Assembly: GCA_015143295.1 (NCBI GenBank)
Contig: CM026565.1
Span: 33,240,052 to 33,304,051, forward strand
Length of the DNA stretch: 64,000 nt
Direction of reading: 5' to 3'
Origin: Tetracentron sinense
Taxonomy: Eukaryota; Streptophyta; Magnoliopsida; Trochodendrales; Trochodendraceae
How positions within the stretch are numbered: the first letter of the stretch is position 1; the number at the start of each line of letters is the position of its first letter. Of the stretch, positions 1 to 64,000 are shown in pieces. Made by a program: the position numbers and the translations under genes. Below the pieces are notes generated by a model, which had not been told where the DNA came from, did not search any database, and was given only the letters and a program-made list of their open reading frames with translations.

Positions 1-3000
1 ACACCATGTGAGTTATATGAAATGGAGCGGGAACACCGACATCTGCTAATGGATCATTAAACCTAAGTTGCAAGTTGCTCTGAGACGCTCTTAAGCTATC
101 GTCTTTGCTGTTGTCGATGATTTCCTTTTGCCCTTGGCTTTATACCTGGTAAGTTTATCGTAATTATAATATTACGGTGCTATTTTATGTTATTTAATTC
201 ACTTAATTGTATCATAATACAAATGATAATCTGAAAATTTAATGTTTTGTCTTAGTTTAGAATAAAAATATTAATTTTAGGATTTTGTTGCTTGTAGACT
301 CCTGGGGCCGTACACGTCCCATAGTTTCCAGTACGACAAACATTGGGCTATGGGCCTAGGCGAAAGTGTTTGTCCTTGCGCTGATCATGTGGGAGAGTAT
401 ATGGCTATAAATCTCGTTAGTTTTATGGCATTCTTGTTTTTATCATTTTTCTAGTGTTAGTATTTAAATTTGTGCAAAATCCACGACTAGTAGATGCATT
501 GCTTAAGGGAAATTCCCTTTTAGCGACTCGATCTAAATACTGCCCTCTTTTTAGTTCTTCCAGTTTTTCTTATGGGTCATTCACCCTTGGTTGCATGTTG
601 CTCTCGATTGCCCTTCAACTTTCGTCTGTGGTGCTGTCGATGATTACTCCACTCTCGGTTTCATTCTTGGTCAGTTTATCGTAATTAGAATATAGCAATT
701 GATAATCTGAAAATTTAAAGTTTCTTACGTTTGAATACCAATATTAATTTTAGGATTATGTTGCGTGTAGACTCGTGGGTCTGCACACGTCCCACTATTT
801 CCAGTACAACAAAAAGTATGGTGTGGGCCCCATCCCAAAGTGTTTTTCCTTGTGCCGAGATTGTGCGGCTGTATATGGTTAGCAATCACCTTTGTTTTAT
901 TATGACACTTTTTTTTTATCATTTATTTCGCATTAGTATTTAGGTTAGTGAGTAAATAAATTGTGAGTTGATGTCTTGCTTAAAAAAATTCCCTTCTAGT
1001 GACTCTATATGAATATAGTCCCCTGCTTGGTGCTTGTACATTTAAGTCTTATATTTTTATATTCCTTCGCTTTTGAAAATTTTATTTGTGTGAAACTGAT
1101 TTTGATTTTTTTATGTACTCCTTCATTTACCACCATGTGAGCTATTTGGAATGGTCCGGAATTGTCGCTTCTTCTTTTGGGTCATTAACCCTAGGCTACA
1201 CGTTGCTCTCGGCTGCCCTTCAATTTTTGTCTGTGTTGCTGTTGATGACTGCCTTTTGCTCTCGAATTCATACCGGGCAAGTTTATCTTAATTATAATAT
1301 TGCAGTGCTATTTTATGATAGTTAATTGCATCGTAATACTATTGATAATGTAAAAATTTACAAGTTTAATCCTGCTTTAGAATAAAAATATTAATGTTAG
1401 GATTTTGTTTTTTATAGAGTCGTGGGGCTTACAGACGGTCTCACTGTTTCCATCACGACAAAATTGGCTGGCACCCACTGAGGTAAGTGTTTGTCATTGA
1501 TCTTTGGGGGAGTATATGCTAGAATATCGTTAGTTTTATTATGACATTACTTGCTTTAATTCATGTAGTAGTGGTGAGTATTTAGCTTAATATAAATCAA
1601 TGGTGAGATAGATGTCTTGAGGCAGGGAATTACTTTGTAATGACTTGATCTGAATCTAGTCCTCTGTTCTCCCCTTTTAGTCTTGTAGGTTTGTATGAGC
1701 AATTAACCATAGGCGCACATTGCTATCAGCCGCACTTCAACTTCGTCTGTTCTTGCTATCGATGATTGCCTTCCACTCTTGGCTTCATTCTCGTAAGTTA
1801 TCGTAATATATAAGCAATGCTCTGTTATGTTAGTATTGAATTTTAGAATTTTGTGCTTGTGGATTATTAGGGCCACAAGTCCACTGTTTACCAGTACGAC
1901 AAACATGGGGATGGGCCACCTAAAGTGTTGGAGCTTGTGCCAAAAATTGAATTACGGAGGCAGCAGAAAATAAAAAAGTTTGAGCTGACGCATCCCCCAC
2001 CCGGGAACGAGTGTTATGTGATGCACCATGTCCAGGTACCATTCATTTTTGGTCATTTAATATATAGTGATAAGAAGTAACGATACGCCGCCCTAGCCAG
2101 CAAATATAGGTATGCAATAAAGATGAGAGTCAGATGCTGTCCTTAAGTGGAGGTTCAACCATCTAGGTTACTATTGAATACTAGATTGTCACAGGAAGTT
2201 TGCAGTGAGAGATAAGGGAGACACGGGTCACCGAGCCTAGGAAAATTAGAGGCAGATGAAAGAACGCGGAAGGCAGAGGAAAGATGATTTGTCCTGATGG
2301 ATGGACAATGGCGGCTGATGCCGATGCGCAGCCTGTTACTGCACGCTGACTGAATGCAAAGATGAGATAGGCTGGTGTCATAGGATAGAAACAGAAGCGG
2401 GGACGGGCAAGATCAGTCATGCTAGTATAATAGATACGAGTCTTATAAGTGATTAAGTAATAATTAAATTAGTGCAAATCAACGCGATGCAATGCGAAGG
2501 AGTAGATGATAGTGAATCGCGATTAGTTGAAATCCCTAATGTAAGACGACGCGATCACTAAAGATCTAGTCCTCTTTTTAGTCTATGTAGCTTTTGCGTA
2601 TGAGGCAACATATAATCTCGCTCGACGTTAGCTCATCGATTGCGTTGCACTTTCGTCTGTGGTTGCTGTCGTGACTACTTCAATCCGGTTAATTTTGGTA
2701 AGTTTATCGTAATTAGATCTAGTATAATGCTCTTTTATGTTTGGGGCTTGTAGACTCTTGGAGAGTACCACGACCCACGATGTGAGTACGACAAACATGG
2801 GGTGTGGACCACCACAAAGTATTGTCTTTGTGTTGAGATTGAGGGAAGCGTAAATAATATGATGACATTAACCAAGGGCGTAGCACTCCCGGATTATGAT
2901 CTTGATGATTTACCGCCCGTTATTTCCCTCCTGATTCCACCCCCCGTTGACATTCAGTGTTTATTTGCGGTGCGTTAGTATTCGACTGCATAGTGCCGAT

Positions 3001-4300
3001 GATAGTTAGCAACAATGTCCCCCGTAGAACGTGGTAGTATACCAGTCCCGATAGTGTGCGCAAATTGTCACGCACAAAGACTTAAGTTGGCATTTTACAA
3101 GGAGGGCGCTATAGGAGCATAGTCATCAGAATACTCTTCTAGTTTTAAGTTGATTTTTTAGATCCTTCTTTCTTCAAACTTTTCTATTGACGACACTAAT
3201 TTTTGCACTTTTTTTTGTGTACTCCATTATTATACAAACACACCATGGGAGTTATATGGAATGGGTGGTGGGGTAACGGGGATTCTGCTAATGGTCCATG
3301 TAAACCTAAGTTACAAGTTGCTCTCAGCGGCACTTCAAGCTATCGTCTTTGCTTTGTCACTGACTTGCCTTTCTTCCTCATCTTATACATGGTGAGTTTA
3401 TCGTAATTATAAGTTTTGTATATGGTCTGTGATGTGGAATCTAGTGTAAATAGATATCATGAGAAAAATTACTGAAAAATCACCTCTAAGGGCGCATATC
3501 GCTGTATCGACCTGATATGGGACTAAATACGAGGGAGTTTTCATTGATATTAAAGTTTCTGCTTTAAAGTAACATTTACAATTACACTTGTAAGGGCGCA
3601 TATTGGTCTCTTCAGATTAGATATGGGCTGATACAGGGGATTTTATCATACATATTAAAGTTTGCTTGACAGTAAACATTTACAATTACCATGTGTGCTA
3701 TATGGAATGGTCGAGAACGCCACTTGTGCGTATGAGCCATAACCCTAGGGTTGCACGTTGCTCTGGCTATCCTTCAAACTTTGGTCGTGCTACTATCAAT
3801 GACGCCTTTGCTCTCGGCTTATAACGGTGGTAAGTAATCGTATTAAATATTGCTATTTTATTTATGTTGTAATTGTATGTAATACAGTTCGAATCTAATA
3901 ATTGAAAAAATTAGTCTTATTTGAGAAATAAAATTTCAAGTTTGATTTAAGTACTCCTTCATGTACAACATGCCCCAGTGAGCTATATGGAACGATCGGG
4001 AATCACACTTGTGCTTAGTGCCATTAACCCTAGTCTGACGTGCTCTCGGCTACACTTCAACTTTCGTTTGTGCTACTGTCAATGACTGCCTTTCGCTCTC
4101 GGCTTCATACCTGGTAAGTTTATCGTAATATATTATGCATTTCTTTTTAGTTTGATTCGTTGTGTATCCTTGTGCCGAGTGAGGGGCCGGTATATGCTAG
4201 CAATCCCCTCAGTTGATATGGCTAGCAATACCCTAGTTGAGGCAGCTTTTTTTTTTAATCATTTATCTAGGGTTAGTAAGCGAGTAAACAATGTTGCGTA
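1..4300. repeat. Degenerate tandem repeat array, about 8 units
   Basis: A segment ending in a GGTAAGTTTATCGTAATTA-like motif recurs near 149, 671, 1277, 1792, 2697, 3389, 3828 and 4111, so units are roughly 300-900 bp and much eroded. Between motifs, related blocks recur: one reads 'CTCTCGGCTGCCCTTCAACT'-like, and another starts after a TTGCTTGTAG-like motif and contains CCAGTACGACAAACATGGGG. Edges resemble splice donors and acceptors. Near 1887-2033 one unit has an open stretch of about 49 codons ending before a GT. No unit has a long open frame and I recognise no protein. It could be a decayed tandem gene family or a satellite-like repeat; 2040-2560 and 2830-3120 match the unit poorly. Confidence 0.6.
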
Positions 4301-5560
4301 GATGTTTCTCTTAATGGAATTTCACATCGTCTCTTAGTTACGGTAGTTTTAAGTTGATTGTTCTTTTTGTTATATTCTTTTATTTTTCAAAATTTTCTTT
4401 TAGATATTTTTGCTGTAATTGTGCTATTAGTTAGCTTTAACATGCATCACAAAAGCTGCTCATAGTAAGGTCTTTGAATTTCTGATTTTAGCCTTTTTAA
4501 GTATGCACAGGTTGTCTGCAGAAACCATATCTAATGTCCATGTCTAATGGTGATGGTAGAGAGTGCTGGATTGCGATGCACCTAGTTCAGCTCTACGCTG
4601 AAGTTGTGATAATTAGTATGATTCGAACAATCGGGATTTTTAGTAATATAGTTACATCAATGTGGTAATAGTTACCCATTGACCTCCTTTTCTTCTAGGA
4701 TTGGAAATCTTGTGTTTAATTGACACTCTTGAAAAAATCTTGAGACCTTCATGCCTGAGTTGCGAATGGTATAAAAAAAATACTTTAATCATTGCTAATT
4801 TGCTATTTGAAGCATGTTCAAAGTTTTAAAGTTCAAAGGTTGGATTGCCTTCTCGATTAAGGAAGGAGGAATCTTCCAACTAGACAATTATAGTCGACCG
4901 ACTGCCATGTAATATAGTATTGCTCCATACAAAGAAAGCACACGTTTTGTATGCATACAAGTTCCAATGTAATCTATACAGCACCTCTGAACAAACCGAT
5001 AATCTAACTTGTCTCTCGCCATGCTATTGCACAACCAAAATTCTTAACGGAAACGCGATTGGAACATTCGCCGATGGCGCAATTAGCCATGTTTTTAACA
5101 GGCCAATCCAACCTGCCACCCCCCGCATTACACTAGAGGAGGATCTTTCCACGCCCATTACGCTTAATTAATCTTTACACGGTAGGTTGACTTACCCCCC
5201 ACCCACCACACCTACATCTTCCCTCACTCACTTTATTGACCCCTTTCTCTACTCCTATGTCCCTTCTCACATTTTTGCCCCACTTTCCCTCCTTTATTCC
5301 ACCCCCCCCTATTTTCCCGCCTCTCTCCCTTCAATCTTGTCAATTATCCCTTTTTCTTTTTTTCTTTTTGATCCAACTCATATCATTCCATATAGGTACT
5401 ATTGAGAGCACAGCCGCACACTTAAAAATCAAATGATGACAATTTACACATTGTTTAATTGGTGGCCCCAATTGTATTTGCACCTTTGAATTTTCAATCT
5501 TGTGGCCTTGACTCTCAATACTACCTATTATGGAGAGTTTTAATCACTTCCCTTTTATTA
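4301..5560. other. Intergenic, pyrimidine-rich tract, no gene seen
   Basis: No coding region recognised. Bases about 5190-5395 are strongly C/T-rich on the + strand; short open frames there are by-products of that composition. Confidence 0.5.
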
Positions 5561-5569
5561 ACTTAATAA

Positions 5570-6410
5570 CTAAAGAACAATATTTGTCACGTTTACTTGT
5601 GCATTGGGAGCCTATTGTGTAGTTGCGGCCTTGGGCTGCAGTGGATTTGTGTGCGGGTACAAGACATCATTTATCAACTCTTACTATTTATAGTTTAGAC
5701 TTAGTAAATTGTGACTGGATTTGATGTTAGCCATATCACCAATGGGGGAATGTTTAACGGACCGCGCATTCTACTCTATATAGAGGAATGCCAGCTTCAT
5801 TGGTCCATGGGCCCATTTTTAACATCGGCTAACCATAGTGCAAAAAAGGGTTAAGAGGGACAAGTGGACCGGCATTTGATTACATAGCCGAATATGCAAT
5901 CTGCTAATCAGTGCTCTTTCACCAATTTCCTCCTCGCCTTGATCCAAGTACCTCCCTACTGATGAGTACAAACTACAAACCGTTGAAGGGACAGGAGGCC
6001 AGATTTGTGTTGAGGGAACCCGAAAATTTTCAAATTTCTCGCTTTTTTTCCCTCATCCAATCAACATTTGCCACATATGTAATTGAATTCTCTTGAATTC
6101 AATTGCAATTGGCTGTGATCCTATCTCCCTTGTTAGGCTCCCTTACTTACACATAAACACAATGAGCTGCCAACACATCAAAAAATTGTGTCAGACAAGT
6201 ACACATTCCAAAAAATCTCCTCTATTTTTGTTAGTAAATGTCATAATCTCTCATTTTCTTATGTATCAATAACCCATTGGATGGTTGCAGCCCCGGATTG
6301 CGACTACCATTACGACAATGGTGATGGTTGGGCTAGTCAGAGAGGGAAGTCCTAGGCACATTCTTGAACTTCCACTTTGATCTCATTTCAATTCGTCATG
6401 TATTCATTCT
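5570..6410 (+). other. Relic of receptor-kinase intron 1 (locus A)
   Basis: The segment matches the intron 1 of the intact paralogues. It shares the block around 5605-5690 (GGTAGTTGCGGCCTTGGGCT-like, then 'tttatcaactcttact') with 43390-43480 and 58900-58985, and the block around 6240-6360 (GGATGGTTGCAGCCC, then CAATGGTGATGG) with 43770-43850 and 50300-50410. No exon 1 is found upstream. It probably belonged to the same gene as the kinase fossil at 8.6-9.6 kb, from which it is now separated by foreign DNA. Confidence 0.65.
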
Positions 6411-8610
6411 TAGGGATAGGTCCCAGATGGTTGGATAAGGTCTAATAGTCTAAAAGAGAGTCTAGGTAAGCGGTCCGATTAAATCCCAGGAAGGTCTTAG
6501 GCATCCCAGAACCTCCATTTTACAATGGTTACCTACTCCCTGAATTTAAGCCAAATTAAAACTAAGATTAATAAAAATGCCTAAGTATTTAGAATATTTT
6601 AATCCAAGATAAAGAGAAAGCTAATTAGGCTAAAGTCGAACCCGGGTTGGGTTGCCTACATACGCACAAGATGAGATCAGACCGAGCGTAGTTTCGACAC
6701 ATAAACCAGTGTCAAGGCTAAGGGGAGTGTGTGTGTGCACCAAGGGTAGCTAAGGGTCTAGCCCGGAGGCTAGAGTTTGGTTGACGGGTTGGTCAAGTGT
6801 ATGGTTTAAGTCTAACCGCGATTAGAAGAGATTTAATCATGGTTAGAAAATCTAACTACAGGTAAGAAGATCCTACAAGTCTCTTTTTGGTCTTTTTATA
6901 TTTTTTTGAGTGTTTTTAGTATTTTTTGAAATTTTTCCAAATGTTAAGAGGTGCTTAATCATGGTTAAATGTTAATCGAGGTTAGGTTAACCTCAATTAA
7001 AGGATATGATCTGGTCAGAGTGGGCCTAGATAGCATGGCAGAGCCTAAAATGACCTTTTACCTGGTTTGGGTCATGTGCAAAAGCCCAATAATCAGAAAA
7101 TCTGAAATGGTGGTAAATGGATTACCGCCATTTCCAGCCCTTTATTGAACTGGGATAACGGTAATCTGTTTACCGCCATTACCTGACTCTTCTGTATTGA
7201 GTTTTGCAGGTTTGGTACACGGGTTAGGGATGAACCCAATGGGTCGTGGACCCACAGGGTTGAAGAGGGGAGTCCCTTAGGTGTCCTGGGCCTTAGGTAG
7301 GCCATGGAGATGATTTGGAATGAGACCAAGATGGGTCTAAACACTCTGTAACATAAAATAACTCTACCGCCATTCTGGACAGTGTTGAGTTAAGAGGATT
7401 TTAACCATGGTTAAGTAGGTCTGAGGACCCTGGAAGGACCAGGGTGGATAGAGAAGAGTCCTACGGACCAAACCTAGGCCTTGGAATGGACCAGGGCCCA
7501 CCCAAATGGGTGAAATAGCTACTGTAAGAAGAGGACCAGGAGTGGTAGTACTGTGTTTACCACAATTCCTAGAGTTTTCCAAAAACTGATTTTTTCCCAT
7601 GCACGCTGCACTGTGACACCTCTAGGGGGTTCCTCATGGACTGAGGACCCTCTGGAAAGTTAGGGGAGGACTTGAACACGTAGGGGGTCCTTGTAGCCGA
7701 AGCTTAACCCTCAAGATGGTCCCCCATACCTATGGTGAGGTAGGAGGACCTCTGTCCCTAGGCTACAAACTGAAAAGAGAGACCCCTAGAAGTGGATCAG
7801 GGATTTACAAAGCTTTAACAGAAATTAAGAAGTAGGGGGCAGGCCCTACCCTCTCGGTTTGCTCCTCATGGAGGTGGTGTAGTAGTGGTGCAAGATGATG
7901 GAGCCTGGGGGTAGCTCCTGGATGGTCTAGAGTTTGCTTAAGGTGGAGGACAAGGTTGAGGGAGATTGGAGATGGACTAGCCGGAATCCAACAGAGATTT
8001 TCTACTAGGTTTTTGGAATCCCTTAAACCAAAGGAGGAGAGGGGTTTATATAAGGTAAGGGAAGACATGGGGTAGTTTAAGGATAACTACAGGTGTGCTA
8101 GACACTGTGGGGGTAGAGTAGGAGTGGTGTAGAAGGGTGCCAGCTGCGAATTTGCAGAAACCCAGTAATGGCGGTAGAGTTTCTACTACCATTCCTGGTT
8201 TAGCCCAAATCAGGAATGGCGGTAGAAACTTTACCGCTATTACCTTATTTTTGCTAAAACAGGTCAGACCCTCATGCAATTGGTTTGTGACACTGTTCCC
8301 TTTTACTAAATTCGAAAAGGCGGTAATGTTATTACCGCCATTCCTGAACTTTTCAAATTCTGCATAGTGGGCCCCACACCAATGGCTCCAGGGGATATGT
8401 TGGCCCATGTTTGGGCCCAGGATGGTCTGAGCTGGTTTTTGAGGTTCTTGGGCTTAGAAATGGGCTTTGGGTTTGACCTAGGGTTTAAATAGGGTTAGGC
8501 ATAGGGTTCGGGTTTGGGTTTGACCTAAGGTTTGCCTAAGATTAGGTTGAGCTAACCATGATTAAGTTTATTAACTACGATTGAGGGGAGTATAAAAATG
8601 GGGTGCTTAC
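6411..8610. mobile_element. Foreign repeat DNA inside locus A
   Basis: This stretch splits the intron 1 relic from the exon 3 relic of locus A and has no match in the other copies at this place. It contains LTR-element-like text near 6450-6700 ('taagcggtccgattaaatcc', 'gttgcctacatacg') and repeated short blocks with AATGGCGGTA / TACCGCCATT in both orientations at 7108, 7130, 7170, 7368, 8167, 8216 and 8318-8342. No complete terminal repeats or open polyprotein were found, so the element class is unproven. The transmembrane exon of locus A is missing, so the insertion came with a deletion. Confidence 0.4.
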
Positions 8611-8611
8611 A

Positions 8612-9640
8612 TTATCGATGCAAATGAGCTTCAAAAAGATGGGAATGGTCATGATCTGAAAGTATTTAGCTTTGCTCATGTAATGACTGTCACAAACAAC
8701 TTTTCATATGAAAATAAGCTTGGAGGGGATGGTTTTGGACTTATTTACAAGGTAAATAAGTGATTTTATGCATATTTGGAGAGAAACAAATAGGGCAGCA
8801 GACTGGTTTGCAAAATTTGTAGTACTGCCGCTTTTATTCTGCCATGGGACTTTCCACAAGATCTCATGACTATTCTCCATGATGATAGTTCAGGTCGCTT
8901 GTATCATAAATTGTAATTACCTTTTTTTTAATATATCTGGTAAGGGCCTGCCTAACCCCAGCTTGCCTTCCCCCCCAAAAAAAAAACAAGAATCTTAAAC
9001 AAAAATTCTTAGAAAAATTAGTTTTTGACATTGAGAAATTACTCAAGGATTGTCATTTCAGGGAAAATTACTCAAGGGGCGAGAAATAGCCATGAAGAGA
9101 CTTTCAAGAAGTTATGGACAAGGATTAGTGGAGTTCAAAAATGAGATTATTCTCATTTCCAAACTCCAACTCATGAATCTTGTCAACTCATGAATCTTGT
9201 TAGGTTGTTGGGTTCTTGCCTTCAAGAAGAAAAGATGTTAATCTATGAGTTTATGCCCAACAAAAGCTTGGATTTCTTCTTATTTGGTTAGAAATATTTT
9301 TCAACTTACATCAATTTCTATGATTTCGTGATACTTTCATCTTTATGTCTATTACCATTTATATTTACAAAGATTACTGCGAGACAGATCCTAGTAGGAG
9401 GGAGCTTTTAGATTGAAAGAAATGTTTCAACATTATCGCAGGGAGCGCTCAAAGACTTCTTTACGTTCATAAATATTCTAGATTAAGAATAATTAATAGA
9501 GATTTGAAGGCCAACAACATTTTACTAGACATTGACATGTACCAAAAAATTTCAGAATTTAGCATGGCCAGAATTTTGGGGCGAAATTCATCCGAAGCAA
9601 ATACAAATAGGATTGTGTGCACCTAGTAAGTTAACATTTT
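8612..9640 (+). pseudogene. Locus A: kinase-domain fossil of an S-domain receptor kinase
   Basis: Three kinase exons survive. Exon 3 is partial (about 8612-8751), with a degraded glycine loop reading GGDGFGLIYK. Exon 4 is 9062 to about 9290. Exon 5 is 9388-9625. Lesions are visible. Exon 4 has a 17-nt direct duplication near 9165-9200 (caactcatgaatcttgt twice), which shifts the frame. In exon 5 the Trp codon after the LLD motif is TGA at 9414-9416, and the catalytic loop His-Arg-Asp reads NRD. Exons 6 and 7 and the whole ectodomain and transmembrane exon are absent; similarity fades in intron 5 near 9695. The intron between exons 3 and 4 carries about 240 bp not found in the paralogues. It cannot make a receptor. 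Confidence 0.9.
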
Positions 9641-9699
9641 CTATATATGTGTGTGTACTTAGAAGCATGCATATTCCCTTAAATACTAAGAATTTAAGA

Positions 9700-12600
9700 T
9701 AAGTAGTATCAAGGACCAAAATTCCATTTTTTGCCTTAGATGAGATTTTGAGGCGTGACAAAAAGAAAAAATTAAATGTTAGATTTTGGAGACGTGACAT
9801 CACGAGAATACGTACAACAAGAAAGAATGTATATCCATAGACGGTCCTAAGTCAATTAACTAAATAAAATTAATTATATTTTTAATTTTTTATATTGTAC
9901 ATATAAAAAAATTAAAATTTTTTTTGGAGGGGCCAAATTTTCCCCATAGTCAACTATCTAAAGTTATCTTAGGGGGCACTATATATAGATAATAGTAAAC
10001 ATATATTTTTAAATTTCTATAATACAATTTAATATAAAAAAATAAAAAATTTTGAGAGGGGCCATGGCCATCCCTCGCCGCCTGGCTCCGTCCTTGGGTA
10101 GATGGGCTCTACAATTGGGTGAAATTGATGGTTATAGGTGAGATCCAATGATTGGACAATCTGGATCAAGGGACATATGCTAAACTTGTATGGTGGAGCC
10201 TATTTTATTACAGTCATAAATATTCGACAGCATTCAATTGAACTATTCGGGGCGTTTAATTGGATGCAATATCGTTTTTCTGTTTTTAAAAACTGAAAAT
10301 GGTTTTCTGTTTTCAAAATTTTTAAAACAAGAAACATGCTCGGCATTACTATCTTTTACTTTCTTTAACAAAAGAAAAATAAATAAAACACGTTCGGTAA
10401 ATATGATGAACATAATATGGGTACACTATATTTCAATCCATGGCGGTGATGGTGGTGAGTACTCTGTATTTTTACTTTGTTTTTTATTTCTAAAAACAAA
10501 AGTAATAGAAATTTTCTGTTACCTTGAGTTTTAAAAATTTTGTTACTAGTTTTTAAAAACGAAAAACAAAAATATGTTTACCAAAAATGCTTTATGCAAA
10601 ATTTTCTAATTTTTTTTTTAATAAAAAAAAAAACCAGAAAATAAGAATGTAACCAAACAAGGTTCTTCTATTTTAGCACTTTATTTTTTTTCCAATTAAA
10701 GAATATGTTAGCAATCCTTTGATTCAGCTTTGGGGAATTGATAGAATGGTCCATCAAAATACATTCTCTTCTTGATTACACCCCTTGTTTTCATAAATGA
10801 AACAAGAAGTCTGAAGATTTTGCTATTGAGTTTAAATATGATGGAAGGTCCGCATGACAAAAATATATCGGAGCCTCCCAAAATAAGCCTACTGTTGGGT
10901 GGATTTCGGACACAACCACGTGGCACCATCTTATTGCACCCATCATCCCTTATGATTGAATAGGTATCTTAAAAGCATATGACTCGCCTTACAGAAGCTT
11001 AAATCTCTTTTAGGGATTGAGAGTGTTCTGGAACTTATGATTTGGAGGGTGCTGAAGAACGTGTTACGGTTTGTGACGATGTGTAGGCAAATTATGAACT
11101 TGTCGATTAAATGTTGCCATTCATTTCCTTAACATAGGATCTATGATTCGGCATATGATGCTTTGGGAGAACCTAGTTATGACGTTCTATATGAAGTAGT
11201 TATAACCAACTTGCTGAACTGTCAATAGTATATTAGATCGTACCCTAACATAAAAGATGTGATTTGTTACGCCTCTAACGGAAAGGGATCCCCTCCAAGG
11301 ACCCCAACAAATAGGGGGTCTGACCTCATTGATGAGCTCATTATGTACTTTTTAAGAAACAAGTACAACTCAAAAATCTTTTTGTTCTGTCTACAATATT
11401 GTCATTTCTAAAAATATCGTAGTTCATCTCTCTTTCTATCAATAATGTTGGTGATCATTTTCTTCTCTAACAATTTTTTTCTGGCATAATATTGCTCCAA
11501 TAGTTGGGGTAACCAATTTAGGTAAGTGATGGGACGATCTCAACCTATTAATATTTTGATATTAATACCTTCTAATAAGGGTATTTGAAGGAGAATGTAA
11601 TTTTGAGGAAAACTTGTATGAAAAGTCACGCGGATGATTGTGGGATCCGATTTACGTATGTACATAAAATGGGGAAGCTCTACTTTTCATGCACTCATTT
11701 AAATCTTTTGAAAAATAAGTAAATAACAATTATTAGTGCATTTCTTAAATAAATAACCTTTGGCCATTAGGCTTATGTTGGAGACCGTTTTTTGTGTACA
11801 ATCTTGCACACGGATCTTATGTGCCCCATAGCAAAAGGCAACATGTGTCCCTAAAGCATCCAATCGGTGCTCACCTAAGATTGATGACTTCCACCTCATT
11901 TCTAATAAGCACAAGGAAACTTGTTTAAATATGTCAAGGGACCGAACTAGAAGTTTCCTAATTCTTCAATCTTCTTATCTTCCCCTCTTTCTTCTTATCT
12001 TCCCCTTCTAACTCCCATCGAGACCTAAAGTCAGAAGTTTAGTTGGTTATTTACATGAAGAAATTTCAAGGCCATTTTGATTTTGCAAGTCGGCACGTAG
12101 ATCTTGTGGGCCCGCTTGCCAGCTAAACAATTGTGGGTATATTGGTGGGAAACACCCTTTAATGCACAACTTGTACTTATTCACGTATCAAGTGTTGTCA
12201 AAGGGCAAGGGTTAGCCTAACATTGCCCTTACATATAAGGGCAAGACCCTAACTCTGCTTTATTCCTTCATGGGTCGAGATTGACTAAGCCCTAACTCTA
12301 TCCTAAAGGGTCAGGCAGGGCCATAGGGAGGGAAATAAAAAAACTAGATTTTTTTTCCTATTTAACATAATGAGATTCTTTTTTAACACCAAATGCTAAT
12401 CAAATAAATGATTCAATTGAAAATATTTAAAATAAAATAAATATAAAAGTAAAGTAAACAAGTACAATAATAAAATTAGATAAAATAAAACTTATATTGG
12501 GAACATACTAAGACTATAATCAAAGTGTTACGCATAATCATAATGTTAGGGTTAGGAAATTAGTCAATTAGGGACTTATGGTTAAGATTTTAAGTGATTA

Positions 12601-13680
12601 AGTTTGGATTGTTAAGGATTGCGATTAAGGTAGTGTTGTCAAAGGGCACAGCAAGGTCAGCCCAAACCCTACCCTTAATTATAAGGGCAAACCCCTAACC
12701 TTGCCTTACCCCTTCAAGGACCTGAATTGACTAGGTTCAAACCCTGCCCTCAAGGGCAGGGTAACATTGTTAAAAGTTTTTTTAACAAGCCTACATCACC
12801 TATATATTGATGGGCACACAAGATCTAGCTGTGTCGACTTGCTCACACAAACAGGACTCCAAACTCCCTATTATAAGGGGATGTCAACCGATTGGGCCGA
12901 AACCAGGTATTATCGGGCTGGGCCAATTCTTGATTTTTTTTAAATTTTAATAATAATAATAATTAAAGAAAACATTGGAGCACATTGTGATTGACAAGGT
13001 TGAACCAATAAAGGTTAATTTCTATTAGGGCTCCCACGAGAAGACTTACTAAAAAAAAGACTTGGGATTCTCTCAAGTTGTAACCAGAGTCCCGGTTATA
13101 ACACAATAGCCTCTTTAATTGCTCATTCAACTATGATTAACAATTTTAACCTTTAGAGTTAATATTTTTTTTATTCTAAAAACCAAGGTTAAATGGTTGA
13201 ACCCTAAGGGTTAATGAATCTTAACCACAATTTAGAAATATTAAATGGGACACATGTTGACCTGTGGGATGTTACTGGACTCATTGGAGTTCGGTTACAA
13301 CTTGAGAGAATTTGGCGTCGTTATAATTTAATTTTAAAGGTTTTTGGCAAGAAATCGATTTTTAAATATGACCAAAACCTCTTGATTGTTTTGTGTTCAA
13401 TGCTGCCAATTTTCTCTCCGGCCGTTCAAGAGCTGAGGTTAGTTGGCCGTCCTAGGGTTCATTTAAGAGAGAGACCAAGTAGACTGGGGACCATGAGGAC
13501 TCAGGACTGAAAAGAAGGTATCGTGTACAGGTTCTTGAATTTTATGTGATGGATTCATATTTGGTTGACTTGCCATACCGCCATCAGCTTCTTTGATGTA
13601 GGCGTATATTGATTGTGGAGGGACTAAAGTGTGTTTGTTTACGTTTGTAAACTTTTATGGCTAAGAGATACTTACGTGCG
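9700..13680. other. Intergenic, repeat-derived, no gene seen
   Basis: Nothing here reads as a gene. At 10070-10095 there is text typical of plant transposons (GAGGGGCCATGGCCATCC). 10245-10670 is AT-rich and has a GTTTGGTT-like right edge, perhaps a worn Tourist-type MITE, but clean terminal repeats are lacking. A block beginning TGTTGTCAAAGGGCA occurs twice, about 12190-12320 and 12630-12770, in direct orientation. 13000-13250 holds the common foldback motif 'gttaagat...aaccttggtttttag' that recurs throughout the window. Confidence 0.5.
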
Positions 13681-13684
13681 TTTG

Positions 13685-14110
13685 TAAAAGTGATTATTTG
13701 ACAATTAATTTTTACACAATTATTTTTTATTACAATTGAGATTCAATTTCGTATTCCTCGAATACAATTACTTGAAAAAATGATTATTTGATAATTAATT
13801 TCTATATGATCAATTTTGGCACAATTGGTTTTTTGCTGATAAAATCTAGACTCAACTTCGTGTTCCTAAATATTATTATTTGAAAAAGTGACTATTTAAT
13901 AATTAATTTCTACACAATCAATTTTATCACAATTAATTTTTGGGAAATAAAATCCAATCCAAACATCACCTTAGAAAATCTTCATCTTTTCCCAAACATT
14001 ATTATTTGATAAAGTGATTATTTAACAATTAATTTCCATACAATCAATTTTATCACAATTGATTTTTGGCTAATAAAATCCAAAGGCCACCTTAGAAAAT
14101 CGTCATCAAA
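13685..14110. repeat. Degenerate short tandem repeat, 4 units
   Basis: The phrase TGATTATTTGACAATTAATTT (with substitutions) begins near 13691, 13781, 13890 and 14012, each followed by 'tacacaatcaattttatcac' variants and a 'taaaatccaa' tail. Unit spacing is about 90-125 bp. Noncoding, AT-rich. Confidence 0.7.
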
Positions 14111-16060
14111 ATAAAATTTTTTTCTTTTGGTCGGAAGATATCATCATTCATTCATTCATTGAAAGAAGCAGCATCCAAATAAACTCATTCGGATGCATAT
14201 TATAGGAAGAAAACCGATTTTGGTATTTGCAATAATGTTCCCAGAATAAAGGAAGGAAAGTATGCATTGTGTGGAGAGCATATAATCTCGAGGTCAACAC
14301 ATGCATTAAACTGCAGGCCCCACACCATCAATTTTGGCGCCGTCTACTCCATAGTCGAGAGTTGAGACTTGAGAGCAATCTTACTTGGTTCGTTGATTCA
14401 CTCGGTTTGAATTCGGGTTCACAGTTCACAGTTCGCCACTCTAAAGTGAACCCGATTTAATAGGTGTAAGATGAGATAATTCGTTTTTCGATTAGCTTAA
14501 GTTCTTTAGTTGCTTCGCTACTTAAGAATGTAAAACAAAATATATATTTTATATTATATTATAAAAATATATATCTTTAAAACATGTAAACAATATATTA
14601 CAAATACTTATTTCAAATATATATATATATGAACGGTTTGAGAACTTAGTATAAATTTGCTAAACCTAATGAAAAATATCAATGAATTTGAATAAAAAAT
14701 TCGATAAACTAAGATTTTTTTGAAACCGCTGTGGTTCACTAATTTCATGAACAAGACCGAACCGAACCACGAACCAGTTCAAGTTCGCGGTTCGCTATAG
14801 CATGTAGCGAACTTGGTAACCCTGTTCAAGAGCAAATCCTCTCAAGGAGATGTTTTTCAAAGTGCAAAAGCATATAATGATTTTTTTTATATGATTTTTT
14901 TTTTTCGTTTTCAGTTTTTCACAACCAAAAGAATTTTAACTTTTTTTTGTTTACGCAAAGTAATTGGTTTGTTTTTTGGGTGGAGCTACCGCACACCAAC
15001 ATTTTATGAAAAAACACCATAAGTAAAAATGACTCTATTTAAGGTATTTAAGGAATATAATGACACTAATACCCTTTTTATCTTCTTCTTGCTCATTGTT
15101 TCTCCGTTTTCAGCATGTACAAGTCATCTACATTTAGTAAGACAGTTGCCTTAAACAAAGCTTTCTCGAGTTGGGTTGATTCTGATGTTGTTAGGAAAGA
15201 AGAATCAGGGGAAATAGAAATGAATTGGAGAGCTGAACATAGACTTTGCCATTCACGAGGTGTGGCTGAGATATAGAACCAGTCGGCATGTTGCAGGCCA
15301 TACGGCATCCGACTCCACTCTTGCACCCCCACCACCAGAACTTCTAGCCAAACCTAGAAGAGCCCATCTCAAGTCAGTAATAAGAAACAAGCATATGCCA
15401 AGCAAAATCCGAAGCAATTGGCCACTCTTCTCATCCAGCACCTGGGTTTCATTTTCATTTTTGTTTCTTTATTATTATGTGCTATTATTCTTTTGCTTTA
15501 CATGCTAACTGGGGCCAAAACCCAAATTCTCCCACTTGAAGGGAGCATCTGCCTGTAATTTCTTGCCACAACAGCACACTTGGCACAAGACCTGCACCCT
15601 TGCATAGGATTCGGACTTGACCTCTCGGCCTGCTCTGCTATGATCCATGATTGATCTAAGGATATCCCATGCCCAACTGGTATGGATATCGGACAATTTT
15701 AAGAGTAAAAATGGCTTAGATTTAGAGTAGGGTGGGGATGCTTTTGGTAGGAAGGTTTGATAAGAGGAAAATGAAGAAGGTAAATAACGGTATTATTGTC
15801 ATCTTATTTCTCAAATATTGGGTTTTTCACTTATGCTGTTTATCGAGTTCGGATGGGCAACAGTGCATGCTGTTGCCCCTTTGTGTCTAACAAAAAGTGG
15901 GGCCCATTTTTTTGATTCTCAATTTACGCCTGTTGAATGTGGGGCCCTCCTTTGTGAGACACAAAGGGGCAATAGCGCTGTTGCGCATTCGAACTCGTGT
16001 TTATCCGTCAAATATTGGGGTGCGGATAACACCACCTTTTTTTTTTGGTATGACAAGTGA
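14111..16060. other. Intergenic, unassigned short open frames
   Basis: Two stretches have less AT-biased sequence: about 15110-15450 and 15520-15700. On the - strand they give open frames of 60-80 codons (for example 15093-15335 and 15505-15696), but no initiation context, splice structure or recognised domain supports a gene. They may be eroded exons or transposon pieces. 14390-14820 contains repeated GAACCGAACC/GTTCGCGGTTCG words in both orientations, as in the hAT-like element at 26.6 kb. Confidence 0.35.
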
Positions 16061-16439
16061 GTAAAACTCTGAGACCCTATTATCAAATATCAAGAGAGTT
16101 GGGTTGCACGATTGAAAATCCAACTCCATCAAATATCAAGTGGGTATATTATTTAGCCCATGTGCTCCTTTGTCACACAGTTAGATTTTCAGTGGTGTGT
16201 CCTAGCTCTCGATAGGACTTTTTAATCAGTTCCTTTTTTGCATATATTACAAAGTTTATCCTAGTTTGTAAATAACATGTTAAATTAAATCACCATATTT
16301 CAAACGTTAAACAAAGGACCTCATCCTTTTTTAACTTTCGTTGAATTGCATTGAAAAATATTTGAAAATGATTACATTATCCTTGTGACATTTAGTGAAT
16401 TATAATACTCTTGTAACACTTATCATTTTTTAACTTCTT

Positions 16440-17770
16440 TTACTTGTTGTTAAGACTCTTAGGGTTAAAGCATCTCATCTTGGTTTTTAGAATATTTATT
16501 TTTTTAAGTTAACGGCATGGGTTAAAACTTGTTAAACACAGTTGAAGGGCAATTAAAGGGTCATGGGGAGGTTTTGAAATATTTTAAAGTCATCATTTAA
16601 CTATAATTAAGATTTACTAACCCTTACAATTAAACTCTTTAACCTTCATTTTTAGAAAACAATTAAAACAAAAGTTGGCATAAGGGTTAAAATTTGTTGA
16701 CCATAATTCAAGGGCAGTTAAGGAGGCTTTTGCTTAAGGGCATCCTTTAATTGCATCCTTCAACTGTGATTAAGATTTTAAAAATCCTTATGATTAAATT
16801 ATCTAACCTTGATTTTTAGAATTTTTTTTTTTTTAAAAGGTAACTACATAGGTTAAAACCTATTAACTATATTTCAAGGGCAGTTAAAGGGTTTTTTTTT
16901 TTTTTGCATATCCTGTTAGGTCCATCCTAGTTTGTAAATAAGCTACGTATAAAAGTTTTGTAAATGATGAGTGCTAGTCCTACTCTCCGGCCTTTTTTAC
17001 TCACAGCCTTAACCAATCAAGTGTCAACTTTTTAAAAGTGTGTTTTAATGTTAAAAAATATTTAATTGATTACTTTTAAGACATTTGATTGGTTGAAGTT
17101 GAGAGTAGAAAAGGCCTGAGAGTGGGCTAGTACTCCTCTTCGTAAATTAACTCACCAGCTCTTTAACGTTAGACAAAAGACCTTATTCTTCCACTGCCAT
17201 TGAATTGCATTAAAAAAACATTTAAAGTTGATCATATTACCCTTCTAACATTTAGTAAATTATAATATCCTTGTAATATGTGTCCCATTTTTTTATTTTC
17301 TTTTTACTGTGGTTAAGATTTATTAACAGTTAAGATTAAAGCATCAAATATTGAGTTTTAGGAAAAAAATTAATCATAGGGGTTAAAATTTGTTAACCAT
17401 AGTTGAAGGACAATTCAAGGGGCCTTGTGAGGTTATGAAATATCATAAAGGTATCCTTTATATATGATTAAGATTCACTAACTTTTATGGCTAAAGCATC
17501 CAACCTTGACTTTTAAGAAGAAAAGTATTAAAAATAAAGTTGATCACAGGAGTTAAAACTTGCTAATTAACCAAAATTTAAGGGTAGTTAAAGGGGCTTT
17601 TGTGAGGTCATAAAATATCTTAAGGGCATCCTTTCATTGTGATTAAATTTATTAACCCTTAGAATTAAATCATCTAACCTTGATTTTTAGAATATAAGTG
17701 CATAATAGTTACTTTACTAACAGCTATAAATGGAAGTCCAATGGAACTTATGAGGTCCTTTGTCTTTTGG
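16440..17770. repeat. Degenerate tandem repeat, roughly 170-200 bp unit
   Basis: The order 'gttaaaa(c/t)ttgttaacca - aagggcagttaaaggg - gaggtcataaaatatctta - agggcatcctttaattgtgattaag - attaacccttagaattaaa - catctaaccttgatttttag' is repeated about six times with heavy drift. It was spotted near 16480, 16660, 16850, 17300, 17450 and 17580. A short part recurs near 26190-26240. Noncoding. Confidence 0.6.
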
Positions 17771-18045
17771 GTGAAAAATGGTAGAGTTAATTTGCAAAAT
17801 TATTATACATAATAGCATATTTACAAATTAGGATAAACCTAGCAAGTTATATACCAAACCCCCCAAAGTATCAGAAATCTTTGGGAAGGGAAATGAAAAA
17901 CGGACAACAGGGTGGCTTTCAAAGTGTCTACCCACTTGCAAATTGGAAGTAAACTATTATTTTAAGGCCCAGGATTCTCTCCGGTTCAACTCGAGAGAAT
18001 CTCTCGAGTTTGAACCCCTAGAGGTCGCCACATGTCTCCTTTGAC

Positions 18046-18977
18046 TAGGGGTGATATCAAGCTGAGCTGAGCCGAGCTGAGTAATGGTGTGTTCATGCTT
18101 GTTCGTTAGCTCGAAAATCATGTTCAAGCTTGACTCGTTTATTGAATAACCGAGCTCGAGCTTTACTAGCTGAACTTGAGTAATTCATGAGCTGCTTGTT
18201 TTATTGTATATAACTATTTATATTAGTAAAAAAATTCATTTTATTATCTTAGGCATAAAAGTCACGGTGTTTACTAAAATTTTAGTATAAAATTATAATT
18301 ATATAAAGGATATTCTAATCATATAAATACATTATATACTATTAATCTTTACTAGTATATAATATATGAGGATTCTCTCAAGTTCAACTTAAGAGAATCT
18401 CTTAAGTTTGAACCCCTAGAGGTCACCACGTGTCTCCTTTGACACCCCTTAACCATAGGTAAGGTTCACTAACCCATCCCACGGGTTCACTAACCCATCC
18501 TTGGGTTTTTTTTTTTTTTAATATTAATTATTATTTTTTAAATTAAAAACTGTTTTTAATATTAAAAAACTCTAAAAACAGTTATTTTTTTAAAAAAATA
18601 ATAATTAATATAAAAAAAAAAACGAAGGATGGGTGAGTGAACCCTAGGGGTGGGTGAACCTTACCCATGGTTAAGGGGTGTCAAAAGAGACACGTGGCAA
18701 CCTCTAGGGGTTCAAACTTGAGAGAATCCTAATATATATACTTAATTTTAATATTTAAATGAAATAAGTATATTTTAAATGTTTTAGTAGGTTAATATGT
18801 ATATATAATTAGAGCTTTTATCGAGCCGAGCAAGGGTGTGTTCAAGCTCGGCTCGTTTACTAAACGAGTTTGAAACTGGTGTTCAAGCTCGGCTTGTTAA
18901 CTAAGCGAACGATACTCGAACTTTTAACGAGCCGAACCTGAGTAGTTCACGAACATTTTGTTCAATAACCACCCCTA
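18046..18977. mobile_element. Non-autonomous hAT-type element nested in a MITE
   Basis: Ends are TAGGGGTG at the left and CACCCCTA at the right, flanked by an 8-bp duplication with one mismatch (CCTTTGAC at 18038-18045, CCTTCGAC at 18978-18985), as expected for hAT elements. Subterminal GAGCTCGAGCTT / AAGCTCGGCTCG words recur in both orientations. No transposase frame is present. It has itself been hit by a second MITE at about 18368-18730. A relative lies at 40673-41249. Confidence 0.8.
18368..18730. mobile_element. Inner foldback MITE
   Basis: Terminal inverted repeats begin GGATTCTCTCAAGTT and extend with gaps for well over 100 bp into an AT-rich centre. The flanks share TAATATAT (left 18360-18367 region, right 18731-18738 region), consistent with an 8-10 bp duplication. 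It belongs to the same family as the outer element of this nest, so the family was active both before and after the hAT insertion. Confidence 0.75.
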
Positions 18978-19299
18978 CCTTCGACACCCCTTAACCATGG
19001 GTAAGGTTCACACACCCCTAGGGTTCACCCACCCATCCTTGGTTTTTTTTTTATATATATTAATTATTATTTTTTAAATTAAAAAAACTGTTTTTAGAGT
19101 TTTTTTTAATATTAAAAAAAATTAATTTAAAAAAAATTAATATTTTAAAAAAAAACCAAGGATGGATGGGTGAACCCTATGGGTGGGTGAAACCCATGGT
19201 TAAGGGCTGTCAAAGGAAACACGTGGCGACCTCTAGGGGTTCAAAGTCGAGAGATTCTCTCAAGTTGAAGTCGAGAGGATCTGAGCCTTATTTTATTTT

Positions 19300-19815
19300 T
19301 AACTTTATTTCTCTTTACCAATGTGTTAAAATTTAATTGGTGTGGTCAGTTTGGAAGAGGATCCTGGGGTCCTCTAATCATAACTATTTTTAGAAACGCA
19401 ACCCAATGCGGCCTAATATGGCTGCACGTACTATGCACATACACACGTGATTAGCAGTGGTTAAAAGTCTATAACCCTTAGGATCAACATTCTAACCTTG
19501 CCTAATATAGTTATATACAACTACTAGGCTGTACGAGTGCATGTGCCATGCATGTGATTAACCGTGGTTAAGATTTTATAACCCTTAGGGTTCAACATTC
19601 TAACCTTGGGTGGTAAATTTAATAGTTTTAATTCCATTTAGGGATCACCATTCTAACCTTGGGTTGTAAATTTAATTATTTTCATTCCATATTGTTCATA
19701 TTAACCACGATTAAGTAAGGTTAAAAGGGAGACGTGTTAACCTGTGGGTGCAATTGAACTCTCCCCCGGAGTTCAATCGCGATTGGCTGTGATTTTATCT
19801 TAAAATAGATCCCCC
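19300..19815. repeat. Upstream flank of gene B with MITE-like remnants
   Basis: Contains repeated 'taaccttgggttgtaaatttaat' and 'gttaagatt...aacccttagg' words and, at 19755-19800, GAGTTCAATCGCGATTGGCT, the terminal region of the MITE family seen complete at 24616-24969. No gene. Confidence 0.55.
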
Positions 19816-19900
19816 ATTCTCAAAGTCATCGGTGGTGGATCGGTGGATCCACCATTCTCAAAGTCAGCGGTCAATCCTGCCGACTGATTATTGGGCTGGG

Positions 19901-19907
19901 TATAAGC
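19901..19907 (+). promoter_or_regulatory. Putative TATA box of gene B
   Basis: TATAAGC lies 42 nt upstream of the start codon. The same spot holds TATAAAC in copy C (27780, also 42 nt), TATAAAA in copy F (55069) and TATAAAC in copy G (57462), inside a conserved block from 'ggtcaatcctgccgactgattattg' to the start codon. Conservation of position is the main support; the transcription start is not known. Confidence 0.6.
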
Positions 19908-19942
19908 ACATCGTGAGAGAGCGAGCTTTACACTGTTCGCTA

Positions 19943-22900
19943 ATGGCTTCCAAGGAAATTTTCCTGTTCATTTTCTTATGCATTAGCATGAGATCTTATT
20001 CTGCTGTTGTAGAACCAGACTCCCTTACACAAGGCGACCAGCTCATGGACTACCAGCACTTGGTTTCTGCAGGTGGGATCTTCAAATTAGGATTCTTCAG
20101 CCCCGGAAATTCGAAGCAACGGTACATAGGAATATGGTACAGTAATGATTCAAATGAAAATATAGTCTGGGTTGCCAACCGAGACAACCCCATCAGCGAC
20201 ACCTACGGAGTTCTCACCATCGACGGTGATGGAAAATTGAAAATCGTACACGGGAACGAGACTCTTGTTGTTTTGAATTCCGATCAAACAACTACAAATG
20301 CAACTGCTACTTTAGAGGATACAGGAAATTTTGTAATGAGAGAAGTGAATTCCAAGCGGGTATTGTGGCAAAGCTTCGATTATCCTACAAACACCCTTCT
20401 GCCCGGGATGAAACTAGGTGTGAATTTAAAGACGGGGCATAGATGGTCACTTGTTTCATGGTTAAGCAGTGAGGAACCAGCTACAGGAGCCTTCACCCTC
20501 GGCGGGGACCCCAACGGCACGACGCAATTATTCATGTGGCAGCGAGGGGACCTTTACTGGACTAGTGGGGCATGGCGCAACGGGACTTTCGAGTTCTTCG
20601 AGTTTGTGTCTTGGAACGCGGTGCATCCAAAGTACCAAATGGAATACATTTCAGATGGGGATGAGAAGTACTTCACTTATAGCGTTAAGGATGGAAGTAA
20701 ATCGATGTGGGTAATGGAGCCATTGGGGCAAATCGCGGACAAGCAGGGACGAACAACAAGTTCTATTGGAACATCCAATTTTTGTGATGGCTATAGCTTT
20801 GATCAAGGGTGTTTGGGGCCTAAGCTGCCGGAGTGCAGGAATAGTAGTAAAGATGTGTTCGAGCTTAAATACGGTAGCATAAATGGTGATCCCTATAAGA
20901 TAGATGGAAATTCGAGTTTGGGACTCAGTGATTGTAAGGTCGAGTGCACGAGCAATTGTTCTTGTGTTGCTTATACTTCTCATTATACAAATGATACGGG
21001 ATGCGTGTTTTGGAGCAGTGGATCGAGTATTGAAGAGTATACGAATGGAATTCAGATGTACGTTCTTGGTTCACACAAAGGTAAGTCTATTTTATCAGCA
21101 ATGAAAGGATGTAAAAGCATATGAATGGTAGGGGTGGCCCTGGTGAGAGGAACTTAGCAGAAATGGATGTTGCAGGGCTCACACGGCTGCAACCACCCAA
21201 TAGGCAGCTTAACACACACAAAAAAAAGTGGCACTTTAGTATAAAACAGAGCTCCTGCTATTTAGTGTAAAACAGTGACACTTTTATAATTAGAGAGAGC
21301 GGAAATTTTGCAAAACACTTTCTCTCTCATAATTACATTGCACTACAAAGGGGAGCTCTGCTTCTCTGCTGGGAAGTGGAGCTCCTCTTTGTATTTAAAC
21401 TGAAAAAAATTTCAACCTGTTTTTTTACTTTAAATATGCATAAGTGGAGGCTCTGCTTTAAAGCTTTGAAATCAAACTCTCCTTTGTCATTACAATTGAT
21501 GGTAGTTCTATAATTGTAGGAGAAATCATGCTTAATTTTTTTTCCGTAATTACATAATTGTCATTTAGCTTGCATTGAAATATGGAGCTCCATCAAACGC
21601 GTTGACGCATTAGTTCCGACTCTTCTCAAACTCTTTTTTTATTACTCCAGAACAATAGCTCACACACAAAATGAGCTACTAATACATCACAAAATGTGTC
21701 AGACACGTATACATCCCGAAAAATCTTCTCTACTATTATTACTAAAGATCATAATTTCACACATTTTCTTAGGTGTCTGTAGCCACGGGGTGGTTGCAGC
21801 CCTGGGCTGCAACAGCTATTGCAGCAATGATGATGGGTTGGGTAAGAGAGAGAAAAGTCCCAGCCCACATTCTAGGACTTGCAATTGATCTCTGTTCAAT
21901 TTAGGAAGTGCCTATAAGTGCAGGAAAGTTTTGGCTCCTCTTTGAACTAACTGATTAATTTTGAAATATTAGCATCACACACATTTATGCTATGTTTGGT
22001 TGCCAAGAAAATAGGTGAAAACATGGAAAATAAAATAAAATTTTAGATTTCTATTACAATTTTTAGTTGTGTTTTGTTCAATTTTCTATTCTTTTCCATG
22101 TTTTTACTTATTTTCTCGGCAACCAAACATAGGGTTAATGAGCTTGAAAACAGTAGTTAATGATAATTATTCTATGGAATATAGTGCCCCAGAGAAGTGG
22201 TTGTAAGTACATAATACAATTACGTGGCGGAATGCTAAGTATATTTGCATTTTCATACTCTCGTCCTTTGCAGATAATACAACACATGACTGTGCCAAGT
22301 AGTAGCTTAATACAAAAATTGTTCCATTATAGAAGAGGAGAGAGTATGGAAACTTTCTGAATGTGAGACTATCTTAGCATTCCTCTCTCTCTCTATCTGA
22401 CACACACACACACATATGTATATTTGTAAGTTTCCTGGATTAAATATGTACAGAAAATTGATTCTTGTCATTGAATCCTAAGTGCCCAGAATCGGAAGCA
22501 AGAGTGGGAAGGCGGGAGTAAAGATACTCGAAGGTTAGGAATACCTTCATTCATATATAGATTAACAAAAAGCTTTCTTGAATTCTTCATTTCTCAATAG
22601 GAAATACGCAAAATGGCTTACAAATTGTTGAATATGAGATAAATAGATAAATGGTATCTGCTTGTTAGTGCAGGAAAGTATTGGTGGATATGGTTTTGCA
22701 TTGCAGTAGCAGTTGCTCTAGTTATACTTCTCTTGGTCTATTTGTACTGCTTAAAGAGAAAAGTCAGACTAGAAGGTAATCTCTCATAGTAAAAAAAACA
22801 AAACTAAACAAAAGCTGAAAGGGTGATTCTCATGATCCAACATTGTATATTCCCATGTGAGCAACATTTCTAATTTGTATGTATACTAAACAGGGGAGAA

Positions 22901-24406
22901 GGAAGCAAGCAAGGCGATGTTATTCTCTGAGCTAGAAAGTAATACAACAACTTGTGATAATTTTGTCGATGCAAATGAGCTTGACAAAGAAGGAAAGGGT
23001 CATGATCTGAAAATATTTAGTTTTGCTTCTATAATGGCTGCCACAAACAACTTCTCATCTGAAAATAAGCTCGGCGAGGGTGGTTTTGGGCCTGTTTACA
23101 AGGTAAACAAGACTCTTAAATCAAAATGCTTTGAAAAATTAATATCAAATGTTACTTAAGAATTACCATTTCAGGGAAAATTAATCGAGGGGCGAGAAAT
23201 AGCTGTAAAAAGACTTTCAAGAAGTTCAGGACAAGGACTAGTGGAATTCAAAAATGAGATTATTCTTATTTCCAAACTCCAACACATGAATCTTGTTAGG
23301 CTTTTGGGTTGCTGCATGCAAGGAGAAGAAAAGATGCTAATCTATGAATTTATGCCCAACAAAAGCTTGGATTTCTTCCTCTTTGGTTAGCAATTTTTTT
23401 CAAATCAATTATATCTATTTCTTCAGTTTAGTGGTACTTCCAACTCTGTTTGTCTATTACTAATTATATTTATAAATATTGCTACGAGACAGATCCTAGT
23501 AGGAGGGAGCTTTTAGGCTGGAAGAAACGTTTCAACATCATCGAAGGGATCACTCAAGGACTTCTTTACCTTCATAAATATTCTAGACTGAGAATAATTC
23601 ATAGAGATTTGAAAGCCAGCAACATTTTACTGGACGTTGACCTGAACCCAAAAATTTCAGATTTTGGCATGGCTAGAATTTTTGGGCGAAATGCATCAGA
23701 AGCAAATACAAATAGGATTGTTGGCACCTAGTAAGTTAACAACACCTGAACCAAAACAAAAAAAAGTTAACAACACTTACTATATATGTATATATACAAG
23801 TGTTTGCACACTCACAAGCATGCATATTCCCTTAATACTAAGAAATTCTTCTTAATGATTAAATACAGCGGTTATATGTCTCCTGAATACGCAATGGAGG
23901 GAATTTTCTCAGTGAAATCTGATGTATTCAGCTTCGGAGTCTTACTATTGGAGATTGTGAGCGGCCGAAAGAACAACAGTTTCTATGAACTTGATCGCCC
24001 TCTCAACCTTATTGGATATGTAAGTTACTGAAATAAATCTCTAGACCTTTTCATTTTGCATTAAGACCTTGCTGACATTGTAAAGTAATTTGAAAATTTT
24101 CAGACATGGGAGTTGTGGAATGAAGGTACTAGCTTAGAGCTAATGGATCCGACGTTGGGTGCTTCATGTTTGAAGCAGGAAGTCTTGAGATGCATTCATG
24201 TGGGTCTGTTGTGTGTGCAAGAAAATGCAATGGACAGGCCCAACATGTCGGATGTTGCTTCTATGCTTAGTAATGAAACAATACCTCTACCTCCTCCAAA
24301 ACAACCTGCATTTTCTACTGGGAGAACTATTACTGGAGCAGATTTATCCAAGTCAGAGAAATTCTCCGTAAATGGACTAACAATTTCTGTGATGGAAGCC
24401 CGATAG
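19943..24406 (+). CDS. Gene B: intact S-domain (G-type lectin) receptor-like kinase, CES101-like
   Basis: Seven exons join in frame: 19943-21080, 22674-22775, 22894-23102, 23175-23385, 23493-23730, 23869-24019, 24104-24406 (2352 nt, 783 residues), all with GT-AG introns. Exon 1 carries a signal peptide (about 1-21), a B-lectin domain (about 24-155, with WVANRD at 76-81 and [15 protein letters not shown] at 141-155), an S-locus glycoprotein-like region, and a Cys-rich PAN-like region (about 315-375). There is no EGF module. Exon 2 encodes the membrane span (about 383-406) and a KRK stop-transfer. Kinase: [10 protein letters not shown] 474-483, Lys495, Glu511, HRDLKASN 590-597, DFG 610-612, SPE; the C-terminus ends in [11 protein letters not shown], typical of the family. 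It is an RD kinase, expected at the plasma membrane. The chosen start is the ATG shared by copies C, E, F and G; the in-frame ATG at 19832 would bury the signal peptide. Ligand unknown. Confidence 0.93.
21988..22134. mobile_element. Tourist-like MITE in intron 1 of gene B
   Basis: 147 bp with inverted ends (CTATGTTTGGTTGCC and its complement GGCAACCAAACATAG), flanked by TTA on both sides (21985-21987, 22135-22137). Copy C has the empty site in its intron 1 near 31290-31305 (acatttaataagctt), which confirms the 3-bp duplication expected of PIF/Harbinger-type elements. Confidence 0.88.
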
Positions 24407-24615
24407 AACTATTGGTTTCCCTTTATGTGTATCACACAAGAGATATATGTTTGTACGAAATTTAAGGCCATATTGGTTATTCTATTCATGTTTCTCGTTT
24501 TGAGGGAATGCTATTTTAGAAATACAGTAAAACCAAGGAGGATCACTAACTGATATCTATATCATTATCTTATTGATGTTATAAACATGGCTTGCACAGC
24601 AGAGCTGAGGTCTAG

Positions 24616-24969
24616 GAGATCGAATCACAGCCAATCGCGATTCAATTCAAGGAGAGTTCAATCACCCCCCCAGGTCAACATGTGTTCACTTTGACTCCTA
24701 TTAACCGTGGTTAAGATTCTCTAACCCTTAGTGTTCAATAATATAACCTTAGTTTTTCTAAAAAATATTAACCCTAAGAGTTAAAAATTCTCAACTAGAG
24801 TTAAATATTTTTAAACATCTTTTTCAAAAAATTAAAGTTAGATTATTGAACACTAAGGGTTAAAGAATCTTAACCACAGTTAATAGGTGCTAAGGGGAAC
24901 ACGTGTTGACCTGTGAGAGCAATTGAACTCTCCCTGAATTCAATCTCGATTGGCTGTGATTCGATCTCA
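24616..24969. mobile_element. Foldback MITE downstream of gene B
   Basis: 354 bp. Inverted ends contain GAGATCGAATCACAGCCAAT and run on for more than 40 bp; the arms also hold 'gttaagattctctaaccctta' and its complement. It is flanked by AGGTCTAG (24608-24615 and 24970-24977). The equivalent place after copy G (about 61486-61500) is empty, so the insertion is confirmed. The 8-9 bp duplication and long arms suggest a Mutator-type MITE. Relatives: 19.75 kb, 31.83-31.93 kb and 59.04-59.29 kb. Confidence 0.85.
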
Positions 24970-24979
24970 AGGTCTAGTA

Positions 24980-25700
24980 GATATCGAGTTTACCAAGGCG
25001 CATAAAATTCTGAGACCTAGACACAAACCTAAATACCCACCCTTGGATGAAAAGGCCAAGAATCTCGGGCCCAGTCGTGACAGTCTCGATAAGTTCAATA
25101 CTAGTATGCAGAATCCACCCTTTTGAGTATGGGGTGGCTATGAATAACATAGTAAAAAACCTGACATAAACCCCATGTTTGATTTTCCATCTTAATGGGC
25201 CTTTTGGTATTAGTATTTTGGGCCGTGAAAAGCCCATACCTATTTAGTTTGTAGGCCGGCTACTCTATACACTGAAGGCCCGGCACAATTGTATCCCATA
25301 ATTCTAGACCGTTGATTTCAACTAAAGGGCATGCCTATTAATAGCAACAGTCCATTTGATAGGCCATCTATGGTCGCTGACCTATTCCCAAAAGCCACAC
25401 AACTCCAAAGATCCTACCTCATATGAAAAGATTCCAGTAATCCTATTAACCGTCCAAAATCATTCGACTACATTGACTATTATGCTGATTACTATCATCT
25501 AACTAGCAGCAAATCAATGGGGATTCAAGTCATAATCGTTAACAAAAAAAAAAATGTCATATAATCGAGGGGAATACTAGGGCCAGCCGCAAATTGTTTG
25601 ATATTTTACACTTACACCCAAACATCTCTCTCTATCTTTCTCTCTTTGCAAATGCTAGTTAGTAGGTTTAGTATTCCGGCCCGGATTCTCTCTGGCTAAT
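24980..25700. repeat. Duplicated 3' flank of the receptor-kinase unit, copy 1
   Basis: Matches 34765-34991 plus 38708-39330 (after copy C) and 61500-62215 (after copy G): 'gagtttaccaaggcgcataaaatt', 'gcctagacacaaacctaaatacccacc', 'cccggcacaattgtatcccataattctagaccgttg', 'aagccacacaactccaaagatcctacc', 'atattttacacttacacccaaaca'. This shows that tandem duplication copied the gene together with about 1.3 kb of 3' flank. No gene within. Confidence 0.85.
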
Positions 25701-25920
25701 GCCAAAAAATAGTTTCGGGCTTCCATACAATAGGCGACATGTGATGGTAAAAAGGGGAGAAGTCATTCCATTTTCACCCCATGATTTTGACTTCTCCCCA
25801 CTTCATATCTCCCCCCCTTTTTCTCACACACAAAACGAGACTCCAAACTCTCCATTATTCCCGGTTGTCAACTGACTGGGTCGAACCCAGTTATTATCCA
25901 GGGGTTAATTCTTGATTATT

Positions 25921-25953
<33 letters not shown>

Positions 25954-26462
25954 GCACATTGTGATTGACGAGGATGAACCATAAAGGGAAATTTCTATTA
26001 GGGTCTCAAGAGAAGATTTATTAATTTGCAAAATTATTATACATAACAATTTATTTACAAATTAGGATAAACCTAGTAGCAGGTTATATGCAAAATTCTC
26101 AAATTATCATAACTATTTTAAGAAGGGAAATGGAAAACGGGACCACAGGGTGCCTTTCAAACTGACCATCCACTTGAAAATTTATTGTTAAGAACAGTTA
26201 GGGGCTCTGTGATGTTGTGAAATATCTTGATAGGATAATAGTTAATTTACTAATAGCTAAAAATGGAAGAAATTAGGATTGAGGTTCTTTTTGTCTTTTG
26301 GGTGAAAGATAGTGAGTTAACTTATTTACAAATTAAGATAAACCCACAGGAAATATGTAAAATCCCCAAAGTATCAGAACTCCTTTAACTTTATATCTCT
26401 TTACAGTGTGTTGATATTTAACTTAGGGTCATCTAATCAGAACTCTAATTAGAAACGCAACT
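25701..26462. other. Intergenic with repeat remnants
   Basis: Contains an (AAT)n microsatellite near 25919-25952 and words of the dispersed repeats seen at 12.85-13.05 kb and 17.7-17.95 kb (for example 'tttgcaaaattattatacataac'). No gene seen. Confidence 0.5.
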
Positions 26463-27313
26463 TTTTTTTTTGGGTATGAGATGCGGTTAGGTTGCAACCC
26501 CGGTTAGGTGTTAGTATATGTTCTAAGTCAAAGTCGGTGGAGATGACACTCACACCTTCTTGGGAATGGAACCCGGATCACAGGAGTGGTGAGGAGCACA
26601 CACTACCGATGGGGCAAGCAACGTTTCTAGAAACTACCGATGGGTAGGGGTGCACATAATTCGGTTTGGTACGGTTTTGAGAATTTTTGGGACCGAACCG
26701 ATGAACCTTGGTTCTAAAAAACCAACCCAGAACTGAACCATATAGCCTCGGTTTGAAAAAAAATCAACCCAAGACCGAACCGTAGAGCCTCGGTTCAGTT
26801 CGGTTCTACCCACGGGTTTATAATCTGCTCCTAATGTCGATAAATCCAATAATTCACATTCTTAATGTACTAAAATCAAAATTTAAATCTCATCAATGAA
26901 CAAAAATAATCACTAATTAAAACAAATTAAATTGGAACAAAGAGGGGAAGGTAGAGGCGGAAGGGATATTAGGGTTAGGTTTAAAAAAAAAAAAATTATA
27001 AGACCTAGAACCGGTTCGGTTCGGTTTTCATACGGTTTTCGGCTCTCGGCTTCACATTCAGCATTTGGTTCTAAGTTTGGTTTGGTTCTCGGTTCGGTTC
27101 GGTTCGGTTCAGTTTCAAATTGAAATAAACCGGGACCGAACCATAGAAAATCAGTTTAAGTAAAATATGACTAAGAATCGAACCTTGCCTTTAAAAAACC
27201 CGAACCAAACCGAACCATGGTGGTTGGTTCGGTTCAGTTCATGGTTTGAGCCGTACCCATGTTTTGAGCCGTACCCATGTGCACCACTACCGATGGGACA
27301 AGCATCACTTCCT
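26463..27313 (-). mobile_element. SINE-like retroelement, split by a hAT element
   Basis: A poly-T run at about 26463-26473 marks the tail of a - strand element. Read on the - strand, the body has a tRNA-like promoter-type box GGGTTCCATTCCC (26563-26580 region) and a GCTTGCCCCATCGGTAG start. The outer flanks carry AGAAACGCAAC on both sides (26452-26462 and 27314-27324), an 11-bp target duplication. The 5' part appears partly duplicated around the hAT insertion (GATGGGGCAAGCA, GATGGGACAAGCA). Confidence 0.65.
26645..27289. mobile_element. Non-autonomous hAT-type element
   Basis: 645 bp with ends TAGGGGTGCACA and TGTGCACCACTA and a perfect 8-bp duplication CCGATGGG (26637-26644, 27290-27297). 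The body is dense in GGTTCGGTTCGG / CCGAACCGA words in both orientations, as in the subterminal repeats of hAT elements. No transposase coding. It lies inside the SINE-like element. Confidence 0.85.
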
Positions 27314-27357
27314 AGAAACGCAACCTTCCCAAAAAAAAAAAACAAATTAGCAAGAGA

Positions 27358-27695
27358 CCAAATCCTCTAAGGTGATAACTGGATTTGGCAAATCCGGTTA
27401 TCACCCCTTGAGGTTGCCACGTGTCCCTTTTGAGACCTCTTAAGTGTGGTTAAGATCTACCCACCCTTACAGTTCACCCACCCATCTTTTTTTTTTAGAA
27501 AAAAATATTAATTCTTTTTTAATATTTTAATATTAAAAAATCTCAACAAATAGTTTTTTAATTTTTAAAAAAAGAAATAATATTTAATTAAAAAAACCAA
27601 GGATGTGTGTGAAAGAGACACGTGGCAACCTCAAGGGGTGATAACCGGATTTGCCGATTTGCCAAATCCAGTAATCACCGTAGAGGATTTGGTTT
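27358..27695. mobile_element. Foldback MITE just upstream of copy C promoter
   Basis: Inverted arms ACCAAATCCTCTA...GGTGATAAC-like and its complement enclose CCACGTGTCCCTTTTGAGAC-like sequence and an AT-rich centre. The flanks share TTAG(C/T)AA, an imperfect 10-bp duplication. It ends about 85 bp from the TATA-like motif of copy C and so may change its regulation. Confidence 0.7.
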
Positions 27696-27779
27696 AGTAA
27701 TATAGAATTATTGTTGGGGGGGGGGGATGGATTCACCATTGTCAAAGTCATCAGTCAATCCTGCCGACTGATTATTGGG

Positions 27780-27786
27780 TATAAAC
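27780..27786 (+). promoter_or_regulatory. Putative TATA box of copy C
   Basis: TATAAAC, 42 nt before the start codon, at the same spacing as in gene B. A run of 13 G lies at about 27715-27727. Confidence 0.6.
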
Positions 27787-28555
27787 ACATCGTGAGAGAG
27801 CGAGCTTTACACTGTTCCCTAATGGCTTCCAAGAAAATTTTCCTCTTCATTCTCCTATGCATTTCCATGAGATCGTATTCTGCTGTTGTAGAAACCAACA
27901 CCATTACACAAGGCCACCAGCTCATGGACTACCAGCACTTGGTTTCTGCTGGTGGGATCTTCAAATTAGGATTCTTCAGCCCCGGAAATTCGAAGCAACG
28001 GTACATAGGAATATGGTACAATGAAGGTCCAGATTATATAGTTTGGGTTGCCAACCGAAACACCCCCATCATCGACACCTACGGAGTTCTCACGATCGAT
28101 GCTGATGGAAATTTGAAAATTTTACACGGGGATGAGACTCTTATTGTGTTGAATTCTAATAAAGCGACTACAAATGCAACTACTACTTTAGAGGATAACG
28201 GAAATTTTATATTGAGAGAAGTGAATTCCAAGCGGGTACTGTGGCAAAGCTTCGATTATCCTACAAACACCCTTCTGCCCGGGATGAAACTAGGTGTGAA
28301 TTTAAATACGGGGCATAGATGGTCACTTGTTTCATGGTTAAGCAGTGAGGAACCAGCTACAGGGGCCTTCACCCTCGGCGGGGATCCCAACGGCACGACG
28401 CAATTGTTCATGTGGCAGCGAGGGGACCTTTACTGGACTAGTGGGGCATGGCGCAACGGGACTTTCGAGTTCTTTGAGTTTGTGTCTTGGAACGCGGTGG
28501 ATCCAAAATACCAAATGGAATACATTTCAGATGGGGATGAGAAGTACTTCACTTA

Positions 28556-29927
28556 GGTGACGTTTGGTTAGACTTCTCACAAAAGAAAAATACTTCCTCA
28601 AGAGTTACTTCGCCGGAAGTAACTCCTGAGGAAGTTTGAAAAAGTCATTAGATGAGAGATTAGTGTTTGGCTTACACATCTGAAAAGTGAATCTCAAAAA
28701 CCCCAAAATTAATTTTGTGTTTGTTTGCACTTACAAGAAATTTGAAAGATATTGTCAGTACCCTTTTTTGCATGGTTCTTTGCCAAAATTACCCTCCCTT
28801 GGATAAAATCTTTAAATTGAATGAAATCCCTTTTAAAATAAATTAAATGGTCTTTTAGAAATATTTTTCATTTTTTTTGATTTTTTTATAATTTTACCAA
28901 AATGTCCATGACTTTTGAAAATCACGCAAATACCCATAGAGTTCAAAACCATTTAAAATTTTCAAAATGAGTTGCAAAATGTTAATTAATATTTTTATTT
29001 CCTAATTTTACCTTTTTTAAATATATTTTTTTGTATTTTAAAAAGCTTTTTATTAAAAAATACTTAACTTTTCAACAAATGACATTTACGTCCTTTGTCT
29101 TCAACCTCAGGCAAGAACGCTACTGGCAGGGTTTTGAAATCTGTTTCTTTTATTTTGCTTGGTTTTCTCCAAAAAAAAAAGGGATTTATGCATAATCTAT
29201 TTAAACCTTATCCAAAGGATTTCCAACCCATTTGAATCAACCAAAATCCAAACCGTGAACAATGGGAGAGTTTGGATAAAACCAAAACTCTCCCATTCTC
29301 CTCCATTTTCAGCCAATCCCCAAGGCCTTTGCCCCCAATCTAACTCATTTGAAATCCTATCAATACAACATTCAAAAAACGAATGAGAATGAGAAATTTT
29401 TAAGGAAAAAAAACTTTTGGAGAGAAGAATTGAGAAGAAAATATAGGGAAAAAATCTGGGAGAAGACAATACTATTCATCGTCTTCAACCTGCTGCAAGC
29501 ATAGGAATTCTTTCGCAAAGAATGAAAAACTGTTGCAGAAAAAATAAAAAATTATGGGTTGCAAACCAACTGATTCTATGATAGATACCGTAGATTAGAT
29601 TAGGGAAAAGAGAGGAAAAGATGAAGAAATTACCGACGGAAGCAGCAGAGGGAAGGAAGATGAGGCTGACCATGAACGGTTAAGAAAAAAAAAAAACCTT
29701 CGTTCCCGCAAAACACCGTCAACTTCCCGCGGAAATTGTATCAACTTCCCACGGAAGTAACAAAGACCCTACTTTCCGGGGAAATAGAAATTTCGACTTT
29801 CACCGACTTCCACTTTTTCTGGAAGTGAAAATGATATTGGCAAACCAAACACGAAAATATCCCACTTTTGACTTCCCCTAACCTAGAAGTCGTAAAAGTC
29901 ACTAGGGAAGTCTAACCAAACGCCACC
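28556..29927. mobile_element. PIF/Harbinger-type non-autonomous element in exon 1 of copy C
   Basis: 1372 bp. Inverted ends match at 20 of 21 positions (left starts GGTGACGTTTGGTTAGAC, right complement starts GGTGGCGTTTGGTTAGAC). It is flanked by TTA (28553-28555, 29928-29930); gene B has a single TTA at this codon. Subterminal regions carry repeated short words such as ACTTCC and GGAAGT in both orientations. The body (28700-29700) has no open frame long enough for a transposase. Confidence 0.93.
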
Positions 29928-30736
29928 TTATAGCGTTAAGGATGGAAGTAATTCGATGTGGGTGATGGAACCGTCGGGGCAAATCGCGGACAAACGGGAA
30001 CAAACAATAAGTTATATTGGAACATCCAATTTTTGTGATGGCTATAGCTTTGATCAAGGGTGTTTGGGGCCGAAGCTGCCGGAGTGCAGGAATAGTAGTA
30101 AAGATGTGTTCGAGCCGAAATCCGGTAGCATGAATGGTGATGCCTATAAGATTGATGGAAATTCGAGCTTGGGACTCAGTGATTGTAAGGCCGAGTGCAC
30201 GAGCAATTGTTCTTGTGTGGCTTATACAGAACATTATTCAAATGGTACGGGATGCGTGTATTGGAGCAGTGGGCCGAGCTTTAAAGAGTATACGAATGGG
30301 AAACAGATGTTCATTCTTGGTCCAAACAAAGGTAAGTCTACCTTATCGCCAATGGAAGGATGTAATAGTATATGAATGGTAGGGGTTGGCCTGGTGAGAG
30401 GAACTTCGCAGCAATGGATGTTGCAGGGCTCACACGGCTTTAACCACCCAATAGGCAGCCTTAACACAAAAAAAAAAAAAAAGTGACACTTTAGTGTAAA
30501 ATAGAGCTCCAACTATTTAGTGTAAAACAGTGGCACTTTTGTCATTAGGGAGGGAGGCAATTTTGCAAAACACTTTCTCTCTCATAATTTATAAGATTGC
30601 CACCCTTTGCACTACAAAGGGCAGCTCTGCTTCTCTACTGTGAAGCGGAGCTCCCCTTTGTATTTAAACTGAAAAAAATCTCAACCTGTTTTTTTACTTT
30701 AAATATGCATATGTGGAAGCTCTGCTTTAAATATTT

Positions 30737-31415
30737 GAAATCAAACTCTCCTTTGTCATTACAATTGATGGTAGTTCTATAATCAGAGGAGAAATCATGC
30801 TTACAAGACTGTCATTTTTTTTCCGTAATTACATAATTGTCAGTTAGGTTTGCATTGAAATATGGAGCTCCATCAAACGTGTTGAAGCGTAGTTCCGACT
30901 CATCTAAAACTTTTTTAATAACTCAAGAACAATAGCTCAAACACAAAATGAGCTGCCAATACATCACAAAATGTGTCAAAACAAGTATACATCCCGAAAA
31001 ATCTTCTCTACTATTATTACTAAAGATCATAATTTCGCACATTTTCGTATGTGTCTGTAGCCCATTGGGTAGTTGCAGCCCTGTGCTGCAACAGTTATTG
31101 CAGCAATGGTGATGGGTTGGGTAAGTGAGAGAGAGAGAAGTCCCAGCCCATATTCTAGGACTTGCATTTGATCTCAGTTCGATTTAGGAAGTGCCTATAA
31201 CTCAGTTCAATTTAGGAAGTGCCTATAAGTCCAGGCCAGTTTGGCTCCTGTTTGAACTAACTGATTAATTTTTGAATATTAGCATCACAAACATTTAATA
31301 AGCTTGAAAACAGCAGTTAGCGAGAGAGAGAGAAGTCCCTGCCTAACACAAAAATTGTTCTATTATAGAAGAGGAGAGAGTATGGAAACTTTCTGAATGT
31401 GAGACTATCTTAGCA

Positions 31416-31488
<73 letters not shown>

Positions 31489-32480
31489 TTGAAATCAAAC
31501 TCTCCTTTGTCATTACAATTGATGGTAGTTCTATAATCATAGGAGAAATCATGCTTACAAAACTGTCATTTTTTTTTTCGGTAATTACATAATTGTCAGT
31601 TAGCTTTGCATTTAAATATGGAGCTCCATCAAACGTGTTGAAGCGTAGTTCCGACTCATCTAAAACTTTTTTAATAACTCCAGAACAATAGCTCAAACAC
31701 AAAATGAGCTGCAAATACATCACAAAATGTGTCAAAACAAGTATACATCCCGAAAAATCTTCTCTACTATTATTACTAACTAGCAGGTGGCACATGCGAT
31801 GCACGTGAGAGTAAGGGGAATGAGTTAACCACAGTTAATAGGAGTTAAAAGGAACACGTGTTAACCTGTAGGTGTGATTGAACTCTCCCTGAGTTCAATT
31901 GCAATTGGCTGTGATTCTATTCTTTAAATAGATAGATGAGTAAGGGATAGTTTGGGAATTAAAATAAAATATTAAATCAAAGTTTTATTTTATGAGGGTA
32001 TGTAGGGAATTTTGAAAAAATCAGGCTACGCCTGGCTCTCGCATTATAATAGTAAAGAAGATCATAATTTCGCACATTTTCCTATGTGTCTGTAGCCCAT
32101 TGGGTAGTTGCAGCCCTGTGCTGCAACAGTTATTGCAACAATGGTGATGGGTTGGGTAAGTGAGAGAGAGAGAAGTCCAAGCCCATATTCTAGGACTTGC
32201 ATTTGATCTCAGTTCAATTTAGGAAGTGCCTATAAGGCCAGGCTAGTTTGGCTCCTGTTTGAACTAACTGGTTAATTTTGGAATATTAGCATCACAAACA
32301 TTTAATAAGCTTGAAAACAGCAGTTAACGAGAGAGAGAAGTCCCTGCCTAACACAAAAATTGTTCTATTATAGAAGAGGAGAGAGTATGGAAACTTTCTG
32401 AATGTGAGACTATCTTAGCATTCCTCTCTCTCTCTCTCTACACACACAAACACACACACATATATATATATATATATAAA
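30737..32480 (+). repeat. Tandem duplication within intron 1 of copy C
   Basis: The segment starting GAAATCAAACTCTCCTTTGT at 30737 recurs at 31491, 754 bp later, and the two copies run in parallel through 'cccattgggtagttgcagcc' (31060, 32097) to a (TC)n(AC)n(AT)n microsatellite at about 31418-31488 and 32423-32478. The join lies in the microsatellite. Gene B has one copy of this stretch. The second unit holds an extra 275-bp insertion. Confidence 0.88.
31779..32055 (-). mobile_element. Insertion with Helitron-like end, in intron 1 of copy C
   Basis: Absent from the other unit of the tandem duplication (31018-31022 region), so it is a bona fide insertion of about 275 bp. The left edge is ACTAGCAGGTGGCACATGC, then GATGCACGTG; the right edge is CTCTCGCATTATAATAG. 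The left edge resembles 34992 and 62290, which share a C(C)CGTGC...GCACAG hairpin beside CTAG. That is compatible with a Helitron 3' end read on the - strand, but no clean A/T junction could be shown. It also contains a piece of the MITE family of 24616-24969 (31825-31925). Confidence 0.45.
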
Positions 32481-34509
32481 TTTAAGTTCCTGAAATAAAT
32501 ATGTACAGAAAATTGATTCTTGTCATTGATTCCTAAGTGCCCAGAATCGGAAGCGAGAGTGGGAAGGCTGGAGTGAAGATACTCAAAGGTTAGGAATACC
32601 TTCATTCATATATGGATTATCAAAAAGTCTCCTTGAATTCTTCATTTCTCTATAGGAAATATGCAAAATGGCTTACAAATTGTTGAATATGAGATAAATA
32701 GATAAATGGTATCTGCTTGTTACTGCAGGAAAGTATTGGTGGATATGGTTTTGCATTGCAGTAGCAGTTGCTCTAGTTATACTTCTCTTGGTCTATTTGT
32801 ACTGTTTAAAGAGAAAAGTCAGACTAGAAGGTAATCTCTCATAGTAAAAACAAAAAAAACAAAAGCTGAAAGGGTGACTCTCATGATCCAACATTGTTTA
32901 TTCCCATGTGGGCAACATTTCTAATTTGTATGTATACTAAACAGGGGAGAAGGAAGCAAGTGAGGCGATGTTATTCCTTGAGCTAGAAAGTAATACAACT
33001 TCTGATAAATTTGTCGATGCAAATGAGCTTGGTAAAGAAGGGAAGGGCCATGATCTGAAAATATTTAGTTTTGCTTCTATAATGGCTGCCACAAACAACT
33101 TCTCATCTGAAAATAAGCTTGGCGAGGGTGGTTTTGGACCTGTTTACAAGGTAAACAAGACTCTTAAATCAAAATGCTTTGAAAAATTAGTTTCAAACAT
33201 TGAGATGTTACTTAAGAATTTCCATTTCAGGGAAAATTACTCGAGGGGCAAGAAATAGCTGTGAAAAGACTTTCAAGAAGTTCAGGACAAGGACTAGTGG
33301 AGTTCAAAAATGAGATTATTCTTATTTCCAAACTCCAACACATGAATCTTGTTAGGCTTTTGGGTTGCTGCATGCAAGGAGAAGAAAAGATGCTAATCTA
33401 TGAGTTTATGCCCAACAAAAGCTTGGATTTCTTCCTATTTGGTCAGCAATTTTTTTCAATTCAATTACATCTATTTCTTCGGTTTAGCAGTACTTCCAAC
33501 TTAATTTGTTTGTCTCTTACTAATTATATTTGTAAATATTACTACGAGACAGATCCTAGTAGGAAGGAGCTTTTAGGCTGGAAGAAACGTTTCAACATCA
33601 TCGAAGGGATCGCTCAAGGACTTCTTTACCTTCATAAATATTCTAGACTGAGAATAATTCATAGAGATTTGAAAGCCAGCAACATTTTACTGGACGTTGA
33701 CCTGAACCCGAAAATTTCAGATTTTGGCATGGCTAGAATTTTTGGGCGAAATGCATCCGAAGCAAATACAAATAGGATTGTTGGCACCTAGTAAGTTAAC
33801 AACACTTACTATATATGTATATACATATACATATATATATATATATATATGTTCAAGTGTTTGCACACTCACAAGCACGCATATTCCCTTAATACTGAGA
33901 AATTCTTCTTAATGATTAAATACAGCGGTTATATGTCTCCTGAATACGCAATGGAGGGAATTTTCTCAGTGAAATCTGATGTATTCAGCTTCGGAGTCTT
34001 ACTGTTGGAGATTGTGAGTGGCCGAAAGAACAACAGTTTCTATGATCTTGATCGCCCTCTCAACCTTATTGGATATGTAAGTAATTACTGAAATAAATCT
34101 CAAGACCATGTGATTTTGCATTAAGACCTTGACTAACATTTTAAAGTAAACTGGAATTTTCAGACATGGGAGCTGTGGAAAGAAGGTACTATCTTAGAGC
34201 TAATGGATCCAACATTGGGTGCTTCATGTCCAAAACAGGAAGTGTTGAGATGCATTCATGTGGGTCTGTTGTGCGTTCAAGAAAATGCAATGGACAGACC
34301 CAACATGTCAGACGTTGTTTCTATGCTTAGTAATGAAACAATGCCTCTGCCTTCTCCAAAACAACCTGCATTTTCTACTGGGAGAAGTATTACTACAGCA
34401 GATTTATCTAAAGCCAAGTCAAGGAAATATTCCGTAAATGGACTTACAATTTCTGAGATGGAAGCCCGATAGAGCTATTGGTTTCCATGACCATATATCT
34501 CATATAGAT

Positions 34510-34991
34510 GATTTTTTTTTCTTTATGGGTATCACTTAAGAGATCTGTTTATGTATATTGCGAATGTTTACGCCTACAGTTAGGATTTTAAAGCCACTGT
34601 TTTTCATTTCGATAGAATCTTATAATCCTCGCAATTCAAAAGCAATAAAACCCGTTACTAGGAAATGCTATTTTAGAAATACAAGAAACCAAGCAGAATG
34701 ACTTACTGCAATTTATCTTACTTTATATTATCAAAATGGATTACACAACACAACTATCGGCTGAGGCTTTTGTCTAAAATAATTCAGAGTTTACCAAAAA
34801 CGTATAAAATTTGAGGCCTAGACACAAACCTAAATACCCAACCTGCAATGAAAATTGCAGTAATCTTGAGCCCGGTTGTGAGACTTTCGATAAGCTCAAT
34901 ACTACAATGCACCCTTTTGAGTGTGGGATGGCTATTAATAACATTGTAAAAAAAACCTGACCTAAACCCCATGTTTGATTTTCATTTTTAA
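34510..34991. repeat. Duplicated 3' flank, copy 2 (left part)
   Basis: Continues past the stop codon of copy C with similarity to the 3' flanks of gene B and copy G, up to CCCATGTTTGATTTTCATTT at about 34968-34987. Similarity then stops and resumes at 38708. Confidence 0.8.
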
Positions 34992-35410
34992 CTACCCGTG
35001 CTATGCACAGGATGTAAATAAGGAAGGAAAATAATTAAAAAATTTAAAATAAATTTGAAATTATATCAATTACTATGAAGTTATAGTCAATGGAACAGTT
35101 ATATATAATCAAGTTTTGAGTCCAAAAGAAATCATAAACTGTCTTTGAGGAATTACCACTCACAGCCACTTGGGAGATTCAATTTTTTTTAGAAGACATC
35201 CTATTGAGAAATCAAAGATGTAAAGAGTTATAATCGAGTATGGCTCAAAAAAGTTTACTGTATCTTCAAAAAAATATATATATTTTTTCAATATTTAATT
35301 CACTCATGTAAATAGTAGCCTCAGTTGGAAGAATGGTTAAAACTAAAATAGTTATAATAACGTAGTTGTGGCCATTATCTCTCTCCTGGTCGACTTAGAT
35401 AAAAATTGAA

Positions 35411-35721
35411 AAGGGAAAGTCCTGTGGCATGGCCTACCTCCACGAATGCAGTCCACGAAAATTCATCCATGGAGATATTAAGCCCTCCAACAATCTCTTA
35501 TGGTCCGTTTGTTTTGATGTAAAATAGAGGAAAACAAAATAATTCCACTGAAAGTATAATTTTTCTTGTGTATTTTCTTTAGGACAATTGACATTTTCCA
35601 TGAATTTCATTTGTTTCCCCTTATTTTACATCAAAACAAACGGAGCATTAGATGCAAACCTCCATCCATACATCTCCGAATTCGGCCTCAACCGTCTAAT
35701 CAACATTACCGGTAATGAGTA
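35411..35721 (+). pseudogene. Fragment of an LRR-type receptor kinase (ZAR1-like)
   Basis: With the 147-bp element and one TTA removed, the sequence reads on as GMAYLHECSPRKF, then IHGDIKPSN, then LHPYISEFGLNRLINITG, and stops at TAG 35719-35721. These are kinase subdomains VIa-VII of the LRR receptor-kinase group in which the catalytic loop has HG(D/N)IKPSN and the DFG region reads ISDFGLNRL; here DFG has become EFG. It is clearly not part of the S-domain family of this cluster. It spans about 55 codons, with no other exon nearby, so it is a stray or captured piece. Confidence 0.75.
35501..35647. mobile_element. MITE inside the LRR-kinase fragment
   Basis: 147 bp with inverted ends (TCCGTTTGTTTTGATGTAAA and its complement) and TTA on both sides (35498-35500, 35648-35650). 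Removing the element and one TTA restores the kinase reading frame, which supports a 3-bp target duplication. Confidence 0.85.
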
Positions 35722-36377
35722 GCTTAAAGCTTTTCGGATTGGTGACGATTAAGAATGAATTAGGTAGGACAAAACAGGGTAGTAGCAGCAGTTTAATAAA
35801 CAATTAAAACACGAATTAAATAGCGGAAGAGGCATAGAACACGATCGAAAGCAGAGTACCTTCAATCTTTTTGGATCGGTGATGAAGAATCAATTATGGG
35901 AGAGAAAACGCATTAGTAGCAAAAACTTAAGTGAAATCCAGTCCAGATATAGCCAAAATATGAATTTAATAAGAAGCCATTTTTCCACGCTCTGTCTCCA
36001 TCTCTCTCATAACTTATTAAAAGAGTTGCATCGTTCCCTAGTCCCCACTTTATCACTATGGAAATCAGAGTTCAAATAGTTGCAACCCTTCGAGACTCAT
36101 TGAAAGGCGTCTTGGTTGTGACGGTTCATGCATCCAACCCGTCTCTCCACTCATCCTTCTCACTGTACAGAAAGGATACGTCTCTTTACACTCTAAAGAT
36201 AAAGATCCATCCAAAGGGTTGTAACTACTGAATTACCCATGGTACCAACACTTCAAAATCAAGAACACATATAGTCTCTGTAACTGCCCGAAATTGGAAC
36301 CATTGTGTGGCTCGTTTGTTTAATATTTCAACAAAGAGAGAGCAATAGAGAATAGAGAAAATTGAGTAAAAGAGGAG
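35722..36377. other. Repeat-derived, no gene seen
   Basis: Contains 'ggattggtgac...gaattaggtagg' and 'gaaagcagagtaccttcaatctttttggatcggtgatgaa', the sort of text found in LTR remnants. No ends or frame recognised. Confidence 0.4.
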
Positions 36378-36672
36378 TGATGCGTATCCAACGCAACCAC
36401 TAATCCCAAAAGCCTGGACTGATGGGAATGACATAATTTAAATATATATCATATGGCACATAACAGACCACCACGCTTCTGCATCTGCCGTCCATGGCGG
36501 CTTTCACTCTGGGGCGGGACACTTCTCTGGCCTTTTTTCCATGGTCCTCCCCAGGTGACCCTTTCCGTGACTCAAACCCAACACGTGGTGTCTGGCTCTG
36601 ATATCATTGATGCGTATCCAACGCAACCACTAATCCCAAAAGCCCGGACTGATGGGAATATGACACATAACA
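36378..36672 (-). mobile_element. Very small TRIM-type LTR retrotransposon (295 bp)
   Basis: Two direct repeats, each starting TGATGCGTATCCAACG and ending CATAACA, lie at 36378-36465 (88 bp) and 36608-36672 (65 bp); they differ by a 23-nt indel. Flanks show a perfect 5-bp duplication AGGAG (36373-36377, 36673-36677). Beside the second repeat is GGCTCTGATATCA, the complement of a tRNA-iMet-type primer site with one mismatch, so the element is on the - strand. The internal part is about 142 bp and codes for nothing. Confidence 0.85.
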
Positions 36673-37093
36673 AGGAGACAATGAAGAAGTGCAACGTCCT
36701 TACCTGTTGAGAGATTGTCACGTACATGCAAAATGCCTCATGCAGTCCTTCTCAATTGCTATTTGCAATTGATGTGTACTTAGTTGTAGTGTGCATGTGT
36801 ATGCATGGTATCCTTTGTGTATGTGCAGGTGGGTGGTTAGTTATGTGGGTTGTCGTTAGTTGTTTGGTTACAGAGTACTGGGTTAGTAGGTGTTGAGTTA
36901 GTTAGGAAGTTATGTTGTGGTTAGAGAGTTATGTATTATGGGATGTGTCCACACGTGTGATGATAGATATGTATTTAAACATTGCATGTTAATTTGAAGA
37001 GGAAATGAATGAAAAACGTAATCTCAACCACTGTCTCAGGAGGATAACCTCCTCGAAGTGGTCTCTTCTCTCATCCTATCTCTCTTCTAAATA

Positions 37094-37342
37094 ATGCACA
37101 CGTTACAAGTGGTATCAGAGCCAACCACCCTGGGAATGGCCGTGGCCGACTGTATACGTACAATGTTGAAAAATGTGAAAAAGCTTCAAACAATTTCAAA
37201 GCAACAAGGCCAAAAATTTGATGAGCTTTACAATATGCTCATGATTGGAAGACTGGACTGCGTTGAAACGGATGTCAAAACGAATGCCAATGAGATCAAT
37301 GGACTTGCTTTGATCAGCAAGGACCAAAAAGAGCATACCTGA
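37094..37342 (+). pseudogene. Gag-like N-terminal remnant of the LTR element
   Basis: Open from just inside the primer site; the likely start is the ATG at 37136 (MAVADCIRTMLKNVKK). About 68 residues, predicted helical, no zinc knuckle. It stops at TGA 37340-37342, and protease, reverse transcriptase and integrase are absent. It can only be mobilised by a partner element. Confidence 0.55.
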
Positions 37343-37666
37343 TTGATAACTTTTTTGGTCCCACAATTTGGTGGAATAGTTCATGAATAGAGTTCTTGCA
37401 ACCAAAAGCTTGACGTAATTGCTAGGAAGAAGAAGAAGCTGATGAACATGCGTGAGGTTGGGAGCAAAAAAAAAAGTCATTCAATGTCCAACCTTGAGGA
37501 CAAGGTTGTGTGAAGGAGAAGGGAATGTCACGTGCATGCAAGATGCCTCATGCCATCCTTCTCAATTGCTATTTACCCGTGACGTGTACATGGTTGTAGT
37601 GTGCATGTGCATTCATGGTGTCCTTTGTGTATGTGCAGGTGGGTGGTTAGTTACGTGGGTTGCCAT

Positions 37667-38213
37667 CTAGGAAGCACGGATATGGATACGGGATACGGGT
37701 ACGATATGATACGGATACGGCGATACGGCAAAACCTAAAAAAAAGGATATGGGTACGGTTAGGATATGTCTGTAATTTTAAAATAATAATAATAATAATA
37801 CTATATTTTGTGTTATAATTACAAAATAACCATTGGTTCGGTTCTGATTATGTATAAAAAAATATCATGTCCATGCAAAAGCAAAAGAAATAGGGTCATC
37901 TCATCATCCACTAAGCAAAAAAGAAAGTCATCCTATCATCCACCAAGCAAAATATAAAGAAGACTATGTCCATGCAAAAACAAAAGAGATAGGGTCACAC
38001 CCTTGGGTCTCCAAAAAAAAATTAAAAAAAAATAATATTCATGACCGTATCCCGGCATATTCATACCGTATCGGAGCCGTATCCGAATTAAAAAACATAT
38101 TTTTAATTAACAAGATACGTCTCAGCCGTATCCCGTCATATCAGAGGCATATCCGTATCCGATACGTATTGGATACGGGTATGAAGCCCAATTTGAAGTA
38201 TCCGTACTTCCTA
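37667..38213. mobile_element. Mutator-type MITE in the 3' LTR
   Basis: 547 bp with inverted ends CTAGGAAGCACGGATA / TATCCGTACTTCCTA. It is flanked by a 9-bp duplication GGTTGCCAT (37658-37666, 38214-38222), typical of Mutator-like elements. The 5' LTR gives the empty site (GGGTTGTCGTTAGTTG near 36858). Many GGATACGG-type words near both ends. No coding. Confidence 0.88.
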
Positions 38214-38707
38214 GGTTGCCATTAGTTGTTCGGTTATAGAGTACGGAGTTAGTGGTTGTTGAGTTAGTTAGGAAGTTATGTTGTGGTTAGAGAGTTATGT
38301 ATTGTACGTGGGATGTGTCCACACGTGTGATGATAGATAAGTATTTAAACACTGCATGTTAATTTGAAGAGAAAATCAATGAAAAATGTAATCTCAACAA
38401 CTGTCTCGCAGGAGGATAACCCCTTCCAAGTGGTCTCTTCTCTCATCCTATCTCTCTTCTAAATAATGTGCACGTTACAGAGATGATGTTACGTTGTTTC
38501 TATGCATGTCCTTGATGACTGAACATTTGTGTTGGTTGAAAAAGAGGAGGCGAATCGGAATTCCTTCCAGTGGAGGTTAACAGAGCGATGTCCCCCGCCC
38601 AAAAAACTAAAGAGGTGCGTTCCCTCACATCTGGCACGTAGACCTCCACTCTGAAAATTAATCTGGAGAAGCCACATGGACTTCCCAAGGTTCAGTTTTA
38701 ATTAGTA

Positions 38708-39330
38708 GTAATATGCCTTTTGGTAGTAGTTTATTGGGCCATGAATGATAACCCTATGCTCATTTAGTCTGTAGACCGGCAATTATAAACACCAAAGGTC
38801 CGGCCCAATTGTATCCCATAATTCTACACCGTTGGATTCAACCAAAGGACATGCCTATTGATTGAAACCATCCATTTGATGGGCCATCTATGATAGCTGA
38901 CCCATTCCCAAAAGCCACACAACTCCAATGATCCTACCCACTCACTCAGATGAAAAGATCCCAGTAATCCTAGTAACCGTCCAAAATCATGCGACTACAT
39001 TGATAATTATGTTGATTACTATCATCTAACTAGTCAGCAAAACAATGGTGAATCAAGTCATATAATCGAGGGAAATACTAGCGGCACGCACATTTTGTTT
39101 GATATATTACACTTACACCCAAACATTCCCCCTTCCCCTTTTCCTTTTATCTCTCTCAAGGGTTATGTTTTCATTCAAACAAACAGAGTCCTCCTGACCC
39201 TACTCTCATTGGAAAACCAACATTTGTCCTATGGTTTCAACCCAAAACTGACACCTTCCTTGCTTAAACTGGTGGTGGTTTTATTGGCCGAGAGTAGGGA
39301 ATGCATGAGAGTAGGGCTTGGGAATTGAGA
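38708..39330. repeat. Duplicated 3' flank, copy 2 (right part)
   Basis: Resumes the flank at 'taatatgccttttggtagtag' and runs through CCAATTGTATCCCATAATTC, GCCACACAACTCCAA and 'gagtaggaatgcatgaga'-like text, parallel to 61620-62205. Confidence 0.85.
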
Positions 39331-40269
39331 CCCATTGATTTACTTAGCCCACAACTATGTCGTAACTCCTCGTTAGAAAACATCGAATTGACTCGCCATT
39401 TTTCCAGTCTTAATGCCCTCTAATTGCATGAAAATACAAAAGAAGGATAGTCATTCGAAGAAAAATCTTCCAAATATTGCTCTAATGGCTAGGGAGAGAG
39501 ATAAGTGAAAGCAGGGTCACGACTTATTCTACAAGTTTTTGTTTATGAGTTTTCCATCTCCAAAGAAGAGCGGCAACATTAAACAGTGTAAAGCTGAAAC
39601 GACTTTATAAGCTAAGAATGCGGGGTGAAAGTGTAATTTGAATAAGAAGGGCAAGAAGCGATTCTTCGGGTGATGGGTAGCAAGTCCACATCATTGATAT
39701 CCAGCATTCCCCGGATGACATCTCTTATAATGCTGAAATTCGAAACCATCAACTTAACATTTCAATATTGGGTGATTTTGAAAATACAATCTTTTATATC
39801 ACTTTCTCCTCATTAGAATTCCTCCCCATGACTGCTATTAGGAGGTGGAATTTTCCTTAATTGATTGGGCTTAGGATTTGGTAAACAGAAGTGGGGAATA
39901 ATCACTAATCTCTGGGATCACTTGATGAAATGTGGAGGGAAGTAGGGTAAATGGCCAATACTACCTGAAGGATTCCTCTTTGGCTGATTGGCGCAAAGTT
40001 TTCTCCTGTGATGAGTTACCATCCTTGATCACTTATACTATCTTAAACATCCAACTGCGTATTATGAAGATTGTATTGTAAACCCATTATTACATTTTTA
40101 CATCAAAGTGAAGTATAGTACTTGAATTTTTTTTTTGTTTCAAGTAATTCCTACTGGTGTTCCAAAAGTACATTTTCAAAGTTGTGGAGAAGAACATGCG
40201 GTCTGGGTTGATTTATAGTGCAACTTGTCAAATATATTGGGTCATATGTGATATCACCGTTATCCTTGT
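39331..40269. other. Intergenic, nothing recognised
   Basis: Single-copy looking sequence without open frames of note or clear repeats. Confidence 0.4.
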
Positions 40270-40281
40270 GCCTATTTCACT

Positions 40282-40438
40282 GTTTTTTTTTTTTTTTTTT
40301 GTAGATGATATTAAGTCAGCCGGTCAAAAGTTAGCTTGGTCAGTGGAACTCTTGCTGCTCGTACCCGGGGATTAGATCCCAGAACCTTCCCCTTGGAAGG
40401 CCACACCCCTACCACTCACGCAAGAGGCAGGGTGTGTT
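40282..40438 (-). mobile_element. SINE-like retroelement
   Basis: 157 bp on the - strand: a poly-T run at about 40283-40300 marks its tail; the - strand body includes GCGTGAGTGGTAGGGGTGTG and a GGTTCTGGGATC box, placed like the A and B boxes of a tRNA-derived promoter. Flanked by GCCTATTTCACT (40270-40281) and GCCTATTTCATT (40439-40450), a 12-bp target duplication with one mismatch. Confidence 0.82.
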
Positions 40439-40544
40439 GCCTATTTCATTTGACAGTACAACTTTTGTAACTTCATGAATTGGTTAGTTCCTGTTTTGGA
40501 AGGTTGCAATTTCTTAACTGCCATATAGTTTCTACATTTGCAAT

Positions 40545-41602
40545 GCAACGGATTTCCTTTGGTAGATGCCCAAGTATTACACTCGGGCACCACTCTTTGC
40601 ACGAAGCATGAGAAGGCATTTAAATAAAGAGGTGATAGCATGCATGCATGTACTGTTGGGTGGTTCAAGGTAGGGGTAATTAATGAATCATAGTGCTCGA
40701 TCGCGAACTACTCGAGCTTTGCTCGTTAAAAGCTTGAGCTCATTCGTTTATTTAGTAAACAAGACAGGCTTGAACATGATTTTGAGCTTGTTTAATTAAC
40801 GAGCTGAGCTTGAACACACTCTTAATCAGCTCGTTAAAAGCTTGGCTCGATTATATATATACATATTAACTTATTAAAATATTCAAAATATATTTATTTC
40901 ATTTAAATATTAAAACTAAGTATATGTATTATATATTAGTAAAGATTAATAGTATATAATATATTCTATATGATAAGAATACCCTTTATATAATTATATT
41001 CTTATACTAAAATTTTTGTTAACACTGCGATTTCTTTGCCTATCATAATAAAGTGATTTTTTTACCTAATAGTTTATATTAGTTATATCCAATAAACCAA
41101 GCTACTCATGAACTATTCAAGCACGGCTAGTAAAGCTCGAGCTCCTTTTTTTAACTAACAAGTCAAGCTTGAACATGATTTTCGAGCTCGTTTAAGAAAC
41201 GAACAAGCTTGAACACACCATTACTCGGCTCAGCTCGATATCACCCCTAGTACATGCACACCTCCAAGCTCGCTACGTGTCCTCTTTAGCACCCCTTAAC
41301 TATAGTTAAGATTCACTCATCCTAGGGTTAAATAATATAACTTTGGTTTTTAGAAAAATATTTAAAAAACTTAACCACACGAATAAGTGAATCATACGGT
41401 TAATTTTTTCTAAAAACTTAACTAAGGTTAGATTATTTAATCCTAGGAAAGGGTGAATTTTAACCACAGTTAATGGATGTCAAAGAGCGCATGTGACGAA
41501 CTTGTGAGGTGTGAATGTATCACTTTCTTAATTAAATTCTTACACACGCATGCAAAGGTGCCCGAGTGTAACATTTAGGCATCTATCAGATAAACTGTTG
41601 CC
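40545..41602. mobile_element. Foldback MITE carrying a hAT-type element
   Basis: The left end GCAACGGATTTCC...GATGCCCAAGT and right end AGGCATCTATC...GTTGCC are inverted and match the element upstream of copy G (56977-57388). Both ends also contain ACACTCGGGCACC or its complement. The centre (41265-41525) is the 'ccttaact..gttaagattcac' foldback. Flanks share only TTGCAA, so boundaries are approximate. Confidence 0.65.
40673..41249. mobile_element. hAT-type element related to 18046-18977
   Basis: Ends TAGGGGT and CACCCCTA, with the same GAGCTTGAACA / CTCGTTAAAAGCTTG subterminal words as the element in the 18-kb nest, in the opposite orientation. A convincing 8-bp duplication was not found (5 of 8 match), so the insertion edges may have decayed. 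Confidence 0.65.
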
Positions 41603-42820
41603 CTTGCAAAAATATAGTTTAACAAATTCTTTGTTGCTTATTACGGGTGCTAAAGCACAAGGGATCGTCAATGAGTTGGTGATCTGTGGACTCGGAAACT
41701 GAAGCCCACTTTGAGTATTATAGGATTGTGATCATAGATACACTCGGTCGTTGCATGGTGTTAGGAAATGAAATATCCTAATCATTGGATATTAAGTAAG
41801 AACCTGTCTAACCTCTGGATATTCACTGCCACTTGCCACTGCCACTTGCCACTTGCTGATGCTTGCAGAGGGTCTCAACACTTGAAAATCTTGCAACCCG
41901 TCTGATTTGAAACCCCCTAAAATTTCAAATCTTTAACACAAGCAACTCTCTAAAACCCCGCCCTACTAGTTAGGATGGTGTTCTGGTGAAGGTGTGCCCT
42001 CATTTGAGGTAGATGATTAAATAAATTGATAATTGTTTTCAGGGTAGTATAGTAGGACTTACTCACCATGATTAGTAATAGTGACTACTAAGATGGACAA
42101 AAAGGAGAGTAAATCTTTTGCTGGAGCCCCCAGCAAGAAATTTCTTGTAGGCAAATGCGGTGCAGAGGTAGTTGGCCTTATGAACTTTCAAAAAGAAAAA
42201 TATTTTTATATTATATTAATGAATTATTTAACAGAGCATAACCTTCATCAAGGAACCCATACCCTTAACTTTTGAAAAAAATTGTATTTTATAATATATT
42301 TATAACTTTTGAAAAAATAAAATCTTTTATATTATAATATTATATCTATTATAATGACTTTAAGCAAATCTATTCTTTAATAAAAAAAAATCTCAAGAAC
42401 TATGCCCCCCCCCCCCCCCCCACCATAGATCCAAAATATTCATACTCATCTGATCATTCTCTACTAGCCCATCAACAATTACTAACATTATCAATCAATT
42501 GTCACTTGTCCCCTTATAATAAAATCCTAGCTCCACTCATGTTTGTAGGTGCCCACCTGCATGCTAATCACGATGTTCCACTTGCCAAGACGTGAACGCA
42601 TTTTTGGAAAGAAAATAATCACCTCTTTGAGTGAGGAGCGAAAGGAGGCGTTTCAAAGCCCCTTTTTCTACCACATGTCCTCTATTAACTCCTTTAGTTG
42701 TAGTTAAGATTCACTCGCCCCAAAGGTTCACCCATCTATCATTAATTTTTAGAAGTAAATCTACTTCTTTTTTAATCGTCACTAAAGGTCAGTCTACTTT
42801 TTCTTTTTTTGGTCACTAAA
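41603..42820. other. Intergenic, poly-C run, no gene seen
   Basis: Contains 17 C at 42405-42421, an AT-rich stretch 42190-42380, and at 42660-42750 the foldback-type words 'ccacatgtcctctattaact' and 'gttaagattcactcgcccc'. A 36-bp tandem repeat with GGTCACTAAAGGT(C/A)AGTCT lies at 42780-42835 and touches the start of copy D. Confidence 0.5.
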
Positions 42821-45016
42821 GGTAAGTCTACTTTATCAGCAATAAAAAGCATATGTGTGAATGATAGGAGTGGGCCTGGTGAGAGAAACTTGACTGTCTA
42901 AAAGGCAAAAGATTCGCTCTGGTGGATGCTCGAGCCCATGTAGCGTTTAAAAGAGAGGATATATCAATTGGGGAGAAGTCAAAATCATTGGGAGAAAATA
43001 AAATGACTTCTCCCCCAAATTATCCTCAAGTGTCCCATGATTTGTAGATGCCCGAGCGCCCAGCTCGGGAGCCAATTTTTCTGTGTCTAAAAACACATCA
43101 AAAATGAGTTAAACATTCAACCTTCCCCAAAATAAATCTTAGTTTTTAGAGTTTATAAATGAGCTTCCTCTTCTCTTCCTTTCAATGGTAGCTCTTTTCT
43201 GATAGCAGTTCTGTAATTATGAGAGAAATCATTTTACAAAATTATCACTCATTTCTAATAATTACAGAACTGAACCCAGCTTTGAATTGAAATAGGGAGC
43301 TCCATCAAATGCGTTGAAGCAGAACTCCGGTTCATCTTTAACCTCCTATTTTTATTACTAGAAAACAATATTTGACACTCGTTTACTGATGTATTGGGGG
43401 CCTATTGGGTAGTTGCAGCCTTGTGCTGCAATGGATTTGTGTTTTTATTGTGGGTATAAGACATCATATATCCACTCTTACTAGTTAGAATTAGTAAATG
43501 GTGAATGATCTCCTCTTAGTCATATCACCAAGAGAAAATTTCCTCCTTGAATTTGATCCCGCATTTAAGTTGAAGGAACAGGAGGGCTGATTTGTGTTAA
43601 GGAAGTCCCTTATTAGGCTCCCTCAAGCGTGCACATAGACGCATGTACGCACACCAAATGAGTTCCAACACATCAAAAAATGTATAAGGCAAGAACACAT
43701 CCCCAAAAATCCTCACTATTCTTTTTTTTTTACAAAAGATCATAATCACACTCATTTCTTATGTTTTAGTAGCCAATTGGATGGTTGCAGCCCTGGGCTG
43801 CGACTACCATTACAGCAATGGGGATGAGTTGAATGAGTGAGAGAGTGAAGTTCTAGGTACATTCTAGGACTTCCATTTGAACTCCTTCCAAAAAAATTTT
43901 TGCATGTGCTTGTAAGTCCTAGCCTTTGGCTCGTGAGAGTATGCTTATCATATTCTCTCTCTCTCTCTCTCTCTCTTGAAATAAATATATACGAAAAATT
44001 GATTCTTGTTATTGGTTCCCAGTGCCCAGGAACGGGAGCGAGAGTGGGAATCCCAAGATTGAGAGCGATAGTGGGAACCCCAGGATCGGGAGCATGAATG
44101 GGAAGGCGGGAGCAAAGATACTCAGGTTTGGAATGTCTTCATTCATATATGGATTATCAAAAAGCCTCCTTGAATACTCCATTTCTCTGTTGGAAATACT
44201 TAAATTGACTTATAAATTGTTGAATATGAAATAAATAAATAAATGGTATCTGCTCGTTTCTGCAGGAAGGTATTGGTGGGTATGGTTTTGTATTGCAGTC
44301 GCAGTTGCTCTAGTTATACTCTTCTTGATCTCCATGTACTATTTAAAGAGAAAAGCCAAAATAGAAGGTAATCTCTCCAAATTCCAAAAACAAAACCAAA
44401 CAAAAAACTAAAAGGGATTCTCATGATCCAACACTGTATATTCCCATGTGAGAAACAAGTCTAATTTGTATGTATACTAAACAGGGGAGAACGAAGGAAG
44501 CAATGCAATGTTATTCTCTGAACTAGAAAGTAATACAACAACTACTGATAAGGGTCATGATCTCAAAATATTTAGTTTTGCTTCTATAATGGCTGCCACA
44601 AACAAATTCTAATCTGAAATAAGCTTGGAGGGGGTGGTTTTGGACCTGTTTACAAGGTAAACAAAGACCTTAAACCAAAATGTTTTATGAAATTAGGTTC
44701 AAATGTTAAGAAATTATTCAAGAATTACCATTTCAGGGAAAATTATATGAAAGGCGAGAAATAACCGTGAAGAGACTTTCGAGAAGTTCTGTACAAGGAC
44801 TAGTAGAGTTTAAAAATGAGATTAATCTCATTTCCAAACTCCAACACATGAATCTTGTTAGGCTTTTGGGTTGTTGCATGCATGGAGAAGAAAATATGCT
44901 AATCTATGAGTTTATGCCCAATAAAAGCTTGGATTTCTTCCTATTTGGTTAGCAATATTTTTCAACTTACACATCTATTTATTCAGTTTAGCAATGCTTT
45001 CCACTTTATCTATATG

Positions 45017-46754
45017 TTTTTTTTTTTTTTTTTTTTTATAAGAAGAGCCGGAAGCCACCCACATAGCAGCCCCGTCCCAAATTTATTAATAAGCCCTCAC
45101 TTGTGGCGGAGGAATACCGTGGGAACAGAAGGACACTTGGGGTTTACAGAATAACACCCTATGCAACAAAACAAACAAAAAGGGCAAACTAACCTAACCA
45201 AAACCAACAATAACCCTCTAAACATGTCTAATATATGCCGTACCCATCTTATCCAATCTATACAAACCTTTGATAATTCTAGGAAGCTGAGCACTATTTG
45301 TAAACAAATTATTCCTCCCCATGGCACCTTGCCGAGCCAAAGCATCTGCCACTTTATTCCCTTCTCTATACGAATGCTTTATAGAAAAATCTACTCCCTC
45401 CAATAAACTAGTAAGCTGCTCCCAAAAATCCCACAAATACCATAAAGTGCAGTTTCGGGACCTTATCCAATTTACTACGATAGTCGAATCGCATTCAATG
45501 TCTATACCATTATGATCCAATTGCTTACAAATATTTATACCTTCCAGCACCACTCGCAATTCAGCTTCATTATTAGAACAAGAACCAAAACATTTTGAAA
45601 AACCAAAGATAAGAGAACCTGTACAGTCTCTAAGGATACCACCACCACCAGCCGGACCTGGATTCCCGAAGCTACTCCCATCCAAATTGAACTTCAACCG
45701 CCCTTGTCTCGGTTTTAGCCATCTCACAATTTGCATAGCTTTATTCTTTTTTTTTGCCATCGGCACTTCCAGATTATTCAATATCCGAACATCAGATTCA
45801 TTTAAATGCGTCATATCATTCATGTTCTTACTCAAAATCCTCACCCAATGCTTGATGGACAGCCAAACATCTGCACTACTCTCCAATTTCCCCTCCATTC
45901 TAGCCACGCATCTCCTTCTCCACAACCTCCACACTACTAAACAAGGAATCAAACCCATCAATGTTCCCAATTGGGAGTATCGGGAAGCTCTATTAAACCA
46001 GATCTGGACTCTTTCTTTCCAGTTTTGGTGCCTAAGGAATGGAACTCCTACCTCCACCGAAACCTTCCTCCATATATCAGCAGCAAATTCTCCCTTATTC
46101 AAGACATGCTCCAAATCTTCTGATTGTCTTGAATCACAACAATCACATGCTGAAGCAAGAGACACCCCCACTCTTCTCACCTTTTCATCAACACTTAAGC
46201 ACTCAAAAGCTGTTTTCCACATACAGATAGCAATTTTCTTCGGTAACCATTTGTGCCAAACCCACTTCGCCCATTCAAAATTTGGTGCTCTAAATCTGAT
46301 CGCATCCCATGCCGATTTTGTAGTAAAGCAACCATTCTTTTCTGGGAGCCATAAAAGGATATCAGAGGAACTTCTAAGATATCCAACTCTTTCTATCACT
46401 TCTTCAGCTTTATTTAAACCCAGAAGCATTTGCAAATTTTCCATATCCCACACATTATTAATAAACAATTCTTTTAATCTTATATGAGAATGCTCTCCTT
46501 CTGGAATTTCAGAAAACAGAGGACCCGAATCCAGAAAATTATCATACCACAATTTTACATTTCCTTCTCTAACCTTCCACTTAAATTTACTTAAAAGCTC
46601 TGGCATGCACTGCATAATTTTCTTCCAAAAAGAAGAGTCCGATCTATGTGTCACACTAAGAGTAAGATGCCCTCCTTTCACATATTTAGCTCTGAAAAAT
46701 CTAGCCCATAAGAAATTCTGGGTTAATAACTGCCAACCAAACTTCATAAATAAA
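45017..46754 (-). mobile_element. 5'-truncated L1-type LINE in intron of copy D
   Basis: A poly-T run at 45017-45037 is the poly-A tail of a - strand element. Paralogous introns lack it. ATGTTT flanks both sides (about 45014-45019 and 46756-46761), a short target duplication. The element starts within ORF2 downstream of the reverse transcriptase core, so it arrived truncated. It lies antisense to the host gene. Confidence 0.88.
45218..46747 (-). CDS. LINE ORF2 C-terminal part: zinc-binding region and RNase H
   Basis: 509 codons, still open, which suggests a fairly young insertion. Residues about 130-235 match the zinc-binding region that follows reverse transcriptase in plant LINEs (KWLPKKIAICMWKTAF, then CDCCDSRQSEDLEHVL); the last zinc ligand position reads Gly rather than Cys. 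Residues about 350-480 are an RNase H fold with all four acidic residues visible: FNLDGSS, NNEAEL, ECDSTIV and VADALA. Endonuclease and reverse transcriptase are missing, so the piece cannot transpose alone. The first Met is only the first ATG in the truncated frame, not a natural start. Confidence 0.88.
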   Translation of the reverse strand: MKFGWQLLTQNFLWARFFRAKYVKGGHLTLSVTHRSDSSFWKKIMQCMPELLSKFKWKVREGNVKLWYDNFLDSGPLFSEIPEGEHSHIRLKELFINNVWDMENLQMLLGLNKAEEVIERVGYLRSSSDILLWLPEKNGCFTTKSAWDAIRFRAPNFEWAKWVWHKWLPKKIAICMWKTAFECLSVDEKVRRVGVSLASACDCCDSRQSEDLEHVLNKGEFAADIWRKVSVEVGVPFLRHQNWKERVQIWFNRASRYSQLGTLMGLIPCLVVWRLWRRRCVARMEGKLESSADVWLSIKHWVRILSKNMNDMTHLNESDVRILNNLEVPMAKKKNKAMQIVRWLKPRQGRLKFNLDGSSFGNPGPAGGGGILRDCTGSLIFGFSKCFGSCSNNEAELRVVLEGINICKQLDHNGIDIECDSTIVVNWIRSRNCTLWYLWDFWEQLTSLLEGVDFSIKHSYREGNKVADALARQGAMGRNNLFTNSAQLPRIIKGLYRLDKMGTAYIRHV

Positions 46755-48979
46755 GATGTTTACTAGTTATATTTACAAATATTACTGCGAGACAGATCCT
46801 AGTAGGAGGGAACTTTTAGACTGGAAGAAACGTTTCAACATCATTGAGGGGATCGCTCAAGGACTTCTTTACCTTCATAAATATTCTAGACTGAGAATAA
46901 TTCATAGAGATTTGAAAGCCAGCAACATTTTACTGGACGTTGACATGAACCCAAAAATTTCAGATTTTGGCATGGCCAGAATTTTTGGGCGAAATGCTTC
47001 TGAAGCAAATACAAATAGGATTGTCGGCACCTAGTAAGTTTACAACACTATATATACAGGTGTTTGCAATCTCACAAGCATGCATATTCCCTTAATACTG
47101 AGAAATTCTTCTAAATGATTAAATATAGTGGTTATATGTCTCCTGAATACGCAATGGAGGGAATTTTCTCAGTGAAATCAGATGTCTTCAGCTTCGGAGT
47201 CTTACTGTTGGAGATTGTGAGCAGCCGAAAGAATAACAGTTTCTATGATCTTGATCGCCCTCTCAACCTTAATGGATATGTAAGTTACCGAAATAAATCT
47301 CAAGACAATTTGATTTTGCATTAAGATCTTTTTTCCTAGATTAAGACCTTAACTGACATTGTAAAAGTGAACTAAAAATTTTCAGACATGGGAGCTATGG
47401 AAAGAAGGTACTATCTTAGAGCTAATGGATCCGACGTTGGGTGCCTCATGTTTGAAACAGGAAGTGTTGAGATGCATTCATGTGGGTCTATATATTGTGC
47501 GTGCAAGAAAACGCAATGGACAGACTCAACATGTCGGATGTTGCTTCTATGCTTAGTAATGAAACAATGTCTCTACCTCCTCCAAAACAACCTGCATTTT
47601 CTACTGGGAGATATATTATTGAAGCAGATTTATCTATAGCCAAGTTAGAAAAATATTCTGCAAATGGATTAACATTTCAGTGATGGAAGCCCGATAGTGT
47701 GTGTGTTTAGAGAGTGTGTTAGTTACATGATATCATTTCAACCAAAAAAAGAAACCCGACAGAGCTATTTGTTTCCATGGCCATATATCTCATGCAATGA
47801 TTTTTTTTTCTTTATTTGTATCACATAAGAGATATATGTTTATGCATATTGTGTCCGTTTACGCAAATAGTTAGAATTTTAAAGCCATATTGGTACTCTA
47901 TTCATTTCGAGGGAATCCTATTTTAGAAATACAGTAAATCAAGGAGGATCACCAACTGAAATCTATATCATCTGAGACCTAGACATCATGAGAGATCATC
48001 GTGCTTTACACTGTTCGCTAATGGCTGCCAAGGGAATTTTCCAATTCATTTTCTTATGCATTTGCCTGAGATCTTGTTCTGTTGTTTCAGAAACAGACAC
48101 CATTACAAAAGGCCAAGAGCAATTGGACAACCGCCGCTTGGTTTCTACAGGTGGGATCTCTAAATTAGGATTCTTCTGCCCCCGGAAGTTCGAAGCAACG
48201 GTACATAGGAATAAGGTACAATGAAGATCCATATGAGAATAGAGTTTGGGTTGCCAACCGAGACACCCCCATCATTGACACCTACGGAGTTTAACCATCG
48301 ATGGTGATGGAAAATTGAAAATTGTACACGAGCAGGAGACTCTTATTGTGTTGAATTCAAATGCAACTGCTACTTTAGAGGATACAGGAAATTTTATTAT
48401 GAGAGAAGTAAATTCCAAGCGGGTATTGTGGCAAAGTTTCGATTATCCCACTAACACCCTTCTCCCCAGGATGAAACTAGTTGTGAATTTTAAGGCGGGG
48501 CATAGATGGTCACTTGTTTCATGGTTAAGCAATGAGGAACCAGCTACAGGGGCGCTTTCACCCTCAGCAGGGACCCCAACGGCACGACGCAATTGTTCAT
48601 GTGGCAGCAAGGGGACATTTACTGGACTAGTGGGGCATGGTGCAACGGGACTTTCGAGTTTTTTCAATTTCTCACTGGGTTCGCGCCCGATGAAAAAATA
48701 AAAAATAGAATACATTTCAGATGGGGATGAGAAGTACTTCACTTATAGCATTAAGGGTTGAAATAATTCGATGTGGGTGATGGAACTGGCGGGGCAAATC
48801 ACGGACCTGGAGGGACGATCAAAGAGTTATATTGGAACATCCGCTATTTGTGATGGCTATAGCTCTGATCAAGGGTGTTTGGGGCCGAAGCTGCCGGAGT
48901 GCAGGATTAGTACTGCAGATATGTTCCAGCAAAATTTCGGTACCATGACTGGTGACTTTAAGATAGATGGAAATTCGAG

Positions 48980-49217
48980 AACAATAATTAGCTGCAATGG
49001 GGCTTTTGCAGCGGCAGCTACAAGAGGTCCCTTACATGGCCACGTAGGAAAACAGGGTTATAGCATAGCTTTATTTATTTCTTTAAAAGACGGTACTATC
49101 TTTTACCTATACTTCTACGAAATAAATGCAAAATCTAACCTATTATCATTATGTGGCAATGCAAGGGACCTTTGCAGCTGTTGGCTGCAAAAGGGCCCTT
49201 GCAATTGATTATTGTTC
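48980..49217. mobile_element. Mutator-type MITE in exon 1 of copy E
   Basis: 238 bp with imperfect inverted ends of about 55 bp (AACAATAATTAGCTGCAA at the left; the complement of the right end reads AACAATAATCAATTGCAA). Flanked by GAAATTCGAG on both sides (48970-48979, 49218-49227); genes B, C and G have this sequence once, or nearly so. The 9-10 bp duplication points to the Mutator superfamily. Confidence 0.88.
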
Positions 49218-49286
49218 GAAATTCGAGATTGGGACTCGGTGATTGTAAGGCCGAGTGTACGGTCAAATGTTATTGTGCTGCTTATG

Positions 49287-50740
49287 TTAAGATTTATTAA
49301 TCATTAGGGTTCAATCATCTAACCTTGGTTTTTAAAAGAAAAAAAATTAACTCTAAGGGTTAAATTTTTTTTTTCCAGAGTTAAAATTGGCAAATAAAGA
49401 GGCTTTTGTGTAGTGATCGAACTCCTTGAGTCCGGTTACAACTTGAGACTTGAGAGAATCACAAGTCATTTGCGTATGAACGGTAGGGGTGGGAGTTTAA
49501 AATGAGTCGGAGTTTGGCTTCCTCTTCCTTCCTATGGGGGCTCTTTTTTCATTACAATGGAAGTTCTGTAATTACGGTAGAAATCATGCTAAGAAACTGT
49601 CTCTCTCTTTTTTTCAAAATTTTGGAACTGCACCCAACTTTGCATTGAAATGGGGAGCTCCGTTAAACGTGTTAGAGCAGAACTCCAGCTCATATTTAAA
49701 CTCCTATTTTCATTACTAAAGAACGATATTTGACACCTTTACTAATGTATTGGGTAGTTGCGGCCTTGGGCTACAATGGATTTGTGTGCAGATTTTGAGT
49801 TTTTATTGTGGGTATAATATATCATTTATCAACTCCTACTAGTTAGAATTAGTAGATGGTGGTGGACTCATGTTAATCATATCACCAAATAATTAAAAAA
49901 TTCTTCTCACTTGAACCCAACACCCCCCTCAAATGAGGAGCACAAATCTCGCATTTAAGTTGAAGGGACAGGAGGGCAGATTTATGTTAAGGGAGCCCTT
50001 GTTGGGCACCCTCTCACACACCCAATGAGCTGCCAACACATCAAACCATGTAACACCCCTTCTCTTGAGCCAGTGATGGGGTGTGACCTATCTGTTGAGG
50101 AGGTTTGGGATCCAATCTCCTAGGTGATGAGTCCACAATAGCTCCAATCCCCAAACTAACCACTAATGATACGTAAGTAAATGATATTTATCTAAAGCAA
50201 AAAAAATTCCAAAAATGTGTTGAGACAAATACACATAAAAAATCTTCTCTATTTTTATTACAAGAATCATAATCCCACACATTTTCTTTTGTGTCAATGG
50301 CCCATTGGATGGTTGCAGCCTTGGGCTGCGACTACCATCAAAGCAATGGTGATGGGTTCAGTCAACAATGGTGAAGGGTTCGGTCAATGAGAGAGAGAAG
50401 TCCTAGGCACATTATAGGGCTTCCATTTGATCTCATTTCAATTTTGGATGTGCTTTCAGGTCCCAGGCCAGTTTAGCTCGTGAGAGTATACTTAGCATTC
50501 CTCTCTCTCTCTCTCTCACGCACATATGCACTCGCGCAAAGATATCAACTACCACACATCGGGAGCGAGAGTGGGAAGGCAGGACCAAAGATACTCGAAG
50601 GTTTGGAATACCTTCAAATATATGAACTATCAAAAAGTCTCCTTGAATACTTCATTTCTTTATAGGAAATACGTGAAATATGACTTGCAAATTGTAGAAT
50701 ATGTGATAAATAGATAAATGGTATCTGCTTGTCAGTGCAG
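49287..50740 (+). other. Intron 1 of copy E with repeat insertions
   Basis: From 49287 to about 49450 the text is the dispersed 'gttaagatttattaatcattagggttcaatca' repeat, which replaced the end of exon 1. From about 49470 the family intron 1 resumes (GGTAGTTGCGGCC near 49745, GGATGGTTGCAGCC near 50308). A segment at 50045-50205 ('taacaccccttctcttgagccagtgatggggtgtgacc') is not in the paralogues. Confidence 0.65.
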
Positions 50741-50829
50741 GAAAGTATTGGTGGATATGGTTTTGTATTGCAGTAGCACTTGCTCTATTTATACTTCTAT
50801 TGGGCTTCTTGTACTATTTATGGAGAAAA

Positions 50830-51329
50830 TGTTGAATATAGAAGCAGCGGAAATCCGAATAAAGAAACTTTTATTGATGCACTAACTGAAAAGTGTACAA
50901 CACTTAAAGGGACACTCAAGAAACACCAACACTCAAGAGATGCACTCACTCTTATCCTCATACAAGAACACACACTTACTAACACTAGACCTCACACACT
51001 TAGAAAAGCTTGTGTTTCTTCTATGCACAAACCAAATGACTCAACCATCTATTTATAGTGGGCATGTGAATGTTCTAGATTTCTAGAACATTCTCTCACC
51101 TCATTTCTTAGGAAGTATCTAGAGACTACTACCACTTCTTTTCCTAGAGATAGAGATAAGTTTAGGGAGAATTCTAGAGATGGAATATTCTAGAGAGATG
51201 AAGGGAGAACCTACGAAAGAATATTCTAGATAGTATTCTAGAGAGAGTAATCTAGAGAGAAGACTCTAGAGAAAGAGACACTTGGAAGGGAGAGAGAAAG
51301 TTCTAGAGAGTTGGTGGTGACTCTCAACA
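50830..51329. mobile_element. Solo LTR in the transmembrane exon of copy E
   Basis: 500 bp from TGTTGA to TCAACA with a 5-bp duplication GAAAA (50825-50829, 51330-51334). Removing the LTR and one GAAAA returns exon 2 to exactly 102 nt, as in all paralogues. Inside there is CTATTTATAG near 51050 as a possible promoter element, and a 51060-51320 stretch with many TCTAGA/CTAGAGA words. Only one LTR is present, with no primer site or internal part, so the element was lost by LTR-LTR recombination. Confidence 0.9.
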
Positions 51330-52869
51330 GAAAAGTCAGATTAGAAGGTAATCTCTCACAGTTAAAAAGAAAAAATTTAAAAGGGGGATTCTCAACAAGT
51401 TTAAATTTGTATGTATACTAAACAGGGGAGAAGGATGCAAGCAATGCCATGTTATTCTCTGAGCTAGAAAGTAATATAAAAACTTCTAAACTTACCGATG
51501 CAAATGAGCTTGACAAAGATGGGAAGGGTCGTGATCTAAAAGTGTTTAGTTTTGCTTGTATAATGGTTGCCACAAACAACTTCGCATATGAAAATAAGCT
51601 CGGAGAGGGTGGTTTTGGACCTGTTTACAAGGTAAACAAGACTTTTAAACCAACATTCTTTGAGAAATTAGTTTCTAATATTGAGAAACTACTCAAAAAT
51701 TGTCATTTCAGGGAAAATTACTCGCGGGGCGAGAAATTGCCGTGAAGAGACTTTCAAGAAGTTCAAGACAAGGTCTAGTGAGTTTAAAAATGAGATTATA
51801 GTCATTTCCAAACTCCAGCACATGAATCTCGTTAGGCTTTTAGGTTGTTGCATGCAAGGAGAAGAAAAGATGTTAATCTATGAGTTTATGCCCAACAAAA
51901 GCTTGAAATTCTTCCTATTTGGTTTGTAATATTTTCAACTTCACCTATTTCTTCAATTTTGCTAACTTTTTCAATGTTATCTATCTGTTACTAATTATAT
52001 TTACAAATATTACTGCAAGACAGATCCAAGTAGGAGGGAGCCTTTAGACTGGAAGAATAGTTTCAACATCATCGAAGGCATCGCTCAAGGACGTCTTTAC
52101 CTTCATAAATATTCTAGACTGAGAATAATTCATAGAGATTTGAAAGTCCGCAACATTTTACTGGATGATGGTATGAACCCAAAATTTTCAGATTTTGGCA
52201 TGGCTAGAACTTTTGGGCGAAAGGCATCTGAAGCTAATACAAATAGGATTGTTGGCACCTAGTAATTTAACAACACTGACTATATGTCTGTATACGTGTT
52301 TGCTCACTCACAAGCATGCCAATTCCCTTAAATACTGATAAAATCTACTTAATGATAAATTATAGTAGTTACAGGTCTCCTGAATATGCAATGGAGGGAA
52401 TTTTCTCTATGAAATATGATGTCTTCAGCTTCGGAGTCATATTGTTGGAGATTGTGAGCGGTCAAAAGAACAATAGTTTCTATGATCCTGTCACCATTAT
52501 AGGATATGTAAGTTACTGAAATAAATCTCAAACCATTTGAATTTGCATTAAACCTTGTAAAGTGAACTGAATTTTTCAGACATGGGAGCTATGGAAAAAA
52601 GGTACTAGCTTAGAGCTAATGGATTCGACGTTGGGTTCTTCATGTCCAAAATGCGAAGTGTTGAGATGCATTCATGTGAGCATATTGTGTGTGCAAGAAA
52701 ATGCAATGGATAGACCCAAATGCTTAGTAATCAAACAACACCTCTGCCTCTTCCAAAACAACCAGCATTTTCTACTGGAAGAAGTATTATTGAAGCAGAT
52801 TTATCTAAAGCCAAGTCAGAGAAATATTCTGTAAATCGATTAACAATTTCTGTGATGGAAGCCCGATAG

Positions 52870-55068
52870 AGCTATTGGTTTCCATGACCATATATCTCAT
52901 ATAGGTGATTATTTTCTTTATTTGTACCATATAAAATTTACATATTTATGGATATTGTGTGGTTGGGATTTTAAGGCCACATTTGGGTACTTGTTTGTGT
53001 TTTTTTTTTTTGATATAATCTTTCATGGGTGTCATCATTGTTGTTGCCTTATCCCAACCAGGGTTAAGAAAAACAATTTCGGACACCGTAACGGATAAGG
53101 CCGAAACCGTTCCGTAACATTATTTATTTTTTTCCCTAAAAATTCTTCGGTGAACCCCAAATAAGGAAGCATATCTGAATTGCTTCTTCTTTTTTCCATA
53201 CTGAAAATTCTTTGCAGATAAGGAAGCATATCTGAATTGCTTCTTTTTTTTTCCGTACTAAAAATTTTTCAGTGAACCCCAAATAAAATATTTGAGTTGA
53301 GAACTCACAAATCTAAGAGGAATGCTAGGTCTTCTTAAAAGTCTATCCACCATATTTCAATTTTAGCAATCAAATTATTGAATTATTTTGGTTTTTAGAA
53401 CCATGATTGGGCATTCTCCAAAGTTTATGATATTTAGGCCTAATATGATCCTTTACTTCACATTTATGACATGTAGGAATGAATTTCAGTGAAGAATGGT
53501 CATTCCCTTTAACAGGAGGGCATCTTTTAGCACTAGGCCCAATGTTCGAGGTGGATGGAGTTTATTTCTCATCTTCATCTAGTCTAGTAAGAGAAATCAC
53601 TAAGACAAAGTAAGCAAATATTTATAAGATTCGAACTATACTCAATCGGACTCAACACAACGGTCCTCAGTACTTACTCCTTCACGCCTCGAAAAACAAT
53701 CACAAACTCACAAGTCTCGCAATCTACCGCAATAACATGTTCTTCTCTTATCCACAACCACGATCTCTCGATTGATCTCCATCAATGAAGACTCCGGATT
53801 TCTCCGACCAAATTACTACGATCCTCCTCGGATTGATCTCCTTCGCAAAGGATCCAGATTACTCTGACCAATTATTCTTAACAAGAACGGGTTGACGATT
53901 GTTCTTTACAAGACAAACTATTAAACACTTTATTTTGACACTGGAATATGCCAATTCCAAGCATAGGTATATCATCATGTGCAAAATAAAAAGGGATGGT
54001 AGTGCTTTAAAAGGTGAATCCATGAGAAGTGTTATGATCTCTAGATGTTTAAAGCTTAAGCCTCATGCTCCTTACACTTTGAGGCTTAAGCGTTAAGGTT
54101 GAGCCTCACGATTTAGCGAAAGATGAATTTTGATTAATTGGTTTATCGAAATGCAGATAGTTTGAACACATCATAGTTTGAACACATCTCATACACTTAA
54201 GGTAGTGGAAAGGAAAACTTGTCGAATCCTCCCAACAAACCAAATTGGTTTTAAGTGTTAGCCCAGCAAGGTTTAATTCCCTCATCAAAATTTTATGGGT
54301 CTTAGAAACCCGAAGGCACTTTTTCACCCCATATTGCATTTGATTAAAGGCCAAGGAACATTAAAAAGGGAGGAAGACATCACATATTTGTAGCTTATCC
54401 AAGTATCCATTTTCCGAAAACTAATATGCATCAACAAATTTACATCATCAATGAAGATATCTTATAGATAGAAACAACAATTTGTCATCTAGAGGCAATT
54501 AAACACTAGTGACAAAGCTTGTGGTTGAGACCCGCATAAAGATAGATTATATTTACCATAACAAATAAGTATATATAACGAATAAGAGATTCAATTTAAT
54601 AAACGAATGGTATAAAAATGAAAAAATGGTGTTTTCATTACATGACTTCCACAAAAGCAGAACTCCACTTCAGCTGCCAAAACCGAAAAAGAGATTCTTT
54701 CTAGTGGACATGCATGTGCTCAATTCTAGAATTCAAGAAATCATAGGAAAAGGAAGCTTGCTTCGGAGATTAAACAGATGTAGATCTAGAGATATCGGTT
54801 CGGATCTAGATTTCTTCTGAGTTTTGTCTCGATCTCATTAGAAAGAAGATCTGAAATTTGAGTAAAAAAGCTAGGTTTCGGTTGAGACATTAACGAAAGA
54901 GAAAGAAAATAAATAAATAAATGAGAGGGTATCTGCATAGGGCGTGAAAGAAAGACAGCTACAGTTTAGGACCGACCACTTCCTTACATAATAGAAACCG
55001 CCCGAACTTTTAGCATTTTCCTTCTCGAAATCATCGGTCAATCCTATTCCTGCCAACTGATTATTGAG
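52870..55068. other. Intergenic between copies E and F, no gene seen
   Basis: 52870-52990 is the usual 3' flank. 53155-53240 holds a direct repeat (ATAAGGAAGCATATCTGAAT twice, 56 bp apart). 53580-53890 has 'gattgatctcc(a/t)tc' repeats and looks LTR-derived. 54040-54110 has repeated 'ttaagcctca/gaggcttaag' words. 54600-54850 is unassigned. From about 55005 the conserved promoter block of the family begins (ttttagcattttccttctcg). Confidence 0.45.
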
Positions 55069-55114
55069 TATAAAACACATCATGAGAGATCATCGAGGTT
55101 TACACTGTTCGCTA

Positions 55115-55930
55115 ATGGCTCCCAAGAAACTTTTCCTATTCATTTTCTTATGCATATCTTGAGATCTTATTCTGCTGTTGTAGAACCAGACACCATTACA
55201 CAAGGCCAGCAGTACCAGCACTTGGTTTCTGCGGCTGGGATCTTCAAATTAGGATTCTTCAGCCCCATAAATTCGAAGCAACGATACATAGGAATATGGT
55301 ACAATGAAGATCCATATGAGAATATAGTTTGGGTTGCCAACCGAGACACCCCCATCATTTACACCTACGGAGTTCTCACCATCGATGGTGATGGAAATTT
55401 GAAAATCGTACACGGGAACGAGACTCTTTGTTGTTTTGAATTCCAACCAAGCAACTACAATTGCAACTGCTACTTTAGAGGATACGGAAATTCTGCCCGG
55501 GACGAAACTATGTGTGAATTTAAAGACGGGGCATAGATGGTCACTTGTGTCATGGTTAAGCAGTGTGGTACCGGCTACCGGGGCTTTCACCCTCGGCGGG
55601 GACCCCAACGGTGCAACTCAATTGTTCATGTGTCAACGAGGGGACCTTTACTGGGCTAGTGGCGCATGGCGGCGCAGCGGGAGTTTCGACTTCTTGAACT
55701 TTCTCAGACCAAATGGAATACATTTCAGATGGGGATGAGGAGTACTTCACTTATGGCGTTAAGGATGGAAGTAATTCGATGTGGGTGATAGAATCACGGA
55801 TAAGGAGGGACGATTTATAAATTATATTGGAAGTTCCAATTTGTGTGATGGCTCTAGGTTGGATCAAGGGTGTTTTGGGGCAAAGCTGCCGGAGTGCAGG
55901 ACTAGTAAAGATGTGTTCAGCTTGAAATCT
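55115..55930 (+). pseudogene. Copy F: ectodomain-only fragment
   Basis: It begins with the family start (MAPKKLFLFIFLC) and a TATA-like motif at 55069. A 1-nt loss near 55157 puts TGA in the signal peptide. An extra T near 55428 (after HGNETL) shifts the frame again. About 85 nt are missing near 55487, where the [11 protein letters not shown] segment should be. Similarity to copy G is close (FNYIGSSNLCDG-like region and the CRTSKDVF stretch) but ends at about 55930, before the PAN-like region. No membrane or kinase exon follows before copy G. Probably left by a duplication or deletion whose other edge lies upstream of G. Confidence 0.9.
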
Positions 55931-56976
55931 AATTTGCCCCCATTTAGGATGATATTCACTCAGTCCAAAGGCTAATTGTGCAATCAACCAATCAATCTCC
56001 AGGACACAACAATTGTTGTTCGCCTCTTTTGTGTGCACTCACAATTTTGCGGGCAAAACTAAAATGACAATATAAAGGGCATTTGCAAGATGAGGAACCC
56101 CCCCCCCCCCCCCCAAGACTAAAAACCTTGTAAAATTTTTATGAAGCTGGGGATGTTTTTATATAGGTGCAATCACACTCTTCATAAAAGACATGTCTAA
56201 TAGAACACTAAAGGTTTCCAAGAGGTACAACCTACAGAGACATTAAGTTTCCAAATGGTGCCATAAAACCATTTTCTAAAAGACATACCTTCAAAAAAAT
56301 TTCATACACATTAAAAATATAGCATCAACTTTCTACAATCTCTGGACATGGAACAATTATTAATTAGGGGTGTTATTAGGTCTTGCTTGGGTTTGCATTT
56401 TTGTAATTTTTAAATAGGCTCCATGCTTTTCCCATCTCGAATTTGGCCTAATGACACCCCCAAATAATTATGCAACTTAAGAAAATTTGATTTGTTTATT
56501 GTGATGGTGACATTCATTTCACGACCATAATTCTCGTAGTATTTTAGACAAGATTCATAATAAAAACAATAACAAAGTCCTAAAGCCTTCAATTAAATAC
56601 AGTTAATCAAAATTTAAATAACTTGATTACAAGTTCTCTATTATTTTTTGCGTATATTTTTTTTTATATCCCTGACCGTGCATTTCATGGGGTGTTTGTT
56701 AGTATAGTGATATTATAGTTGACGTGGATCCAGTACCATTCGCAAAATAACAGTGATTAGTGGACCCCTGGATCCATTGCTTAATTTACCGTTGTGTCCT
56801 GTGATCCTTTTAACCCTAGTTAAGCTTAACTAAATTAAATTTAAGACTTTTTTCTTCTAAAAACCTAGGTTGGATTGTTTAAACCTAGGGGTGAGTAAAT
56901 CTTAACCATAGTTGGTGAGTATTAAAAAATGGGGTATGGACCAATGACGACCGCCATTTCGTTATATAATGAAAAC
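55931..56976. other. Intergenic between F and G
   Basis: Nothing recognisable as a gene. 17 C at 56098-56114. 56800-56930 has the dispersed foldback words ('taaccctagttaagctt', 'cttaaccatagttggtgag'). 56945-56976 is part of the promoter flank shared with copy F. Confidence 0.5.
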
Positions 56977-57388
56977 GGCATCGGATTCCTCTAGCAGATG
57001 CCCTAGTTTTACACTTGGGCAAGCCTCTTAAAGCCGACGAGCGCAAAGGTTTTTTAATAAGGGGGTGATAGAATGCATCTCCACGTTCCGTTGGACGGTA
57101 CACGCATACCTCCCCAACTCACCATGTGTCTTCTGCCCTTGGTTTTTAGAAGAAAAAAATATTATTTACTCAGTCGTGCGGTAAATTTTTTTAAAAATAT
57201 TTTTTCTAAGACCCAAGGACAGGTGGAAGAATCTTAAGGACGAGCGAATCTTAATCATAGTTAATAGGTGTCAAAGAAGACACGTGGCGAGCTAGGTAAT
57301 TGTGCATGTAATGCCCAACGGAATGTGAAGATGCATGCTATCACCCTTTTATTAAAACTTGGGCGGCTGTAAGAGGAATTCCGTTGCC
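56977..57388. mobile_element. Mutator-type MITE in the promoter of copy G
   Basis: 412 bp. Inverted ends GGCATCGGATTCCTCT / AGAGGAATTCCGTTGCC; flanked by AATGAAAAC (56968-56976) and AATGGAAAC (57389-57397), 8 of 9 matching. Copy F has the empty site (CATAATAGAAACCGCCC near 54988). It ends about 73 bp before the TATA-like motif of G. The centre (57110-57290) contains the 'ccatgtgtcttctgccc...gacacgtggcgag' foldback. Same family as 40545-41602. Confidence 0.82.
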
Positions 57389-57461
57389 AATGGAAACCGC
57401 AGGTACGTTTAGCATTTCCCTTCTCGAAATCACCGGTCAATCCTGCCGACCGATTATTGAG

Positions 57462-57468
57462 TATAAAC
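57462..57468 (+). promoter_or_regulatory. Putative TATA box of copy G
   Basis: TATAAAC, 47 nt before the start codon, in the conserved promoter block. Confidence 0.6.
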
Positions 57469-57508
57469 ATATCATGAGAGAGCAAGCTCAGCTCTACACT
57501 GTTCGCTA

Positions 57509-60500
57509 ATGGCTCCTAGGAAACTTTTCCTATTAATTTTCTTATGCATCAGCATGAGATCTTATTCTGCGGTTGTAGAACCAGACACCATTACACAAGG
57601 CCAACAGTTCATGGACTACCAGCACTTAGTTTCTGCAGGTGGGATCTTCAAATTAGGATTCTTCAGCCCCGAAAATTCGAAGCAACGGTACATAGGAATA
57701 TGGTACAGTGATGATCCAAAAGAGAATATAGTTTGGGTTGCCAACCGAAACACCCCCATCATCGACACCTACGGAGTTCTCACCATCGATGGTGATGGGA
57801 ATTTGAAAATTGTACACGGGAACGAGACTCTTGTTGTTTTGAATTCCAACCAAGCAACTACAAATGCAACTGCTACTTTAGAGGATACAGGAAATTTTAT
57901 AATGAGAGAAGTGAATTCCAAGCGGGTATTGTGGCAAAGCTTCGATTATCCTACAAACACCCTTCTCCCCGGGATGAAACTAGGTGTGAATTTAAAGACG
58001 GGGCACTTGTTTCATGGTTAAGCAGTGTGGTACCCGCCACCGGAGCCTTCATCCTCGGCGGGGACCCCAACGGTGCAACTCAATTGTTCATGTGGCAGCG
58101 AGGGGACCTTTACTGGACTAGTGGCGCATGGGGGCGAAACGGGAGTTTCGACTTCTTGAACTTTCTCACGGTGGATGAAAAATACCAAATGGAATACATT
58201 TCAGATGGGGATGAGAAGTACTTCACTTATGGTGGAAGTAATTCGATGTGGGTGATAGAACCAGCGGACAAGGAGGGACGATTTATAAATTATATTGGAA
58301 GTTCCAATTTGTGTGATGGCTATAGGTTGGATCAAGGGTGTTTTGGGGCGAAGCTGCCGGAGTGCAGGACTAGTAAAGATGTGTTCGAGCAAAAATTGGG
58401 TTTCATGCATGGTCTGATCTATAAGATGGACACAAATTCGAGCCTGGGACTCAGTGATTGTAAGGCCGAGTGCATGAGCGATTGTGATTGTGTTGCTTAT
58501 GCTTGTGATTCTACAAATGATACGGGATGCGATTTTTGGAGCCGTGGATCGAGTTTTAGAGAGTATACGAATGGGATTCCGATCTACCTTCTTCGTTCAG
58601 ACAAAGGTAAATATATATACCTACTTTATCAGCAATGAAAAATGAGTCGAACCAAAAAAATCTTCTCTGTTCTAGGAGTTTAAAAATGAGTCAGAGTTCG
58701 GTTTCTTCTTCCTTTCAATGGGAGCTCTTTTTTTCCATTACAATTGATAGCAGTTCTGTAATCAAGGGAGAAATCATGCTGTAAAAACTGTCACTCTCTT
58801 TTTCCTGTAATTACAAAACTGCACCAGCTAGGCAATGAAACGTGAGTCTGTCAAATGGGTTGAAGCATAACTCTGGTTCAAAATTAATTTACTGATGTTT
58901 GGGAGCCTATTGGGTAGTTGCAGCCTTGTGCTGCAATGGATTTGTGTTTTATTGTGGATAGATGACATCATTTATCAACTCTTACTAGTTAGAATTAGTG
59001 AATTAATAAATGATAGTGGATCTACTCTTAGTCATATTACGAGTCCGGATCCTATCCAATTGCGATTGGATTATAACAGTTCAATCGCACTCACATAATC
59101 CCATTTTACCACTAGTTAAGAACTTTTAGCCCTTTGGGTTAATTTTTTTTTCCCTGACAACAAAAGTTAGATTGTTAAACCCTAAGGGTTAGTGAATCTT
59201 AACCATAGTTAATGGGGGTTGTAAGATACACATGTTGACCTGTGGGTGTGATTGCACTTGGGGAGAGTTCAATCGTGACTAAATATGATCCCAACTCAAA
59301 AAATACTTTTTTTTTCAAAATGTAGGGGCACCTGCCCCTATTCCCATGGCTATACTCAAAAATATATTTTTTTTTTAAAGTTCAAAAAGTCTCCTTGAAT
59401 TCTTCATTTCTATGTTGAAAATACGCAAATTAACTTACAAATTATTGAATATGAAATAAATAGATTAATGGTATATGCTTGTTAGTGCAGGAAAGTATTG
59501 GTGGATATGGTTTTGCATTCCAGTAGCACTTGCTCTAGTTATACTCCTCTTGTTCTCCTTATACCATTTAAGGAGAAAATTCGGACTTGAAGGTAATCTC
59601 TCACAATAAAACATAACTAACAAAAGCGAAAAGGGGGATACTCATGATCCAAACATTGTTTATTGCCATGTGAGAAACATGTCTAATTTGTATGTATATG
59701 AAATAGGGGAGAAGGAAGCAAGCAATGCGAGGTTATTCTCTGAGATAGAAAGTAATACAACAATTGCCGATGCAAATGAGCTTGAAAAAGATGGGAAGGG
59801 TCATGATCTGAAAGTATTTAGTTTTGCTTCTATAATGGCTGCCACGAACAACTTCTCATCTGAAAATAAGATCGGAGAAGGTGGTTTTGGACCTGTTTAC
59901 AAGGTAAAGAAGATTCTTAAACCAAAATGCTTTGTGAAATTAGTTTCAAAATTTGAGAAAACACTCAAGAATTGCCATTTCAGGGAAAATTACTCGAGGG
60001 GCGAGAAATAGCGGTGAAGAGACTTTCAAGAAGTTCAAGACAAGGACTAGTGGAGTTCAAAAATGAGATTATTCTCATTTCCAAACTCCAACACATGAAT
60101 CTTGTTAGGCTTTTGGGTTGCTGCATGCAAGGAGAAGAAAAGATTCTAATCTATGAGTTTATGCCCAACAAAAGCTTGGATTTCTTCCTCTTCGGTTAGC
60201 AATATTTTTTTAACTTACATTTCTTCGGTTTAGCGATGCTTTCAACTTTATCTGTCTTTTACTAATTATATTTATAAGTATTACTACGATACTGATCCTA
60301 GTAGGAGGGAGATTTTAGATTGGAAGAAACGTTTCAACATCATCGAAGGGATTGCACAAGGACTTCTTTACCTTCATAAGTATTCTAGACTGAGAATAAT
60401 TCATAGAGATTTGAAAGCCAGCAACATTTTACTGGACGTTGACATGAACCCAAAAATTTCAGATTTTGGCATGGCTAAAATTTTTGGGCGAGATGCATCC

Positions 60501-61184
60501 GAAGCAAATACAAATAGGATTGTCGGCACCTAGTAAGTGAACAACACATACTATACATATCTGTACAAGTTTTTGTACACTCACAATCATGCATATTCCC
60601 TTAATACTGAGAAATTATTCTTAATGATTAAATGCAGTGGTTATATGTCTCCTGAATACGCAATGGAGGGAATTTTCTCAGTGAAATCTGATGTCTTTAG
60701 CTTCGGTGTCTTATTGTTGGAGATTGTGAGTGGCCGAAAGAACAGCAGTTTCTATGATCTTAATCGCCATCTCAACCTAATTGGATATGTAAGTTACTTA
60801 AATAAATCTCAAGACTTTTCATTTTGCATTAAGACCTTGACTGACATTATAAAGTAAACTGAAATTTTTCAGACATGGGAGCTGTGGAAAGAAGGTACTA
60901 GCTTAGAGCTAATGGATCCGACATTGGGTGCTTCATGTTGGGAACAGCAAGTGTTGAGATGTATTCATGTGGGCCTGTTGTGCGTGCAAGAAAGTCCAAT
61001 GGACAGACCCAACATGTCGGATGTTGCTTCTATGCTAATTAGTAATGAAACAATACCTCTGTCTCCTCCAAAACAACCAGCATTTTCCACTGGGAGAAGT
61101 ATTACTGAAGCAGATTTATCTAAACCCAAGTCAGGAAAAAATTCCATAAATGGACTAACAATTTCTAAGATGGAAGCCCGATAG
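57509..61184 (+). pseudogene. Copy G: nearly intact S-domain receptor kinase with two lesions
   Basis: Exons: 57509-58606, 59491-59592, 59707-59903, 59984-60194, 60295-60532 (expected edge), 60638-60788, 60873-61184. Lesion 1: 10 nt (tagatggtca in the paralogues) are missing between 58005 and 58006, so translation ends at TAA 58019-58021 after 170 residues, a secreted lectin domain. Lesion 2: the base pair before exon 5 is TG (60293-60294) where all other copies have AG. A TTTTAG at 60313-60318 could serve instead and would drop 24 nt in frame. All else is open: PAN-like Cys pattern, membrane exon, [21 protein letters not shown], and an NGLTISKMEAR end. It could be called a gene by automatic tools, but the deletion makes a full receptor impossible for this allele. 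Confidence 0.88.
59040..59290. mobile_element. MITE remnant in intron 1 of copy G
   Basis: Foldback with CCAATTGCGATTGGAT...GTTCAATCGCAC at the left and GAGAGTTCAATCGTGACT at the right, around 'gttagattgttaaaccctaagggttag'. It belongs to the family of 24616-24969. Edges are worn and no clean duplication was found. Confidence 0.6.
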
Positions 61185-61489
61185 AGCTATTGGTTTCCAG
61201 GAATATATCTCATACAGATGGTTTTTTTTTTCTTTATGGGTATCACATAAGAGATGTTTATGTATATTGTTCATGTTTACTCATACAGTTGGGATTTTAA
61301 AGCCACATTGGCTAATATGTTCGTGTTTTTCGTTGTGATAGAATCTTATAATCTTCTCAAATTAAAAGCAATCAAACCCGTTAAGAGGAAATGTTATTTT
61401 AGAAATACAATAAACCAAGCAGGATCACTTACTGCAATCTATATCATTTTATTTTATGTTATCGACATGGATTTGACAATAGAGCTGAG

Positions 61490-62215
61490 GTCTAAGTAGA
61501 TATTGGCTGAGGCTTTTGTCTAAAACAAGTCGAGTTTACCAAAGACGTACAAATTTTGAGGCCTAGACACAAACCGAAATACCCACCCTGCGATGAACCC
61601 CATGTTTGATTTTCATTTTTAATGGGCCTCTTAGTAGTAGTCTATTAGGCCGTGAATGATAAGCCCATATCCATTTGGTTTGTAGGCGGGCTACTCTACA
61701 CACCAAAGGCCCGGCCAAATTGTATCCCATCATTCTAGGCTGTTGAATTCAACCAAAGGACATGCCTATTGAATACAATAGTCCATTTGATGGATGACTC
61801 ATTCCCAAAAGCCACACAACTCCAAAGATCCTACCCACTCATTCAGATGAAAAGATCCCAGTAATCCTATTAACCGTCCAAAATCATTCGACCACATTGA
61901 CTATTATGCTTATTACAATCATCTAACTAGTCAGCAAAACAATGGTAATTCAAGTCATATAATCATGGGGAATACTAGCGGCAGGCGTATTTTGTTTGAT
62001 ATATTACACTTACACCCAAACAATCCCCCCCTCCGTTTCTCCATTTATCTCTCTCTCAATGGGTATTTTTTCATTCAAACAAACAGAGTCCTCCTAACCC
62101 TACTCTCAGTGAAAAATTAACACTTGTCATTGTTTTCAACCAAAAACCAACACCTTCCTTGCTTTTATGGTGTTGGTTTTTGGCCGGGAGTAAGGAATGC
62201 ATGAGACACTACAAG
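61490..62215. repeat. Duplicated 3' flank, copy 3
   Basis: Follows copy G with the same order of blocks as after gene B and copy C, and without the insertions seen in those. It therefore serves as the empty-site reference for 24616-24969 and 34992-38707. Similarity ends at GGAATGCATGAGA (about 62205). Confidence 0.85.
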
Positions 62216-62232
62216 ATATCGAATCATCGCTC

Positions 62233-62280
62233 ACAATTTCTGTGATGGAATCCTGATAGAGCTATTGGTTTCCATGACCA
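62233..62280 (+). pseudogene. Relic of the last exon of another receptor-kinase copy
   Basis: ACAATTTCTGTGATGGAA at 62233-62250, then a changed stop region (TCCTGATAG) and the start of the 3' flank (GAGCTATTGGTTTCCATGACC), match exon 7 and the following bases of copies B, C and E. Only about 48 bp remain. It implies an eighth unit once lay here, or that a mobile element carried the piece. Confidence 0.75.
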
Positions 62281-62284
62281 AAAA

Positions 62285-62990
62285 TCTTACTAGCAAGTAC
62301 CCCGTGCGATGCACAGCAGCACAGGTAAATGAAAAACAGTAAAAAGATTAGAAAATGAAGAGAAAATGATCTATTTGCTACTTAACCCGAACTTGGCACA
62401 TTGGTCCAATGCCTAAGGAGGTGTGGCTTAAAACTTGGACTTACAGTCTGAGCGATAAAAAAGTTCTTGATCCCACGGTTGGTGGTTATTTGTGGACATC
62501 TACCATACCACTCGACAAAAAAAAAAAAGGATAAAAGTTAATAAAAATCAGTCCTTTCAAGGAAGCCAATGATGAGAATTAAAATAGTTCCCACTATCGA
62601 GAGTTGGGCTGCCCATTGAAAATTCAACGGTACCAAACATTAAGTGAGACCCACTGACCCACCACTTAATGCATGTGCACCTTGGTGCTAGTGGATTTTC
62701 ACTCGGAAGGCCCAGCTAGTGTTTTAATTCATTTTCCATTAAAATAACAGTACAAACATTGTCTCTTGAAGATTTAACTTAAAAAATTACAGCCCTTTAT
62801 TTGCAATTGCAAGTGCTAGAACTCCAATTCTCTAATACAAATTAGTGGGGGGGTATTAATTGGACAGGAATTTTTCATTGGGAGGGTGGGCAAATTAATG
62901 GATTTGAGGGTGTGGAACTTGGGGGGTTCAGGGCATAGCCCTGGAAAAAAAAAAAATTGGGGGGTAATTTTTTTATTTTGAGATTTTTTT
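62285..62990. other. Unassigned, begins with a Helitron-like hairpin motif
   Basis: ACTAGCAAGTACCCCGTGC then GATGCACAGCAG at 62291-62320 resembles the edges at 31779 and 34992. No partner end was found. The rest contains no gene. Confidence 0.4.
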
Positions 62991-62994
62991 TTCC

Positions 62995-63245
62995 CAGTAA
63001 AGTCATTGAGGATACCCCTTAACTGTGGTTAAGATTCACCCCACCTATCCTTGGTTTTTAAAAAAATTATCAATTTTTTTCTCAAACCCTAGTTAAAATT
63101 AACTAACTCTTAAGGTTAAAACAAATTAATATTTTTTTCTAAAAACCAAGGATAAGTAGGTGAACCCTAAGAGTGGGTGAATTTTAACCATAGTTAAAGG
63201 GTGTAAGGGATGTCAATAGGGACATGTGGTGACCTAAAGGGCATA
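62995..63245. repeat. Foldback repeat, dispersed family
   Basis: CCTTAACTGTGGTTAAGATTC with 'cctatccttggtttttaaa' is mirrored by 'aaaaaccaaggataagtagg' and TTTTAACCATAGTTAAAGGG. Same family as 18.4, 19.0, 27.4 and 41.3 kb. Confidence 0.7.
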
Positions 63246-64000
63246 ACCGGACTTCATTGGAGGGCCCACTATATATATGACGAAAAATTTAGGGGGAAAA
63301 CATTTCCTAGTCAGATTAGAATCTGAACCAGTCAGAAGCCATGTGGATAAAAGATTACAATGATTTAAAAGATTTTATTACCTTAAAATATGTTTTGCTT
63401 AAAGAATAGATCTTGAGTCAATAGTATATCATATGCTCATTTATATTGTTTTTATGGTTTAACACTTTTGAGTGTGATAAGCTTTCAGAAACGTTGAAGT
63501 ATGTCATGTTCGAGAATAGGATCCGAACTCCAAGCATGTTGATCAACTCACTACACCTTTGAGGCCTAAAGTAGTTCGAATGTTTCACAGATGATATGAT
63601 CAAAGTAGCAGATTTTGATCAACTGATATGATAAGCTTTCAGATTCAGATAGAAAACTCAAAAGGAGGCCTACTCCATCAGGATCAAATTTGTCTTTAAT
63701 AAGACTTCAGTAGAATCAGATTACTGAATGTTTTCTAACGTCATTATGATATCTTATTCTTCAAGACAAGTCTTGAATCAATGGTATTGCGAGCTGATGC
63801 TGATCAGAAGCTCGAAGGAGTTATATTCCATTGAGACGAAAAGGCGGTTACCAGTTCAACCTCATCTTTATAGGGATTCAGTGGATTCAAATCACCATGA
63901 ACCTTATTGCCTTATCAGAAGGTAAAAGCACTGATTGCCTTCCTCATGGGAATGGGCATGTGTGTTCTCCCCATCTCCTATTTCAGCAAAGTATAAATTA
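63246..64000. other. No feature recognised
   Basis: Short repeated words ('ttgagtcaatagtat', 'cttgaatcaatggtat'; 'gataagctttcaga' twice) suggest an old repeat, but no ends or coding region are visible. Confidence 0.4.

Follow-up and report, generated by a model that had tools for sequence, protein, structure and literature searches.

A transposable element interrupts exon 1 of a receptor kinase gene

Is an inserted element all that separates one receptor kinase gene of Tetracentron sinense from function, and was the gene still maintained when the element arrived? The window, by which we mean the whole 64,000-nucleotide stretch of contig CM026565.1 analysed here, holds a tandem cluster of G-type lectin S-receptor-like kinase genes, which are SRK-like and belong to subclass SD1. 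The gene in question, copy C, has seven exons and occupies positions 27822–34472 on the + strand, as do all of the exons given below. Its exon 1 is split in two: the left part (27822–28555) comprises 244 codons plus the TA of the next, ends with the first of two TTA copies and encodes a B_lectin domain (Pfam, E 1.3e-32), and the right part (29931–30331) encodes a PAN_2 domain (Pfam, E 1.3e-9). The hydrophobic run encoded by exon 2 (32729–32830) probably forms the transmembrane segment. After exon 3 (32945–33150) the kinase, as matched by Pfam over exons 2–7, continues through exon 4 (33231–33441), exon 5 (33553–33790, with HRD and DFG), exon 6 (33926–34076, with SPEY) and exon 7 (34164–34472), which holds the end of the kinase, DUF3403 and a TAG stop. 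The B_lectin, PAN and kinase domains of a G-type lectin S-receptor-like kinase are thus all present, together with the hydrophobic segment, DUF3403 and the seven exons of this class; copy C departs from the class in that the allele is split by an insertion and in that S_locus_glycop misses the E 0.001 cut-off both in the two parts of copy C exon 1 and in exon 1 of paralogue A.

Between the two parts of exon 1 lies a non-autonomous element of PIF/Harbinger (Tourist) type (28556–29927, + strand), 1372 bp in length, with 33.7% GC as compared to 45% in exon 1, and without a long ORF. Its 21-bp terminal inverted repeats (left, 28556–28576, + strand; right, 29907–29927, − strand) read GGTGACGTTTGGTTAGACTTC and GGTGGCGTTTGGTTAGACTTC and differ by a single mismatch; by a rough count, chance would yield ~0.002 such inverted pairs up to 2 kb apart in the window. 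The flanking TTA is duplicated (28553–28555 and 29928–29930), and the interval 28553–29930 assigned to the insertion by an earlier, sequence-only reading is exact when both TTA copies are included. The TA of the duplication and the first base of the element, G28556, together form a premature TAG stop at 28554–28556, codon 245. With the element removed and the flanks joined over a single TTA, spliced copy C is 2352 bases long and encodes 783 residues with one terminal stop; its six introns are all GT/AG, and the five kinase motifs sought (glycine loop, AVK, HRDL, DFG and SPEY) are all found.

Paralogue A (19943–24406, + strand) is intact, has the same seven exons, is likewise open for 783 residues, and reads CACTTATAGCG at the insertion site (20669), without the element. 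The copies at 48735, 55743 and 58219 are also unoccupied, which makes four unoccupied paralogues in the window, counting A. Of three distal copies at about 33.07–33.09 Mb of the same contig, two are unoccupied and the third gave no match to the short patterns used. Comparison among the paralogues indicates that the ancestral state of the site is unoccupied. With the inverted ends, the TTA duplication and these empty sites, the sequence-only reading was right to describe a precise PIF/Harbinger-type insertion in exon 1, and right that the frame without it is open for 783 residues. A dispersed fragment of exon 1 of the copy C gene, ~260 bp long, also occurs on a different chromosome, C2 (~30.187 Mb), and on the unplaced contig C854 (~77.4 kb); these two fragments are mostly 91% identical to copy C, lack ~40 bp and are 99.7% identical to each other.

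The element belongs to a multicopy family

We searched the same genome with the element as a DNA query and scored 40 of 800 candidates, so that all family counts are lower bounds: at least 71 family matches and at least eight full-length copies. All eight full-length copies listed are flanked by 3-bp duplications (TTA at five, TAA, TTC and TTT at one each), and the end motif, with up to two mismatches allowed, occurs at 263 + 260 sites in the genome as compared to 1 + 1 for a reversed control. The genome contains 160 matches to DDE_Tnp_4; at the ten of these loci that we scanned, ~1.5 kb on each side, the inverted-end pair of the element is absent, and four of the ten have a single end match with six mismatches. 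On its sequence features the family fits PIF/Harbinger (Tourist-like), an assignment that rests on the ends and the duplication because no transposase with matching ends was found at the ten loci. CACTA is unlikely, as CACTA ends differ. A 3.5-kb relative with ~2.1 kb extra between its ends is found on C7 (~37.36 Mb) and C364 (~316–319 kb); the C364 copy resembles an alternative haplotype, and the C7 copy has no ORF longer than 75 residues inside its ends.

In its 3-bp TTA/TAA duplication, its multiple copies and its lack of a long ORF, the element resembles the Tourist-like MITEs of PIF/Harbinger, such as mPing of rice, with which it also shares short inverted ends beginning with GG. Unlike mPing, which is 430 bp long, the copy C element is 1372 bp long and has no transposase partner among the ten loci; its end sequence differs from that of mPing as well.

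A recent insertion into a probably long-constrained gene

How recently did the element arrive? Among the full-length copies listed, the nearest differs from the copy C element by 5/1372 substitutions. What sets the copy C element apart among the eight full-length copies is a set of four base changes, one of them also present in the most distant copy, together with two small deletions. The insertion age comes to 0.0029 substitutions per site (95% 0.0008–0.0075), which is mainly an upper bound on insertion time, since some of the changes may predate the insertion or come from methylated sites. With an assumed yearly rate between 2e-9 and 1.3e-8, the point estimate corresponds to 1.5 to 0.2 million years. 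The split between A and C lies much deeper: their dS of 0.147 amounts to 0.0737 on each lineage, ~25 times the divergence of the element. Over the whole gene, A and C show a dN/dS of 0.32, with a lower value in the kinase (0.11) and a higher one in the two ectodomain parts (0.42 each).

Since the A–C split, ~173 neutral changes would be expected in the coding sequence of copy C. Under an assumed indel rate, the probability of finding zero stops or frameshifts is ~1e-9 if the gene has been neutral since the split, and ~0.45 if it has been neutral since the insertion. These odds argue that copy C was maintained and then lost recently, and the gene appears to have been under constraint during most of the time since the A–C split. 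Given that the A–C duplication is ~25 times older than the insertion, the otherwise unbroken coding sequence is consistent with prolonged constraint followed by a recent loss.

We consider it very probable that, taken as a whole, the history of the locus is the knock-out of a previously maintained copy C by the recent insertion of a non-autonomous element. The sequence shows that copy C kept a working frame after splitting from its neighbour A. A non-autonomous PIF/Harbinger-type element, presumably moved by a transposase acting in trans, then recently entered a TTA in exon 1. The resulting stop at codon 245 prevents this allele from encoding the complete receptor, short of removal of the element by splicing; if the allele yields a protein at all, it would be a short B-lectin fragment, and the transcript is probably unstable. 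On this account, further coding lesions are absent because the time since the insertion has been too short for them to accumulate. Four observations count against this history: the failure to find a transposase with these ends at the ten loci, the TTC or TTT duplications at two of the eight full-length copies, the limited alignability of the A and C promoters and the distribution of changes on the C branch (the latter two are detailed below).

The insertion may be polymorphic

If the insertion is this young, does it segregate? The sequence-only reading proposed, plausibly, that the locus may be polymorphic and suggested looking for another haplotype without the element; in the 1.161-Gb assembly no such haplotype was found. 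Querying the assembly with the left portion of exon 1 returned no second copy of C (the next best match being paralogue A, at 92%), and the joined empty-site sequence, with up to three mismatches, is present in two paralogues only and in no empty copy C of this one assembly, which shows one haplotype of the locus.

Published accounts of Tetracentron sinense describe public resequencing data for 55 trees, a heterozygosity of 0.22% and a within-population diversity of 6.48–11.25e-3; PMC7709256 names the BioProject, PRJNA625382, whose title also mentions RNA-sequencing. Three haplotig pairs, presumed to be alleles, were used (C364/C7, C854/C2 and C924/C10; two other pairs overlapped these). Counting mismatches only, two of the three stand close to 0.22% (11/5606 and 5/2324), and the third is at 11/1878. 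Two pairs of transposase loci, 98.7 and 97.3% identical, were not taken as allelic. Under a neutral model that takes no account of structure or selection, and whose intervals span 0.00–0.87 overall, an insertion age of 0.0029 set against the depth of 0.0032–0.0056 given by the published diversity yields a probability of 0.41–0.60 (intervals 0.10–0.87) that the insert is missing from a second chromosome; the reported heterozygosity or the haplotig pairs yield 0.05–0.37 (intervals 0.00–0.76).

Polymorphism in the species, through continued segregation of the ancestral intact allele or, with lower probability, of an allele restored by precise excision, is compatible with a recent knock-out, and we give it somewhat less than an even chance: the diversity-based estimate speaks for it, and the lower estimates and the single haplotype of the assembly at copy C speak against it. 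The fuller proposal, of a presence/absence polymorphism that still segregates for an otherwise intact cell-surface receptor, with the functional ancestral allele common and possibly differing among structured Tetracentron sinense populations, we put forward tentatively, as possible but leaning towards doubtful.

Empty alleles, if there are any, are explained more simply by ancestral origin than by excision; they require no excision, since the insertion may be so recent that the ancestral allele is still present. The statement of the sequence-only reading that Harbinger-type elements often excise precisely finds a divided literature. PMC4561436 agrees that Tourist-like elements generally do so. 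PMC4423477 reports that rice excisions nearly always come with deletions or filler, quotes two studies of mPing, one in which 83% of about 30 excisions were precise and another in which one of about 70 was, and gives Harbinger insertion:excision ratios of 4.4 and 8.2; according to PMC10288884, smaller elements excise more and larger ones less. Our literature searches returned no paper that joins PIF/Harbinger MITEs with precise excision and target site duplication, none on the loss of function of a receptor-like kinase through a Harbinger/MITE insertion and none whose title concerns transposons inserted into, or presence/absence variation of, G-type lectin kinases.

Was copy C silent before the insertion?

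The sequence-only reading held that copy C is knocked out only by the insertion. For the coding exons and the six introns this stands; for the promoter it goes further than the alignment, in which continuous A–C homology ends 94 bases upstream of the copy C start codon. The two promoters cannot be aligned continuously beyond −94/−99, and farther upstream A and C match only in repeats and in two stretches of 39 and 36 bp, which leaves room for an earlier loss of expression. A blastn hint that the proximal promoter of copy C had been displaced 2.8 kb upstream was rejected: the matching pieces belong either to a repeat, which recurs in intron 1 of copy C and in the 3′ flank of A, or to gene A itself, at its 3′ end.

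Two elements lie upstream of copy C. The first is hAT-like and 645 bp long (26645–27289), with an 8-bp duplication, CCGATGGG, at 26637–26644 and 27290–27297; the second, a foldback element with long inverted arms (27357–27693), sits ~130–465 bases upstream of the start codon and has related pieces upstream of A. Intron 1 of copy C contains a duplication relative to A (30740–31300 and 31488–32304), the second duplicate being interrupted by an insertion to which the repeats at 19701–19810 and 24870–24962 are related.

Could copy C, then, have already been silent, through loss of its promoter or relaxed constraint, when the element landed? Besides the discontinuous promoter and the elements upstream, this finds support in the cluster itself, where, of the seven window copies that were compared, five are incomplete or bear lesions. 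The polarised changes point weakly the same way, with a nonsynonymous:synonymous ratio of 37:23 on the C branch and 23:21 on the A branch (P 0.42, with 44 of the 148 differences ambiguous in direction); the tendency towards relaxation on the C branch is small and not significant. Against it stand the kinase dN/dS of 0.11 and the complete lack of coding lesions despite the ~173 neutral changes expected since the split, and we regard prior silencing as unlikely. In another copy, a 509-codon ORF (45218–46747, − strand) lies between kinase exons 4 and 5 and looks, by eye, like a retroelement remnant of RNase H type.

Can the interrupted allele still yield a product?

Were the element removed from the transcript as an intron, copy C could still make a near-full receptor. 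There are 17 in-frame, stop-free donor–acceptor pairs (donors 28380–28553, acceptors 29905–29999), the cheapest of which, with a donor after 28543 and the exon resuming at 29934, keeps the frame at a cost of 15 bases. The element is also richer in AT than exon 1, and AT-richness favours intron recognition in plants. However, given the many GT and AG dinucleotides, some in-frame pair is expected by chance, and the donor GAA|GTACTT scores −0.6 on an approximate donor table, with donors of copies A, C and D at −1.1 to 7.8. We hold in-frame splicing around the element to be unlikely, as we do premature polyadenylation inside it, and a near-full receptor made in this way to be very improbable.

Very improbable too is a functional, truncated, secreted lectin-domain protein of 244 residues, comparable to Xa21D of rice: the left part is open and carries the B_lectin domain, and AATAAA motifs occur within the element on the gene strand (28837 and 29543), but the fragment would have no PAN domain, and after so recent an insertion selection on it could not yet be visible. 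In Xa21D, as at copy C, one member of a receptor kinase family is cut short by a mobile element; there, according to PMC8866362, the extracellular domain that is retained confers partial resistance, whereas copy C would leave a partial lectin fragment only.

What the locus means for the receptor repertoire

The recent knock-out of a maintained copy C thus remains our preferred account. Transposon knock-out of one member of a receptor kinase cluster is commonplace, and the phenomenon at copy C is an ordinary one of this kind. What the locus offers is a clean case, in which a receptor gene has been caught soon after its loss and the unoccupied site is still visible in its neighbours. The public resequencing of the 55 trees could reveal whether the loss of copy C is fixed; if it proves polymorphic, recent transposon activity would be linked to differences in receptor repertoire in a relict tree.
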